Of a stretch of DNA of 40,261 nt, positions 1-40,261 are shown in pieces; the stretch's first letter is position 1; each line of letters opens with the position of its first letter. Both the position numbers and the translations under genes were made by a program. The notes under the pieces are model-generated. The model was not told the origin of the DNA. It did not search any database and worked only from the letters and a program-made list of their open reading frames with translations. Source of the DNA: Planctomycetota bacterium (GTDB lineage: Bacteria; Planctomycetota; Planctomycetia; Pirellulales; Pirellulaceae); contig JAQBZB010000049.1 in NCBI GenBank assembly GCA_027622275.1, forward strand, positions 1 through 40,261, written 5' to 3'.

Positions 1-121
1 CGGCGGGAGCCTCGCCCTCCCGAAACAACGATCGGGAAGCTGTTGATAATTACTTGCTAAGCAGCCGAGTTGCTCTTGCGGAGCCCTGAGCAATCCAAGA
101 GACTGTGCCGCTTTTTCTCAA

Positions 122-157
122 GTAGGCCGGAACTGCGCAGAGCTTGTTCCGGCCTAC
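122..157. repeat. Intergenic inverted repeat, 12-bp perfect arms
   Basis: The arms GTAGGCCGGAAC (122-133) and GTTCCGGCCTAC (146-157) are perfectly complementary around a 12-base spacer. There is no T-run after it, so it is not a classical terminator. It lies upstream of the lipoprotein gene at 204. The rest of positions 1-203 shows no gene. The first 25 bases resemble the edge of another GC-rich intergenic repeat that is cut off by the window start. Confidence 0.7.
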
Positions 158-203
158 ACCTACACCCACCCATTGAGTCTACGCCGATCGTTCGGAACGC
201 CGC

Positions 204-878
204 ATGTCACGTCGATACGCTTGCATTTTCATCGCGCTTGTAGCAGCTGCGGGCTGTTCACACCAACTCCTTCCGTCTTTTGACAGTCCGCATTCATCGG
301 TGCCAGCCGGCGCGGGATACGTCGTCCAGAATCCGCTCTTCGTTCCGGTCAACGATCACGAATTCGTTTGGAATCAGGTTGTTGATACGATCGACGACTA
401 CTTCCAAATCGAGCGGGAAGAGCGAGTTCGAATCGTGGGCGGTGTTATTACCGAAGGGCGTATCGAGACCGTGCCACGAGCCGGAGCGACCATGTTCGAG
501 CCCTGGCGGCGTGATTCGACCAGAGGCTACGAAAAGCTTCATGCGACGCTTCAGTCCATTCGCCGCCGGGCCTCCGTCCGCGTGATGCCGGTGGCCTCCG
601 GCTATTCGATCGAAGTCTCCGTCTTCAAGGAGTTGGAGGATGTCGATCGCCCCGAACACTCCACGATCGGGCAATCAACACGGCGGCACGACGGCTCCTT
701 AGTGCGTGGTGACGAACAGCGTGAAGAGACACCGGCCACTCTTGGCTGGATTGCGCTGGGGCGCGACGCGACCTTGGAGCAAGAGATCCTCGCCAACCTG
801 CAAAGCCGTCTCACGGTTCCCTCACCGTTCGAGCCCGCAGCACACGGTGGATTGCCAACGCAGATAACACTGCCTTAG
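204..878 (+). CDS. Putative lipoprotein of unknown function
   Basis: The 224-residue product starts with a short basic segment, a hydrophobic stretch and a lipobox-like AAAGCS at residues 14-19. This suggests cleavage before Cys18 and lipid anchoring. After the lipobox the chain is a globular, mostly beta-looking domain with no motif I recognise. An ATG at 204 places the signal exactly at the N-terminus, which supports this start, although the ribosome-binding site is weak. The gene converges on the histidine kinase at 889-1704 with only 10 bases between the stops. I cannot assign a function. A role as an envelope protein is inferred only from the signal peptide. Confidence 0.8.
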   Translation: MSRRYACIFIALVAAAGCSHQLLPSFDSPHSSVPAGAGYVVQNPLFVPVNDHEFVWNQVVDTIDDYFQIEREERVRIVGGVITEGRIETVPRAGATMFEPWRRDSTRGYEKLHATLQSIRRRASVRVMPVASGYSIEVSVFKELEDVDRPEHSTIGQSTRRHDGSLVRGDEQREETPATLGWIALGRDATLEQEILANLQSRLTVPSPFEPAAHGGLPTQITLP

Positions 879-888
879 ACGCGCCGCC

Positions 889-1704
889 CTAGCGGACACC
901 CGATGGCGTCGCGTTTGTCGTTGTGCTGTGGCTGATAACCGGTGACGGCACGGGAGACTTTCTGGCGACCGGCAGTTTGATCGTAAAGCAGGTGCCCTTC
1001 CCGACCGTGCTCTCCACGCGAATCTTGCCGCGATGAGCTTCGATGATGTCGCGGCAAGACGATAGTCCCAGCCCCGTGCCTCCCTTGCCTGTCTCGTCGG
1101 GCCCAGCCTTCGTACTGAAAAAGGGATCGAAGATTCGTCGGAGCTTCTCGGGCGGAATGCCGGCTCCGTTGTCGCGCACGACAAGATCGACGGTGTTGTT
1201 CGTCGCATCATGCTCGACTTTGATCAGCACTTGTCCGCGTTCTTGAATCGCTTGCCGGGCATTGATTAACAGGTTCAATAACACTTGCTGAATCTGATTC
1301 CCGTTGGCAACCACTTCGGGAACTTTGTTGAGCTGCTTGTCGACCAGAATCCGGTATTTGCTGAATTCACGCTCCATCAGGACCATCGACTCCTCGACCA
1401 AGCTGCACAAGTCGGTCGGCTCGAAGGTGTCGGAGCGATTGCGTGCAACGCCGAGCACCGAGTTCGTGATCTTGGAAGCTCGCTGGCCAGCCGCCAGGAT
1501 CTTTTCGAAAGCCTTCACGCGAGACGCATCGTCTTTATAGCGAAGTCCCAGCTTGGCATAGTTGATGATCGTCATCAGCACATTGTTAAACTCATGCGTC
1601 GTTGTGCTGACCAGTTCACCAAGCGCAGTCATCTTCTGCGCTTGAGCAAGCTGCTGTTTGAGGATTGCAATCTGCTGCTGCAGGTCTGGGGTGGTTTCGC
1701 TCAT
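889..1704 (-). CDS. Soluble sensor histidine kinase
   Basis: This is a 271-residue two-component histidine kinase without membrane segments. A short coiled coil (about residues 5-25) leads into the dimerisation/phosphoacceptor domain with THEFNN and the predicted phosphorylated His37. The ATP-binding domain follows with the N box (NLLINARQA), G1 (DNGAGI), F box (FDPFFSTK) and G2 (GGTGLGLSS). All catalytic boxes are present, so it should be active. There is no PAS or other input domain, so the signal probably comes through a partner protein or the N-terminal coiled coil. No response regulator gene lies nearby, making it an orphan in this window. The last 30 residues or so are a Ser/Thr/Pro-rich tail of unknown role. 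Confidence 0.93.
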   Translation of the reverse strand: MSETTPDLQQQIAILKQQLAQAQKMTALGELVSTTTHEFNNVLMTIINYAKLGLRYKDDASRVKAFEKILAAGQRASKITNSVLGVARNRSDTFEPTDLCSLVEESMVLMEREFSKYRILVDKQLNKVPEVVANGNQIQQVLLNLLINARQAIQERGQVLIKVEHDATNNTVDLVVRDNGAGIPPEKLRRIFDPFFSTKAGPDETGKGGTGLGLSSCRDIIEAHRGKIRVESTVGKGTCFTIKLPVARKSPVPSPVISHSTTTNATPSGVR

Positions 1705-1885
1705 GTTTCTCAGGGGGCGTATGCGGGAGGCTATTTTTGGGGGGTGTCAGCGGTAGCTTGCACAGTCGTGGACAGGTTCGCTCGTTTACCGCGTCGCAGT
1801 GTTCTTCCTGTCTTACGTGACACGAACACCTTAACTCGTTATGTTGTTATCACTTAGATGCTTTTGAGGTATCGTCGAATCGAGC

Positions 1886-1914
1886 TGGGCAACTGTAACT
1901 CATCGCGATATAAT
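1886..1914 (+). promoter_or_regulatory. Candidate sigma-70-type promoter
   Basis: A perfect -10 box TATAAT (1909-1914) lies 17 bases after TGGGCA (1886-1891), which matches four of six -35 consensus positions. Transcription would begin near 1921, about 45 bases before the ATG at 1965. The rest of the 1705-1964 gap holds nothing else I can name. Confidence 0.5.
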
Positions 1915-1964
1915 CCGCAGCACGTATTGATCAGCCACGGACTTGGCTAAATGGATAAGCTGGG

Positions 1965-2225
1965 ATGCACACTGTAGAACTTCTCGAAGAATGTTGTGAA
2001 GTTGCGAATCAACTCGGGTACCACATCCGTCACGAATGGCTTGGCGGGAGCGGCGGCGGGGCCTGCGAGTTTGGCGGCCGCAAGTGGATCTTTATCGATC
2101 TGGCTTTGAACGCCGACGAGCAACTCGCTCAAGTCGCGCAGGCCTTGCAGCGGGAGCCAGGGATTCATCTTTGCCGAATCAGCGGCGTGCTATCGCGACA
2201 TTTGGGATTGAAGCGAGCGGCATAG
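1965..2225 (+). CDS. Small conserved protein of unknown function
   Basis: The product is an 86-residue soluble protein with a Gly-rich turn, one Cys (GGGACEFGGRKWIFIDLAL) and a helical second half. I believe similar short proteins with a GRKW-hydrophobic-DLAL core occur in other planctomycetes, but I could not verify this. The ATG at 1965 follows GGATAAG at a workable distance, and a TATAAT-type promoter lies just upstream. The coding region has no membrane segment or signal peptide. The function is unknown, and no partner is suggested by the neighbours, since the next gene is on the opposite strand. Confidence 0.7.
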   Translation: MHTVELLEECCEVANQLGYHIRHEWLGGSGGGACEFGGRKWIFIDLALNADEQLAQVAQALQREPGIHLCRISGVLSRHLGLKRAA

Positions 2226-2232
2226 GGCGTTG

Positions 2233-2363
2233 AATGACGAATGACGAAGTACCCAATGACGAAAGAAGGTAGAAACCCGAGACTCAAATGAAATCATCGT
2301 TATCAATTCACGATCGATAGAAGTTTTCGGCATTCGTCATTGGGTATTTCGTCATTCGTCATT
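2233..2363. repeat. Long inverted repeat, 31-bp arms
   Basis: The left arm (2233-2263) and right arm (2333-2363) are complementary at 30 of 31 positions. Each arm contains a short direct repeat, AATGACG occurring three times on the left. The right arm ends exactly at the stop codon of the gene at 2364-2633. The 69-base spacer is unremarkable. A transcript would fold into a very long hairpin. Confidence 0.9.
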
Positions 2364-2633
2364 TCACCCGCTCTGATACCAAACACGCACGAACTGATGC
2401 CAATGGCTGGGCATCTCGCCGCTGGTACCGAGCGCGACGTCGGTGGGCCCTTCTTCGTACCGGCTCCAGATGTTTGGCAGAACAACCGTCTCGACATTCA
2501 CGATTTTGATGTCGAACTCCTTGATCCACGAGTTTGCCGCGGCGAGTGCCGCTTCCATCGACTCGTACTCTCCCGCCTTGAACAGCCTCGGTGCCGACAG
2601 CATCTCAGGAACGAAATCGCGGAATTGAATCAT
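2364..2633 (-). CDS. Small conserved protein of unknown function, cotranscribed with nadD
   Basis: The 89-residue product is soluble and rich in Trp and Tyr (WIKEF, PNIWSRYEEG, SHWHQFVRVWY). Its ATG overlaps the TGA of nadD in the sequence ATGA, a classical sign of translational coupling. This makes it very likely a real gene in the nadD operon. No cysteine pairs, signal peptide or membrane segment are visible. I do not recognise a named family. A link to NAD metabolism rests only on the coupling. Confidence 0.78.
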   Translation of the reverse strand: MIQFRDFVPEMLSAPRLFKAGEYESMEAALAAANSWIKEFDIKIVNVETVVLPNIWSRYEEGPTDVALGTSGEMPSHWHQFVRVWYQSG

Positions 2634-3256
2634 GTTTGCCGGCTCCGATACAGCCCTTGCGTTTCGATGAACTTCTCGACCGCTCGCGGCGTGCGGTAGC
2701 GAATGCTGCGCCCAGCCGCAACACGCTCGCGAATCTCCGTACTGCTCAATTCAATGATCGGCATCTCGACCTGATGCTCGCGAATCTCCTCCAGTCGTGC
2801 GGGCGTCACGAGATGGCGGATCGACGAGAAATCCGGCTCGGGCGAACCCGCACGGCGCACGACCAGCGGGACCGCCAACTCACACAGCCGCTGCGGTTCG
2901 CGCCATGTCGGCAGGTCCTTGAGCGAGTCGGCTCCCATCAGGAGGAAGAGCGAACTTCCCGGCTCTTGCTCCGCCACAGCAGCGAGCGTGTCGACCGTGT
3001 AGCTGACTCCACCACGATCGATCTCGATCGTCGACACGGCCAATTGCTCATGGCCACCGATTCCTAAGCGAACTATTTCGATGCGATCTCGAGCGGAAGA
3101 CATCGGCTGCGATCGTTTATGAGGCGGAACCGCCGCGGGAACGAGCAAGACCCGATCCAAACGGCATTGCTCGCGGCAAGTCTCCGCCAATAGCAGATGG
3201 CCATAATGAATCGGATCAAAGGAACCGCCGAAGACTCCAAGTTTTTCATTGGTCAT
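2630..3256 (-). CDS. nadD: Nicotinate-nucleotide adenylyltransferase
   Basis: NadD transfers AMP from ATP to nicotinate mononucleotide, giving nicotinate adenine dinucleotide in NAD synthesis. The nucleotidyltransferase signature GVFGGSFDPIHYGH is at residues 7-20 with the HxGH motif at 17-20. The family motifs FLLMGADSLKDLPTW and SSTEIRERVAAGRSIRY follow in order. The length of 208 residues fits the family. I chose the ATG at 3256. An in-frame ATG at 3280 would add eight residues encoded inside a short-repeat tract, which makes that start less credible. The stop overlaps the next gene by four bases. The gene is divergent from priA with under 80 bases between them. Confidence 0.93.
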   Translation of the reverse strand: MTNEKLGVFGGSFDPIHYGHLLLAETCREQCRLDRVLLVPAAVPPHKRSQPMSSARDRIEIVRLGIGGHEQLAVSTIEIDRGGVSYTVDTLAAVAEQEPGSSLFLLMGADSLKDLPTWREPQRLCELAVPLVVRRAGSPEPDFSSIRHLVTPARLEEIREHQVEMPIIELSSTEIRERVAAGRSIRYRTPRAVEKFIETQGLYRSRQT

Positions 3257-3334
3257 TGGACGTTGGTCATTGGTAGGCATTAGCAGCGTCGCCCGTTACG
3301 ATACCAGTGACAAATGACAAGTGACAAGTGACCC
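3247..3334. repeat. Short-repeat tract between nadD and priA
   Basis: The 5' side carries repeated GGTCATTGG-like units and the 3' side repeated TGACAAGTGAC-like units (about 3308-3331). The two sides are roughly complementary. The tract sits between divergent nadD and priA, runs right up to the priA start codon and overlaps the 5' end of nadD. Confidence 0.6.
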
Positions 3335-5626
3335 ATGGCCAAGCAACAGGAACTATTCGACAGCGAGCCCGCTCCGTGGGAGCTTGACGAAAGCGACGAT
3401 CGTGTGGTCGCCACGATCGTCTTACCGGAGATGCCGTTCGGCCCTTTCGATTATGTCGTGCCGGAGTCGCTGCGGGCAAGTCTCGAACCCGCGATGCGGG
3501 TCCGCGTGCCGTTGGGACGCGGCAATCGCTCAGTCGTCGGCTACTGTGTGCAGGTGTCCAATCGCATCCCCACCGAGCAGCGGTCGCGTCAACTGAAGGA
3601 AGTGCAATCGCTGGTCGATCATGCGCCGCTCTTGTCGCCATCGATGTTGCGGCTGACCGAGTGGATGTCGGAGTACTATCTCTGCCCGTGGGGACAAGTC
3701 TTGGAAGCGGTTGTGCCGGCGGGAGTGCGACATCAAGCTGGCACGCGCGAAGTCACTTATCTCAGCGTGCCGACGAATGTTGCCGCGCGACTCACGCAAC
3801 TAAAACTTCCTCGCAAGCAAGCCGAAGCCTTACGGATGCTCGCCGGTTCAAACCGCCCGCTGACGGTGGCCGAGTTATCGAAGGCCGCCAAATGCACTGC
3901 GGCTCCGATCAAGGAACTGCAACGCAAAGGACTCGTTCGAGCCGAAACCTGCCGCGAGCTACGCGACTTTGGCGACAAGCCGGTCGTTGAACGGGACCAG
4001 CAACTGCGACTGAATGCCGAACAGCAAACGGCTCTCACCAAGACGCTCGACGCATTGAACTCACAGCGAGCCGAGACGATCTTGATTTTCGGTGTGACCG
4101 GCAGCGGCAAGACCGAAGTCTACATGCAGGCCATCGACGAAGTTGTCTCGTTTGGCCGGCAGGCGATCGTGCTAGTTCCCGAGATCAGTCTCACGCCGCA
4201 AACCGTCTCCCGCTTCCGATCACGCTTCGATCGCGTTGCCGTGCTGCACAGTCATCTCAGCAACGTCGAGCGAAACGCCGAGTGGCGCGAGATCGCCAGC
4301 GGCCGCATTCAGGTCGTGGTCGGAGCCCGCAGCGCGATCTTCGCTCCCACGCCGCATCTCGGCTTGATCGTCATCGATGAAGAGCACGATTCATCGTTCA
4401 AACAAGATAGCCTGCCTCGCTATCACGCTCGCGATGTCGCGCTGCAGCGAGCCAAGATGGAGAGCGTGCCGGTGGTGCTTGGCTCGGCGACTCCTTCCTT
4501 GGAGAGTTGGAGTCGCGCCAAGCATGGCGAGTTCCATTTGGTCGAACTCGAAAAGCGTATCCTCGACCGCCCTTTGCCGCATGTCGGCACGATCGATTTG
4601 CGGACCGAGTACCACAGCCGAAGTTCGCGCGGTGCGATCAGTCGCCCGCTGCATCAATCCATCACGGCCGCCTTGAAAGAGAAGGGGCAAGTCATCTTGC
4701 TGCTGAATCGGCGAGGGTTTTCAACGAGCATCCAATGCCCCTCGTGCGGCGAAGTCGTGAAGTGTCCGGACTGTGATATCGCGTTGACCCATCATCGCGA
4801 GGGTGAAAAGGCCGTCTGCCATTACTGCGATTATCAAATCGTCGCGCCGCCGGTCTGTCCCAGCTGCCAATTCGAGGGAATTCGTTATGCCGGGCTCGGC
4901 ACCCAGCGGCTCGAAGCCGAAGTTCGTGCCCGCTTCGGCGACGCCCGCGTGTTGCGAATGGACAGCGACACGATGCAGAAACCAGGCAGCCACGAGCGGG
5001 CGTTCGCTAGTTTCCGCGCCGGCGAGATCGATATCTTGGTCGGCACGCAGATGATCGCGAAGGGACTTGACTTTCCGAATGTCACGCTGGTTGGCGTGAT
5101 CAATGCGGACACCGCACTGCACTTCCCCGACTTCCGCGCCTCGGAACGAACCTTTCAGCTGGTCACACAAGTCGCCGGCCGGACCGGGCGTGGTGAGCGC
5201 GGCGGCCACGTGTTGGTGCAAACTTTCAGCCCCGAGCATCCGGCAATCATCGCGGCCACGAAGCACGACTATCGCATGTTCGCCGACCAGGAACTTCCCG
5301 TCCGCGAAGAGTACGGCTATCCGCCTTTCACATCAATGATGCGGGGCATCATCCGCGGCCCCAGCGAACGGACAACAGAGAGCTTTGCCGAACATCTATG
5401 CGCGGAGATTCAGCGCGGCATCGACGAGCAATGTCCCGATGCCCGACTGCTCGGCCCCTCCCCTGCCCCGATCAACAAGCTGCGCGGCAAGTATCGCTTT
5501 CATTTTTTGTTGTTCGGCCAAGAGTTCGATGCACTTCGCACCATCGTCCGCGAAACAACCGCCAACGTGAAGTCACCGGAAGACGTGCAATGGGTGATCG
5601 ACGTCGATGCGATCGATATGCTGTAG
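3335..5626 (+). CDS. priA: Primosomal protein N', replication restart helicase
   Basis: PriA recognises stalled forks and D-loops and reloads the replicative helicase. The 763-residue product has the N-terminal 3'-end-binding domain (about residues 25-120), a helicase core with Walker A GVTGSGKT near 252-259 and the DEEH box near 347-350, then two zinc-binding clusters of CPSC/CPDC/CHYC/CPSC type around 467-512. Helicase motifs V and VI follow (GTQMIAKGLDFPNV; QVAGRTGRG), and a C-terminal domain completes the protein. All key residues are present and the length is usual. It is the first of three replication/repair genes on this strand, along with rnhA and recG. Confidence 0.97.
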   Translation: MAKQQELFDSEPAPWELDESDDRVVATIVLPEMPFGPFDYVVPESLRASLEPAMRVRVPLGRGNRSVVGYCVQVSNRIPTEQRSRQLKEVQSLVDHAPLLSPSMLRLTEWMSEYYLCPWGQVLEAVVPAGVRHQAGTREVTYLSVPTNVAARLTQLKLPRKQAEALRMLAGSNRPLTVAELSKAAKCTAAPIKELQRKGLVRAETCRELRDFGDKPVVERDQQLRLNAEQQTALTKTLDALNSQRAETILIFGVTGSGKTEVYMQAIDEVVSFGRQAIVLVPEISLTPQTVSRFRSRFDRVAVLHSHLSNVERNAEWREIASGRIQVVVGARSAIFAPTPHLGLIVIDEEHDSSFKQDSLPRYHARDVALQRAKMESVPVVLGSATPSLESWSRAKHGEFHLVELEKRILDRPLPHVGTIDLRTEYHSRSSRGAISRPLHQSITAALKEKGQVILLLNRRGFSTSIQCPSCGEVVKCPDCDIALTHHREGEKAVCHYCDYQIVAPPVCPSCQFEGIRYAGLGTQRLEAEVRARFGDARVLRMDSDTMQKPGSHERAFASFRAGEIDILVGTQMIAKGLDFPNVTLVGVINADTALHFPDFRASERTFQLVTQVAGRTGRGERGGHVLVQTFSPEHPAIIAATKHDYRMFADQELPVREEYGYPPFTSMMRGIIRGPSERTTESFAEHLCAEIQRGIDEQCPDARLLGPSPAPINKLRGKYRFHFLLFGQEFDALRTIVRETTANVKSPEDVQWVIDVDAIDML

Positions 5627-5713
5627 CTCAAATGCCCTGGTTCGAGCTTGTCAAACTACTTAGAATGCCAACGCGAGTCGTTTTCCCATCCGTAGCATCC
5701 AAATCGCAGGCTC

Positions 5714-7534
5714 ATGGGCTACCGCAGCATCAAACGCGCGCTCGGCGAAACCAATCTCGAACGGAAATGTCGCATTCTGTTTGGGTTGTGCTTGGGAGTG
5801 CTGACAGGGTTCACGTTCTGGGGAGTCGATGTCATCGGCGAGGGTCTCGTCATGCAGACGATCCGTCAAATGGGTCGAGACTGGGCCAACATATCGCTGT
5901 ACCGCTTGCATTGGCATGCATTGGAGAATGACCAACAGTTTCGCGAACAAGTCGTTGAGTTTGAGAAAGACCTGCTTACTGAAGATTATCGTTGGGAGAT
6001 TCTTGGTACCGGCGCGGATACAGGGTCGTGGATTTTCCTGCGAGATCCAAAAGTTTCCGAGTCGCCGCAGGAGCGGCAACTCATAACGGAGCTTCGAACA
6101 AAATGGGTACAGCAATTGCGTCAAGTGGGCCAAGCGGCAGTTGACCAAACTCGCGAAAGCGGCAAAACCGATGGAATACGAGAATCCCAAGACCCTTCAG
6201 TCACTCCAGTTTCCGACGATCTCTCTGATTCGTCGAAAAATGAGTATTACTATTATCAGCCCGTTTACTGGAAAGACTCTTGCCTGAAGTGTCACAGTAC
6301 GACCAACGATGCACTCGCTGCGTCGGATCTCGCGAGTTCGACCCGCTCGGCGGAACCCCCGTTTCGTGTCATCAAGGTCATCATGCCACACGAGGCGACA
6401 AGTAGCGCAATTACGTGGACGCGGTGCCTTCTCATCGGAGTTTGGATTCTAACAGTATTTGTGGCCATGATCGGGCTTTACGTCATCGTCCGCTACGTCA
6501 TCGTCAAGCCGCTAAAACATCTGCGTGATGTCAGCGAAGAAATCAGCCAGGGCAATACGACACTCCGGGCGGAGATCCATACGAATGACGAGTTCGAAGA
6601 TCTCGCTGATTCATTCAATCGCATGTTGCGGCACATGACCGAGGCGCAAGACGAACTGCGTGATGTCAACGCGAACCTCGATGCCAAAGTCGACGAATTG
6701 GCTCAGCTGAACATGCGGCTGTATGACATGAACCGCTTGAAGAGCGACTTTCTTGCCAACATGAGTCACGAGTTGCGGACGCCGCTGAACAGCATCATCG
6801 GCTTCTCGGACGTCCTGCACGGGATCGACTCGCTGAACGACAAGCAACGTCGTTATGCCCAGAACATTCAAAAGTCTGGCCGGGTCTTGCTGGAGATGAT
6901 CAACGACATTCTCGATCTCGCCAAGCTCGAGGCCGGCAAGATGGAAGTACGGCCAAGCGAGTTCCGCTTGGACATTGTCTTGAGCGCTCAATGCGACATG
7001 GTCCGATCGTTGACGGAAGAGAAGAACATCGATTTGGACTTGATCGTCAGCGAGGACGAACCGCCGATCTACCAAGACCAGAGCAAAATCCAACAGATCC
7101 TCACCAACCTCTTGTCGAACGCCATCAAATTCACTCCCGAGGGAGGCCGCATTACGGTCTCGACCCGGCATTTGCCCGGCGATAAATTCGAGTTGACCGT
7201 TGCCGACACGGGCATCGGCATCGCGGACGAAGACCGCGAAGTGATCTTCGAGAAGTTCCGCCAGAGTAGCATGGTGCTGGACAACGATGGACTGACCCGC
7301 GAGCACTCCGGAACCGGCTTGGGGCTGTCGATTGTACGCGAGTTATGTAAACTTCTCGGCGGTGAAATCACCTTTGTGAGCGAACTCGGCCAGGGAAGCA
7401 CCTTCAAGACAATTCTTCCTTGGACGCTGACCGATCGACCGGCGTTCAGCTCCGAACTCTCGGAGAAACTCAGCGCGATGGTCAAGCCGGAGGCAAGTGA
7501 GCTTCGCGCGAAGGCTGTGCGGCCGGTGGCATGA
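5714..7534 (+). CDS. Membrane sensor histidine kinase with a heme-c type motif in its sensor domain
   Basis: The 606-residue protein has a first membrane helix at about 21-45, an extracytoplasmic domain at about 50-220, a second helix at about 236-262, a HAMP domain to about 305, a coiled coil, a HisKA domain with phosphoacceptor His352 (SHELRTPLN) and an ATPase domain (N box NLLSNAIKF, G1 DTGIGI, G2 GTGLGLS). The sensor domain resembles the DUF3365 family and contains CLKCH at 190-194, a CxxCH motif that can attach heme c. This suggests redox or gas sensing. No receiver domain or response regulator gene adjoins it. It begins about 90 bases after priA and ends before a long inverted repeat. 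Confidence 0.92.
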   Translation: MGYRSIKRALGETNLERKCRILFGLCLGVLTGFTFWGVDVIGEGLVMQTIRQMGRDWANISLYRLHWHALENDQQFREQVVEFEKDLLTEDYRWEILGTGADTGSWIFLRDPKVSESPQERQLITELRTKWVQQLRQVGQAAVDQTRESGKTDGIRESQDPSVTPVSDDLSDSSKNEYYYYQPVYWKDSCLKCHSTTNDALAASDLASSTRSAEPPFRVIKVIMPHEATSSAITWTRCLLIGVWILTVFVAMIGLYVIVRYVIVKPLKHLRDVSEEISQGNTTLRAEIHTNDEFEDLADSFNRMLRHMTEAQDELRDVNANLDAKVDELAQLNMRLYDMNRLKSDFLANMSHELRTPLNSIIGFSDVLHGIDSLNDKQRRYAQNIQKSGRVLLEMINDILDLAKLEAGKMEVRPSEFRLDIVLSAQCDMVRSLTEEKNIDLDLIVSEDEPPIYQDQSKIQQILTNLLSNAIKFTPEGGRITVSTRHLPGDKFELTVADTGIGIADEDREVIFEKFRQSSMVLDNDGLTREHSGTGLGLSIVRELCKLLGGEITFVSELGQGSTFKTILPWTLTDRPAFSSELSEKLSAMVKPEASELRAKAVRPVA

Positions 7535-7563
7535 GATGGCGGAACGAAGTTGTCGGTGAAGAT

Positions 7564-7657
7564 AATATCGAATATCGAACAAGGAATGTCGAAGTTCGAT
7601 CTTCAGACGTTCTTCATCCCTTCATCATTCAGCATTCCTTGTTCGATATTCGATATT
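7564..7657. repeat. Long perfect inverted repeat, 25-bp arms
   Basis: The arms at 7564-7588 and 7633-7657 are perfectly complementary over 25 bases and separated by 44 bases. Each arm contains a duplicated AATATCG unit. The element lies between the sensor kinase and rnhA. It has no T-run and no recognisable coding content. Confidence 0.92.
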
Positions 7658-7707
7658 CCCCTTCACCTCGATCTTGTCCTCCCCAAACCTGAATCAGGCC
7701 ACCCTCA

Positions 7708-8178
7708 ATGACCGCCTCCGTGAAACCGCTTCCCCGCGTTCACCTCTTCACCGACGGCGGTTGCAGCGGCAATCCCGGCCCCGGCGGCTGGGCGTTCATC
7801 CTGCGCCATCTCGCGTCCGGGAAAGAGATGGAACAATCGGGCGGCGAACGCACATCCACCAACAACGCGATGGAATTGACGGCGGTAGTCCGCGGCTTGG
7901 AATCTCTCAAGACACGTTGCCACGTCGAGCTGTTCACTGACAGCGTCTATGTCGGCAAAGGACTGACCGAGTGGATGCCGAAATGGAAAGCAAACGGCTG
8001 GCGACGGCGCGAGGGTAAGTCGTGGAAACCCGTGAAGAACGAAGACCTCTGGCGCGAGCTTGACCAATTGGCTGCCGAACACGAACTCATCTATACTCGC
8101 GTCGCCGGCCACAGCGGTCACCCGGAGAACGACCGCTGCGACGAACTCGCCGTGGCGGCGTATCAGAAGTATCTGTGA
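7708..8178 (+). CDS. rnhA: Ribonuclease HI
   Basis: RNase HI cleaves the RNA strand of RNA-DNA hybrids. The 156-residue product has the full catalytic set aligned with the E. coli enzyme: Asp16 (FTDGGCSGNPGPGGW), Glu56 (AMELTAV), Asp78 (LFTDSVYV) and Asp142 (PENDRCDELA), plus the flexible-loop His135 in GHSG. The basic protrusion (KANGWRRREGK) is also present, and the length is standard. The ribosome-binding site is weak. The gene ends 26 bases before recG and probably shares its transcript, a sensible pairing because both proteins deal with R-loops and fork problems. Confidence 0.96.
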   Translation: MTASVKPLPRVHLFTDGGCSGNPGPGGWAFILRHLASGKEMEQSGGERTSTNNAMELTAVVRGLESLKTRCHVELFTDSVYVGKGLTEWMPKWKANGWRRREGKSWKPVKNEDLWRELDQLAAEHELIYTRVAGHSGHPENDRCDELAVAAYQKYL

Positions 8179-8204
8179 CAGTATGTCGGCGTTAGAATTC
8201 TGGC

Positions 8205-10298
8205 ATGAACGCGAACGCCGACAAATCGCCCGCTGAGCATCTGCTCACTCCAGTACAATTCCTCAAGGGTGTTGGCCCGCAACGTGCGGAGTTGCTCGAG
8301 CGATTGGAGCTGCGGCGAGCGGTGGACCTGCTTTTTTTCTTTCCACGCAGCTATCAAGACATGAGCGAGTTGCGAACGGTCCAGCAGCTTGAAGAGAACG
8401 TTCCGGTCAGCGTGTGCGGTGTGGTCGAAGAAATCGACGAACGCAACACCGGTACGGGCCGTTCCATGTTGGGAGTGCTGATCCGCCAAGAAACTCAATT
8501 CCTCCGTTCGCTCTGGTTCAATCAACCGCACATGCGACAGAAATTCGCCGTGGGACAGCGCGTCGTGCTGTCGGGCAAGCCGAGACTGAATGGCCTCCGA
8601 TGGGAGATGACACATCCGCGCGTCGAGATCCTCGCCGCCGGCGAGGATCCGCCAAGCGGTCGCATCTCGCCCATGTACTCGCTGACCGAGGGGCTCACGC
8701 AACCCGCCATGCGACGCATTGTCGGAAGCATCGCTGAATCCCACTCCGATGCGGTCGAAGAAGTCTTTCCGGAATCGTTTCTCCATGAGAAGAAGCTACT
8801 GCCGATCACGGACGCTCTGCGTCAGATTCATGCGCCCGACAACATCGAGCGACTGGAGCACGCCCGTCGGCGGTTCATCTATCAAGAGCTACTTTTCATG
8901 CAGTTGGCGCTCGGCTTGCGGCGCAGCAAGCTTCAACAGGAGCAACGATCTCCGGCGCTGCCGGCCAACGCCAAGATCGATGCGAGAATCCGCCGTCTGT
9001 TTCCCTTTGAACTGACAGGCGATCAGCAGCAGGCGATCGCGGACATCTCGCACGACATGCAGCGCGAGTACCCGATGAACCGTTTGCTGCAAGGCGATGT
9101 CGGCAGCGGCAAGACGGTTGTTGCCGAATACGCGATGCTGCTGGCGGTGGCTCATCAGCATCAAGCCGCCCTGATGGCACCGACGGAACTCCTCGCGCGC
9201 CAGCATGTCCGCACTTTGGCCAGGGACTTGCGGGAGAGCCGGGTGCGGATTGCGCTGCTGACGGGCTCGCTCTCAGCGGCCGAACGGCGAACGGCCCTGG
9301 AGCGGATCGCAGCCGGCGAGATCGACTTGATCATTGGGACACACGCGATTGTCCAGGCAGATGTAAAGTTCAAACAACTTGGCTTGGTGATCATCGACGA
9401 ACAGCATCGCTTTGGAGTGAACCAACGCGCTGCGCTGCGTCAAGCGGGGCTTGATCCACATTATCTGGTCATGACGGCCACGCCAATTCCGCGGACGATC
9501 TCGATGACGCTGTTCGGCGATCTCGATGTGTCAACGCTCAAGCAGACGCCGCCCGGACGCCAGCCGGTTCATACTTACTTGGGAGAAGAAGGCCAACGCG
9601 AGAAGTGGTGGGAGTTCTTTCGCAAGAAGCTCCGCGAAGGACGGCAAGGCTATGTGATCGCTCCGCTGGTCGATGACTCGCCAGAACTCGAAATACAGAG
9701 CGTCGAGTCGGCCTACGAGAATCTTGCCAACGGCGAGCTGGAAGCGTTTCGGCTCGGAGTCCTGCACGGACGGCAGAGCAGCGAAGAAAAAGAGGCTCTC
9801 ATGCAGGCGTTCAACGCGGGCGAGCTTCAGGTTCTGGTCGCCACGTCGGTCGTCGAGGTCGGCATCGACGTCCCTAATGCGACGCTGATGACGATCGAAG
9901 GCGGTGAGCGATTCGGCCTCGCCCAGCTTCATCAACTTCGCGGGCGCGTCAGTCGCGGAGCGTATCCGGGGTATGTCTGTGTGTATGCATCCGCGAACTC
10001 AGACGGAGCACAGCAACGACTACAGGCGTTCAGCCGAACGACCGATGGCTTTGAGCTTGCCGAATCTGATTTCCAGATGCGCGGCCCCGGCAACCTCTTC
10101 AGCCTCAAGCAGCACGGTCTCCCGCCCTTCCGCATCGCCGACCTGACACGAGACTTTGCCGTCTTGGAGGAAGCGCGAGCCGACGCCCAGCAGATGCTCG
10201 ACGCGGCTCCGGGTCTGGACGCCGAGGAGCTGCAACTTCTCAAACAACGCGTGCTCTTGCGCTACGGCGGCGCGATGGAGTTAGGCGACGTCGGCTGA
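8205..10298 (+). CDS. recG: ATP-dependent DNA helicase RecG
   Basis: RecG reverses stalled forks and unwinds branched DNA. The 697-residue protein has the N-terminal wedge region with its OB fold (about residues 10-170), then the superfamily 2 helicase with Walker A GDVGSGKT near 303-310, DEQH with HRFGVNQR near 400, MTATPIPRT as motif III, and QLRGRVSRG as motif VI. The C-terminal segment has the expected FQMRGPGNLFSLKQHG pattern. No residue of note is missing. It follows rnhA closely on the same strand. A weak stem with a T-run lies after the stop (10334-10357). Confidence 0.97.
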   Translation: MNANADKSPAEHLLTPVQFLKGVGPQRAELLERLELRRAVDLLFFFPRSYQDMSELRTVQQLEENVPVSVCGVVEEIDERNTGTGRSMLGVLIRQETQFLRSLWFNQPHMRQKFAVGQRVVLSGKPRLNGLRWEMTHPRVEILAAGEDPPSGRISPMYSLTEGLTQPAMRRIVGSIAESHSDAVEEVFPESFLHEKKLLPITDALRQIHAPDNIERLEHARRRFIYQELLFMQLALGLRRSKLQQEQRSPALPANAKIDARIRRLFPFELTGDQQQAIADISHDMQREYPMNRLLQGDVGSGKTVVAEYAMLLAVAHQHQAALMAPTELLARQHVRTLARDLRESRVRIALLTGSLSAAERRTALERIAAGEIDLIIGTHAIVQADVKFKQLGLVIIDEQHRFGVNQRAALRQAGLDPHYLVMTATPIPRTISMTLFGDLDVSTLKQTPPGRQPVHTYLGEEGQREKWWEFFRKKLREGRQGYVIAPLVDDSPELEIQSVESAYENLANGELEAFRLGVLHGRQSSEEKEALMQAFNAGELQVLVATSVVEVGIDVPNATLMTIEGGERFGLAQLHQLRGRVSRGAYPGYVCVYASANSDGAQQRLQAFSRTTDGFELAESDFQMRGPGNLFSLKQHGLPPFRIADLTRDFAVLEEARADAQQMLDAAPGLDAEELQLLKQRVLLRYGGAMELGDVG

Positions 10299-10333
10299 AG
10301 ATCGCTCGAGATATTGACTATCGGAATCATCAG

Positions 10334-10357
10334 CCGGAACGCGCCAGTCCGGTTTTC
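10334..10357 (+). terminator. Weak possible terminator after recG
   Basis: CCGGA (10334-10338) pairs with TCCGG (10348-10352) and is followed at once by TTTT. The stem is only five base pairs, so this is a tentative call. Confidence 0.3.
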
Positions 10358-10375
10358 ACCCCTCACCGCGGTCTA

Positions 10376-10441
10376 GTAGTTGTGGCTTCCAGCCGCCACG
10401 TGATTTCACGGGAATTTGTGGCGGCTGGAAGCCACCACTAC
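10376..10441. repeat. Inverted repeat, 24-bp arms
   Basis: The arms at 10376-10399 and 10418-10441 match at 23 of 24 positions around an 18-base spacer. The core of the left arm is TGGCTTCCAGCCGCCAC. It lies between the convergent ends of recG and the ABC permease gene and could serve both strands as a transcript-end hairpin. Confidence 0.88.
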
Positions 10442-10502
10442 GTCCGATTGTTTCGCGAACTGAGTGGCATTGGTCTAGCGCCCTGCGGCTGATTATTTGC
10501 AC

Positions 10503-12377
10503 CTACCCGTCGTCTCCACCAGTGCGTGTTCGTCCCATGGCGAAGTCGAACTCGCTGATCGCGGGAACCAGCATCGCGACTGTCGTGAATCCATAAGTTC
10601 CCGAAAGCACGAGGAAGATGGTCAGCTCGCGATTTCCAAGCATGAAGCTAACGATCGCGAAGAATGTCGCCGCCGGCAGCAACAGCGCGGCCCAAAAGAT
10701 TGCGGCCGACGGATTGCGGCTGCCGAGCGCGACGTACAAACCAACACTCCCGCCGCCGATAAACGCCAAGAAAGGAGCGTACTGGCCTTGGAACGAGCCG
10801 CTGAACGAGATCATGATGGCCAAGCAAGCCACGACACCAAGGAACAGGAAGAACACGGAACCTAAGCTGACGCCGATCGCGGTTCGCGAGTTGGAATAAG
10901 TCATCCCGCAATGCAATCCAAGCATCGTGACAAAGATGTCCATGACGGCAAGTCCGCCGTGTAGGAAGGCCAGGTTCTCGGTCGTGATGCCGCGTTGCCA
11001 CCACAACACGATGCACAACGCCATCGGCAGCAGTGCCATCTCCTTCGTGACCCACAAGACTCCCCAAAGCTTTCCAAAAACAAACTCCTTCGGCGAAATG
11101 TCGGTCGCGAGCAGAATGTCCAGCGCCTGTCCGTCCCTTTCATTAGTGACCGAATTGACGGCTAGCGCGTTGATGATAACCAAGCTGACCAAGAAGAAAA
11201 TCGACAGCGACCATGCGACGGGAGGGATTGTGCCAACCGAGGAACGCGAGGTCGCTGCTCCGGTTGTGATAAACCAGTACAGCGCTCCTGCCGCCATTGC
11301 AAAGATGACGAGGTAGGCAAGCCGAATCACCAACACCTTCCGCCCATAGGCCCAAGTACACATCTCGCGCCACAGAATCGGATTGTCCCAGACTTCGCGA
11401 GACTTCATCGCCGCCGACTTGCTCCGCGCATCGACGTGGCCGGATCGAGCCGCCTCGGCACGTTGCTGTTTGTCGGCTTGCTGTACCGCCGAAAGCTGTT
11501 TGATGTCGTGTTCGGCTCCCCAGATACTCGCCTGTTCATTCTCGTCCGCTTGGCCCGGCCGCAACTCGCGAGACGGATTCCAGACGCGCACCCGCGAGAT
11601 CGCCCACCCGTTGAGAGCCACAGCGATACCGAGCGAGCTGATGAGATAGAGGTTGACGCCATCGCAGTGGAAGCTGAGCCAGTTGCCTCCGGCGAGTTGT
11701 GGTTGGGCTCCGGCCAGGATTGCGCGGAAGGGGCTGAAACCGGTAGCCAACGTTTCGCAGGACAAACCGGCGATGGTCTCGAAGAACAAGCCGGCATGTA
11801 CCGCTTCCCCGATCGCCGACCAGAGAACGATCGTCAGTGCCGTGAGCGCGAGCGTTTGAAACGTCTTCTCTCGCCACAAACCAAGCATGCTGCCAAGGCT
11901 TCCGGCGGCCAGTCCGGTCGTCAGCGTGATGAGGAACACGCGGGCGACCTGCCCGTTCGACACGCCGCCAAGCAGCGTGACGAGCAAGAACACAGGGAGC
12001 GCGGCCAGTATCATCACGAAGATGTCGAGCAGACTAGCCAGCAGCTTGCCGATCACCAACTCTCTGTTGCTCAAGCGTGTCATTAACAGCAGGATCAGCG
12101 TACGGCGGTCCTTTTCTTGGGATACGGCGCTGGCGGTGCCGAAGGCCGCAAGGAATGTGATGAGTGCAAGCTGGACAGGTGCCAGGATCTGAAACAGACG
12201 GGCACCGAACCGCGCCATGTCGCCGACGGTTCGAATGATTTGAAGTTCCGCTAGGTAGAACCAAGCGGTGCAAATCAACACGAGCAACGCCAGCGCGTAG
12301 ATCGTGCGATACATATAGTGGCGAGCGCGACGCGGAGTCGTTTCTGCCTCGCGAAAGAAAACTGGCCCGACGAACAA
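10503..12377 (-). CDS. ABC-2 type permease, double-length (two fused halves)
   Basis: The 624-residue protein contains two blocks of about six membrane helices (roughly residues 25-270 and 350-615) joined by a charged, helical cytoplasmic linker (about 272-330). The halves look homologous. The first has VSQEKDRRTLILLLMTRLS followed by GKLLASL, and the second has VTNERDGQALDILLATDIS followed by GKLWGVL. Both are the signature of ABC-2/NatB-like permeases. The start is a TTG at 12377 preceded by AGGAG at good spacing. No ATPase gene adjoins it, so its partner is encoded elsewhere. The substrate is unknown. Confidence 0.85.
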   Translation of the reverse strand: MFVGPVFFREAETTPRRARHYMYRTIYALALLVLICTAWFYLAELQIIRTVGDMARFGARLFQILAPVQLALITFLAAFGTASAVSQEKDRRTLILLLMTRLSNRELVIGKLLASLLDIFVMILAALPVFLLVTLLGGVSNGQVARVFLITLTTGLAAGSLGSMLGLWREKTFQTLALTALTIVLWSAIGEAVHAGLFFETIAGLSCETLATGFSPFRAILAGAQPQLAGGNWLSFHCDGVNLYLISSLGIAVALNGWAISRVRVWNPSRELRPGQADENEQASIWGAEHDIKQLSAVQQADKQQRAEAARSGHVDARSKSAAMKSREVWDNPILWREMCTWAYGRKVLVIRLAYLVIFAMAAGALYWFITTGAATSRSSVGTIPPVAWSLSIFFLVSLVIINALAVNSVTNERDGQALDILLATDISPKEFVFGKLWGVLWVTKEMALLPMALCIVLWWQRGITTENLAFLHGGLAVMDIFVTMLGLHCGMTYSNSRTAIGVSLGSVFFLFLGVVACLAIMISFSGSFQGQYAPFLAFIGGGSVGLYVALGSRNPSAAIFWAALLLPAATFFAIVSFMLGNRELTIFLVLSGTYGFTTVAMLVPAISEFDFAMGRTRTGGDDG

Positions 12378-12559
12378 TCGAAGGCTCCTGCTGGCTGGTA
12401 TTCCTACTCAAAGTCCGCTCGGCCAGGGGGCTCGCTGAGCGATCCAAGACGTGCCATTATAGTCAGCCAAATCGGACCTTGCCGAGCCGCCGACGGGCGG
12501 CTGGCAACCAGCATCCAGTTCGGCGAAAATGACTGCGACAACACACCTTACGGCGATTC

Positions 12560-12589
12560 TTGAAAAAAGTTCGCTCACCCGCCAATAAA
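12560..12589 (+). promoter_or_regulatory. Candidate promoter for the ECF sigma operon
   Basis: TTGAAA (12560-12565, five of six -35 consensus bases) is followed after 18 bases by AATAAA (12584-12589, four of six). Transcription would start about 55 bases before the TTG start at 12652. This suggests housekeeping rather than purely self-driven expression. It is a by-eye call. Confidence 0.35.
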
Positions 12590-12651
12590 GCAATCCGTCT
12601 GCGCATCTCAATCGGAAGGCGTCGAAGGCTGGAAACAGCAGGAACATCGCT

Positions 12652-13164
12652 TTGAGCGCCGCTGACGAAGGCAAACTCGATTCCGCAGTCGTCGCGGCCC
12701 TGTTCGAGCAACACTCGGACGAGTTGTTGCGATTTTTGGTCGGCGTGCTTCGCGACCATCAACTGGCAAGCGATGTCCTCCAGGTCGCGTTTACCAAAAT
12801 GGTGGAACGAGGCCATGAGACGAGCGAGGAGTCGAGAAAGGCTTGGTTGTTTCGCGTCGCCTACAACGAAGCATTAGCTGTTCGGCGACGGCAGAAGACA
12901 GGAAAGAACGTTCTCGAACGAGTGGCTTGGAGCGCTGATCTTTACCGAAGTGACGACTCGCTAGTCCAGCAAGAGAATGTTGAACAAGTTCGAGCCGCCA
13001 TCGACCAACTCCCGCCCGAACAGCAACGCATTGTGCGAATGAGGATTTACGAAGAGAAGACATTTGCGGTAATCGCGGAGGAACTGAAGATCCCGCTCGG
13101 AACCGCCCTTGGCAGAATGCGAGCCGCATTGGCGAAGTTACGAATCAAGTTGGAGTCCGAATAA
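12652..13164 (+). CDS. ECF-type RNA polymerase sigma factor
   Basis: The 170-residue protein has sigma region 2 (about residues 17-82, including LASDVLQVAFTKMVER and SRKAWLFRVAYNEALAVRRR) and region 4 (about 110-165, with LPPEQQRIVRMRIYEEKTFAVIAEELKIPLGTALGRMRAALAKL). Regions 1 and 3 are absent, as in ECF factors. The start is a TTG at 12652 supported by AGGA eight bases upstream. It is followed 80 bases later by a single-helix membrane protein that looks like its anti-sigma factor, then by exported proteins. This suggests that it controls an envelope function, perhaps this very gene block. Confidence 0.92.
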   Translation: MSAADEGKLDSAVVAALFEQHSDELLRFLVGVLRDHQLASDVLQVAFTKMVERGHETSEESRKAWLFRVAYNEALAVRRRQKTGKNVLERVAWSADLYRSDDSLVQQENVEQVRAAIDQLPPEQQRIVRMRIYEEKTFAVIAEELKIPLGTALGRMRAALAKLRIKLESE

Positions 13165-13244
13165 AAAAGTACGATGGCCTTCCGAGGCCGTCGGTCGCTG
13201 GAACGAATAAGAGTTTATTTAACGCGTGGGGCCGGTCTAGAGAG

Positions 13245-13814
13245 ATGAGCGAAACACAAGACAAGCTGAATTGGTTGGCATTTCGTTATGTCGCAAACGA
13301 GTTAGATGCGGTCGAAGCGAGTGCTTTCGAGTCGCTGCTGACGACCGACCAAGCGGCACGCGAGGCAGTCGCCAGCGCTGTTGAGGAGACCATTCAAATC
13401 CGCCAGGCATTGGCTAATCCTGCTGTCGTCACGGCCGCCTCACAGCGCTCGAATTGGAGTCGCGAGGCGACACGAGTTGCGGTGGTCAGCGTGGGGTGTT
13501 GTCTGACGTTGATCTTGGCATTATGCCTTGTCCGTTCATCGATGCCGGTGACAGGTACGGTTGCCAATCAAACAATCGAGAGCAACTCGTCAGTTCCACC
13601 TGCCCAGCTCGCTTACGCTTGGGCCGAGGCTCGCGATGGTTTGGCCGAGTTGCAGCCTGCCATCAACGTTGAGTTTGCGGATACATTCGATTCGGTCTTG
13701 AACGGAGCCATCGATGCGGAGTCCGAGCAGTCGTTGGTCGCGCCCAGTTGGATGTTGGCCGCTCTGTCAAAGATGGACGGTGAAACCGGCTCAGAAATCG
13801 ATATTCAGGAGTAA
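13245..13814 (+). CDS. Anti-sigma-factor-like membrane protein
   Basis: The 189-residue protein has a helical cytoplasmic N-terminus (LAFRYVANELDAVEASAFE), one membrane helix at about 77-96 and an extracytoplasmic part of about 90 residues. The N-terminal pattern resembles that of planctomycete anti-sigma factors. The zinc HxxxCxxC motif of ZAS anti-sigma factors is absent, so assignment rests on topology and on its position right after the sigma gene. The stop at 13812-13814 is eight bases before the GTG of the next gene, so the two are probably coupled. The extracytoplasmic part could sense a signal or be a proteolysis target. Confidence 0.68.
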   Translation: MSETQDKLNWLAFRYVANELDAVEASAFESLLTTDQAAREAVASAVEETIQIRQALANPAVVTAASQRSNWSREATRVAVVSVGCCLTLILALCLVRSSMPVTGTVANQTIESNSSVPPAQLAYAWAEARDGLAELQPAINVEFADTFDSVLNGAIDAESEQSLVAPSWMLAALSKMDGETGSEIDIQE

Positions 13815-13821
13815 GTCACTC

Positions 13822-14514
13822 GTGCGACGTTTACTTTGTGTTACGCTTGCCGCGCTATTCGCATGGCCCTTGTTGGCACTTGCTGACAACGATGCGCAGA
13901 AGGAACCTGCGAAGGTTGATGAGTCGGCGGCGGCAAAACGTGGCGAGTCGGCCAAGGCACCGCGCGGAAAGGCAGCCAACTCGCAGCCGCTTCCCCCAGT
14001 CACGGCCGAGCAAGAAGCCGCAGCGGTTGCCCTCGTGCAGAAGCATCACAACGACTTGTTCGAGCTGTTGATCTACTTGAAGGAAGGGTTGCCTCAAGAA
14101 TACGAACGCGCAATCCGAGATCTGTCGCGGGCCAGTGATCGGCTTGCTCAGTTCGAGAAGCGAGATCCGCAGCGTCATCAGCTCGAGCTTCAGTTGTGGC
14201 AAGCCGCGTCGCGGCGACAACTTTTGACGGCACGCTTGCAAATGGGATACGACGAGTCGTTGCTGACTGAATTACGCGAGACTCTGAAGGAAGAGCAAAA
14301 ACTTGGGCTGGCCGTCTTGCGGCATGAACGCGCACGACTTACAGGCCGAATCGCAAAGATTGATGAACAGATCACGACGCAAGAGAATACTGCCGAGGCT
14401 TCGGTCGAGCGGAAGTTTGCGACCTTGACGAAAGCCGCCAAGAATTCGCAACGCAACGTCAGCGGCAAGAAGCCCAAGCCCGCAGCACGTAAGAACACGA
14501 AAGATCCTACCTAG
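13822..14514 (+). CDS. Exported coiled-coil protein of unknown function
   Basis: I place the start at the GTG at 13822. It follows AGGAG at a good distance, and the product then opens with a clean signal peptide (RRLLCVTLAALFAWPLLALA). A longer in-frame reading from 13714 would overlap the preceding gene and bury the signal. The mature chain has a charged Ala/Lys-rich linker, a long alpha-helical, probably coiled-coil section (about residues 65-195) and a Lys-rich basic tail. No catalytic motif is visible. The tight spacing to the anti-sigma-like gene suggests that it belongs to the same signalling unit, possibly as the periplasmic partner. Confidence 0.75.
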   Translation: MRRLLCVTLAALFAWPLLALADNDAQKEPAKVDESAAAKRGESAKAPRGKAANSQPLPPVTAEQEAAAVALVQKHHNDLFELLIYLKEGLPQEYERAIRDLSRASDRLAQFEKRDPQRHQLELQLWQAASRRQLLTARLQMGYDESLLTELRETLKEEQKLGLAVLRHERARLTGRIAKIDEQITTQENTAEASVERKFATLTKAAKNSQRNVSGKKPKPAARKNTKDPT

Positions 14515-14594
14515 CATCGCAAGGTTCGCCGGTTGCGTGTTTCGCACCGGCAATGACTACAACTTGTGACACGCCAATTTCCCGGAGGGAACGA

Positions 14595-17291
14595 ATGCGA
14601 ATCAGACTAATCCTGTCACTGGCGATCTGCATGACGCTGGTCGGAGCGTCCTGGCAAACCGCGACAGCCGACGATGCCATCGCGGCGATCAACCAGCGGT
14701 TTGCGAGTGCGGACGTTCAGGAAACACCTAACTTCCAGAAACATGTTGTTCCGCTTTTTGGTCGGCTCGGTTGTAACGGCCGCGCCTGCCACGGCTCATT
14801 CCAGGGTCGAGGCGGTTTTCGCTTGTCGCTGTTTGGTTACGATTTCCAGGCGGATCACGACGCGATCTTCAATGAAGACAGCCCTCGCGTCGATCGCGAG
14901 AATCCACTCGCGAGTTTGATCCTTGCCAAGCCGATCGATGAGGATGTGCATGAAGGCGGAAAGCGGTACGAGAAGGATTCGTGGCAATTCCATGTCATCC
15001 GCCGTTGGATCGAAGGCGGAGCGGAGTTCAAGAAAGAGCAAGTTCAAAAGCTCACCGAGTTGAAGATCGTGCCCAACGAGATCTTGCTCAGCAAGACCGG
15101 CGAGGAGGTTCAAGTCAAGGCGATTGCCATTTGGGAAGATGGCAGCCAGGAAGATGTCACGCCGCTGTGCCGCTTCCAGTCGAACGACGACCAAGTCGCC
15201 GAAATCGATCAGAACGGTCTGGTCACGGCGACGAACCGGGGTGATACGCACTTGGTGATCTCTTATGACAAGGCGGTGGTGCCGGTCCCGGTCATCCGGC
15301 CCGTGACGGATCTCGTCGGTGACAAGTATCCACAAGTTGCCGCCAGGACGAAGGTCGATGAGCTGGTGATCGAGAAGCTCCGCAAGTTGGGAGTCGTCCC
15401 CTCCGAAGTCTGCGGCGATGCCGAATTCCTGCGTCGAGTGCGGCTCGATCTGACCGGTACGTTGCCGACGGCGGAAGAGGTCAAGGCCTTTCTGACCGAC
15501 GAAGACTCGAACAAACGCGGCAAGAAAGTTGACCAGTTGCTCGAAACGCCTGCCTATGCGGCGTGGTGGACGACCAAGTTGTGTGACTTTACTGGCAACA
15601 ACACGCAGAACCTTAATAACGTTTCGTCAGTTGGTCGCGAACATCCACCGACCCAGGATTGGTACGACTGGATCTATCGCCGAGTCGAGCAGAATGTGAC
15701 ATACGACAAGATCGTCGAAGGAATCGTTGCGAGCAACAACATGCCGCCCGGTCAGTCCTATACGGAATACTGCAAGATGATGAGCGATGTCTATCGCGAG
15801 GACGACAAGTCGTACGCCGACTTGCCCGCGATGGAGTATTACTGGTCGCGGCGTGACTTCAACAACAACATGGAAGCTCGCGCGATCGGATTTGCTTATT
15901 CCTTCATGGGACTGCGGATTCAGTGCGCCCAGTGCCACAAGCATCCGTTTGACGTTTGGTCAAAAGACGACTTCCATCAGTTCAAGAACTTCTTCGCGCG
16001 GATTCAGCCAGCGGCTCGGAATGCCCCTCGCGAATATCGTGACGAGTACAACAAGCTGGTCAAGGAACTGGGCATCGAAGGGAAACGCAACAACGAGTTA
16101 CAGCGTGAATTGCCAGCGTTGTTGAAGGAGGGAAAGACGATTCCGTTCGGTGCGATTACGACAAGCAACCGGCTGCTACGGACAAACAATCCCGACGAAG
16201 AGTACCCGAAGTTCGACGACGGCAAACTGCTTGGCGGTGATGTTGTCGATGTGATGAAAGTCGATGATCCGCGGAAGGTCGTCATGGACTGGCTTCGCGG
16301 TGCTGACAACCCGTTCTTTGCCAAGGCGTTTGTCAACCGGACATGGGCCGCGTACTTCAACGCCGGCATTGTCAACCCGCCGGACGATTTGAATCTCGCC
16401 AACCCACCCAGCAACAAGGCGTTGCTCGATCACCTCTCGAAGGGCTTTATCGAGAGCGGCTTCGACATGAAGTGGGTGCATCGGACGATTGCCAACAGCG
16501 ACACCTATCAGCGAAGTTGGCAGCCGAACGACACAAACAAGTTGGACGAGCGGAACTTCAGCCGCGCCGTTCCTCGTCGCCTGCCCGCCGAAGTCGCTTA
16601 CGACGCGATTCAGCAAGCGACGGCTTCCAATGCCAAGGCGAAATCCCTTTGTGACAGTATCGACGGCCGCGCGATCGCGATCGCCGGTGCAAGTGCCCGC
16701 AACGGAGGCAACAATGGACCGGCCTTCGCCCTGGCCGTGTTCGGCAAGTCGACTCGCGAAAGCAACTGCGATTGCGATCGGTCTTCGGAACCGAGCTTGC
16801 TGCAAACGGTCTTTTTGCAGAATGACCGTGATGTGCTGGGTTTGGTCGACGCCAATCGAGGCACTTGGCTCGATGGTGTCGCCCGCGACTTGAAGCCCCA
16901 GCCAACCACGGACGACGCGGCCACCGGACGAAAGAGCGCTTCGCTGGAGAGCCAGCTCAAGGCTGCCGAAACGCAGCTCCAGCGTTTTAAGAAGGCGAAT
17001 AACGAGCAGCAAGTTGCCAAAGCCGAGAGGAGAATCTCGCAGTTGGAAAAGCAACTCAATGAATCGAACGCGAGTATCGCCAAGGTGACAACTCAGCCGC
17101 ACGAAAGCGCCGACGAGAAAGTCACCAGCTACATTGTCGACGCTTATCTTCGTACGCTCAGCCGCTATCCGCAGCAGAGCGAGTTGACTCGTTCAGTAGC
17201 TTACGTCCAAGAGGCGAACGATCCCGTCGAAGGACTCGGCGATATCCTCTGGGCGCTCATTAACACCAAGGAGTTCATTGTTAACCATTAA
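14595..17291 (+). CDS. Exported DUF1549/DUF1553 protein with Ig-like domain and CxxCH motifs
   Basis: The 898-residue protein has a signal peptide (about 1-26), a cytochrome-like N-terminal region with CNGRACHG (Cys60, Cys65, His66), a bacterial Ig-like BIG_2 domain (about 152-235), DUF1549 (about 252-470) with CAQCH at 444-448, and DUF1553 from about 555 to the end. This is a hallmark planctomycete architecture. Its biochemical role is not established, and binding of heme or another ligand by the Cys-His motifs is inference. A charged coiled-coil segment (about 781-830) interrupts the DUF1553 part. I chose the ATG at 14595 because GGAGGG precedes it; an upstream ATG at 14553 would hide the signal peptide. 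The DUF1501 gene follows. Confidence 0.93.
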   Translation: MRIRLILSLAICMTLVGASWQTATADDAIAAINQRFASADVQETPNFQKHVVPLFGRLGCNGRACHGSFQGRGGFRLSLFGYDFQADHDAIFNEDSPRVDRENPLASLILAKPIDEDVHEGGKRYEKDSWQFHVIRRWIEGGAEFKKEQVQKLTELKIVPNEILLSKTGEEVQVKAIAIWEDGSQEDVTPLCRFQSNDDQVAEIDQNGLVTATNRGDTHLVISYDKAVVPVPVIRPVTDLVGDKYPQVAARTKVDELVIEKLRKLGVVPSEVCGDAEFLRRVRLDLTGTLPTAEEVKAFLTDEDSNKRGKKVDQLLETPAYAAWWTTKLCDFTGNNTQNLNNVSSVGREHPPTQDWYDWIYRRVEQNVTYDKIVEGIVASNNMPPGQSYTEYCKMMSDVYREDDKSYADLPAMEYYWSRRDFNNNMEARAIGFAYSFMGLRIQCAQCHKHPFDVWSKDDFHQFKNFFARIQPAARNAPREYRDEYNKLVKELGIEGKRNNELQRELPALLKEGKTIPFGAITTSNRLLRTNNPDEEYPKFDDGKLLGGDVVDVMKVDDPRKVVMDWLRGADNPFFAKAFVNRTWAAYFNAGIVNPPDDLNLANPPSNKALLDHLSKGFIESGFDMKWVHRTIANSDTYQRSWQPNDTNKLDERNFSRAVPRRLPAEVAYDAIQQATASNAKAKSLCDSIDGRAIAIAGASARNGGNNGPAFALAVFGKSTRESNCDCDRSSEPSLLQTVFLQNDRDVLGLVDANRGTWLDGVARDLKPQPTTDDAATGRKSASLESQLKAAETQLQRFKKANNEQQVAKAERRISQLEKQLNESNASIAKVTTQPHESADEKVTSYIVDAYLRTLSRYPQQSELTRSVAYVQEANDPVEGLGDILWALINTKEFIVNH

Positions 17292-17381
17292 TCGTGGGGT
17301 GCGCCGCCCGCGTGCCCGTCTAACAAACAGCCGACACGGTTCCGGCACGCTTGCCGCGTGCTCCACTTGAAAGGACGAAGA

Positions 17382-18716
17382 ATGAGAATTCATAAGACGT
17401 GTGATGGAGTGAAGCGACGTGATTTTCTGAAGGTCGGCGTGCTCGGCGGTGCCGGGTTAAGCTTGGCCAGCTATCTGCGACTTTTGGAAGCCGGTGAGGT
17501 TGCCGAGAAGTCGCGCGGCATGTCCGCCATATTCGTGAATTTGCCAGGCGGTCCGTCGCATATGGACACCTTCGATTTGAAGCCGAACGCGCCCACCGAG
17601 TTTCGTGGCACGTTCAATCCGATCGATACCAACGTGCCTGGAATCCAGATCAGCGAGCATCTGCCGAAGCTGGCCGGTTGCATGGACAAGTTCGTCATCT
17701 TGCGCGGCGTCAGCCATACGCTGGGCGCTCACGCGCTCGGTCAGGAATACGTCAATTGCGGCAGTCGGCCGTTGCCATCGCTGGAGTATCCCGGCTACGG
17801 TGCGGTTGTCGTGAAGGAAACGGAGCAGAACAACCCGACCGACTTGCCGTCGTTCGTTGCCGTGCCTAACAACACGCAACAGCGCCCCGGCTTCCTCGGC
17901 GTGAAGTATGCTCCGTTGAATACCGGCGACACACCAAAGGCGGGTCAGCCCTTCAGCGTCCGCGGCATCTCGCTGCAAGGCGGTTTGACCGTGGCCCAAG
18001 TCGAGAAGCGGCAAGGGCTGCTGAGCGACCTGGACGCAACGTTCCGCGCGGTGGAAGAGGACAGCCAGTTGCTGGAAGGTCTCGATCGCTTCAGCGAACA
18101 GGCCCATTCCATCATCACTTCCAAACGCTCGCGCGACGCGTTCGACATCAGCAAGGAATCGCCGGCGTTCGCCGAACCGTTCGGCGCAGATCCGTTTGGA
18201 TTGAGTTGCTTGCTCGCGACGCGGTTGGTCGAGTCAGGTGTGCGTTTCATCACGCTACAACTGGGCGGCTGGGACACGCATCAAGATAACTGGACCCGCT
18301 TGAGCAAAGGCAACGGCCGTAGTCCCGGCTTGCTGCCGCAGCTCGATACCGGTCTCTCGTCGTTGCTGAACGGTTTGGAGCAGAAAGGTCTGCTCGAATC
18401 GACGGCGATCTTCGTGACTGGCGAGTTCGGTCGGACGCCGAAGATCAACACGCGCAGTGCCGAAGGCGGCCGCGATCACTATCCACGCTGCATGTTCATG
18501 TTGCAGGCAGGTGGTTCGGTTCGCGGCGGACAAGCGATTGGCGAAAGCGACGAGAAGGCATCCATGCCGGCCAACGAAGGATTCACGCCGGATGATGTCG
18601 CCGCTTCCTTCTATCACAATGTCGGCATCGACCCCGCGAAGGAGTATCAGACAAACACCGGCCGGCCGATCACAATCGTCCGCGATGGTTCGGTGATTCG
18701 AAAGATGTTTGCGTAA
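17382..18716 (+). CDS. Tat-exported DUF1501 (sulfatase-like fold) protein
   Basis: The 444-residue protein begins with a twin-arginine signal (KRRDFLKVGVLGGAGLSLAS), so it should cross the membrane folded. The rest matches the DUF1501 family, related to alkaline phosphatase/sulfatase-type hydrolases, with SAIFVNLPGGPSHMDTFDLKP near the N-terminus and GGWDTHQDN and VTGEFGRTPKIN further on. In planctomycetes DUF1501 genes routinely follow DUF1549/DUF1553 genes, as here. The substrate is unknown. The ATG at 17382 has AAAGGA upstream; an earlier ATG at 17358 lacks one. A strong terminator follows the stop. Confidence 0.93.
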   Translation: MRIHKTCDGVKRRDFLKVGVLGGAGLSLASYLRLLEAGEVAEKSRGMSAIFVNLPGGPSHMDTFDLKPNAPTEFRGTFNPIDTNVPGIQISEHLPKLAGCMDKFVILRGVSHTLGAHALGQEYVNCGSRPLPSLEYPGYGAVVVKETEQNNPTDLPSFVAVPNNTQQRPGFLGVKYAPLNTGDTPKAGQPFSVRGISLQGGLTVAQVEKRQGLLSDLDATFRAVEEDSQLLEGLDRFSEQAHSIITSKRSRDAFDISKESPAFAEPFGADPFGLSCLLATRLVESGVRFITLQLGGWDTHQDNWTRLSKGNGRSPGLLPQLDTGLSSLLNGLEQKGLLESTAIFVTGEFGRTPKINTRSAEGGRDHYPRCMFMLQAGGSVRGGQAIGESDEKASMPANEGFTPDDVAASFYHNVGIDPAKEYQTNTGRPITIVRDGSVIRKMFA

Positions 18717-18728
18717 GGCGAAACAAAC

Positions 18729-18768
18729 AACCTTCCGGCGGGTTCAATCCGCCGGAAGGTTTTTCTTC
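18729..18768 (+). terminator. Strong intrinsic terminator after the DUF1501 gene
   Basis: AACCTTCCGGCGG (18729-18741) pairs perfectly over 13 bases with 18749-18761 around a seven-base loop and is followed by TTTTCTT. It probably ends the transcript of the sigma-to-DUF1501 block. Confidence 0.9.
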
Positions 18769-18886
18769 CCATGCCGCTTCTATGGGGCTCGCAGGATTCT
18801 GAGCCCGCGTCGTATTCTGACTGGATTCTGGGAACGATGGATTGCACCTGGAAGATTTCACCTTTTCGATTCTTGGAGACCCATCA

Positions 18887-19369
18887 ATGAAGAACGTGTT
18901 GAAGACCATGACGTTGTTGGCCTTGGCTTTGTTAATCGCTGTGCCACTGTCCGCGGAAGATAAGAAAAAGAAGAAGGGCGAGAAGGGTGGCAACCCGCTG
19001 GCCGCGACCGTCAAGAAGGTGAAAGACGCGGGTGCTGATGAAGCCACCGTGGAAAAGGTCGAAGCTCTGGCGAAAGAGTATGGACCGAAGTTGGCCGAAG
19101 CCCGCGAGGGGCTTGGCGATGCAGGAAAGAAATTGGCGGAAGCGCGTAAGGCTGCCGCCGCCGAAGGAAAGAAAGGCAAAGATTTGCAGGCCGCCGTTGA
19201 AGCCGCCGTGCAATTGACGGACGAGCAAAAGGCCGCTCAAAAGGAATCGCAGGCGCTCACGCAGAAATTCAACGCCGCGGTTGCCGCACTGCTCACGCCC
19301 GAACAGGCCAAGGCCGCGGGTGTCGCAGCCAAGGGTGACGGCAAGAAGAAAAAGAAGCAGGCTGAGTAG
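18887..19369 (+). CDS. Small lysine/alanine-rich secreted protein
   Basis: The 160-residue product has a signal peptide (MKNVLKTMTLLALALLIAVPLSA) followed by a run of lysines and a long alpha-helical region rich in Ala, Lys and Glu, ending in another KKKKK patch. The ATG at 18887 sits after GGAGA and puts the signal at the very start; an in-frame ATG at 18842 would not. The gene is flanked by terminators on both sides and is therefore monocistronic. Similar Lys-rich exported proteins are, to my knowledge, common in planctomycetes, but no function is known to me. Confidence 0.8.
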   Translation: MKNVLKTMTLLALALLIAVPLSAEDKKKKKGEKGGNPLAATVKKVKDAGADEATVEKVEALAKEYGPKLAEAREGLGDAGKKLAEARKAAAAEGKKGKDLQAAVEAAVQLTDEQKAAQKESQALTQKFNAAVAALLTPEQAKAAGVAAKGDGKKKKKQAE

Positions 19370-19400
19370 GCTACAAGCCTCGCAGAATTTGAGATACGTC

Positions 19401-19445
19401 AGAATCCCCGGTGTCCGTGAGATGCCGGGGATTCTTTGCGTTTTA
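19401..19445 (+). terminator. Intrinsic terminator after the Lys-rich protein gene
   Basis: AGAATCCCCGG (19401-19411) pairs perfectly with CCGGGGATTCT (19425-19435), followed by TTGCGTTTT. The stem is 11 bp and the loop 13 bases. The remaining bases to 19635 show nothing further that I can name. Confidence 0.82.
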
Positions 19446-19635
19446 ACGGGGCTCAAGCCGCCGGGCGGGGATCCGTGAGACCATTCCCGGCGATCGCGAG
19501 TAGGATGAACAACAGCGGATCGCGGTGCCTTGGCAGCAAGGCCGTGCAAATCCTGTGGCCTACTGGCCGAATAGTTGCTATCAATCGGTAATCCCGTAGA
19601 ACATTTCGCCGACGGATTCCCCAGCGAGTTTCTGA

Positions 19636-21204
19636 ATGAAGACGAATCGCACAACAACCGGCTTGCTGCTGATCGTTGTGCTGGCATTTCTTGGCGTGGC
19701 GCTGTTGGTAATCCCGCCGAAGATTGCGGCGATTTTCAATTCGCTTCCCGAGAACACTCCGCAGTGGTTGGTCTACGTCTACGCCGGACTTGTTGGAACC
19801 GGGGCGTTATTGCTGCTGGGATGTACGGTCACGATTCTGTGGCGGCTGTGGATCCGCACGAGACGGAAACAAGAGCGTCACGCTCGGCGCGTCAAGAATC
19901 CGAGTGAGCTGACGCGGGAGCAACGCGAGTACGAAGTCGAAGAGAACCTGAAGTCGGTCGACGATCTTCAGGCGGAACTCGACGCCGACAACGCGTTCCG
20001 GCGCGAGCTGGACCCGCTGGCGCATAAGATCGCCGAAAAACGTGAGTCGCAGCAGTTGGAGATCGTCGCGTTTGGGGCCATCTCTAGCGGCAAGTCCTCG
20101 CTGCTGAACGCGCTCGCCGGCGATGATGTCTTCGTCACCGATCTCAAAGGCGGCACCACCGCCCAGCGCAACGAGATCCCTTGGCCCGGTATCGACAGCG
20201 TGATGCTGGTCGATACGCCGGGGCTTGGCGAAGTTGACGGTGCCGCCCGCGGAGCCGTGTCGGCAGGCTCCGCCAAGGACGCCGATCTGGTGTTGCTGGT
20301 CGTCGACGGGCCGCTGCGCGAATGGGAATTCGAGTTGCTTACGCAGTTGGGCGACATGGGAAAGCGGGTGCTGGTCTGTTTGAACAAAGAAGATTGGTAT
20401 GACGCCGACGAGCGGGCGTCACTGCTTGGCCAGATCCGCCAACAGGTGAAGAGCTATGTGGACGCAGACGATATCGTAACCGTCCGGTCGCAATCGACGC
20501 AGCGTCCGCGAGTGCGCGTCTTGAGCGATGGCACGGAAACCGAGGAGATGGTTGATGTCCCGATCGATATCAGCGCCTTGGCCGATCGGATGATGAAGAT
20601 CGTCAAACGCGATGGCCGCGATTTGCTGCTCGGCAATCTGTTGTTGCAGTCGCGCGGATTGGTTGACGAGGCGCGGCGGCGAGTCGAGGACTCGCTGGAT
20701 CGACGAGCTTGGGAGACGGTCGATAAATACATGTGGGGCGCCGGCGGGGCGGCGGCCTTGAACCCGTTCCCGATTATCGATCTGATCGCGGGCTGCGCGA
20801 TCTCGACAAAGATGGTGGTCGATCTAGGGCGCGTCTACCGCCAAGACATCGATCTCGACGCCGCGGTCACTTTGGTGGGGCAACTGGGAAAGAACTTGAT
20901 CTCGATCCTCGGCGTCAGTGCCGCGACGCCGATTGTAGCTCCCGTCGTGGCATCGCTGCTCAAGACGGTGCCCGGCGTCGGGACGCTGGCGGGACAGTTG
21001 CTGCAAGGAATCGTGCAAGCTTTGATCACCCGTTGGATCGGGGCGGTGTTCATCCATTACTTCAAGAACGAGATGCAGCGGCCCGAGGGTGGATTGGCCG
21101 CGCTGGCTCGCAAAGAGTGGGAGAAGCTGACAACAATGGACGAACTGAGAAAGCTCGTTCGTGCCGCGAAAACGCATTTGTCATCCAGAACCGACGAAAA
21201 CTAA
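19636..21204 (+). CDS. Membrane-anchored dynamin-like GTPase with C-terminal DUF697-type region
   Basis: The 522-residue protein has two N-terminal membrane helices (about 8-26 and 43-68), a charged coiled-coil region, and a GTPase domain with G1 GAISSGKSS (147-155), a G2-like GGTT, G3 DTPG (193-196) and G4 NKED (250-253). The S-x-GKSS form of G1 is typical of dynamin-superfamily and related membrane GTPases. The C-terminal 170 residues are hydrophobic with the Gly/Ala-rich look of DUF697/YcjF proteins (YMWGAGGAAALNPFPIIDL). A second GTPase of the same layout starts five bases after its stop. Together they probably form a membrane-associated pair; the cellular role is unknown. Confidence 0.87.
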   Translation: MKTNRTTTGLLLIVVLAFLGVALLVIPPKIAAIFNSLPENTPQWLVYVYAGLVGTGALLLLGCTVTILWRLWIRTRRKQERHARRVKNPSELTREQREYEVEENLKSVDDLQAELDADNAFRRELDPLAHKIAEKRESQQLEIVAFGAISSGKSSLLNALAGDDVFVTDLKGGTTAQRNEIPWPGIDSVMLVDTPGLGEVDGAARGAVSAGSAKDADLVLLVVDGPLREWEFELLTQLGDMGKRVLVCLNKEDWYDADERASLLGQIRQQVKSYVDADDIVTVRSQSTQRPRVRVLSDGTETEEMVDVPIDISALADRMMKIVKRDGRDLLLGNLLLQSRGLVDEARRRVEDSLDRRAWETVDKYMWGAGGAAALNPFPIIDLIAGCAISTKMVVDLGRVYRQDIDLDAAVTLVGQLGKNLISILGVSAATPIVAPVVASLLKTVPGVGTLAGQLLQGIVQALITRWIGAVFIHYFKNEMQRPEGGLAALARKEWEKLTTMDELRKLVRAAKTHLSSRTDEN

Positions 21205-21209
21205 GTTCA

Positions 21210-22553
21210 ATGACCGAGCCAACGCTTCTAAAAGACGACCACTACCAGCGAGCCATTCAATCGCTGACGCAAACCTTGGAGAAGCTGCGCAATTGCTCGG
21301 AAGAAGAACGCGGCATCCTGCAGAACGACCTGCGCCAATTGCAGGACATGAGCAACAAGTTGACCAGCGGCCGCGTCGAGATCGTCGTGTTTGGCGAGAT
21401 CAGCACAGGCAAGTCCGCCTTGATTAACGCACTGGTCGGTCGCGAAGTTGCCGCGGTCGATGTGCAAGGTGGTTGGACCAAAGAGATTTGGAAAGTCGAC
21501 TGGGAGGGTGCCGGCTACTGCCTTCCAGGACTTGCCGATTCACAAGTCGTGTTGGTCGACACGCCTGGGTTAAACGAAGTTGGTGGTGCTGCCCGAGCCG
21601 AGATGGCTCGTGAAGCCGCGGAACGCGCGGACTTGATCCTGTTCGCGACAGACTCGGATGTGAACGAGACCGAGTTCTCCGCGCTGTTGACCTTGGCGAG
21701 TGTTAGCAAGCCGCTGATCGTTGTTCTGACCAAGAAGGATCTCTACTCGCCTGAACAACGCGTCCGGCTGCTGGAGGTCTTGCGCGACGATCGCTTGGCG
21801 AACGTGGTTTCCGACGAAGACATCATCATGACCGCGGCCGATCCCCGCGAAGTCGAGTACATTATCGAAGACGCCAAGGGCAAGACGCGGAGCGAGTGGC
21901 GCAGGCCCGCTCCCGACGTAGCCGAACTGAAAGCCCGGATTCTTGAGTTGCTTGAGCGCGACGGTCTCGCACTCGTGACACTGAACGCCGCCATGTACGC
22001 CGCCGATAAATCGGATCGCATCGCCTCGTTGCGAGTTCAATTGCGTGACAAGCATGCGAATCAAACGATTTGGAGTTACGCCGTCGTCAAAGCGGCTGTT
22101 GTTGCGTTTAATGTCGTGCCGCTGCTTGACACGCTCGGTGGCTTGGCTGTCGATGCCACGATGATCTACACCTTGGCACGTATCTATCGACTGGAGATGT
22201 CATGGACGCATGCTCGCCGGCTCGCAACCTCGATCGTCCAGGCAGCAGGTTGGATGATGCTCACCGAAGGCGCGACCCACCTTGCTTGCGGAGCGTTCAA
22301 GTTGCTAACCGTCGGTTACGGCACGATCGTCACGGCTGTCCCACAAGGGGCAGCGGCAGGTTACGGCTCGTACATCGTTGGACAGGCGGCGAAGTACTAC
22401 TTCGAGCATGGTTCGTCTTGGGGGAGCGAGGGACCGAAGCAAGTTGTGCGTCGTATTTTGGACGAAACCGATAAGCAGTCGGTGCTCGACCGGTTGAAGA
22501 ACGAGATTCGCAAGAAGCTCTTGTCAAACCGGCATGCTCCCGGCGGAAAATAG
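21210..22553 (+). CDS. Second dynamin-like GTPase, paired with the preceding one
   Basis: The 447-residue protein starts with a coiled-coil segment (about 10-52) instead of membrane helices. Its GTPase domain has G1 GEISTGKSA (62-70), a G2-like GGWT, G3 DTPG (117-120) and G4 TKKD (174-177). A hydrophobic C-terminal region follows that parallels the DUF697-like part of its neighbour (FNVVPLLDTLGGLAVDATMIYTLARIYRLEM). The ATG at 21210 is five bases after the previous stop. A much longer in-frame reading from 20733 is only the shadow of the first GTPase. The tandem arrangement suggests hetero-oligomers in which only the first subunit carries the N-terminal anchor. Confidence 0.87.
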   Translation: MTEPTLLKDDHYQRAIQSLTQTLEKLRNCSEEERGILQNDLRQLQDMSNKLTSGRVEIVVFGEISTGKSALINALVGREVAAVDVQGGWTKEIWKVDWEGAGYCLPGLADSQVVLVDTPGLNEVGGAARAEMAREAAERADLILFATDSDVNETEFSALLTLASVSKPLIVVLTKKDLYSPEQRVRLLEVLRDDRLANVVSDEDIIMTAADPREVEYIIEDAKGKTRSEWRRPAPDVAELKARILELLERDGLALVTLNAAMYAADKSDRIASLRVQLRDKHANQTIWSYAVVKAAVVAFNVVPLLDTLGGLAVDATMIYTLARIYRLEMSWTHARRLATSIVQAAGWMMLTEGATHLACGAFKLLTVGYGTIVTAVPQGAAAGYGSYIVGQAAKYYFEHGSSWGSEGPKQVVRRILDETDKQSVLDRLKNEIRKKLLSNRHAPGGK

Positions 22554-22655
22554 CGGCGTGGTGGCTTCGCACGTGAACGATCATTGGCCGCTGCACCCAC
22601 TTAGTAGTCGGCCCGCAATAGGAAGAGCCGAAGCGTACGTCCTCCTGGGCGTTCC

Positions 22656-23840
22656 GTGTTGAACGAGAAAGAAAAGATCAACCGCATGAAGACCGGGCCG
22701 GCAACCGATAAGGGGCAACAATTCAACCGCTATCCGTGGTATGCCGTGCGGATCTGGCATGGGATGCGGCTTGGGGATTTCTATCGGCTGCTGTGGAAGA
22801 ACCGCTTTCGCGTTCATCCCGTGCATTGGAAGCGGGTCTTCACCGTGACTCTGTCCGGTTGTATGAACTCGACGTTCGGCGTGCTGCAAAGCCTCGTCTA
22901 CGGCCGCCGGATCGAGAGCACCGTCGTTGATCCGCCGCCGATATTTATCATCGGGCATTGGCGAAGTGGGACGACGTATTTGCACGAACTGCTGGTGCGC
23001 GACAAGCGGTTTGCGTATCCCACGACTTACCAGTGCTTCATGCCGCATCATTTCTTGGTGACCGGGTGGTTTCTGCCCAAGCTGCTGCGGTTCCTGCTGC
23101 CTTCCCAGCGCCCCATGGACAACATGGTGATGGGGTTTGACCATCCGCAGGAAGACGAGTTCGCACTGTGTTCGCTCGGTGCGCCAACACCTTACTTCCG
23201 CATGGCCTTTCCCAACCACGGCCCGGCCTACCAGGAATTCCTGGACATGCAAGACGTCGACAAGCGGGACCTGCGACGGTTCAAACGGGCGCTGCAGTCG
23301 TTCGTCAAAGCACTGACCCATCGCTACCGCCGGCAGTTGGTCCTCAAATCGCCGCCGCACACCGGCCGCATCGAACTGTTGGCCGAACTGTTTCCGGGCG
23401 CGAAATTCATTCACATCGTGCGCGACCCGTACCTGCTGTTTGCCTCCATGCGACGAACTTGGCAAGCCATGGACGGCGTGCAGAGTTTTCAAAAACCCAA
23501 GCATGACGATTTGGACGAGTACGTCTTGAGTTGCCTGGAGCGAATGTACGGCGGTTTCGAACGGCAGCGCGCGCGGATCGACCCGGCGACGATTTGCGAT
23601 CTGCGTTACGAAGATCTGGTACGCGATCCCGTCGGACAGCTACAGGTCGTATACCAGGCGCTCGAGCTGGGAGACTTTGAAGACCTGCGACAGGATCTTG
23701 AGGAGTATGTCGCCCAACAAAAGGATTACCAGCCGGGCCGCCACGAACTGACGCCCGAGTTGACGGCGGAAGTCGATCGTCGCTGGAGCGGCTATCGCGA
23801 CAAATACGGCTACGCTGCGTCGACGCGCGGCGAAAGCTAG
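22656..23840 (+). CDS. PAPS-dependent sulfotransferase family protein
   Basis: The family moves a sulfonate group from PAPS to a hydroxyl or amine. The 394-residue protein has the 5'-phosphosulfate loop HWRSGTTYL at 101-109 and the 3'-phosphate motif VRDPYLLFASM with Arg256 and Ser264. A conserved KSPPHTGR segment lies between them (231-238). The start is uncertain: a GTG at 22656 gives this length, while an ATG at 22686 would be ten residues shorter, and neither has a good ribosome-binding site. The gene ends tail-to-tail with the lipid synthase gene, the two stops sharing CTAG. The acceptor is unknown; a lipid made by that neighbour is a guess. Confidence 0.88.
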   Translation: MLNEKEKINRMKTGPATDKGQQFNRYPWYAVRIWHGMRLGDFYRLLWKNRFRVHPVHWKRVFTVTLSGCMNSTFGVLQSLVYGRRIESTVVDPPPIFIIGHWRSGTTYLHELLVRDKRFAYPTTYQCFMPHHFLVTGWFLPKLLRFLLPSQRPMDNMVMGFDHPQEDEFALCSLGAPTPYFRMAFPNHGPAYQEFLDMQDVDKRDLRRFKRALQSFVKALTHRYRRQLVLKSPPHTGRIELLAELFPGAKFIHIVRDPYLLFASMRRTWQAMDGVQSFQKPKHDDLDEYVLSCLERMYGGFERQRARIDPATICDLRYEDLVRDPVGQLQVVYQALELGDFEDLRQDLEEYVAQQKDYQPGRHELTPELTAEVDRRWSGYRDKYGYAASTRGES

Positions 23841-26800
23841 AAATGATACTTCGCGCAGGCGACTTGAATTCCAGGACTGACTTCGATGATCAGCCCGACT
23901 TCTCCGCGTTTCGGCCGCAGATCGCGCTGCGCGGCCTGCCAGGCGTTGGCCAGCGACGATGTAAACAAGTCCTTGTCCTTCGCGGCGACATCCACGACCG
24001 GCAAGTGTCCCAGCTGCAGCACCTCGATCAGCCGCGATGTAAACGACGAGGAGAATTGCGGCGGGAGGATCAGCGTGGGTTGGACCGCGTCCGGTTCTTC
24101 GCCGGCCAGGAACTCGCGCACGAACTCGGCGATGCACTTCAAGTAGTATTCCTCGATGTTCGGGTCTTGTTCCATCTGCAAATACGGTCGACCGTCGGTC
24201 AGTCGCGATTCGCAGAGAAATGCGTCGATGTAGTCGGTGAAGTACTTGATCGCGAGCCGGCCAAAGCCTTCTTGCGTGGGCCGTCCGTCGTCCAGAATCA
24301 TGGCCGAGGCGGTTTCTTGGACGCCGCGCAGATCGGTCGGCCGCACGTGCGTGTTGTTTTCGACCTCGGAGGCGACGACCATGACCTTCCGGTACTTGCC
24401 GGCGATGATCGCCTGGCGGGCGACGTCGCAGGCGTTCAACGTACCCATCGCACTGTTCACGATGTCAAAGGCAAACGTCTTGCGGGTCGACAAAGGATCG
24501 ACGTCCGCGTTCATCCCAAGTTCACCCGCGATGATCGCGGCGACCGCCGGTTCGGAAATGAACTCGGATCGGTAGACGCCGGTGAATATCAGCAATTCAA
24601 TGTCCTCGCGCCGATACTTCGACTGTTCGAGGCATTGCTCGGCGGCAGCGACGGCCAGCGACACGGTGTCATTATCTGTCGGTGTATGGTCAGCGGGGAC
24701 GACGCCGACGCTTTCGATGCGGGCGCATGGAATGTTGCCATTAGGCGAGGTTTCGCGCCGCTTGGCCGCGAGTTGGCTAAGCGGCTTACGACCGCTGGAT
24801 TGGGCCTGCCGCAGTCGTTCCGGCAAGTCATCGAGTGTGTACAGCGCCGTGCCCACGGTTTGGCCGGAAGCGGAGATGGGGAACATGACTTGCTGATCCG
24901 ACTGGATCTGGCCGTCCAGGATGGCGTCCCAGAGGGCCACGAAGTGACTGGTCGAAGCCGTGTTGCCGCGCTCGGCAAGGTTGTTGATTGTGTTGGCGCG
25001 GATGTTCTTGTTGGCCAGCAAGTTCATCGCTTGCTTGGCCGCGTTAATGGACGACTCGGAAGTCTGATGCATGATGATGTGGTCCGCCGTATCGCGCGAC
25101 CAGAGGTTGGCGGCGCAGATCGAAGCGGCATGCAGGACGGAATGCTTGATGGCCACGGAAGCCAGCTTGCTGGGTTGCGAGTACATGATCGCGCCGCCGT
25201 GTGGCTGGTCCGTCGCCTTGCCGATGCACAGGTCGCTGTAGCTGCCCAGCGTGTAGAGATTGATGTCGTGAAAGCCGACGGTGTCGTCGACGGAATTCTC
25301 CAAGATCACCGCCGCCCCCGCGTCGCCCAACGTCAAGCAGGCCAAGCGTTCGTCCTTAAACCCTTCGATCTCTCGCTGGGCCGTCTTCGTCAAGTGCGTG
25401 ATGTACTCGCCACTGACGACCAGCGCGCACTGAGCGCGGCCCGCGGCCAAATAGGCCTGCGCGACGTGGATCGCCGTGAACATGCCCGCGCAAGCGTTGC
25501 TAACGTCGAAGGCCAGCGCGTTGTCGCAGCCGAAGTGTTTCTTCAGCCGGACGGCCGTGCTGGGCTCGAAGGACATGCGGTCGGGACCATCGTGCCGGGA
25601 GATGCTGCAACAAATCAGCAGGTCGATGTCACCGGCCGCTCGGCGCGAAGACGCCAAGCACTGCTCGATGGCCTTGGTGGCCAGATCGATGGAGAACTCC
25701 GTCGTGCCGGCCTCGCGATGGTTGCGGATGCCGGTAATCAATTGCAGCGGAAACGTCACCTCGCGCGTACACGCTTGTAAGACCTCGCCGGTCGAAACGA
25801 CCGTGGGCGGCAGGTACACACCCAGGGATTCGATGACCATGTTCTTCGAGCCCACGGCGTCAGCGGCGATGTTCGCATCATCACGCTCGGTCCGCGGTTC
25901 GCCGCGCTGGGCGAGCCGGGGATGATCCGGCAAACGCAGCAACTCGGCGATTTCTGCGATCGAGGGATGTGCTTCGACGAGCGCTGGGGTGAGGTGATAC
26001 CCTTGCTCAATCACCATTGCCGCGACCCTCACCCGGTCGGCGGCGCCGCCTCCCCAACTGCCGATGTTTTCGTAGATGCCGATGTCTTTGGTCCTGAGCG
26101 CTTGGCTCCACGCATCCAGCAGTTGCTCTTCCAGCGAATCGCGCGGCGGCGTCTTCAATTCGGCCAGCAGTTGGTCGCGGTCCACCTCGCCGCGCTCGGT
26201 CAGCGGGATGCCACTCAGCGGCAGCAGCGCCAACGAATCGGCACCGTCAAAATGCTGCTTCAAGACCCGCCGGAGAGCGATCAGGCTGGGCATGGAATCG
26301 GATTGCGGCACGAAACAACCGACCAAGCTCGGCGGTCCGTTCTCTTGGCAATACTCAATTGCCTCCACCTCGTCAATCGACGCCAGCGCAGCGAGCGCCG
26401 AGCGAACTTCGTCCTCCTTGGTCCTGCTCAAGGTGTGCGAGAGGCCGCCTTCGTGCCCCATCTCGTCGGCAGCGGGCTGGACCGTGATTCCCAGCGAGTG
26501 GCAGCATGCGGCCAAGTGCCGGCTGAGCGATTCGATGGTGGGATGCTGCATCACGATGTCGGGCGACAGCGGAAATCCCAGCCACTTCTCCAAGTCCATC
26601 GAGATTTCCATTCCGATCAGCGAGTCGACGCCGAGCAGGGCCAGCGGCTTGCCGATGTCGATGCGGTCCGGCGGCACATTCATCTTTTGCGAAAGCTGCT
26701 GGACCAGCCAGTGCTGGATGCTGCGGCAAACTGCCAGCTCCCGAGCTGTCATCGCCGGTCCCGCAGAGTCGGGCGTCGCGGCGTCGCTCGCGGCCGCTTC

Positions 26801-28558
26801 GGCGATGTCCGTCGACAGCCACTTGGCGACCACCTTGAGTTCGTTCTGCTGAAAGTCATCGCGGCACGCCGTCCGCTTGATCTTGCCACTGGTGGTGCGG
26901 GGAATACTGTGTGGTCTGACCAGCACGATGGCGTAGGGGACCAATTCGTGATTCTTGTTTAACTCGGAAGCAATCTCGGCCACCACTACGTCGGTGTCGA
27001 TGTCGGATTGCCCGCGCTCGACTTCGTGGACGAGCACCAAACGCTCTTCGTTGTTAACGCGGACCGAGAAAGCGGCACCAGCGGACGAGCGAAGCGACTC
27101 GGAGCAGCCTTCGGCCGTCCGTTCGATGTCCTGCGAATAGTGGTTCTGACCGCGGATAACGATCACATCCTTGAGCCGCCCCGTAACGTACAAATGGCCT
27201 TCGTGGATAAACCCCAAGTCACCGGTTCGCAAGTACGGCCCTCGGTCGGAGCCAGACAGTTCACCGCCAAACATCTCTTCCGTCAACTCGGGGCGGTTCC
27301 AATATCCTCGTGCAACACTCGGACCGGACGTCCAAATCTCGCCGACCCGGTCGTCCGCGCATCGCTCGTGAGTCTCCGGGTCGACAATGACGACGTCGCT
27401 TCCGGGAGTAGCGTGTCCGCAAGCCACAAACGCCTGGCCGTCGTCGCCCGTCACCACCACCTGATTCTCTCTGAGCCGTTGCGGGCAGAAGTGAACCACG
27501 GTCGGCGCGGCGGGACCCGTGCCGCCGGTGATCATCAACGTCGACTCGGCCATCCCGTAACAGGGATAAAAGGCTTCGCGCCGGAACCCGCAGGGGGCAA
27601 ACGTCTCGGCGAACTTGTCGAGAACTTCATCGCTGATCGGCTCGGCCCCGCAGAACGCGATTCGCCAACTGCTCAAGTCCAATTCGGCCCGCTGCTCGGC
27701 GCTGATCTTCTCAGTGCATAGCTGGTAAGCGAACGTCGGCCCACCGCTGATGGTTCCCTGGTATTGGGTAATCGCTTTAAGCCAGCGCACGGGATTTTGC
27801 ACGAACGACACGGGCGACATCAGCGTGGTCTGCGCTCCCACAAACATCGGTTCCAAGATACCGCCGATCAGCCCCATGTCGTGAAACATCGGCAGCCACG
27901 TCACACCCATGCCGTCGGGGTCAATCCGAAAGCCATCGCGAATGGCGGACAAGTTGTGGATCAGGTTGCCGTGCGTGACCATCACTCCCTTGGGATCACC
28001 CGTCGACCCGGACGTGTACTGCAGGAAGGCGATGGCGTTCTCGTTCGCCATCGAGTCGGGGCCTGGGCCATCGTCGCCCACCGGCATGTCACCAGTGGTC
28101 AGCCACCGCAGCGACCGCAGTTCGGGAACTGAGTCGAATTGATGCTCGATGCTGGTATGGACGTCGGTGGTGGTCAGCGCCAGCGTAGCGCCCGAATCGA
28201 CTATGATCTTCTGCAGCAGATCGCTGGCCCGCTTTCGGCGCGGCGGTTGCGTGGGGACGGCGATCACTCCGGCATGCAGACAGCCCAAGAACGCGGCGAT
28301 GTATTCCAGACCGGGGTCGTAAACCAACAGAGCCCGCGTGCCCACGTCAGCCTGCGACCGCAACAGCGACGCGATGTTGGCCGCCCGCTGTCGGAGCATT
28401 TCGTAGGTCCACTCGATCGGCCGCGTATCGCCGTCGCCCAGGTATACGTAAGCCAATTGGTTTGGCTGCCGCACCGCCCACTCGCGAAGTACATCGATGA
28501 GAGTAGCGGATATGGATAGGGACCGTGTCATGTCCGATTCGATAGGTAGTCTGGGCAT
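23837..28558 (-). CDS. Giant fatty acyl-AMP ligase / carrier / KAS III fusion with paired degenerate domains
   Basis: The 1573-residue protein reads as six modules. (1) Fatty acyl-AMP ligase, 15-585, with YTSGSTGDPKGVMVTH, YGMAEST, the FAAL-type IRGQNHYSQDIE and catalytic Lys559. (2) Carrier domain with the phosphopantetheine Ser646 in GVDSL. (3) Orphan adenylation C-terminal subdomain, about 711-800, whose key Lys is Glu791 (GEVDR). (4) Carrier-like domain, 808-875, with Ala839 where Ser should be. (5) KAS III with Cys1023, His1164 and Asn1199. (6) A second KAS III fold, about 1277-1573, with Ala1370 and Pro1500 at the Cys and His sites. Likely job: activate a fatty acid, load it on Ser646 and condense it. 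The start is at 28558 (or 28531); a longer reading overlaps the PQQ gene. Confidence 0.88.
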   Translation of the reverse strand: MPRLPIESDMTRSLSISATLIDVLREWAVRQPNQLAYVYLGDGDTRPIEWTYEMLRQRAANIASLLRSQADVGTRALLVYDPGLEYIAAFLGCLHAGVIAVPTQPPRRKRASDLLQKIIVDSGATLALTTTDVHTSIEHQFDSVPELRSLRWLTTGDMPVGDDGPGPDSMANENAIAFLQYTSGSTGDPKGVMVTHGNLIHNLSAIRDGFRIDPDGMGVTWLPMFHDMGLIGGILEPMFVGAQTTLMSPVSFVQNPVRWLKAITQYQGTISGGPTFAYQLCTEKISAEQRAELDLSSWRIAFCGAEPISDEVLDKFAETFAPCGFRREAFYPCYGMAESTLMITGGTGPAAPTVVHFCPQRLRENQVVVTGDDGQAFVACGHATPGSDVVIVDPETHERCADDRVGEIWTSGPSVARGYWNRPELTEEMFGGELSGSDRGPYLRTGDLGFIHEGHLYVTGRLKDVIVIRGQNHYSQDIERTAEGCSESLRSSAGAAFSVRVNNEERLVLVHEVERGQSDIDTDVVVAEIASELNKNHELVPYAIVLVRPHSIPRTTSGKIKRTACRDDFQQNELKVVAKWLSTDIAEAAASDAATPDSAGPAMTARELAVCRSIQHWLVQQLSQKMNVPPDRIDIGKPLALLGVDSLIGMEISMDLEKWLGFPLSPDIVMQHPTIESLSRHLAACCHSLGITVQPAADEMGHEGGLSHTLSRTKEDEVRSALAALASIDEVEAIEYCQENGPPSLVGCFVPQSDSMPSLIALRRVLKQHFDGADSLALLPLSGIPLTERGEVDRDQLLAELKTPPRDSLEEQLLDAWSQALRTKDIGIYENIGSWGGGAADRVRVAAMVIEQGYHLTPALVEAHPSIAEIAELLRLPDHPRLAQRGEPRTERDDANIAADAVGSKNMVIESLGVYLPPTVVSTGEVLQACTREVTFPLQLITGIRNHREAGTTEFSIDLATKAIEQCLASSRRAAGDIDLLICCSISRHDGPDRMSFEPSTAVRLKKHFGCDNALAFDVSNACAGMFTAIHVAQAYLAAGRAQCALVVSGEYITHLTKTAQREIEGFKDERLACLTLGDAGAAVILENSVDDTVGFHDINLYTLGSYSDLCIGKATDQPHGGAIMYSQPSKLASVAIKHSVLHAASICAANLWSRDTADHIIMHQTSESSINAAKQAMNLLANKNIRANTINNLAERGNTASTSHFVALWDAILDGQIQSDQQVMFPISASGQTVGTALYTLDDLPERLRQAQSSGRKPLSQLAAKRRETSPNGNIPCARIESVGVVPADHTPTDNDTVSLAVAAAEQCLEQSKYRREDIELLIFTGVYRSEFISEPAVAAIIAGELGMNADVDPLSTRKTFAFDIVNSAMGTLNACDVARQAIIAGKYRKVMVVASEVENNTHVRPTDLRGVQETASAMILDDGRPTQEGFGRLAIKYFTDYIDAFLCESRLTDGRPYLQMEQDPNIEEYYLKCIAEFVREFLAGEEPDAVQPTLILPPQFSSSFTSRLIEVLQLGHLPVVDVAAKDKDLFTSSLANAWQAAQRDLRPKRGEVGLIIEVSPGIQVACAKYHF

Positions 28559-28604
28559 TCGCAAATCCGAATCGTGAAATTGGTCTCGCGTCGAACTTAC
28601 AATG

Positions 28605-30248
28605 CTAATCTCTCGAAGCCGGAGTCGCGAGCGGCAGTTCGAAACAGGCAATCTCTTGTTCGTTGCGAGCCAACAAGTAAGCACCCGCGAGCACCGGATA
28701 GTTCCAGGTCCGCGAGGAGAGTGCCGGAAGCCGGGCGACTTCCACGAAGCGGGCCGGGGCGGCTTCAACCAGCACCACGTCGCCCGACTCGGCTTGCACC
28801 AACAACAGGTCGTCAACCAGCAGCACTTGGCCGTGGCCAAATCCCCGCTCCTTCCACCGCCGAGTGTGTGCGGCAATATCAACACACTCCAGCAAGCCAT
28901 CGCTCAGCCCATAGGCGTAACCGTCACGCACGACGGTCGACGTTGCCTTGGTCCTCAACAACCGCGGCTCGTGCCACAACTCTTTGACGCGCCAATCTTC
29001 TCCCGTTTTGCCTATTTCCCATAGTTGCGCGCCGTTCCCATAGCCTTTGGTCAGTAACAATTGTCGATCAGAGATCGGGACTGGTTGTGACGTGTTGGAC
29101 GAGACGGACGACCACGGATGCTCCCACAACAACGTCCCGTCAACCGGATCATGGGCCGTGACGCTGCTGTGATTCACGATCAGGATCTGGCGCTTTCCGT
29201 CGAGCGTGGCGATGGTGGGCGAGGAGTAACTGGACGCGTCGTGGCCGGTCTTCCACACCACGTCGCCCGTCTGCTTGTCATAGGCAACGAGCGTCGCGAA
29301 CGCCGGGCCATCGTCGTGACCGGTCGTGACCAAGATCAAGTCGTCCACCACCAGCGGCGAGACGGCGATCCCCCAGCGCAGCGTGACCGCGTCGTTCTCT
29401 TCCAGAACGTGGTGCGTCCAAAGCCGGCTGCCGGTCTGCAAGTCGAGACAGTTCAGCACGCCGGTCGCGCCCATCGTGTAGACCTTGCCCTGGTCCACCG
29501 AAGGCGTGGCCCGCGGACCAATGCCGCCGATGGTCGATTCAAAGCGAATCGGATCGGCGTGCGTCCACAGTACATCGCCGGTGAGCAAGTCGTAACAGAC
29601 CACCAACTCTTGATCGCCGGACTGCTGTTGAGTCAACGCCACTTGGCCAACCACGGCAAACGAAGAAAAGCCGGCGTCGTCACCGATCGAACGCCGCCAC
29701 AACAGCCGAGGCGGGCGAGCCGACCAATCTCGAAACAATCGCACGTCCTTAACGACCGCGGACCGATCCCGCCCGAGGAAGCTGAGAGAATCGTGGGGGC
29801 TCGGAGTAGTATCGATCGGCGCGTCGTTCGTCGGTCGCTCGCCGACACCAAACTCTTCCGAATGCGGTTCGCTCGACCACCGCCAAGTCAGAATCGGTAC
29901 GAGGTCTCCCGTGTAAGCGTGGACCCGCAGCAGCGACACGGCCAGCAGCACAAGTCCCGCGAGCGCGGCCAGCAACATGCATCGAAGTCGCATCCGGATC
30001 CGGGAACCGAAGGCCAACCACATCACAAACCATACCGACGACACTCCAATCACCGAGGCGGTGGCGATGACGCGCGTCGAACCCGTCAATTGCGGCCAGG
30101 TCCAAAACACCACCAGCGTGACGACCGACAACACGGCGTTCAGCAACATGGGCCGATAGCGGATCCCCTGCCCTGGCGCGGACGGCGACCACTGCTCCGC
30201 CGACTCCGGCGAAGCGTCATCTGCGTCGGTGATGGTCTCGGACGGCAT
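28605..30248 (-). CDS. Membrane-anchored PQQ-type beta-propeller protein
   Basis: The 547-residue protein has three N-terminal membrane helices (about 33-51, 59-80 and 89-107), a linker, and a C-terminal beta-propeller of PQQ/BamB-like blades. Repeated blade motifs include LVVCYDLLTGDVLWTH, VLNCLDLQTGSRLWTH, LVAYDKQTGDVVWKTG and VTAHDPVDGTLLWEH. Whether it binds a cofactor is unknown; most such planctomycete proteins are probably scaffolds. Its start has AGGA upstream. The lipid synthase gene begins 46 bases after its stop on the same strand, so the two are likely cotranscribed. The propeller may present or hold partners at the membrane near the synthase, but that is inference. Confidence 0.88.
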   Translation of the reverse strand: MPSETITDADDASPESAEQWSPSAPGQGIRYRPMLLNAVLSVVTLVVFWTWPQLTGSTRVIATASVIGVSSVWFVMWLAFGSRIRMRLRCMLLAALAGLVLLAVSLLRVHAYTGDLVPILTWRWSSEPHSEEFGVGERPTNDAPIDTTPSPHDSLSFLGRDRSAVVKDVRLFRDWSARPPRLLWRRSIGDDAGFSSFAVVGQVALTQQQSGDQELVVCYDLLTGDVLWTHADPIRFESTIGGIGPRATPSVDQGKVYTMGATGVLNCLDLQTGSRLWTHHVLEENDAVTLRWGIAVSPLVVDDLILVTTGHDDGPAFATLVAYDKQTGDVVWKTGHDASSYSSPTIATLDGKRQILIVNHSSVTAHDPVDGTLLWEHPWSSVSSNTSQPVPISDRQLLLTKGYGNGAQLWEIGKTGEDWRVKELWHEPRLLRTKATSTVVRDGYAYGLSDGLLECVDIAAHTRRWKERGFGHGQVLLVDDLLLVQAESGDVVLVEAAPARFVEVARLPALSSRTWNYPVLAGAYLLARNEQEIACFELPLATPASRD

Positions 30249-30790
30249 CTGGTGATCCTGCTATGATGGTTGCCGACCACGTGAACACAATCCCGGCGAA
30301 TCGCGGGACTCGTCGGTCCGGTGGGCTCCCAGGGTGTACCAAGCGACTGCCCTTGCAGTGTACCGTAGGTGTCGCTTCAGATAAGTCGTTGTCCACCATT
30401 TTCGCTTCGAACGGGAACAATTTCCCAAACAGCCAACTCGGCCAGATTCGAGGCTGTCCGCATGGCCTCAACTCATGTCACCACTGGGATTTGGTGTCGT
30501 TACTGGCTGGTTCCACTTTGGCGGTGGCCCGTGAATTGCATCTCCGATCCGAACTGCGGTCTCAATTCCGCCGAATTGGCAGCGAGATTCGAGATGCGGC
30601 GAGTCTGTTCTGCATGAAGTCCGCCAAATTGCACTCACGACGAATGGAACCTGTGAGCAGCCGCTCATTTGGAGTTAGATCGGCGGACTCGACAAATTGG
30701 TTCGTCCATTGATCCAACACCCGATAAATACTCAAACTGCACGTATCGAATGAAACGAAATCGACGGCGACTCAACTCGGGAGGACGTCC
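30249..30790. other. 542-base intergenic region between divergent genes
   Basis: No convincing gene is seen here. Short open frames on both strands lack ribosome-binding sites and recognisable motifs. The region must contain the promoters for the PQQ gene (leftward) and the sigma-like gene (rightward). I found no pair of -35 and -10 boxes with good spacing, although GATAAATA near 30723 is a possible -10. No tRNA-like or attenuator structure stood out. Confidence 0.5.
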
Positions 30791-31378
30791 ATGCCGACGC
30801 AGCCACCTACGAATCGAAATCTCAAACTCGCCACCTGTGCCGTCGCCTTCGCGACCGCGATGGGAGGCTCGGCCTTCGCATCGGCGAGCGAGTTTGAAAC
30901 AATCGGCAAGATTGAACGATACTGCACCGTCAGTTGGCGTAATGCCGGGATCTCGCAGCAGGAGTGGGATGATTGCACCCAACAGGCGCTCGTCGAGTTA
31001 CTCGATCGTATTTCTCGGGATGGTTTGCGCGAAGCGATCGGCAACGTCGAATCGCACGAACGCCGCGAGCTGAATCGCACGGTCTGGCGCACGGTACAGC
31101 GGTGGCGTCGCCGGCCGCGGCCGCAGACGTTCGACGAATCGTGGAGTGGCGAACAGCATGACGCTTGCCGTGGTGATGAAACGGAGAACGCCTGGGAGCA
31201 GATTGCTTCCGTCAGCGAATCTTGTCTGAGCCAGCGGCAGCAACAGATTCTGTCGATGATGCGCGACGGCTGGCGAATCGGTGAGATCGCGGAAGAGCTT
31301 CAAATCCCCCAATCGCGCGTCAGCGACGAAAAGTACAAGGCAATCGTTAAGCTGCGCAGCGTTCTCTGGATCGCTTGA
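30791..31378 (+). CDS. Sigma-70-like transcription factor with an unusual hydrophobic N-terminus
   Basis: The 195-residue protein has a region-2-like helix pair (about 36-75, with ISQQEWDDCTQQALVELLDRI) and a clear region 4 helix-turn-helix (about 148-190, LSQRQQQILSMMRDGWRIGEIAEELQIPQSRVSDEKYKAIVKL). It therefore looks like a divergent sigma-70-family factor. The start is well supported: GGGAGGAC lies just before the ATG at 30791. Oddly, residues 10-33 (KLATCAVAFATAMGGSAFASAS) look like a signal peptide, which makes no sense for a cytosolic factor unless it is a membrane tether or an artefact of composition. It stands alone, converging on the toroid protein gene. Confidence 0.72.
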   Translation: MPTQPPTNRNLKLATCAVAFATAMGGSAFASASEFETIGKIERYCTVSWRNAGISQQEWDDCTQQALVELLDRISRDGLREAIGNVESHERRELNRTVWRTVQRWRRRPRPQTFDESWSGEQHDACRGDETENAWEQIASVSESCLSQRQQQILSMMRDGWRIGEIAEELQIPQSRVSDEKYKAIVKLRSVLWIA

Positions 31379-31407
31379 CGACGGGAGTTAGCGAACGCGG
31401 CGAGTGT

Positions 31408-32427
31408 CTATTTGTCCGGCTCGACCAATGACAGAACGAGTGCCCACGTCGCCCAGCTGCTCGCCGCGATTGAGATGAATTGATCCTCGCCGTGCGGGAA
31501 TCCGGACTCGTAGTAGGTCTGGAAGGGCTTGGCACGAGTTGTCACGTGCCAAGAGCCGTCATCGAGTTGCGCGTCGACCAGAAACTTCAAGCCGCGTTGC
31601 GCTTGCTCGTTGTCGATCGCGACCTTGCCCGACTGGAGCAACGCGACCACAACACTTCCTGTCGCGTAAGCGTCACTTTCCATCTCGTCCGTCTGCGCCC
31701 AGCCGCCGTCGTCACGTTGTTTCGCCAGCAGCGTCGTGACGGATTGCTGAATCAGCTCGTCGTCCAGCTTCGCGGACCGCATGGCATGCAGCCGAAAAAC
31801 CTGATCTTCCGTATCGCGGGGCTTTGTCTTAGCGAGCCACTCGCGAAGCTTTGCCGTTCGCGACTCGATCTCCGGTTGCTGTTCGGCGGTGCCATACACC
31901 GCGATTGCTCGCAGCGAGACAAACGTGGACGTGAAGTCGCTGCCCGAAGAAGGCGGGCGCGAACCCGGTTGGCTCCAGTGCCCGGTTTCCGTCTTGTCCT
32001 GGAGAAGATAACTAATCACTGCAGTCGTCGTTTCATCCGCCGTGTGTCCGCCCGCTTCCAGTGCCCATAACGCATAACCCGCGGTAAGGAATCTGCCGCC
32101 CTGGCCTTTGCCCTCCAGGTAGTTCGTCTTGCCTCGTTCGAGATGAGCCAACGTATGGTCCAGTTGCCGTTTCAAGTTTGGTTCATCGACGACAAACTCG
32201 CGCCGCTTGGCTTCGACCAACGCCAGAATCGGCAGCGCTTGACTATGGCAGGTAAAGCAAGTCCGCTGTTCCGCCGATCCGGCGGCCCCGGCCTCGATCA
32301 ACGGAATCGCCCGCTCGACCGCCGATCGGATCTGGTCTTCCGAGCAAAGTGGTTCGCCGGCCGCGACGAGGCGCGAGAGCGCGAGTATGGCTGCAACGAG
32401 CGGTGTGAGGTGCTTATACATCGCCAT
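31408..32427 (-). CDS. Exported alpha-alpha toroid (squalene cyclase/prenyltransferase-like repeat) protein with CxxCH
   Basis: The 339-residue protein has a signal peptide (about 1-23), then a CFTCH motif at 57-61 in a SAEQRTCFTCHSQALP context, then repeated helical units such as GGRFLTAGYALWALEAGGHTADE, QRDDGGWAQTDEMESDAYATGSVVVALL and DDGSWHVTTRAKPFQTYYESG. These repeats are those of the squalene-hopene cyclase / protein prenyltransferase alpha-alpha toroid fold. No DxDD cyclase acid motif is seen, so an enzymatic role in terpene cyclisation is unlikely. The CxxCH could bind heme c. Such proteins occur widely in planctomycetes, but their role is unknown. Confidence 0.82.
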   Translation of the reverse strand: MAMYKHLTPLVAAILALSRLVAAGEPLCSEDQIRSAVERAIPLIEAGAAGSAEQRTCFTCHSQALPILALVEAKRREFVVDEPNLKRQLDHTLAHLERGKTNYLEGKGQGGRFLTAGYALWALEAGGHTADETTTAVISYLLQDKTETGHWSQPGSRPPSSGSDFTSTFVSLRAIAVYGTAEQQPEIESRTAKLREWLAKTKPRDTEDQVFRLHAMRSAKLDDELIQQSVTTLLAKQRDDGGWAQTDEMESDAYATGSVVVALLQSGKVAIDNEQAQRGLKFLVDAQLDDGSWHVTTRAKPFQTYYESGFPHGEDQFISIAASSWATWALVLSLVEPDK

Positions 32428-32506
32428 ATCATAGCAGACGCGCCATTCTGTTCGCTACGCAAACACACCACGGCCGGGGCTCTGGTTTGATTGATGTTGC
32501 GCAAGA

Positions 32507-32578
32507 AGTAGCATGGCCTCGTAGGCCGTGTCGACCTGGGAACACCTGAAAACACACGGCCTACGAGGCCATGCTACT
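32507..32578. repeat. Perfect inverted repeat, 25-bp arms
   Basis: The arms at 32507-32531 and 32554-32578 are perfectly complementary around a 22-base spacer. The core of the left arm is GTAGCATGGCCTCGTAGGCC. Its right edge lies about 20 bases before the integrase fragment, so the element borders or caused the truncation of that gene. Confidence 0.92.
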
Positions 32579-32586
32579 CTGTGACA

Positions 32587-32768
32587 TTACTTCTGATTCG
32601 GGCATCCCACGCCTTCCGGCATTCCTCGGCGACCCGCTTGCCGAAAGTCGGCCACGACATTCGCACCATCCAGGAACTGCTCAACACAGCGACGTCAGCA
32701 CGACGATGATCTACACCCACGTTCTCAACAAGGTCGGTCGAGCCGTGCGGAGCCCCGCCGACGCCCTT
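32587..32768 (+). pseudogene. Frameshifted C-terminal fragment of an IntI-type integron integrase
   Basis: In the frame starting at 32602 the sequence encodes ASHAFRHSSATRLPKVGHD followed by IRTIQELL. This is the box II region of tyrosine recombinases with the conserved HxFRH arginine. One base appears to be missing at about 32683-32685, where the LGH codon belongs. In the next frame it continues HSDVSTTMIYTHVLNKVGRA then VRSPADAL, with the catalytic Tyr in MIYTHV. That ending is characteristic of integron integrases such as IntI1. Only about 55 residues remain; the N-terminal half and the IntI-specific insertion are gone. The fragment is non-functional and dates the region as a former integron or related recombinase locus. 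Confidence 0.85.
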
Positions 32769-32781
32769 GGCGTTGTTTCCA

Positions 32782-32809
32782 GCGGGATATCCTGGCCAGG
32801 ATATCCCGC
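32782..32809. repeat. 28-bp perfect palindrome at the end of the integrase fragment
   Basis: GCGGGATATCCTGG is followed directly by its exact reverse complement, with no spacer. A partial second copy (GCGGGAGATCCTG) follows at about 32817-32829. It lies just past the last recognisable integrase codon. Confidence 0.9.
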
Positions 32810-32878
32810 CCGCGTAGCGGGAGATCCTGTCGACCGACCAACTCCGCAATTCACCGTAACATTTCGCCATGACGTTAC

Positions 32879-32906
32879 TTGACATCGCAATTGCCGAACT
32901 GATAAT
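32879..32906 (+). promoter_or_regulatory. Strong candidate promoter ahead of the cassette-like genes
   Basis: A perfect TTGACA (32879-32884) is followed after 16 bases by GATAAT (32901-32906, five of six). It points into the gene at 32974 and possibly the nuclease gene beyond. A cassette promoter (Pc) beside the integrase is what an integron would have, but Pc identity is inference. Confidence 0.55.
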
Positions 32907-32973
32907 CCGTAATAACCCGACCCGGCTATCGCGATATTGACCGCCACGCGGTGGAGATAAGCGGATCTGGATA

Positions 32974-33384
32974 ATGTTTGTTCGTCGGCTTAAACTTTCC
33001 ATGAATCGTCAAGCATTCATCCAGGCAAAAAACCGCTACAACTACGGCGTTGTATTGCCTGGATTTGTTGTACTCGCTGTCATGGCCATCTTGCCGTTCG
33101 CTTGGTATGCGATTCAGGATAATCACCGCGAATTGCTAATGATTGAAAGAATCACAGGCAACGCAATTTGCGTTGCATTTTGTGTTTTCGGGCTGTGGTT
33201 TGTCTACGTGCATGGTTGGCGTGTCTATCGACGACTTCGATACTGGTGTCCGCACTGTGAGGAGGGCTTTGGCGGCTACGAGAACGAAGTGTTGGAGACC
33301 GGCCAATGCCATTACTGTGGCTTTCAGGTAATTGACGCCGACGAACTATTACGTGAACCGGAGCCGCCGTCCGGATCAAACTAA
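32974..33384 (+). CDS. Small membrane protein with a zinc ribbon
   Basis: The 136-residue protein has two membrane helices (about 25-46 and 62-80) and a C-terminal four-cysteine zinc ribbon (Cys92-x2-Cys95 and Cys112-x2-Cys115), so the metal site probably faces the cytoplasm. An in-frame ATG at 33001 could also be the start. Base composition is more A+T-rich than in the flanking housekeeping genes. It lies between the integrase fragment and the nuclease gene, with an attC-like half site just after its stop, so it is probably a former gene cassette. I do not recognise a named family. Confidence 0.68.
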   Translation: MFVRRLKLSMNRQAFIQAKNRYNYGVVLPGFVVLAVMAILPFAWYAIQDNHRELLMIERITGNAICVAFCVFGLWFVYVHGWRVYRRLRYWCPHCEEGFGGYENEVLETGQCHYCGFQVIDADELLREPEPPSGSN

Positions 33385-33429
33385 ATGGCAACGGGATTGG
33401 CGGCGGCCCGGTTACGTTGGTCGTTAGCC
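33385..33429. other. Degenerate attC-like site (right half) upstream of the nuclease cassette
   Basis: The segment ends in GTTAGCC (33423-33429), an R'-box-like core (GTTRRRY with one mismatch), preceded by CGGCCCGGTTACGTTGG, which could be the L' arm. The left side shows only GGCAAC (33387-33392) as a possible remnant R'' box. The 45-base length is short for a complete attC, so the left half looks eroded. Confidence 0.5.
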
Positions 33430-33448
33430 AGAAGAATCGGAGAGCACC

Positions 33449-34327
33449 TTGACGCTTTGGAAAGTCTACTGCATGGAAGATGACTTCCCAGGCTTATGGC
33501 ACAGACTGTATCGTCATCAGTGCGTCGCTGTTGGTTGGCCTCCACAGCATCACAAGATACAAAAGAAGACCAACGACCGTGGATTGGCACGAGTACGAAA
33601 CTCGCTCTCTCGCATGGCCATCGGAGATTACGTCGTCGCTGCATTGAAAGGAAATCGCGTCGGACGACTTGGCCAAATTACATCGTTGGCGGTCAACGAT
33701 GACGAATGGGATCCCCTCGTTCCGGAAAGCAAAGACCTTCCGTACGGACAAATGGGGCGTCGCGTTAATGTACGCTGGGATTTGGCATGTGGCCCTACAG
33801 ATCGTGATCTAATTGTACTTCTACCGGAAGGATCAAGATTTACTAGCAGCGAACTGTTGCCGACCATATCGGAAATCAAGTCTCAAACAGTTTCCCAATT
33901 GCAATCTGCAATGAACGACCCGACGAACTGGGTGGGTCTGCTAGCGCATTTTAAATATGAACGCGCATTGTCCGATTACATCGCTGCTTATCCGCATCAC
34001 TTGGAGGACGGCTTGGTCCCGCATCCCGACTCAAAGATTCGCGAGAAGGTCTTTTCCGATCGCAAACGGCTCGATGTATTATTGCTTGATCGCGAAGAGC
34101 GACCTGTTATCGTAGAATGCAAACAAGGATCACCGACCCTAAATGATCTCAAACAACTTCGGCATTATATGCGCTCACTAAAGAAAGAGACTGGCCGCAA
34201 CGATGTGCGAGGCATTTTGGTTCATGGCGGCTCTCGCAATCTACATCAAAAAATTGCCAAGGCCGCTGCACTTGCTCCACCGGTTGAAATCGTACAGTAT
34301 CGCCTGCAAGTCGAGTTCGCTGGCTAA
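33449..34327 (+). CDS. Two-domain nuclease: PUA/EVE-like N-terminus plus NucS-like PD-(D/E)XK domain
   Basis: The 292-residue protein starts at a TTG with GGAG six bases upstream. The C-terminal domain (about 170-292) is of NucS/RecB-like endonuclease type: Asp209 in KRLDVLLLD, then Glu223 and Lys225 in PVIVECKQG, followed by the helix LNDLKQLRHYMRSL. These form a complete PD-(D/E)XK site. Residues 1-112 (GDYVVAALKGNRVGRLGQI, GRRVNVRWD) resemble the PUA/EVE-like barrels that read modified bases in restriction systems, a weaker call. Codon use is A+T-richer than the neighbours. The stop codon TAA lies inside an R''-like box and the gene begins 20 bases after an R'-like box, as in an integron cassette. 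A DNA-targeting defence role is inferred. Confidence 0.8.
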   Translation: MTLWKVYCMEDDFPGLWHRLYRHQCVAVGWPPQHHKIQKKTNDRGLARVRNSLSRMAIGDYVVAALKGNRVGRLGQITSLAVNDDEWDPLVPESKDLPYGQMGRRVNVRWDLACGPTDRDLIVLLPEGSRFTSSELLPTISEIKSQTVSQLQSAMNDPTNWVGLLAHFKYERALSDYIAAYPHHLEDGLVPHPDSKIREKVFSDRKRLDVLLLDREERPVIVECKQGSPTLNDLKQLRHYMRSLKKETGRNDVRGILVHGGSRNLHQKIAKAAALAPPVEIVQYRLQVEFAG

Positions 34328-34362
34328 CAAAGCGGTGAACCCGAGCGTTCGAGCGCCGCGTC
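34322..34362. other. attC-like left half site at the end of the nuclease cassette
   Basis: GGCTAAC (34322-34328) is the exact reverse complement of the GTTAGCC that ends the upstream site at 33429, as the R'' and R' boxes of one cassette should be. AAAGCGGTGAACCCGAGCG follows as a possible L'' arm. The right half is absent: the sequence runs into the recQ 3' end within 30 bases. Confidence 0.55.
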
Positions 34363-34387
34363 CATAAGCGATTACGGCTAGTGACAT

Positions 34388-36574
34388 TCATTCCGCGCGG
34401 TTTTTCAAGCAAGTGGCGACGATGCGAATCTCGTCGTAGCCGATCTCGCCGTTCAGGTGCTGGTGAATCGGCTGCAACCGCTCGTTTCCCACTTGTTCGA
34501 TCGCCTGCTCGATGCGTTGCACGACTTCGGGCGCGACCCAGGTTGACGGATCGACGACCTTCTCGTGCTTCAAGTAGTCGTTCAAATAGCCCGAAACCGT
34601 CGAGCGGGCTCGATTCATTCGCTGGCATATCTCTTCGATCGAGGTGCCTTGGCGAAAGAACGGGAAGGCGGCGATCGACGATGCGTTGACGCCGCTACTG
34701 ACTGGCGCGGCCGCCCTGGTTACGGTTGTCGGCGCGATATCCTGAGCGAGTTGTTCCTGTCTGCAATGACGATTGATCGCGTCGACGAACTCTTGTCCGT
34801 AGTCTTCGAGCTTCTTCTCGCCGACCCCTTTCACCTTGCGAAAGCCAGCGAGCGTTGACGGACGGAGACGGGCCATATCGCGCAATGCCGCATCACCAAA
34901 GACAACGTAAGCCGGCACGCCTTGCTGATTCGCCTTCGTGCTCCGCAACTCGCGTAGCTTGTCAAACAACCCACGATCGACGCCGTCCCAGGAATCGGCG
35001 GCGACGGTGCGCGACTCGCGCCGCGTCTCGGCGGGACGCAACAGTTGCGGAGCGGCTTCCCGCTTCAGCAAGCGCCGGCCCGAATCGGTGACTTGCAACA
35101 GGTTGAATTCGCCCGCCTTCTCAAGAAAACCTTGCCCGACCAATTGCTCGATCCAATCGCGCACGGTGTTCAAACCATCCTCGCGCAGCAGGCCATACGT
35201 ACTTAGCCGATCGTGTCCCAATTGCATGATCCGTTGCTCTTGCGAACCGACCAAGACCTTGGCGGTATAGTCGGCACCGAACCGCTGCTCCAGGCGTAAG
35301 ACGCACGACAGAATCTTCTGTCCGATCGTGATCGGGTCGTCGACCAGATCCAACTCGCCGAGACACACGTCGCAGGCTCCGCAATTGTCGCCTTCCAAGT
35401 CTTGGCCGAAGTACTGGACGATCGCCCGATGACGGCAGACGACGCTGGTGCAGAAATCTTGCATCGCGTCCAACGAACGAAACGCGCCCTCGCGAGCGGA
35501 AGGCTCGGAGTCGGCGAGCATCTTGCGCCACGTCACAACATCCCCTGCCCCGAACAGCAGCGTGCATTCAGCTTCCAGCCCGTCACGCCCCGCGCGACCG
35601 CTCTCTTGCTGGTAATGCTCCAGCGACTTCGGCATCCCGCTATGCGCAACGAACCGGACGTTTGGCTTGTCGATTCCCATCCCGAAGGCGACCGTGGCAA
35701 CAATCACATCGACTCGATCTTCGATGAACGCCTCTTGATTCTTGCGCCGGTCTATGTCAGTCATGCCCGCGTGGTACGGGGCGGTGCGATAGCCGAGCCC
35801 TGCGAGTCCGGCGGCGGTCTTGTCGACTTCCTTGCGGCTGATGCAATAGACAATCCCCGATTCGCCGCGATGCCGCTCCAAGACTTCGCAGATCTGTTGG
35901 AACCTGCCGCTCGCGCGACGGACTCGGTACGACAAGTTCGGGCGATCAAAGCTGCCGACCAACATCGTCGGCTCGTCCAAGTCAAGCTGCTGGGCGATGT
36001 CTTGCCGCACTTGCTCCGAAGCGGTTGCCGTATAGGCATGAATACCAACGCCGGGGAACCGCTGCTTCAACACGCGCAGGCCGCGGTATTCGGGACGAAA
36101 GTCATGGCCCCACGCGCTGATGCAATGAGCCTCGTCGATCGCGATCAACGACACGCCTGCCGTGCTGAGAAAGTTCAACGTCTGCTCAGATAATAGCCGC
36201 TCGGGAGCAACGTACACGAGCTTCAATTCGCGACGACGGATCTGACCGGCAATCTCGCGCTTCTCCGGCCCGGAGAGTGTGCTGTTGATAAACGCGGCCG
36301 GTACACCACACGAGCGCAACGTATCGACTTGGTCTTTCATCAACGAGATCAACGGCGACACGACCAGCGCCAAGCCGTCCAAACAAACCGCCGGTGCCTG
36401 AAAGCAAAGCGATTTGCCGCCGCCGGTCGGCAGGACGACGACGCTGTCCCGGCCCGCCATCACGCACGACATCGCCTCTTCTTGCAAGGGAAGAAACTCG
36501 TCGTAGCCCCAGTATTGGCGCAGTGTGTCTTGCAATAACGTGGTCGGCGTCTGCTGCTGTGATGTCGTCGACAT
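34388..36574 (-). CDS. recQ: ATP-dependent DNA helicase RecQ
   Basis: RecQ unwinds DNA 3' to 5' in recombination and repair. The 728-residue protein has Walker A PTGGGKS at 49-55, DEAH at 147-150 (IDEAHCISAWGHDFRPEY), motif VI SGRAGRDG, a zinc-binding region ending in CGACDVC, the RQC winged helix, an HRDC domain (RLRPSTLAGFRKVKGVGEKKLEDYG) and an extra C-terminal helix-turn-helix (SIEEICQRMNRARSTVSGYL) seen in longer RecQ proteins. All catalytic motifs are intact. Its stop is 26 bases from the end of the attC-like half site, marking the boundary between resident DNA and the cassette region. Confidence 0.97.
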   Translation of the reverse strand: MSTTSQQQTPTTLLQDTLRQYWGYDEFLPLQEEAMSCVMAGRDSVVVLPTGGGKSLCFQAPAVCLDGLALVVSPLISLMKDQVDTLRSCGVPAAFINSTLSGPEKREIAGQIRRRELKLVYVAPERLLSEQTLNFLSTAGVSLIAIDEAHCISAWGHDFRPEYRGLRVLKQRFPGVGIHAYTATASEQVRQDIAQQLDLDEPTMLVGSFDRPNLSYRVRRASGRFQQICEVLERHRGESGIVYCISRKEVDKTAAGLAGLGYRTAPYHAGMTDIDRRKNQEAFIEDRVDVIVATVAFGMGIDKPNVRFVAHSGMPKSLEHYQQESGRAGRDGLEAECTLLFGAGDVVTWRKMLADSEPSAREGAFRSLDAMQDFCTSVVCRHRAIVQYFGQDLEGDNCGACDVCLGELDLVDDPITIGQKILSCVLRLEQRFGADYTAKVLVGSQEQRIMQLGHDRLSTYGLLREDGLNTVRDWIEQLVGQGFLEKAGEFNLLQVTDSGRRLLKREAAPQLLRPAETRRESRTVAADSWDGVDRGLFDKLRELRSTKANQQGVPAYVVFGDAALRDMARLRPSTLAGFRKVKGVGEKKLEDYGQEFVDAINRHCRQEQLAQDIAPTTVTRAAAPVSSGVNASSIAAFPFFRQGTSIEEICQRMNRARSTVSGYLNDYLKHEKVVDPSTWVAPEVVQRIEQAIEQVGNERLQPIHQHLNGEIGYDEIRIVATCLKNRAE

Positions 36575-36662
36575 GAGCGAGTCTGCCTTGCGATAGTGGG
36601 GAGAATTCCAGCCCGCCGATCAGATTAAAACGCGCAAGCGGTTGCGTCAAGGATCAACTCTT

Positions 36663-36774
36663 GTTCCCAGGCTCCGCCTGGGAACACACTGCTCGCGAGG
36701 CTCCTGCCTCGCTGACGTTAGCGGAGCAGGCGGGAGCCTGCAAGACATGGCGTTCCCAGGCGGAGCCTGGGAAC
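36663..36774. repeat. Compound hairpin element with inverted 23-bp ends
   Basis: Two 23-base hairpins (36663-36685 and 36752-36774), each GTTCCCAGGC paired with GCCTGGGAAC around a three-base loop, are exact reverse complements of each other. Between them lie two more small hairpins (GCGAGG/CCTCGC and GCAGGC/GCCTGC). The arrangement resembles a bacterial interspersed mosaic (REP-type) element. It lies between the start of recQ and the end of the dehydrogenase gene. Confidence 0.9.
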
Positions 36775-36795
36775 GAGAGCTGGTGGAAGCATCTG

Positions 36796-38124
36796 TCATG
36801 CCTTATAGATCCGCTCGCGGTGCTCGGCCACGTTCTTGGTGGCATTGCGGGTGTCGATGACCAGCGATGAATGTTCAACGATAAAATCCCAGTCGTACGA
36901 CGAATGATCCGTGGCGATAATGACGCAGTCTTGCGATGCTAAGAAGTCACTCGTCAGTTCCTCGCTCGTGAGGTCCGGCACCTCGAAGTGCCGCATCGGC
37001 GGCAGGACCGGGATGTGCGGATCGTTGTAGCTCAGGATCGCGCCCCGCGTTTGAAGTAGCTCCAGCAACTTGAACGATGGGCTTTCGCGCGGATCGTCGA
37101 CGTCTCTTTTGTAGGCGACTCCGAGAATCGTGATCTTGCTGCCTCGCACGGGTTTGACGACGTCGTTGAGGGCTTCCGTGACGCGGGCGACCACGTATTC
37201 GGGCATGCTCGTGTTGATCTCGCCGGCGAGTTCGATGAAACGTGTCGAGAGTTCGTGTTGCCGAGCGACCCAGCTCAAATAGAACGGATCGATCGGAATG
37301 CAGTGCCCGCCGAGGCCGGGGCCCGGATAGAAGGCTTGGAAGCCGAACGGCTTGGTCTTGGCGGCGTCGATGACTTCCCAAATGTCGAGCCCCATCCGAT
37401 GAAACAACACTTTCAGCTCGTTCACCATCGCGATGTTCACCGAGCGATAGGTGTTCTCCAATATCTTGCAAGCTTCCGCCACTTCGCAGCTCGACACGGG
37501 AACCGTTTCGACGACCGCGTGTGAATAAAGAGCGAGGGCCAGCTGCAAACTTGCGTCATCGATGCCGCCGACGACTTTGGGAATCCGTTGCGCGGAATGA
37601 TCCGGATTGCCTGGGTCTTCGCGTTCAGGGCTGTAAGCGACGAAGAAATCTTGACCGACGACTAATCCCGACTCCTCCAGAATCGGCAAGACCACGTCGC
37701 GTGTCGTTCCTGGATACGTGGTGCTTTCGAGAACGACGAGTTGCCCTGGCCGCAAGGTGGCGGCGATCCGGCGGGTTGTCGATTCCACGTAGCTCAGATC
37801 AGGATCACGGCTGTCGGTCAGCGGAGTCGGGACGCAGATCAAAATCGCATCAGGTTCGCTCATCCGCTGCATATCGGATGTTGGCACGAACGTCTCGTTC
37901 TGAACGCACGACGCAATCCATTCTGACGGGATGTGCTTGATGTAGCTCGCACCAGCCAACAATCGGGCGACTTTACGAGAATCAACGTCAAACCCGTACG
38001 ATTTGAAGCCTGCTTCGATAAAGGCTCGGATCAGCGGCAATCCGACGTAACCGAGACCAACGATCCCGATGGTTGCTGATTTGTCCGCGATCGCGGCTGC
38101 TAGTGTTTGCTCGTGCGTGGCCAT
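36796..38124 (-). CDS. Nucleotide-sugar dehydrogenase (UDP-N-acetylhexosamine dehydrogenase type)
   Basis: The enzyme oxidises the C6 hydroxyl of a UDP-sugar to a carboxylate using two NAD+. The 442-residue protein has the NAD-binding GIVGLGYVGLP at 20-30, a long central helix, and the catalytic cysteine in GLGGHCIPIDPFYLSW near 270-280. The C-terminal UDP-binding domain includes ILGVAYKRDVDDPRESPS. Sequence character favours the WbpA/WecC group (UDP-GlcNAc or UDP-ManNAc) over UDP-glucose dehydrogenase. The ATG at 38124 has a strong GGAGG upstream; a start at 38154 would lie before it. The divergent glmS makes the amino-sugar precursor, which supports the assignment. Confidence 0.9.
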   Translation of the reverse strand: MATHEQTLAAAIADKSATIGIVGLGYVGLPLIRAFIEAGFKSYGFDVDSRKVARLLAGASYIKHIPSEWIASCVQNETFVPTSDMQRMSEPDAILICVPTPLTDSRDPDLSYVESTTRRIAATLRPGQLVVLESTTYPGTTRDVVLPILEESGLVVGQDFFVAYSPEREDPGNPDHSAQRIPKVVGGIDDASLQLALALYSHAVVETVPVSSCEVAEACKILENTYRSVNIAMVNELKVLFHRMGLDIWEVIDAAKTKPFGFQAFYPGPGLGGHCIPIDPFYLSWVARQHELSTRFIELAGEINTSMPEYVVARVTEALNDVVKPVRGSKITILGVAYKRDVDDPRESPSFKLLELLQTRGAILSYNDPHIPVLPPMRHFEVPDLTSEELTSDFLASQDCVIIATDHSSYDWDFIVEHSSLVIDTRNATKNVAEHRERIYKA

Positions 38125-38328
38125 CGAGTCCTCCGATTTCTGTCCGTTACGCAAAGGAGACGTCCCAGACTACACGCCCGGCGAGCCTTCGGACAGTTGG
38201 CAGCTAGCATCACGCGGCAGGCTTTGGGAATGGCCTTCGAGCAACCACTCGGTTTTGTTACCATCCGCCCCCTTGTCTCATCTCAATCGCAAGTCTTGTC
38301 CGTTCGGGTAGGTTGGAGTAACGCAGAT

Positions 38329-40203
38329 ATGTGCGGAATCGTTGGCTACGTTGGGCATCGCGAAGCAAGTGGGTTTCTGTTGGAAGGCCTGCGAAGGCTG
38401 GAGTATCGGGGCTACGATAGTGCCGGTGTCGCGATCGCGGACCAAGCGGGTCATGTTTCAATCTGCAAGACCACGGGACGCATCGAGCGGCTCGCGTCGG
38501 CTCTGGCCGGCTCACCGTTGCACGGCTCGATTGGCATCGGACACACGCGTTGGGCGACGCACGGAGCCGCGACCGAAGGGAACGCTCATCCGCACGTCGG
38601 TGGTGAACACGTTGTTACGATTTGCCACAACGGCGTCATCGAGAACTATCAGCAATTGAAGTCGCGTTTGGAAAGCGAAGGATACGTCTTTCAATCGGCG
38701 ACGGACACCGAAGTGATCGCCCATTTAGTCACCGAATGTCTAGAGAAGGAGTGCGTCGACGAAGAAGGTAAAGACTCGCAGGAGCCTTATGCGTCGCTCG
38801 TGACGGCCGTGAAAGCTGCGTTGAGTCAGCTGCGTGGGACTTACGGGCTGGTCTTGATGTTTCGCGACTATCCGGGTGTGATCCTTGCCGCGAGGCTGGG
38901 CAGTCCGCTGGTCCTCGGCATTGGCGACGACGAACACTTCATCGCTAGTGACGCTTCGCCGTTGGCGGGCTACGCCGACAAGATCGTCTATTTGAGCGAT
39001 CATCAAATTGCCGTGGTGACGGCGGATTCCGTCCAGGTTACGCACCGCGATCACGGCGACGTCCGGCACAGCGTTGAATCCTTGCAAGTCAAGACGCCCG
39101 CTGTCGACTTGGGCGGCTACTCGCATTACATGCTCAAAGAGATCTACGAGCAGCCCGAATCGCTCAAAAACGCGATGCGCGGTCGATTGACCGAAGATGA
39201 CGCGACGGCGATGTTCGGCGGGCTGAATCTGACGCCCCAGCAACTTGGTGGTGTCAAACGAATTATTCTGACCGCGTGCGGCACGAGTTGGCATGCGGCG
39301 CTCCTCGGCGAGTATTTGATCGAGGAGTTCGCGCGGATTCCCGTCGAGGTCGAGTACGCCAGCGAACTTCGTTATCGAAACCCGCCCGTTGATCCCGGCA
39401 CGCTCGTCTTTGCAATTTCGCAAAGCGGCGAGACCGCCGATACGCTCGGTGCGATTCGCGAAATGAAACGCAAGGGACATCGGACGTTAGCGATTTGCAA
39501 CGTCGTGGGAAGCAGCATCGCTCAGGAAGCAGACGGTGGCGTCTATTTGCACGCCGGGCCGGAGATTGGCGTGGCTTCGACAAAAGCTTACACGTCGCAG
39601 TGCATGGTGCTCGCTTTGTTGGCGCTGTACTTTGGCCGGATGCGGCATCTCAGCGTTGATGCCGGCATGCGAATCATCAACGCGTTTCATGCGTTGCCGA
39701 GCAAGGTGCGGGCTGCCCTACAAACCGAGGAGGAATGTAAACGAATCGCGGCCAAGTACTGCCACGCCAACAACTTCCTCTATCTCGGCCGGCAATACAA
39801 CTTCCCAACGGCTCTCGAAGGCGCTTTGAAGCTCAAAGAGATCAGCTACATCCACGCGGAAGGCTATCCCGCCGCCGAGATGAAACATGGGCCGATCGCC
39901 CTGGTCGACGAGTCGACGCCGAGCGTGTTCATTGTTCCGCAAGGATTCGTCTATGACAAAGTGATGTCGAACATCGAAGAGGTAAAAGCTCGCGGCGGGC
40001 CGGTGATCGCCGTTGTCGAACATGGCGACACGCGAGTTGCGGAATTGGCGGACGACGTGATCTCGGTACCCAGCGTCGAAGAGTTTGTTCAGCCGATCGT
40101 CAGCACGATTCCACTGCAACTGTTGTCCTACCACATCGCGCTCATGCGCGGATGCGACGTCGATAAGCCGCGGAATCTGGCAAAAAGCGTGACAGTCGAG
40201 TGA
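38329..40203 (+). CDS. glmS: Glutamine-fructose-6-phosphate aminotransferase (isomerizing)
   Basis: GlmS makes glucosamine-6-phosphate, the first step to UDP-GlcNAc. The 624-residue protein begins MCGIVGYVG, with Cys2 the nucleophile of the glutaminase domain after Met removal. RRLEYRGYDSAG, HTRWATHG and the CHNGVIENY segment follow. The isomerase half has two SIS domains with TACGTSWHAAL, SQSGETADT, STKAYTSQ and the C-terminal EGYPAAEMKHGPIAL and NLAKSVTVE. It is complete. I start it at 38329 because the catalytic Cys must be residue 2; an open frame extends upstream to 38107 but overlaps the dehydrogenase. GGAG lies upstream. The last 58 bases of the window show no gene. Confidence 0.97.
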   Translation: MCGIVGYVGHREASGFLLEGLRRLEYRGYDSAGVAIADQAGHVSICKTTGRIERLASALAGSPLHGSIGIGHTRWATHGAATEGNAHPHVGGEHVVTICHNGVIENYQQLKSRLESEGYVFQSATDTEVIAHLVTECLEKECVDEEGKDSQEPYASLVTAVKAALSQLRGTYGLVLMFRDYPGVILAARLGSPLVLGIGDDEHFIASDASPLAGYADKIVYLSDHQIAVVTADSVQVTHRDHGDVRHSVESLQVKTPAVDLGGYSHYMLKEIYEQPESLKNAMRGRLTEDDATAMFGGLNLTPQQLGGVKRIILTACGTSWHAALLGEYLIEEFARIPVEVEYASELRYRNPPVDPGTLVFAISQSGETADTLGAIREMKRKGHRTLAICNVVGSSIAQEADGGVYLHAGPEIGVASTKAYTSQCMVLALLALYFGRMRHLSVDAGMRIINAFHALPSKVRAALQTEEECKRIAAKYCHANNFLYLGRQYNFPTALEGALKLKEISYIHAEGYPAAEMKHGPIALVDESTPSVFIVPQGFVYDKVMSNIEEVKARGGPVIAVVEHGDTRVAELADDVISVPSVEEFVQPIVSTIPLQLLSYHIALMRGCDVDKPRNLAKSVTVE

Positions 40204-40261
40204 TCCATGTCGAAAATGCTAAGAAACTGTGGACAAACTAATTCCCGGAGGGCGAATTGGG

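What the first reader, a model, noticed from the sequence alone, without database searches (positions are those of the whole stretch)
23837..28558. Lipid synthase in which every active module has a dead twin
One 1573-residue chain holds an intact fatty acyl-AMP ligase, an intact carrier (Ser646) and an intact KAS III (Cys1023/His1164/Asn1199). It also holds an adenylation C-terminal subdomain with Glu791 for Lys, a carrier with Ala839 for Ser, and a KAS III fold without its triad. FAAL-carrier fusions are known in lipid and polyketide pathways, but I know of no described protein with this order and this consistent live/dead pairing. It may load a fatty acid, condense it and use the dead copies as structural or substrate-holding partners.
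Basis: partly seen in the sequence, partly recalled or inferred. Interest (0 to 1): 0.82.

Follow-up and report, generated by a model that had tools for sequence, protein, structure and literature searches.

The report
Fatty-acid loader fused to two-part chain-joiner
A planctomycete protein joins a fatty-acid loading unit to a two-part chain-joining enzyme related to the one that builds lipstatin, with a switched-off but still maintained peptide-synthetase remnant in between; two of its three 'dead' parts are that remnant, and the third is probably still needed for the reaction.

Summary
In detail: one 1573-aa chain with FAAL, live ACP (Ser646), an A-domain C-subdomain with Glu791 for Lys, a carrier with Ala839 for Ser, a live KAS III (Cys1023/His1164/Asn1199) and a triad-less KAS III'. 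'Every live module has a dead twin' is only partly right: the dead parts have two different origins. (1) KAS III/KAS III' is an LstA-LstB-type heterodimer fused in one chain: 17 KAS III' plus 4 LstB-like proteins form one clade, 17 KAS III plus 4 LstA-like another. KAS III' lacks Cys and His in 17 of 17 but keeps a Glu (E1336) aligned with OleA Glu117 and, by position, with LstB Glu60, reported essential. (2) The dead A_C-carrier is the leftover of an NRPS module: all 11 relatives examined keep Lys and Ser there, and in 10 of 14 genomes with the pair outside the genus it ends an NRPS line with PKS or FAAL parts. One other genome was found with the collapsed form. Both dead domains look selectively maintained (dN/dS about 0.15). 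Most likely the enzyme loads a fatty acid on its own ACP and condenses it, without decarboxylation, with a second acyl chain; the reaction is inferred.

The parts
26819..28507 (-). Fatty acyl-AMP ligase (residues 18-580), own C-subdomain with Lys559
   Evidence: PF00501 E 8e-69, AMP-dom_DIP2-like; PDB 7r7f E 3e-164; Lys559
26507..26725 (-). Live acyl carrier domain (residues 612-684), Ser646
   Evidence: PF00550 E 7e-18; Ser646
26168..26425 (-). Inactive adenylation C-terminal subdomain A_C' (residues 712-797), Glu791 for Lys; remnant of an NRPS module
   Evidence: 7ly4 BmdB match; Lys in 11/11 relatives examined; fold; dN/dS 0.15
25943..26167 (-). Inactive carrier T' (residues 798-872), Ala839 for Ser; remnant of the same NRPS module
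   Evidence: Ser in 11/11 relatives examined; fold; dN/dS 0.16
24824..25846 (-). Live KAS III, LstA-like (residues 905-1245): Cys1023, His1164, Asn1199; Glu998 at the OleA Glu117 position
   Evidence: PF08545/PF08541; triad 17/17; LstA-like clade 100/98
23840..24733 (-). KAS III', LstB-like (residues 1276-1573): triad absent, conserved Glu1336
   Evidence: profile match to KAS III; Cys and His absent, Glu present 17/17; LstB-like clade 100/100
24551..24553 (-). Codon of Glu1336, predicted cross-subunit base
   Evidence: aligned with OleA residue 117 and with the LstB-like Glu at CDS positions 57-59
22656..23840 (+). Convergent sulfotransferase gene, also beside the genus-mate's synthase; link to the synthase unproven
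   Evidence: PF13469 E 7e-36; 85% identical neighbour in L117, no match at E 1e-6 in the other 12 loci compared

Best explanation
A self-loading, single-chain, LstAB-type condensing enzyme. Step 1 (inferred from domains): the FAAL turns a fatty acid into acyl-AMP and loads it on Ser646 of the adjacent ACP. Step 2 (inferred): Cys1023 of the live KAS III takes the acyl group from the ACP. Step 3 (inferred from OleA, PpyS and LstAB): KAS III' packs against KAS III as a FabH-like pseudo-dimer and puts Glu1336 into the live active site, where it deprotonates the bound acyl chain for a non-decarboxylative (head-to-head) Claisen condensation with a second acyl thioester, giving a 2-alkyl-3-keto acid or thioester. 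The A_C'-T' segment is what is left of an NRPS elongation module of the kind that feeds the pair in relatives; it lost catalysis but is kept as a folded connector or docking part. Shown here: homology of both halves to LstA/LstB-like proteins, their conserved residues, the NRPS origin of A_C'-T', and signs of purifying selection on them. Not shown: any activity, the substrates, the product, or the geometry of the pair.
For: Tree: 17 KAS III' + 4 LstB-like on one side of a branch at 100/100; 17 KAS III + 4 LstA-like at 100/98, apart from 12 ordinary KAS III. For each of four KAS III' tested the best match is LstB-like rather than any KAS III (for G187 narrowly, 74.7 against 72.4 bits). Three of four actinobacterial loci read carry, with small unnamed genes between some of them, KAS III, LstB-like, fatty acid CoA ligase family, epimerase and NRPS genes in that order, and two of these show a formyltransferase next. 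One LstA-like protein has Cys128/His271/Asn305, the numbers given for LstA (PMC12141560, section 5 read). KAS III triad 17/17; KAS III' without Cys and His 17/17; Glu998 and Glu1336 17/17, against Glu in 5 of 27 ordinary KAS III. The OleA alignment puts chain residue 117 on Glu1336, and PDB titles name OleA E117A/D/Q mutants. In G385 the pair is two genes overlapping by ATGA. AlphaFold of the tandem: pLDDT 85, pTM 0.92. dN/dS per domain. Architecture of relatives.
Against: Glu998 on the live half is also invariant (17/17; also 4/4 LstA-like), though in an intramolecular pair it would face the dead pocket; so invariance alone does not prove that Glu1336 is catalytic, or live-live pairing between chains may occur. 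The live KAS III scores higher with FabH models (134.8, 116.6 bits) than with PRK09258 (105.5), the model I take to be OleA-like from memory; KAS III' scores best with PRK09258 in the window and G120 but with FabH models in G073. Structure Z-scores for OleA, FabH and PqsD are tied. KAS III' has a higher dN/dS (0.21) than A_C' and T'. The Asn column of KAS III' is loosely aligned: one search puts an Asn of G141 there, one search does not. G385 KAS III' and all four LstB-like proteins have a Cys one residue past the nucleophile position. No ole/lst-type partner gene was called beside the window gene; OleA-like and PRK09274-like genes lie elsewhere in the genome.
Confidence: 0.6

Rival explanations
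1. FabH/PqsC-like condensation: the live KAS III extends the FAAL-derived acyl chain with malonyl-ACP/CoA (decarboxylative) or another nucleophile, and KAS III' is a passive scaffold like PqsB.
For: Full Cys/His/Asn triad as in FabH; the live half's highest family scores are FabH models; PqsB lacks all three triad residues and was given a likely scaffolding role (PMC4807248, passages read).
Against: Tree places the pair with LstA/LstB-like proteins; Glu at the OleA Glu117 position in both halves, 17/17, against 5/27 of ordinary KAS III.
Confidence: 0.22
2. One reading: each dead copy is a structural or substrate-holding partner of the live copy of the same kind.
For: A_C' and T' show low dN/dS, and the parts fold as expected.
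Against: A_C' and T' are catalytically intact in the 11 relatives examined, where they belong to a C-A-T module, not to the FAAL/ACP. The FAAL has its own C-subdomain.
Confidence: 0.1
3. A decaying fusion or an assembly artefact with no present function.
For: The collapsed form was found in only two genomes, both of one genus; a third genus member lacks the pair.
Against: The genus-mate has it whole in a separate assembly at 85% identity; dN/dS 0.11-0.22 over all six domains; no stop codon in either frame.
Confidence: 0.05

Closest known systems
LstA-LstB, KAS-III heterodimer of lipstatin biosynthesis (Streptomyces toxytricini)
   Same: Live triad-bearing partner plus a shorter partner with a Glu near its residue 60; the two halves here fall with LstA-like and LstB-like proteins.
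   Different: Two separate proteins using acyl-CoAs (PMC12141560); here fused, behind a carrier and a FAAL. The lst-type loci have CoA ligase, epimerase and NRPS genes beside the pair; none was called beside the window gene.
OleA (Xanthomonas campestris) and PpyS (Photorhabdus)
   Same: Glu of one subunit serving the other's active site (PMC4578411, passages); same alignment position as OleA Glu117.
   Different: Homodimers (PpyS by homology model) with two live sites, stand-alone.
PqsC-PqsB
   Same: Live/dead KAS III pair.
   Different: PqsC lacks the Asn; condenses octanoyl-CoA with 2-aminobenzoylacetate; two proteins; no cross-subunit Glu was described in the passages I read.
PKS-NRPS lines ending in KAS III-KAS III' (planctomycete relatives, e.g. 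the G030 3950-aa chain)
   Same: G030: FAAL-ACP start and A_C-T-KAS III-KAS III' end.
   Different: G030 keeps KS-AT-MT-ACP and C-A in between, with active Lys and Ser.

Membership tests
LstA/LstB-type KAS III heterodimer | Triad-bearing LstA-like partner in the LstA clade | tested here: met
   Triad 17/17; 17 K1 + 4 LstA-like together at 100/98 (tree drawn with a midpoint root)
LstA/LstB-type KAS III heterodimer | LstB-like partner encoded next to it, in the LstB clade, with the Glu reported as essential | tested here: met
   17 K2 + 4 LstB-like together at 100/100; Glu1336 aligned with Glu57-59 of four LstB-like proteins. S. toxytricini LstA and LstB themselves were not in hand
LstA/LstB-type KAS III heterodimer | Non-decarboxylative condensation of two acyl chains | not testable with these tools
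   needs biochemistry
LstA/LstB-type KAS III heterodimer | Two separate subunits | tested here: not met
   One chain here; G385 has two genes with ATGA overlap
OleA | Homodimer with two catalytically complete subunits | tested here: not met
   KAS III' lacks Cys and His 17/17
FAAL | Adenylation domain with FAAL-type sequence and catalytic Lys, followed by a carrier | tested here: met
   acyl-AMP formation not testable here
Functional NRPS elongation module | Condensation domain, whole A domain with A10 Lys, carrier Ser | tested here: not met
   No C domain or second A core called; Glu791, Ala839
PqsBC | PqsC without the triad Asn | tested here: not met
   Asn1199 present; no further KAS III or AMP ligase was called in the 30 other window ORFs scanned

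The most novel reading that the evidence does not exclude
A fused LstA-LstB pair is an undescribed terminal domain of PKS-NRPS assembly lines that releases the chain by a non-decarboxylative Claisen reaction, either head-to-head with a second acyl chain or as a ring closure, with the triad-less half supplying the base. In this genus the line has collapsed into a self-loading two-chain lipid condenser whose silent NRPS remnant is kept by selection.
Probability: 0.4. Interest if true: 0.75.

Novelty: new variant of a known kind. Interest (0 to 1): 0.55.

Why it matters
It ties a puzzling live/dead protein to a known enzyme pair, predicts that the 'dead' KAS III supplies a catalytic Glu, and shows an assembly line reduced to its two ends with the inactivated remnant apparently still under selection. 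The planctomycete PKS-NRPS relatives would be a new place to look for LstAB-type chain fusion or release chemistry.

Tried and rejected
Simple internal deletion of one G030-like chain: the two ends match G030 in order, but the FAAL tree puts the window FAAL-ACP beside a Pyrinomonadaceae FAAL, not with the FAALs of the other KAS III-pair clusters (53 rows, with 21 of the 79 other genome-contig loci chosen by me and two duplicate loci left out; quick tree; G030 a long branch). Holding window and G001 with the five f3 FAALs gives p-AU 0.053, and adding G030 gives 0.023. So fusion of a different FAAL-ACP to an NRPS tail, or later FAAL exchange, is as possible.

Sulfotransferase as a pathway partner: beside both collapsed synthases, no match in the other 12 loci compared, some of them short contigs. 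Left open.

Wider spread: of 40 genomes (of the 80 loci) holding other FAALs, mostly cyanobacteria, none has a KAS III' at E below 1e-30; two have single KAS III frames at 1e-26 and 1e-27. In a phylum draw of 392 genomes 7 matched at 1e-20 or better: own, G385 (2e-62), and five at about 1e-22 that are single KAS III-sized frames with the full triad. In the plasmid collection, 8 of 162 records with a match cover at least 80% of the tandem in one place. I read four records.

Print: searches for KAS III pairs with NRPS or FAAL listed no paper whose title or shown abstract describes this architecture; they cover only the open-licence library and only my terms. A search on Dieckmann/tetramic acid release was listed only, not read. 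Malleicyprol BurF (passages) uses a C domain for chain fusion, so it is not this.

VIA-align rows cover model residues 1-349, so KAS III' is barely tested there.
Full report
WHAT IS THERE. The minus-strand frame 23837-28558 encodes 1573 aa, and every residue named in the finding is as stated. Pfam calls FAAL, PP-binding and KAS III. The segment 714-874 matches the A_C-carrier part of the NRPS BmdB; its model (pLDDT 84) matches A-PCP regions of LgrA, SrfA-C and EntF. A profile of 14 sequences of the last 298-residue type matches FabH at 2.7e-26; the window sequence alone reaches 4.9e-6. The FAAL keeps its own C-subdomain and Lys559. The genome is 9.78 Mb in 555 contigs. That it is a planctomycete rests on PSCyt2/PSD1/DUF1501 genes in the window (the link of these families to planctomycetes is recalled) and on a genus-mate whose record is titled Planctomycetota KLAP164 (its 11,862-base contig has the length of G001:C1014).

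RELATIVES. With residues 905-1573 as query, 13 of 196 genomes (own included) hold the whole tandem, in 14 places. An order-wide draw found 14 of 396 at E 1e-30 or better, own included, adding G577 and G668, and a phylum draw added G385. Outside the genus that makes 14 genomes. Architectures: G030 has one 3950-aa chain FAAL-ACP-KS-AT-MT-ACP-C-A-T-KAS III-KAS III'. G187, G120, G192 and G155 have chains of 1789-1806 aa; Pfam on G187 and G192 gives C-A-T-KAS III-KAS III', and the other two follow by alignment. A FAAL-bearing frame of 2692-2724 aa lies directly upstream in all four; Pfam on G187's gives FAAL-ACP-KS-AT-MT-KR-ACP. G181 has a 1463-aa frame at a contig edge, (C)-A-T-pair, and a second 706-aa pair on another contig. 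G073, G008, G103 and G115 have a C-A-T gene followed by a stand-alone pair of 676-704 aa, and G141's pair lies in a 1072-aa frame after a C-A-T gene, with PKS ketosynthase genes upstream; Pfam was run on G073, G115 and G141, tblastn on the rest. G577 has A_C-T before the pair and G668 is cut by a contig edge. G385 has none of these NRPS or PKS domains by tblastn in the 16 kb fetched; its KAS III and KAS III' are two genes overlapping by ATGA, near an epimerase/3beta-HSD-like gene and ATPase genes. Only G001 was found to share the collapsed FAAL-ACP-A_C'-T'-KAS III-KAS III' form; G002 of the same genus lacks the pair.

THE DEAD A_C AND CARRIER. In the 11 relatives examined outside the genus (6 in-chain, 5 from the upstream gene; G577 was not examined) the A_C Lys and the carrier Ser are present; in the window and G001 they are Glu and Ala. 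So these parts descend from a working NRPS module. They do not look as if they were simply rotting: between window and G001, dN/dS is 0.12 FAAL, 0.22 ACP, 0.15 A_C', 0.16 T', 0.11 KAS III, 0.21 KAS III', and 0.29, 0.58, 0.55, 0.40 in four linkers. Bootstrap intervals are wide (A_C' 0.06-0.30, T' 0.06-0.32; linkers from 0.09 to above 1) and overlap; it is one pair of genomes.

THE KAS III PAIR. In 17 of 17 pairs (16 genomes) the first copy has Cys, His and Asn, and the second has neither Cys nor His at those positions. The Asn is also missing from all 17 in that alignment, but the stretch aligns loosely and a second alignment of 9 pairs puts an Asn of G141 there. G385 and the four LstB-like proteins have a Cys one residue past the nucleophile position. 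Both copies carry a Glu just before a Pro in 17 of 17. HMMER aligns the second copy's Glu with residue 117 of OleA, the residue of the E117A/D/Q structures. For OleA, Glu117 of one monomer reaches into the other's pocket, and in PpyS an E105A change abolished product (PMC4578411, passages read). Of 29 other KAS III loci tried, 27 could be aligned; Glu occurs in 5, and all 27 have the triad. Seven of the 27 had been picked up by the KAS III' profile, and four of the five with Glu are among these.

LINK TO LstA/LstB. A plasmid search gave adjacent KAS III gene pairs in Rhodococcus and Streptomyces. Of four loci read, three have KAS III, LstB-like, fatty acid CoA ligase family, epimerase and NRPS genes in that order, with small unnamed genes between some, and two of them show a formyltransferase gene next; the fourth has the pair without these. 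That this is the order of the lipstatin operon is recalled; the review section read (PMC12141560) says that LstA and LstB adjoin, that LstA has C128/H271/N305, and that LstAB E60A is soluble but inactive. One LstA-like protein here has exactly C128/H271/N305, and the LstB-like Glu sits at 57-59. In the tree 17 K2 + 4 LstB-like stand on one side of a branch at 100/100 and 17 K1 + 4 LstA-like at 100/98, apart from 12 controls taken from the 27. G385's KAS III falls with the LstA-like proteins, so the fused forms alone (16) make a clade inside.

MECHANISM. Shown: homology, conserved residues, domain origins, signs of selection. Inferred: FAAL loading of Ser646, transfer to Cys1023, base catalysis by Glu1336, condensation with a second acyl chain. 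AlphaFold gives the tandem pTM 0.92, which fits a fixed pseudo-dimer, but no coordinates were returned and the interface was not seen. Against a simple story: Glu998 on the live side is just as invariant, also in the four LstA-like proteins, and the live copy scores best with FabH models. In the relatives the pair follows a carrier of an NRPS module, so there it would act on a peptidyl or aminoacyl chain; head-to-head joining or ring closure are both possible and untested.

ORIGIN OF THE FUSION. The ends fit a collapse of a long FAAL-PKS-NRPS chain, but the FAAL-ACP groups with an Acidobacteriota FAAL, and a grouping with the other clusters' FAALs is borderline or rejected (p-AU 0.053 and 0.023). 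Deletion within one chain and fusion of a foreign FAAL-ACP remain open.

NOVELTY. The pair is a known kind (LstAB); its fusion, its place at the end of PKS-NRPS lines, and the FAAL-ACP form with a silent module are, as far as my searches show (open-licence library, titles and shown abstracts only), not described. I file it as a new variant of a known kind.

Noticed in passing
G385, locus L137 2684-5064: Free-standing KAS III and KAS III' genes with ATGA overlap beside an epimerase/3beta-HSD-like gene and ArsA-like ATPases, in a different family of the phylum: an lst/ole-like locus.
   Followed up: partly
relatives G002-G195, e.g. L157, L158, L160: 188 of 196 genomes matched the window FAAL-ACP at E 1e-80, very often in a frame of about 1130-1260 aa whose C-terminal part beyond the carrier I did not identify.
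   Followed up: no
own genome G000:C398 (L003 and the 2400-aa FAAL frame matched at 16651-18669): A second FAAL megasynthase frame within about 6 kb of a single KAS III that has Val at the OleA Glu117 position.
   Followed up: no
window 19636-21204 (+) and 20733-22553 (+): Two overlapping frames, both with DUF697 and an MMR_HSR1/dynamin-type GTPase domain: two adjacent related GTPases.
   Followed up: no
window 33449-34327 (+): NucS C-terminal-like nuclease domain in a 292-aa frame next to a RecQ-type helicase (34388-36574, -).
   Followed up: no
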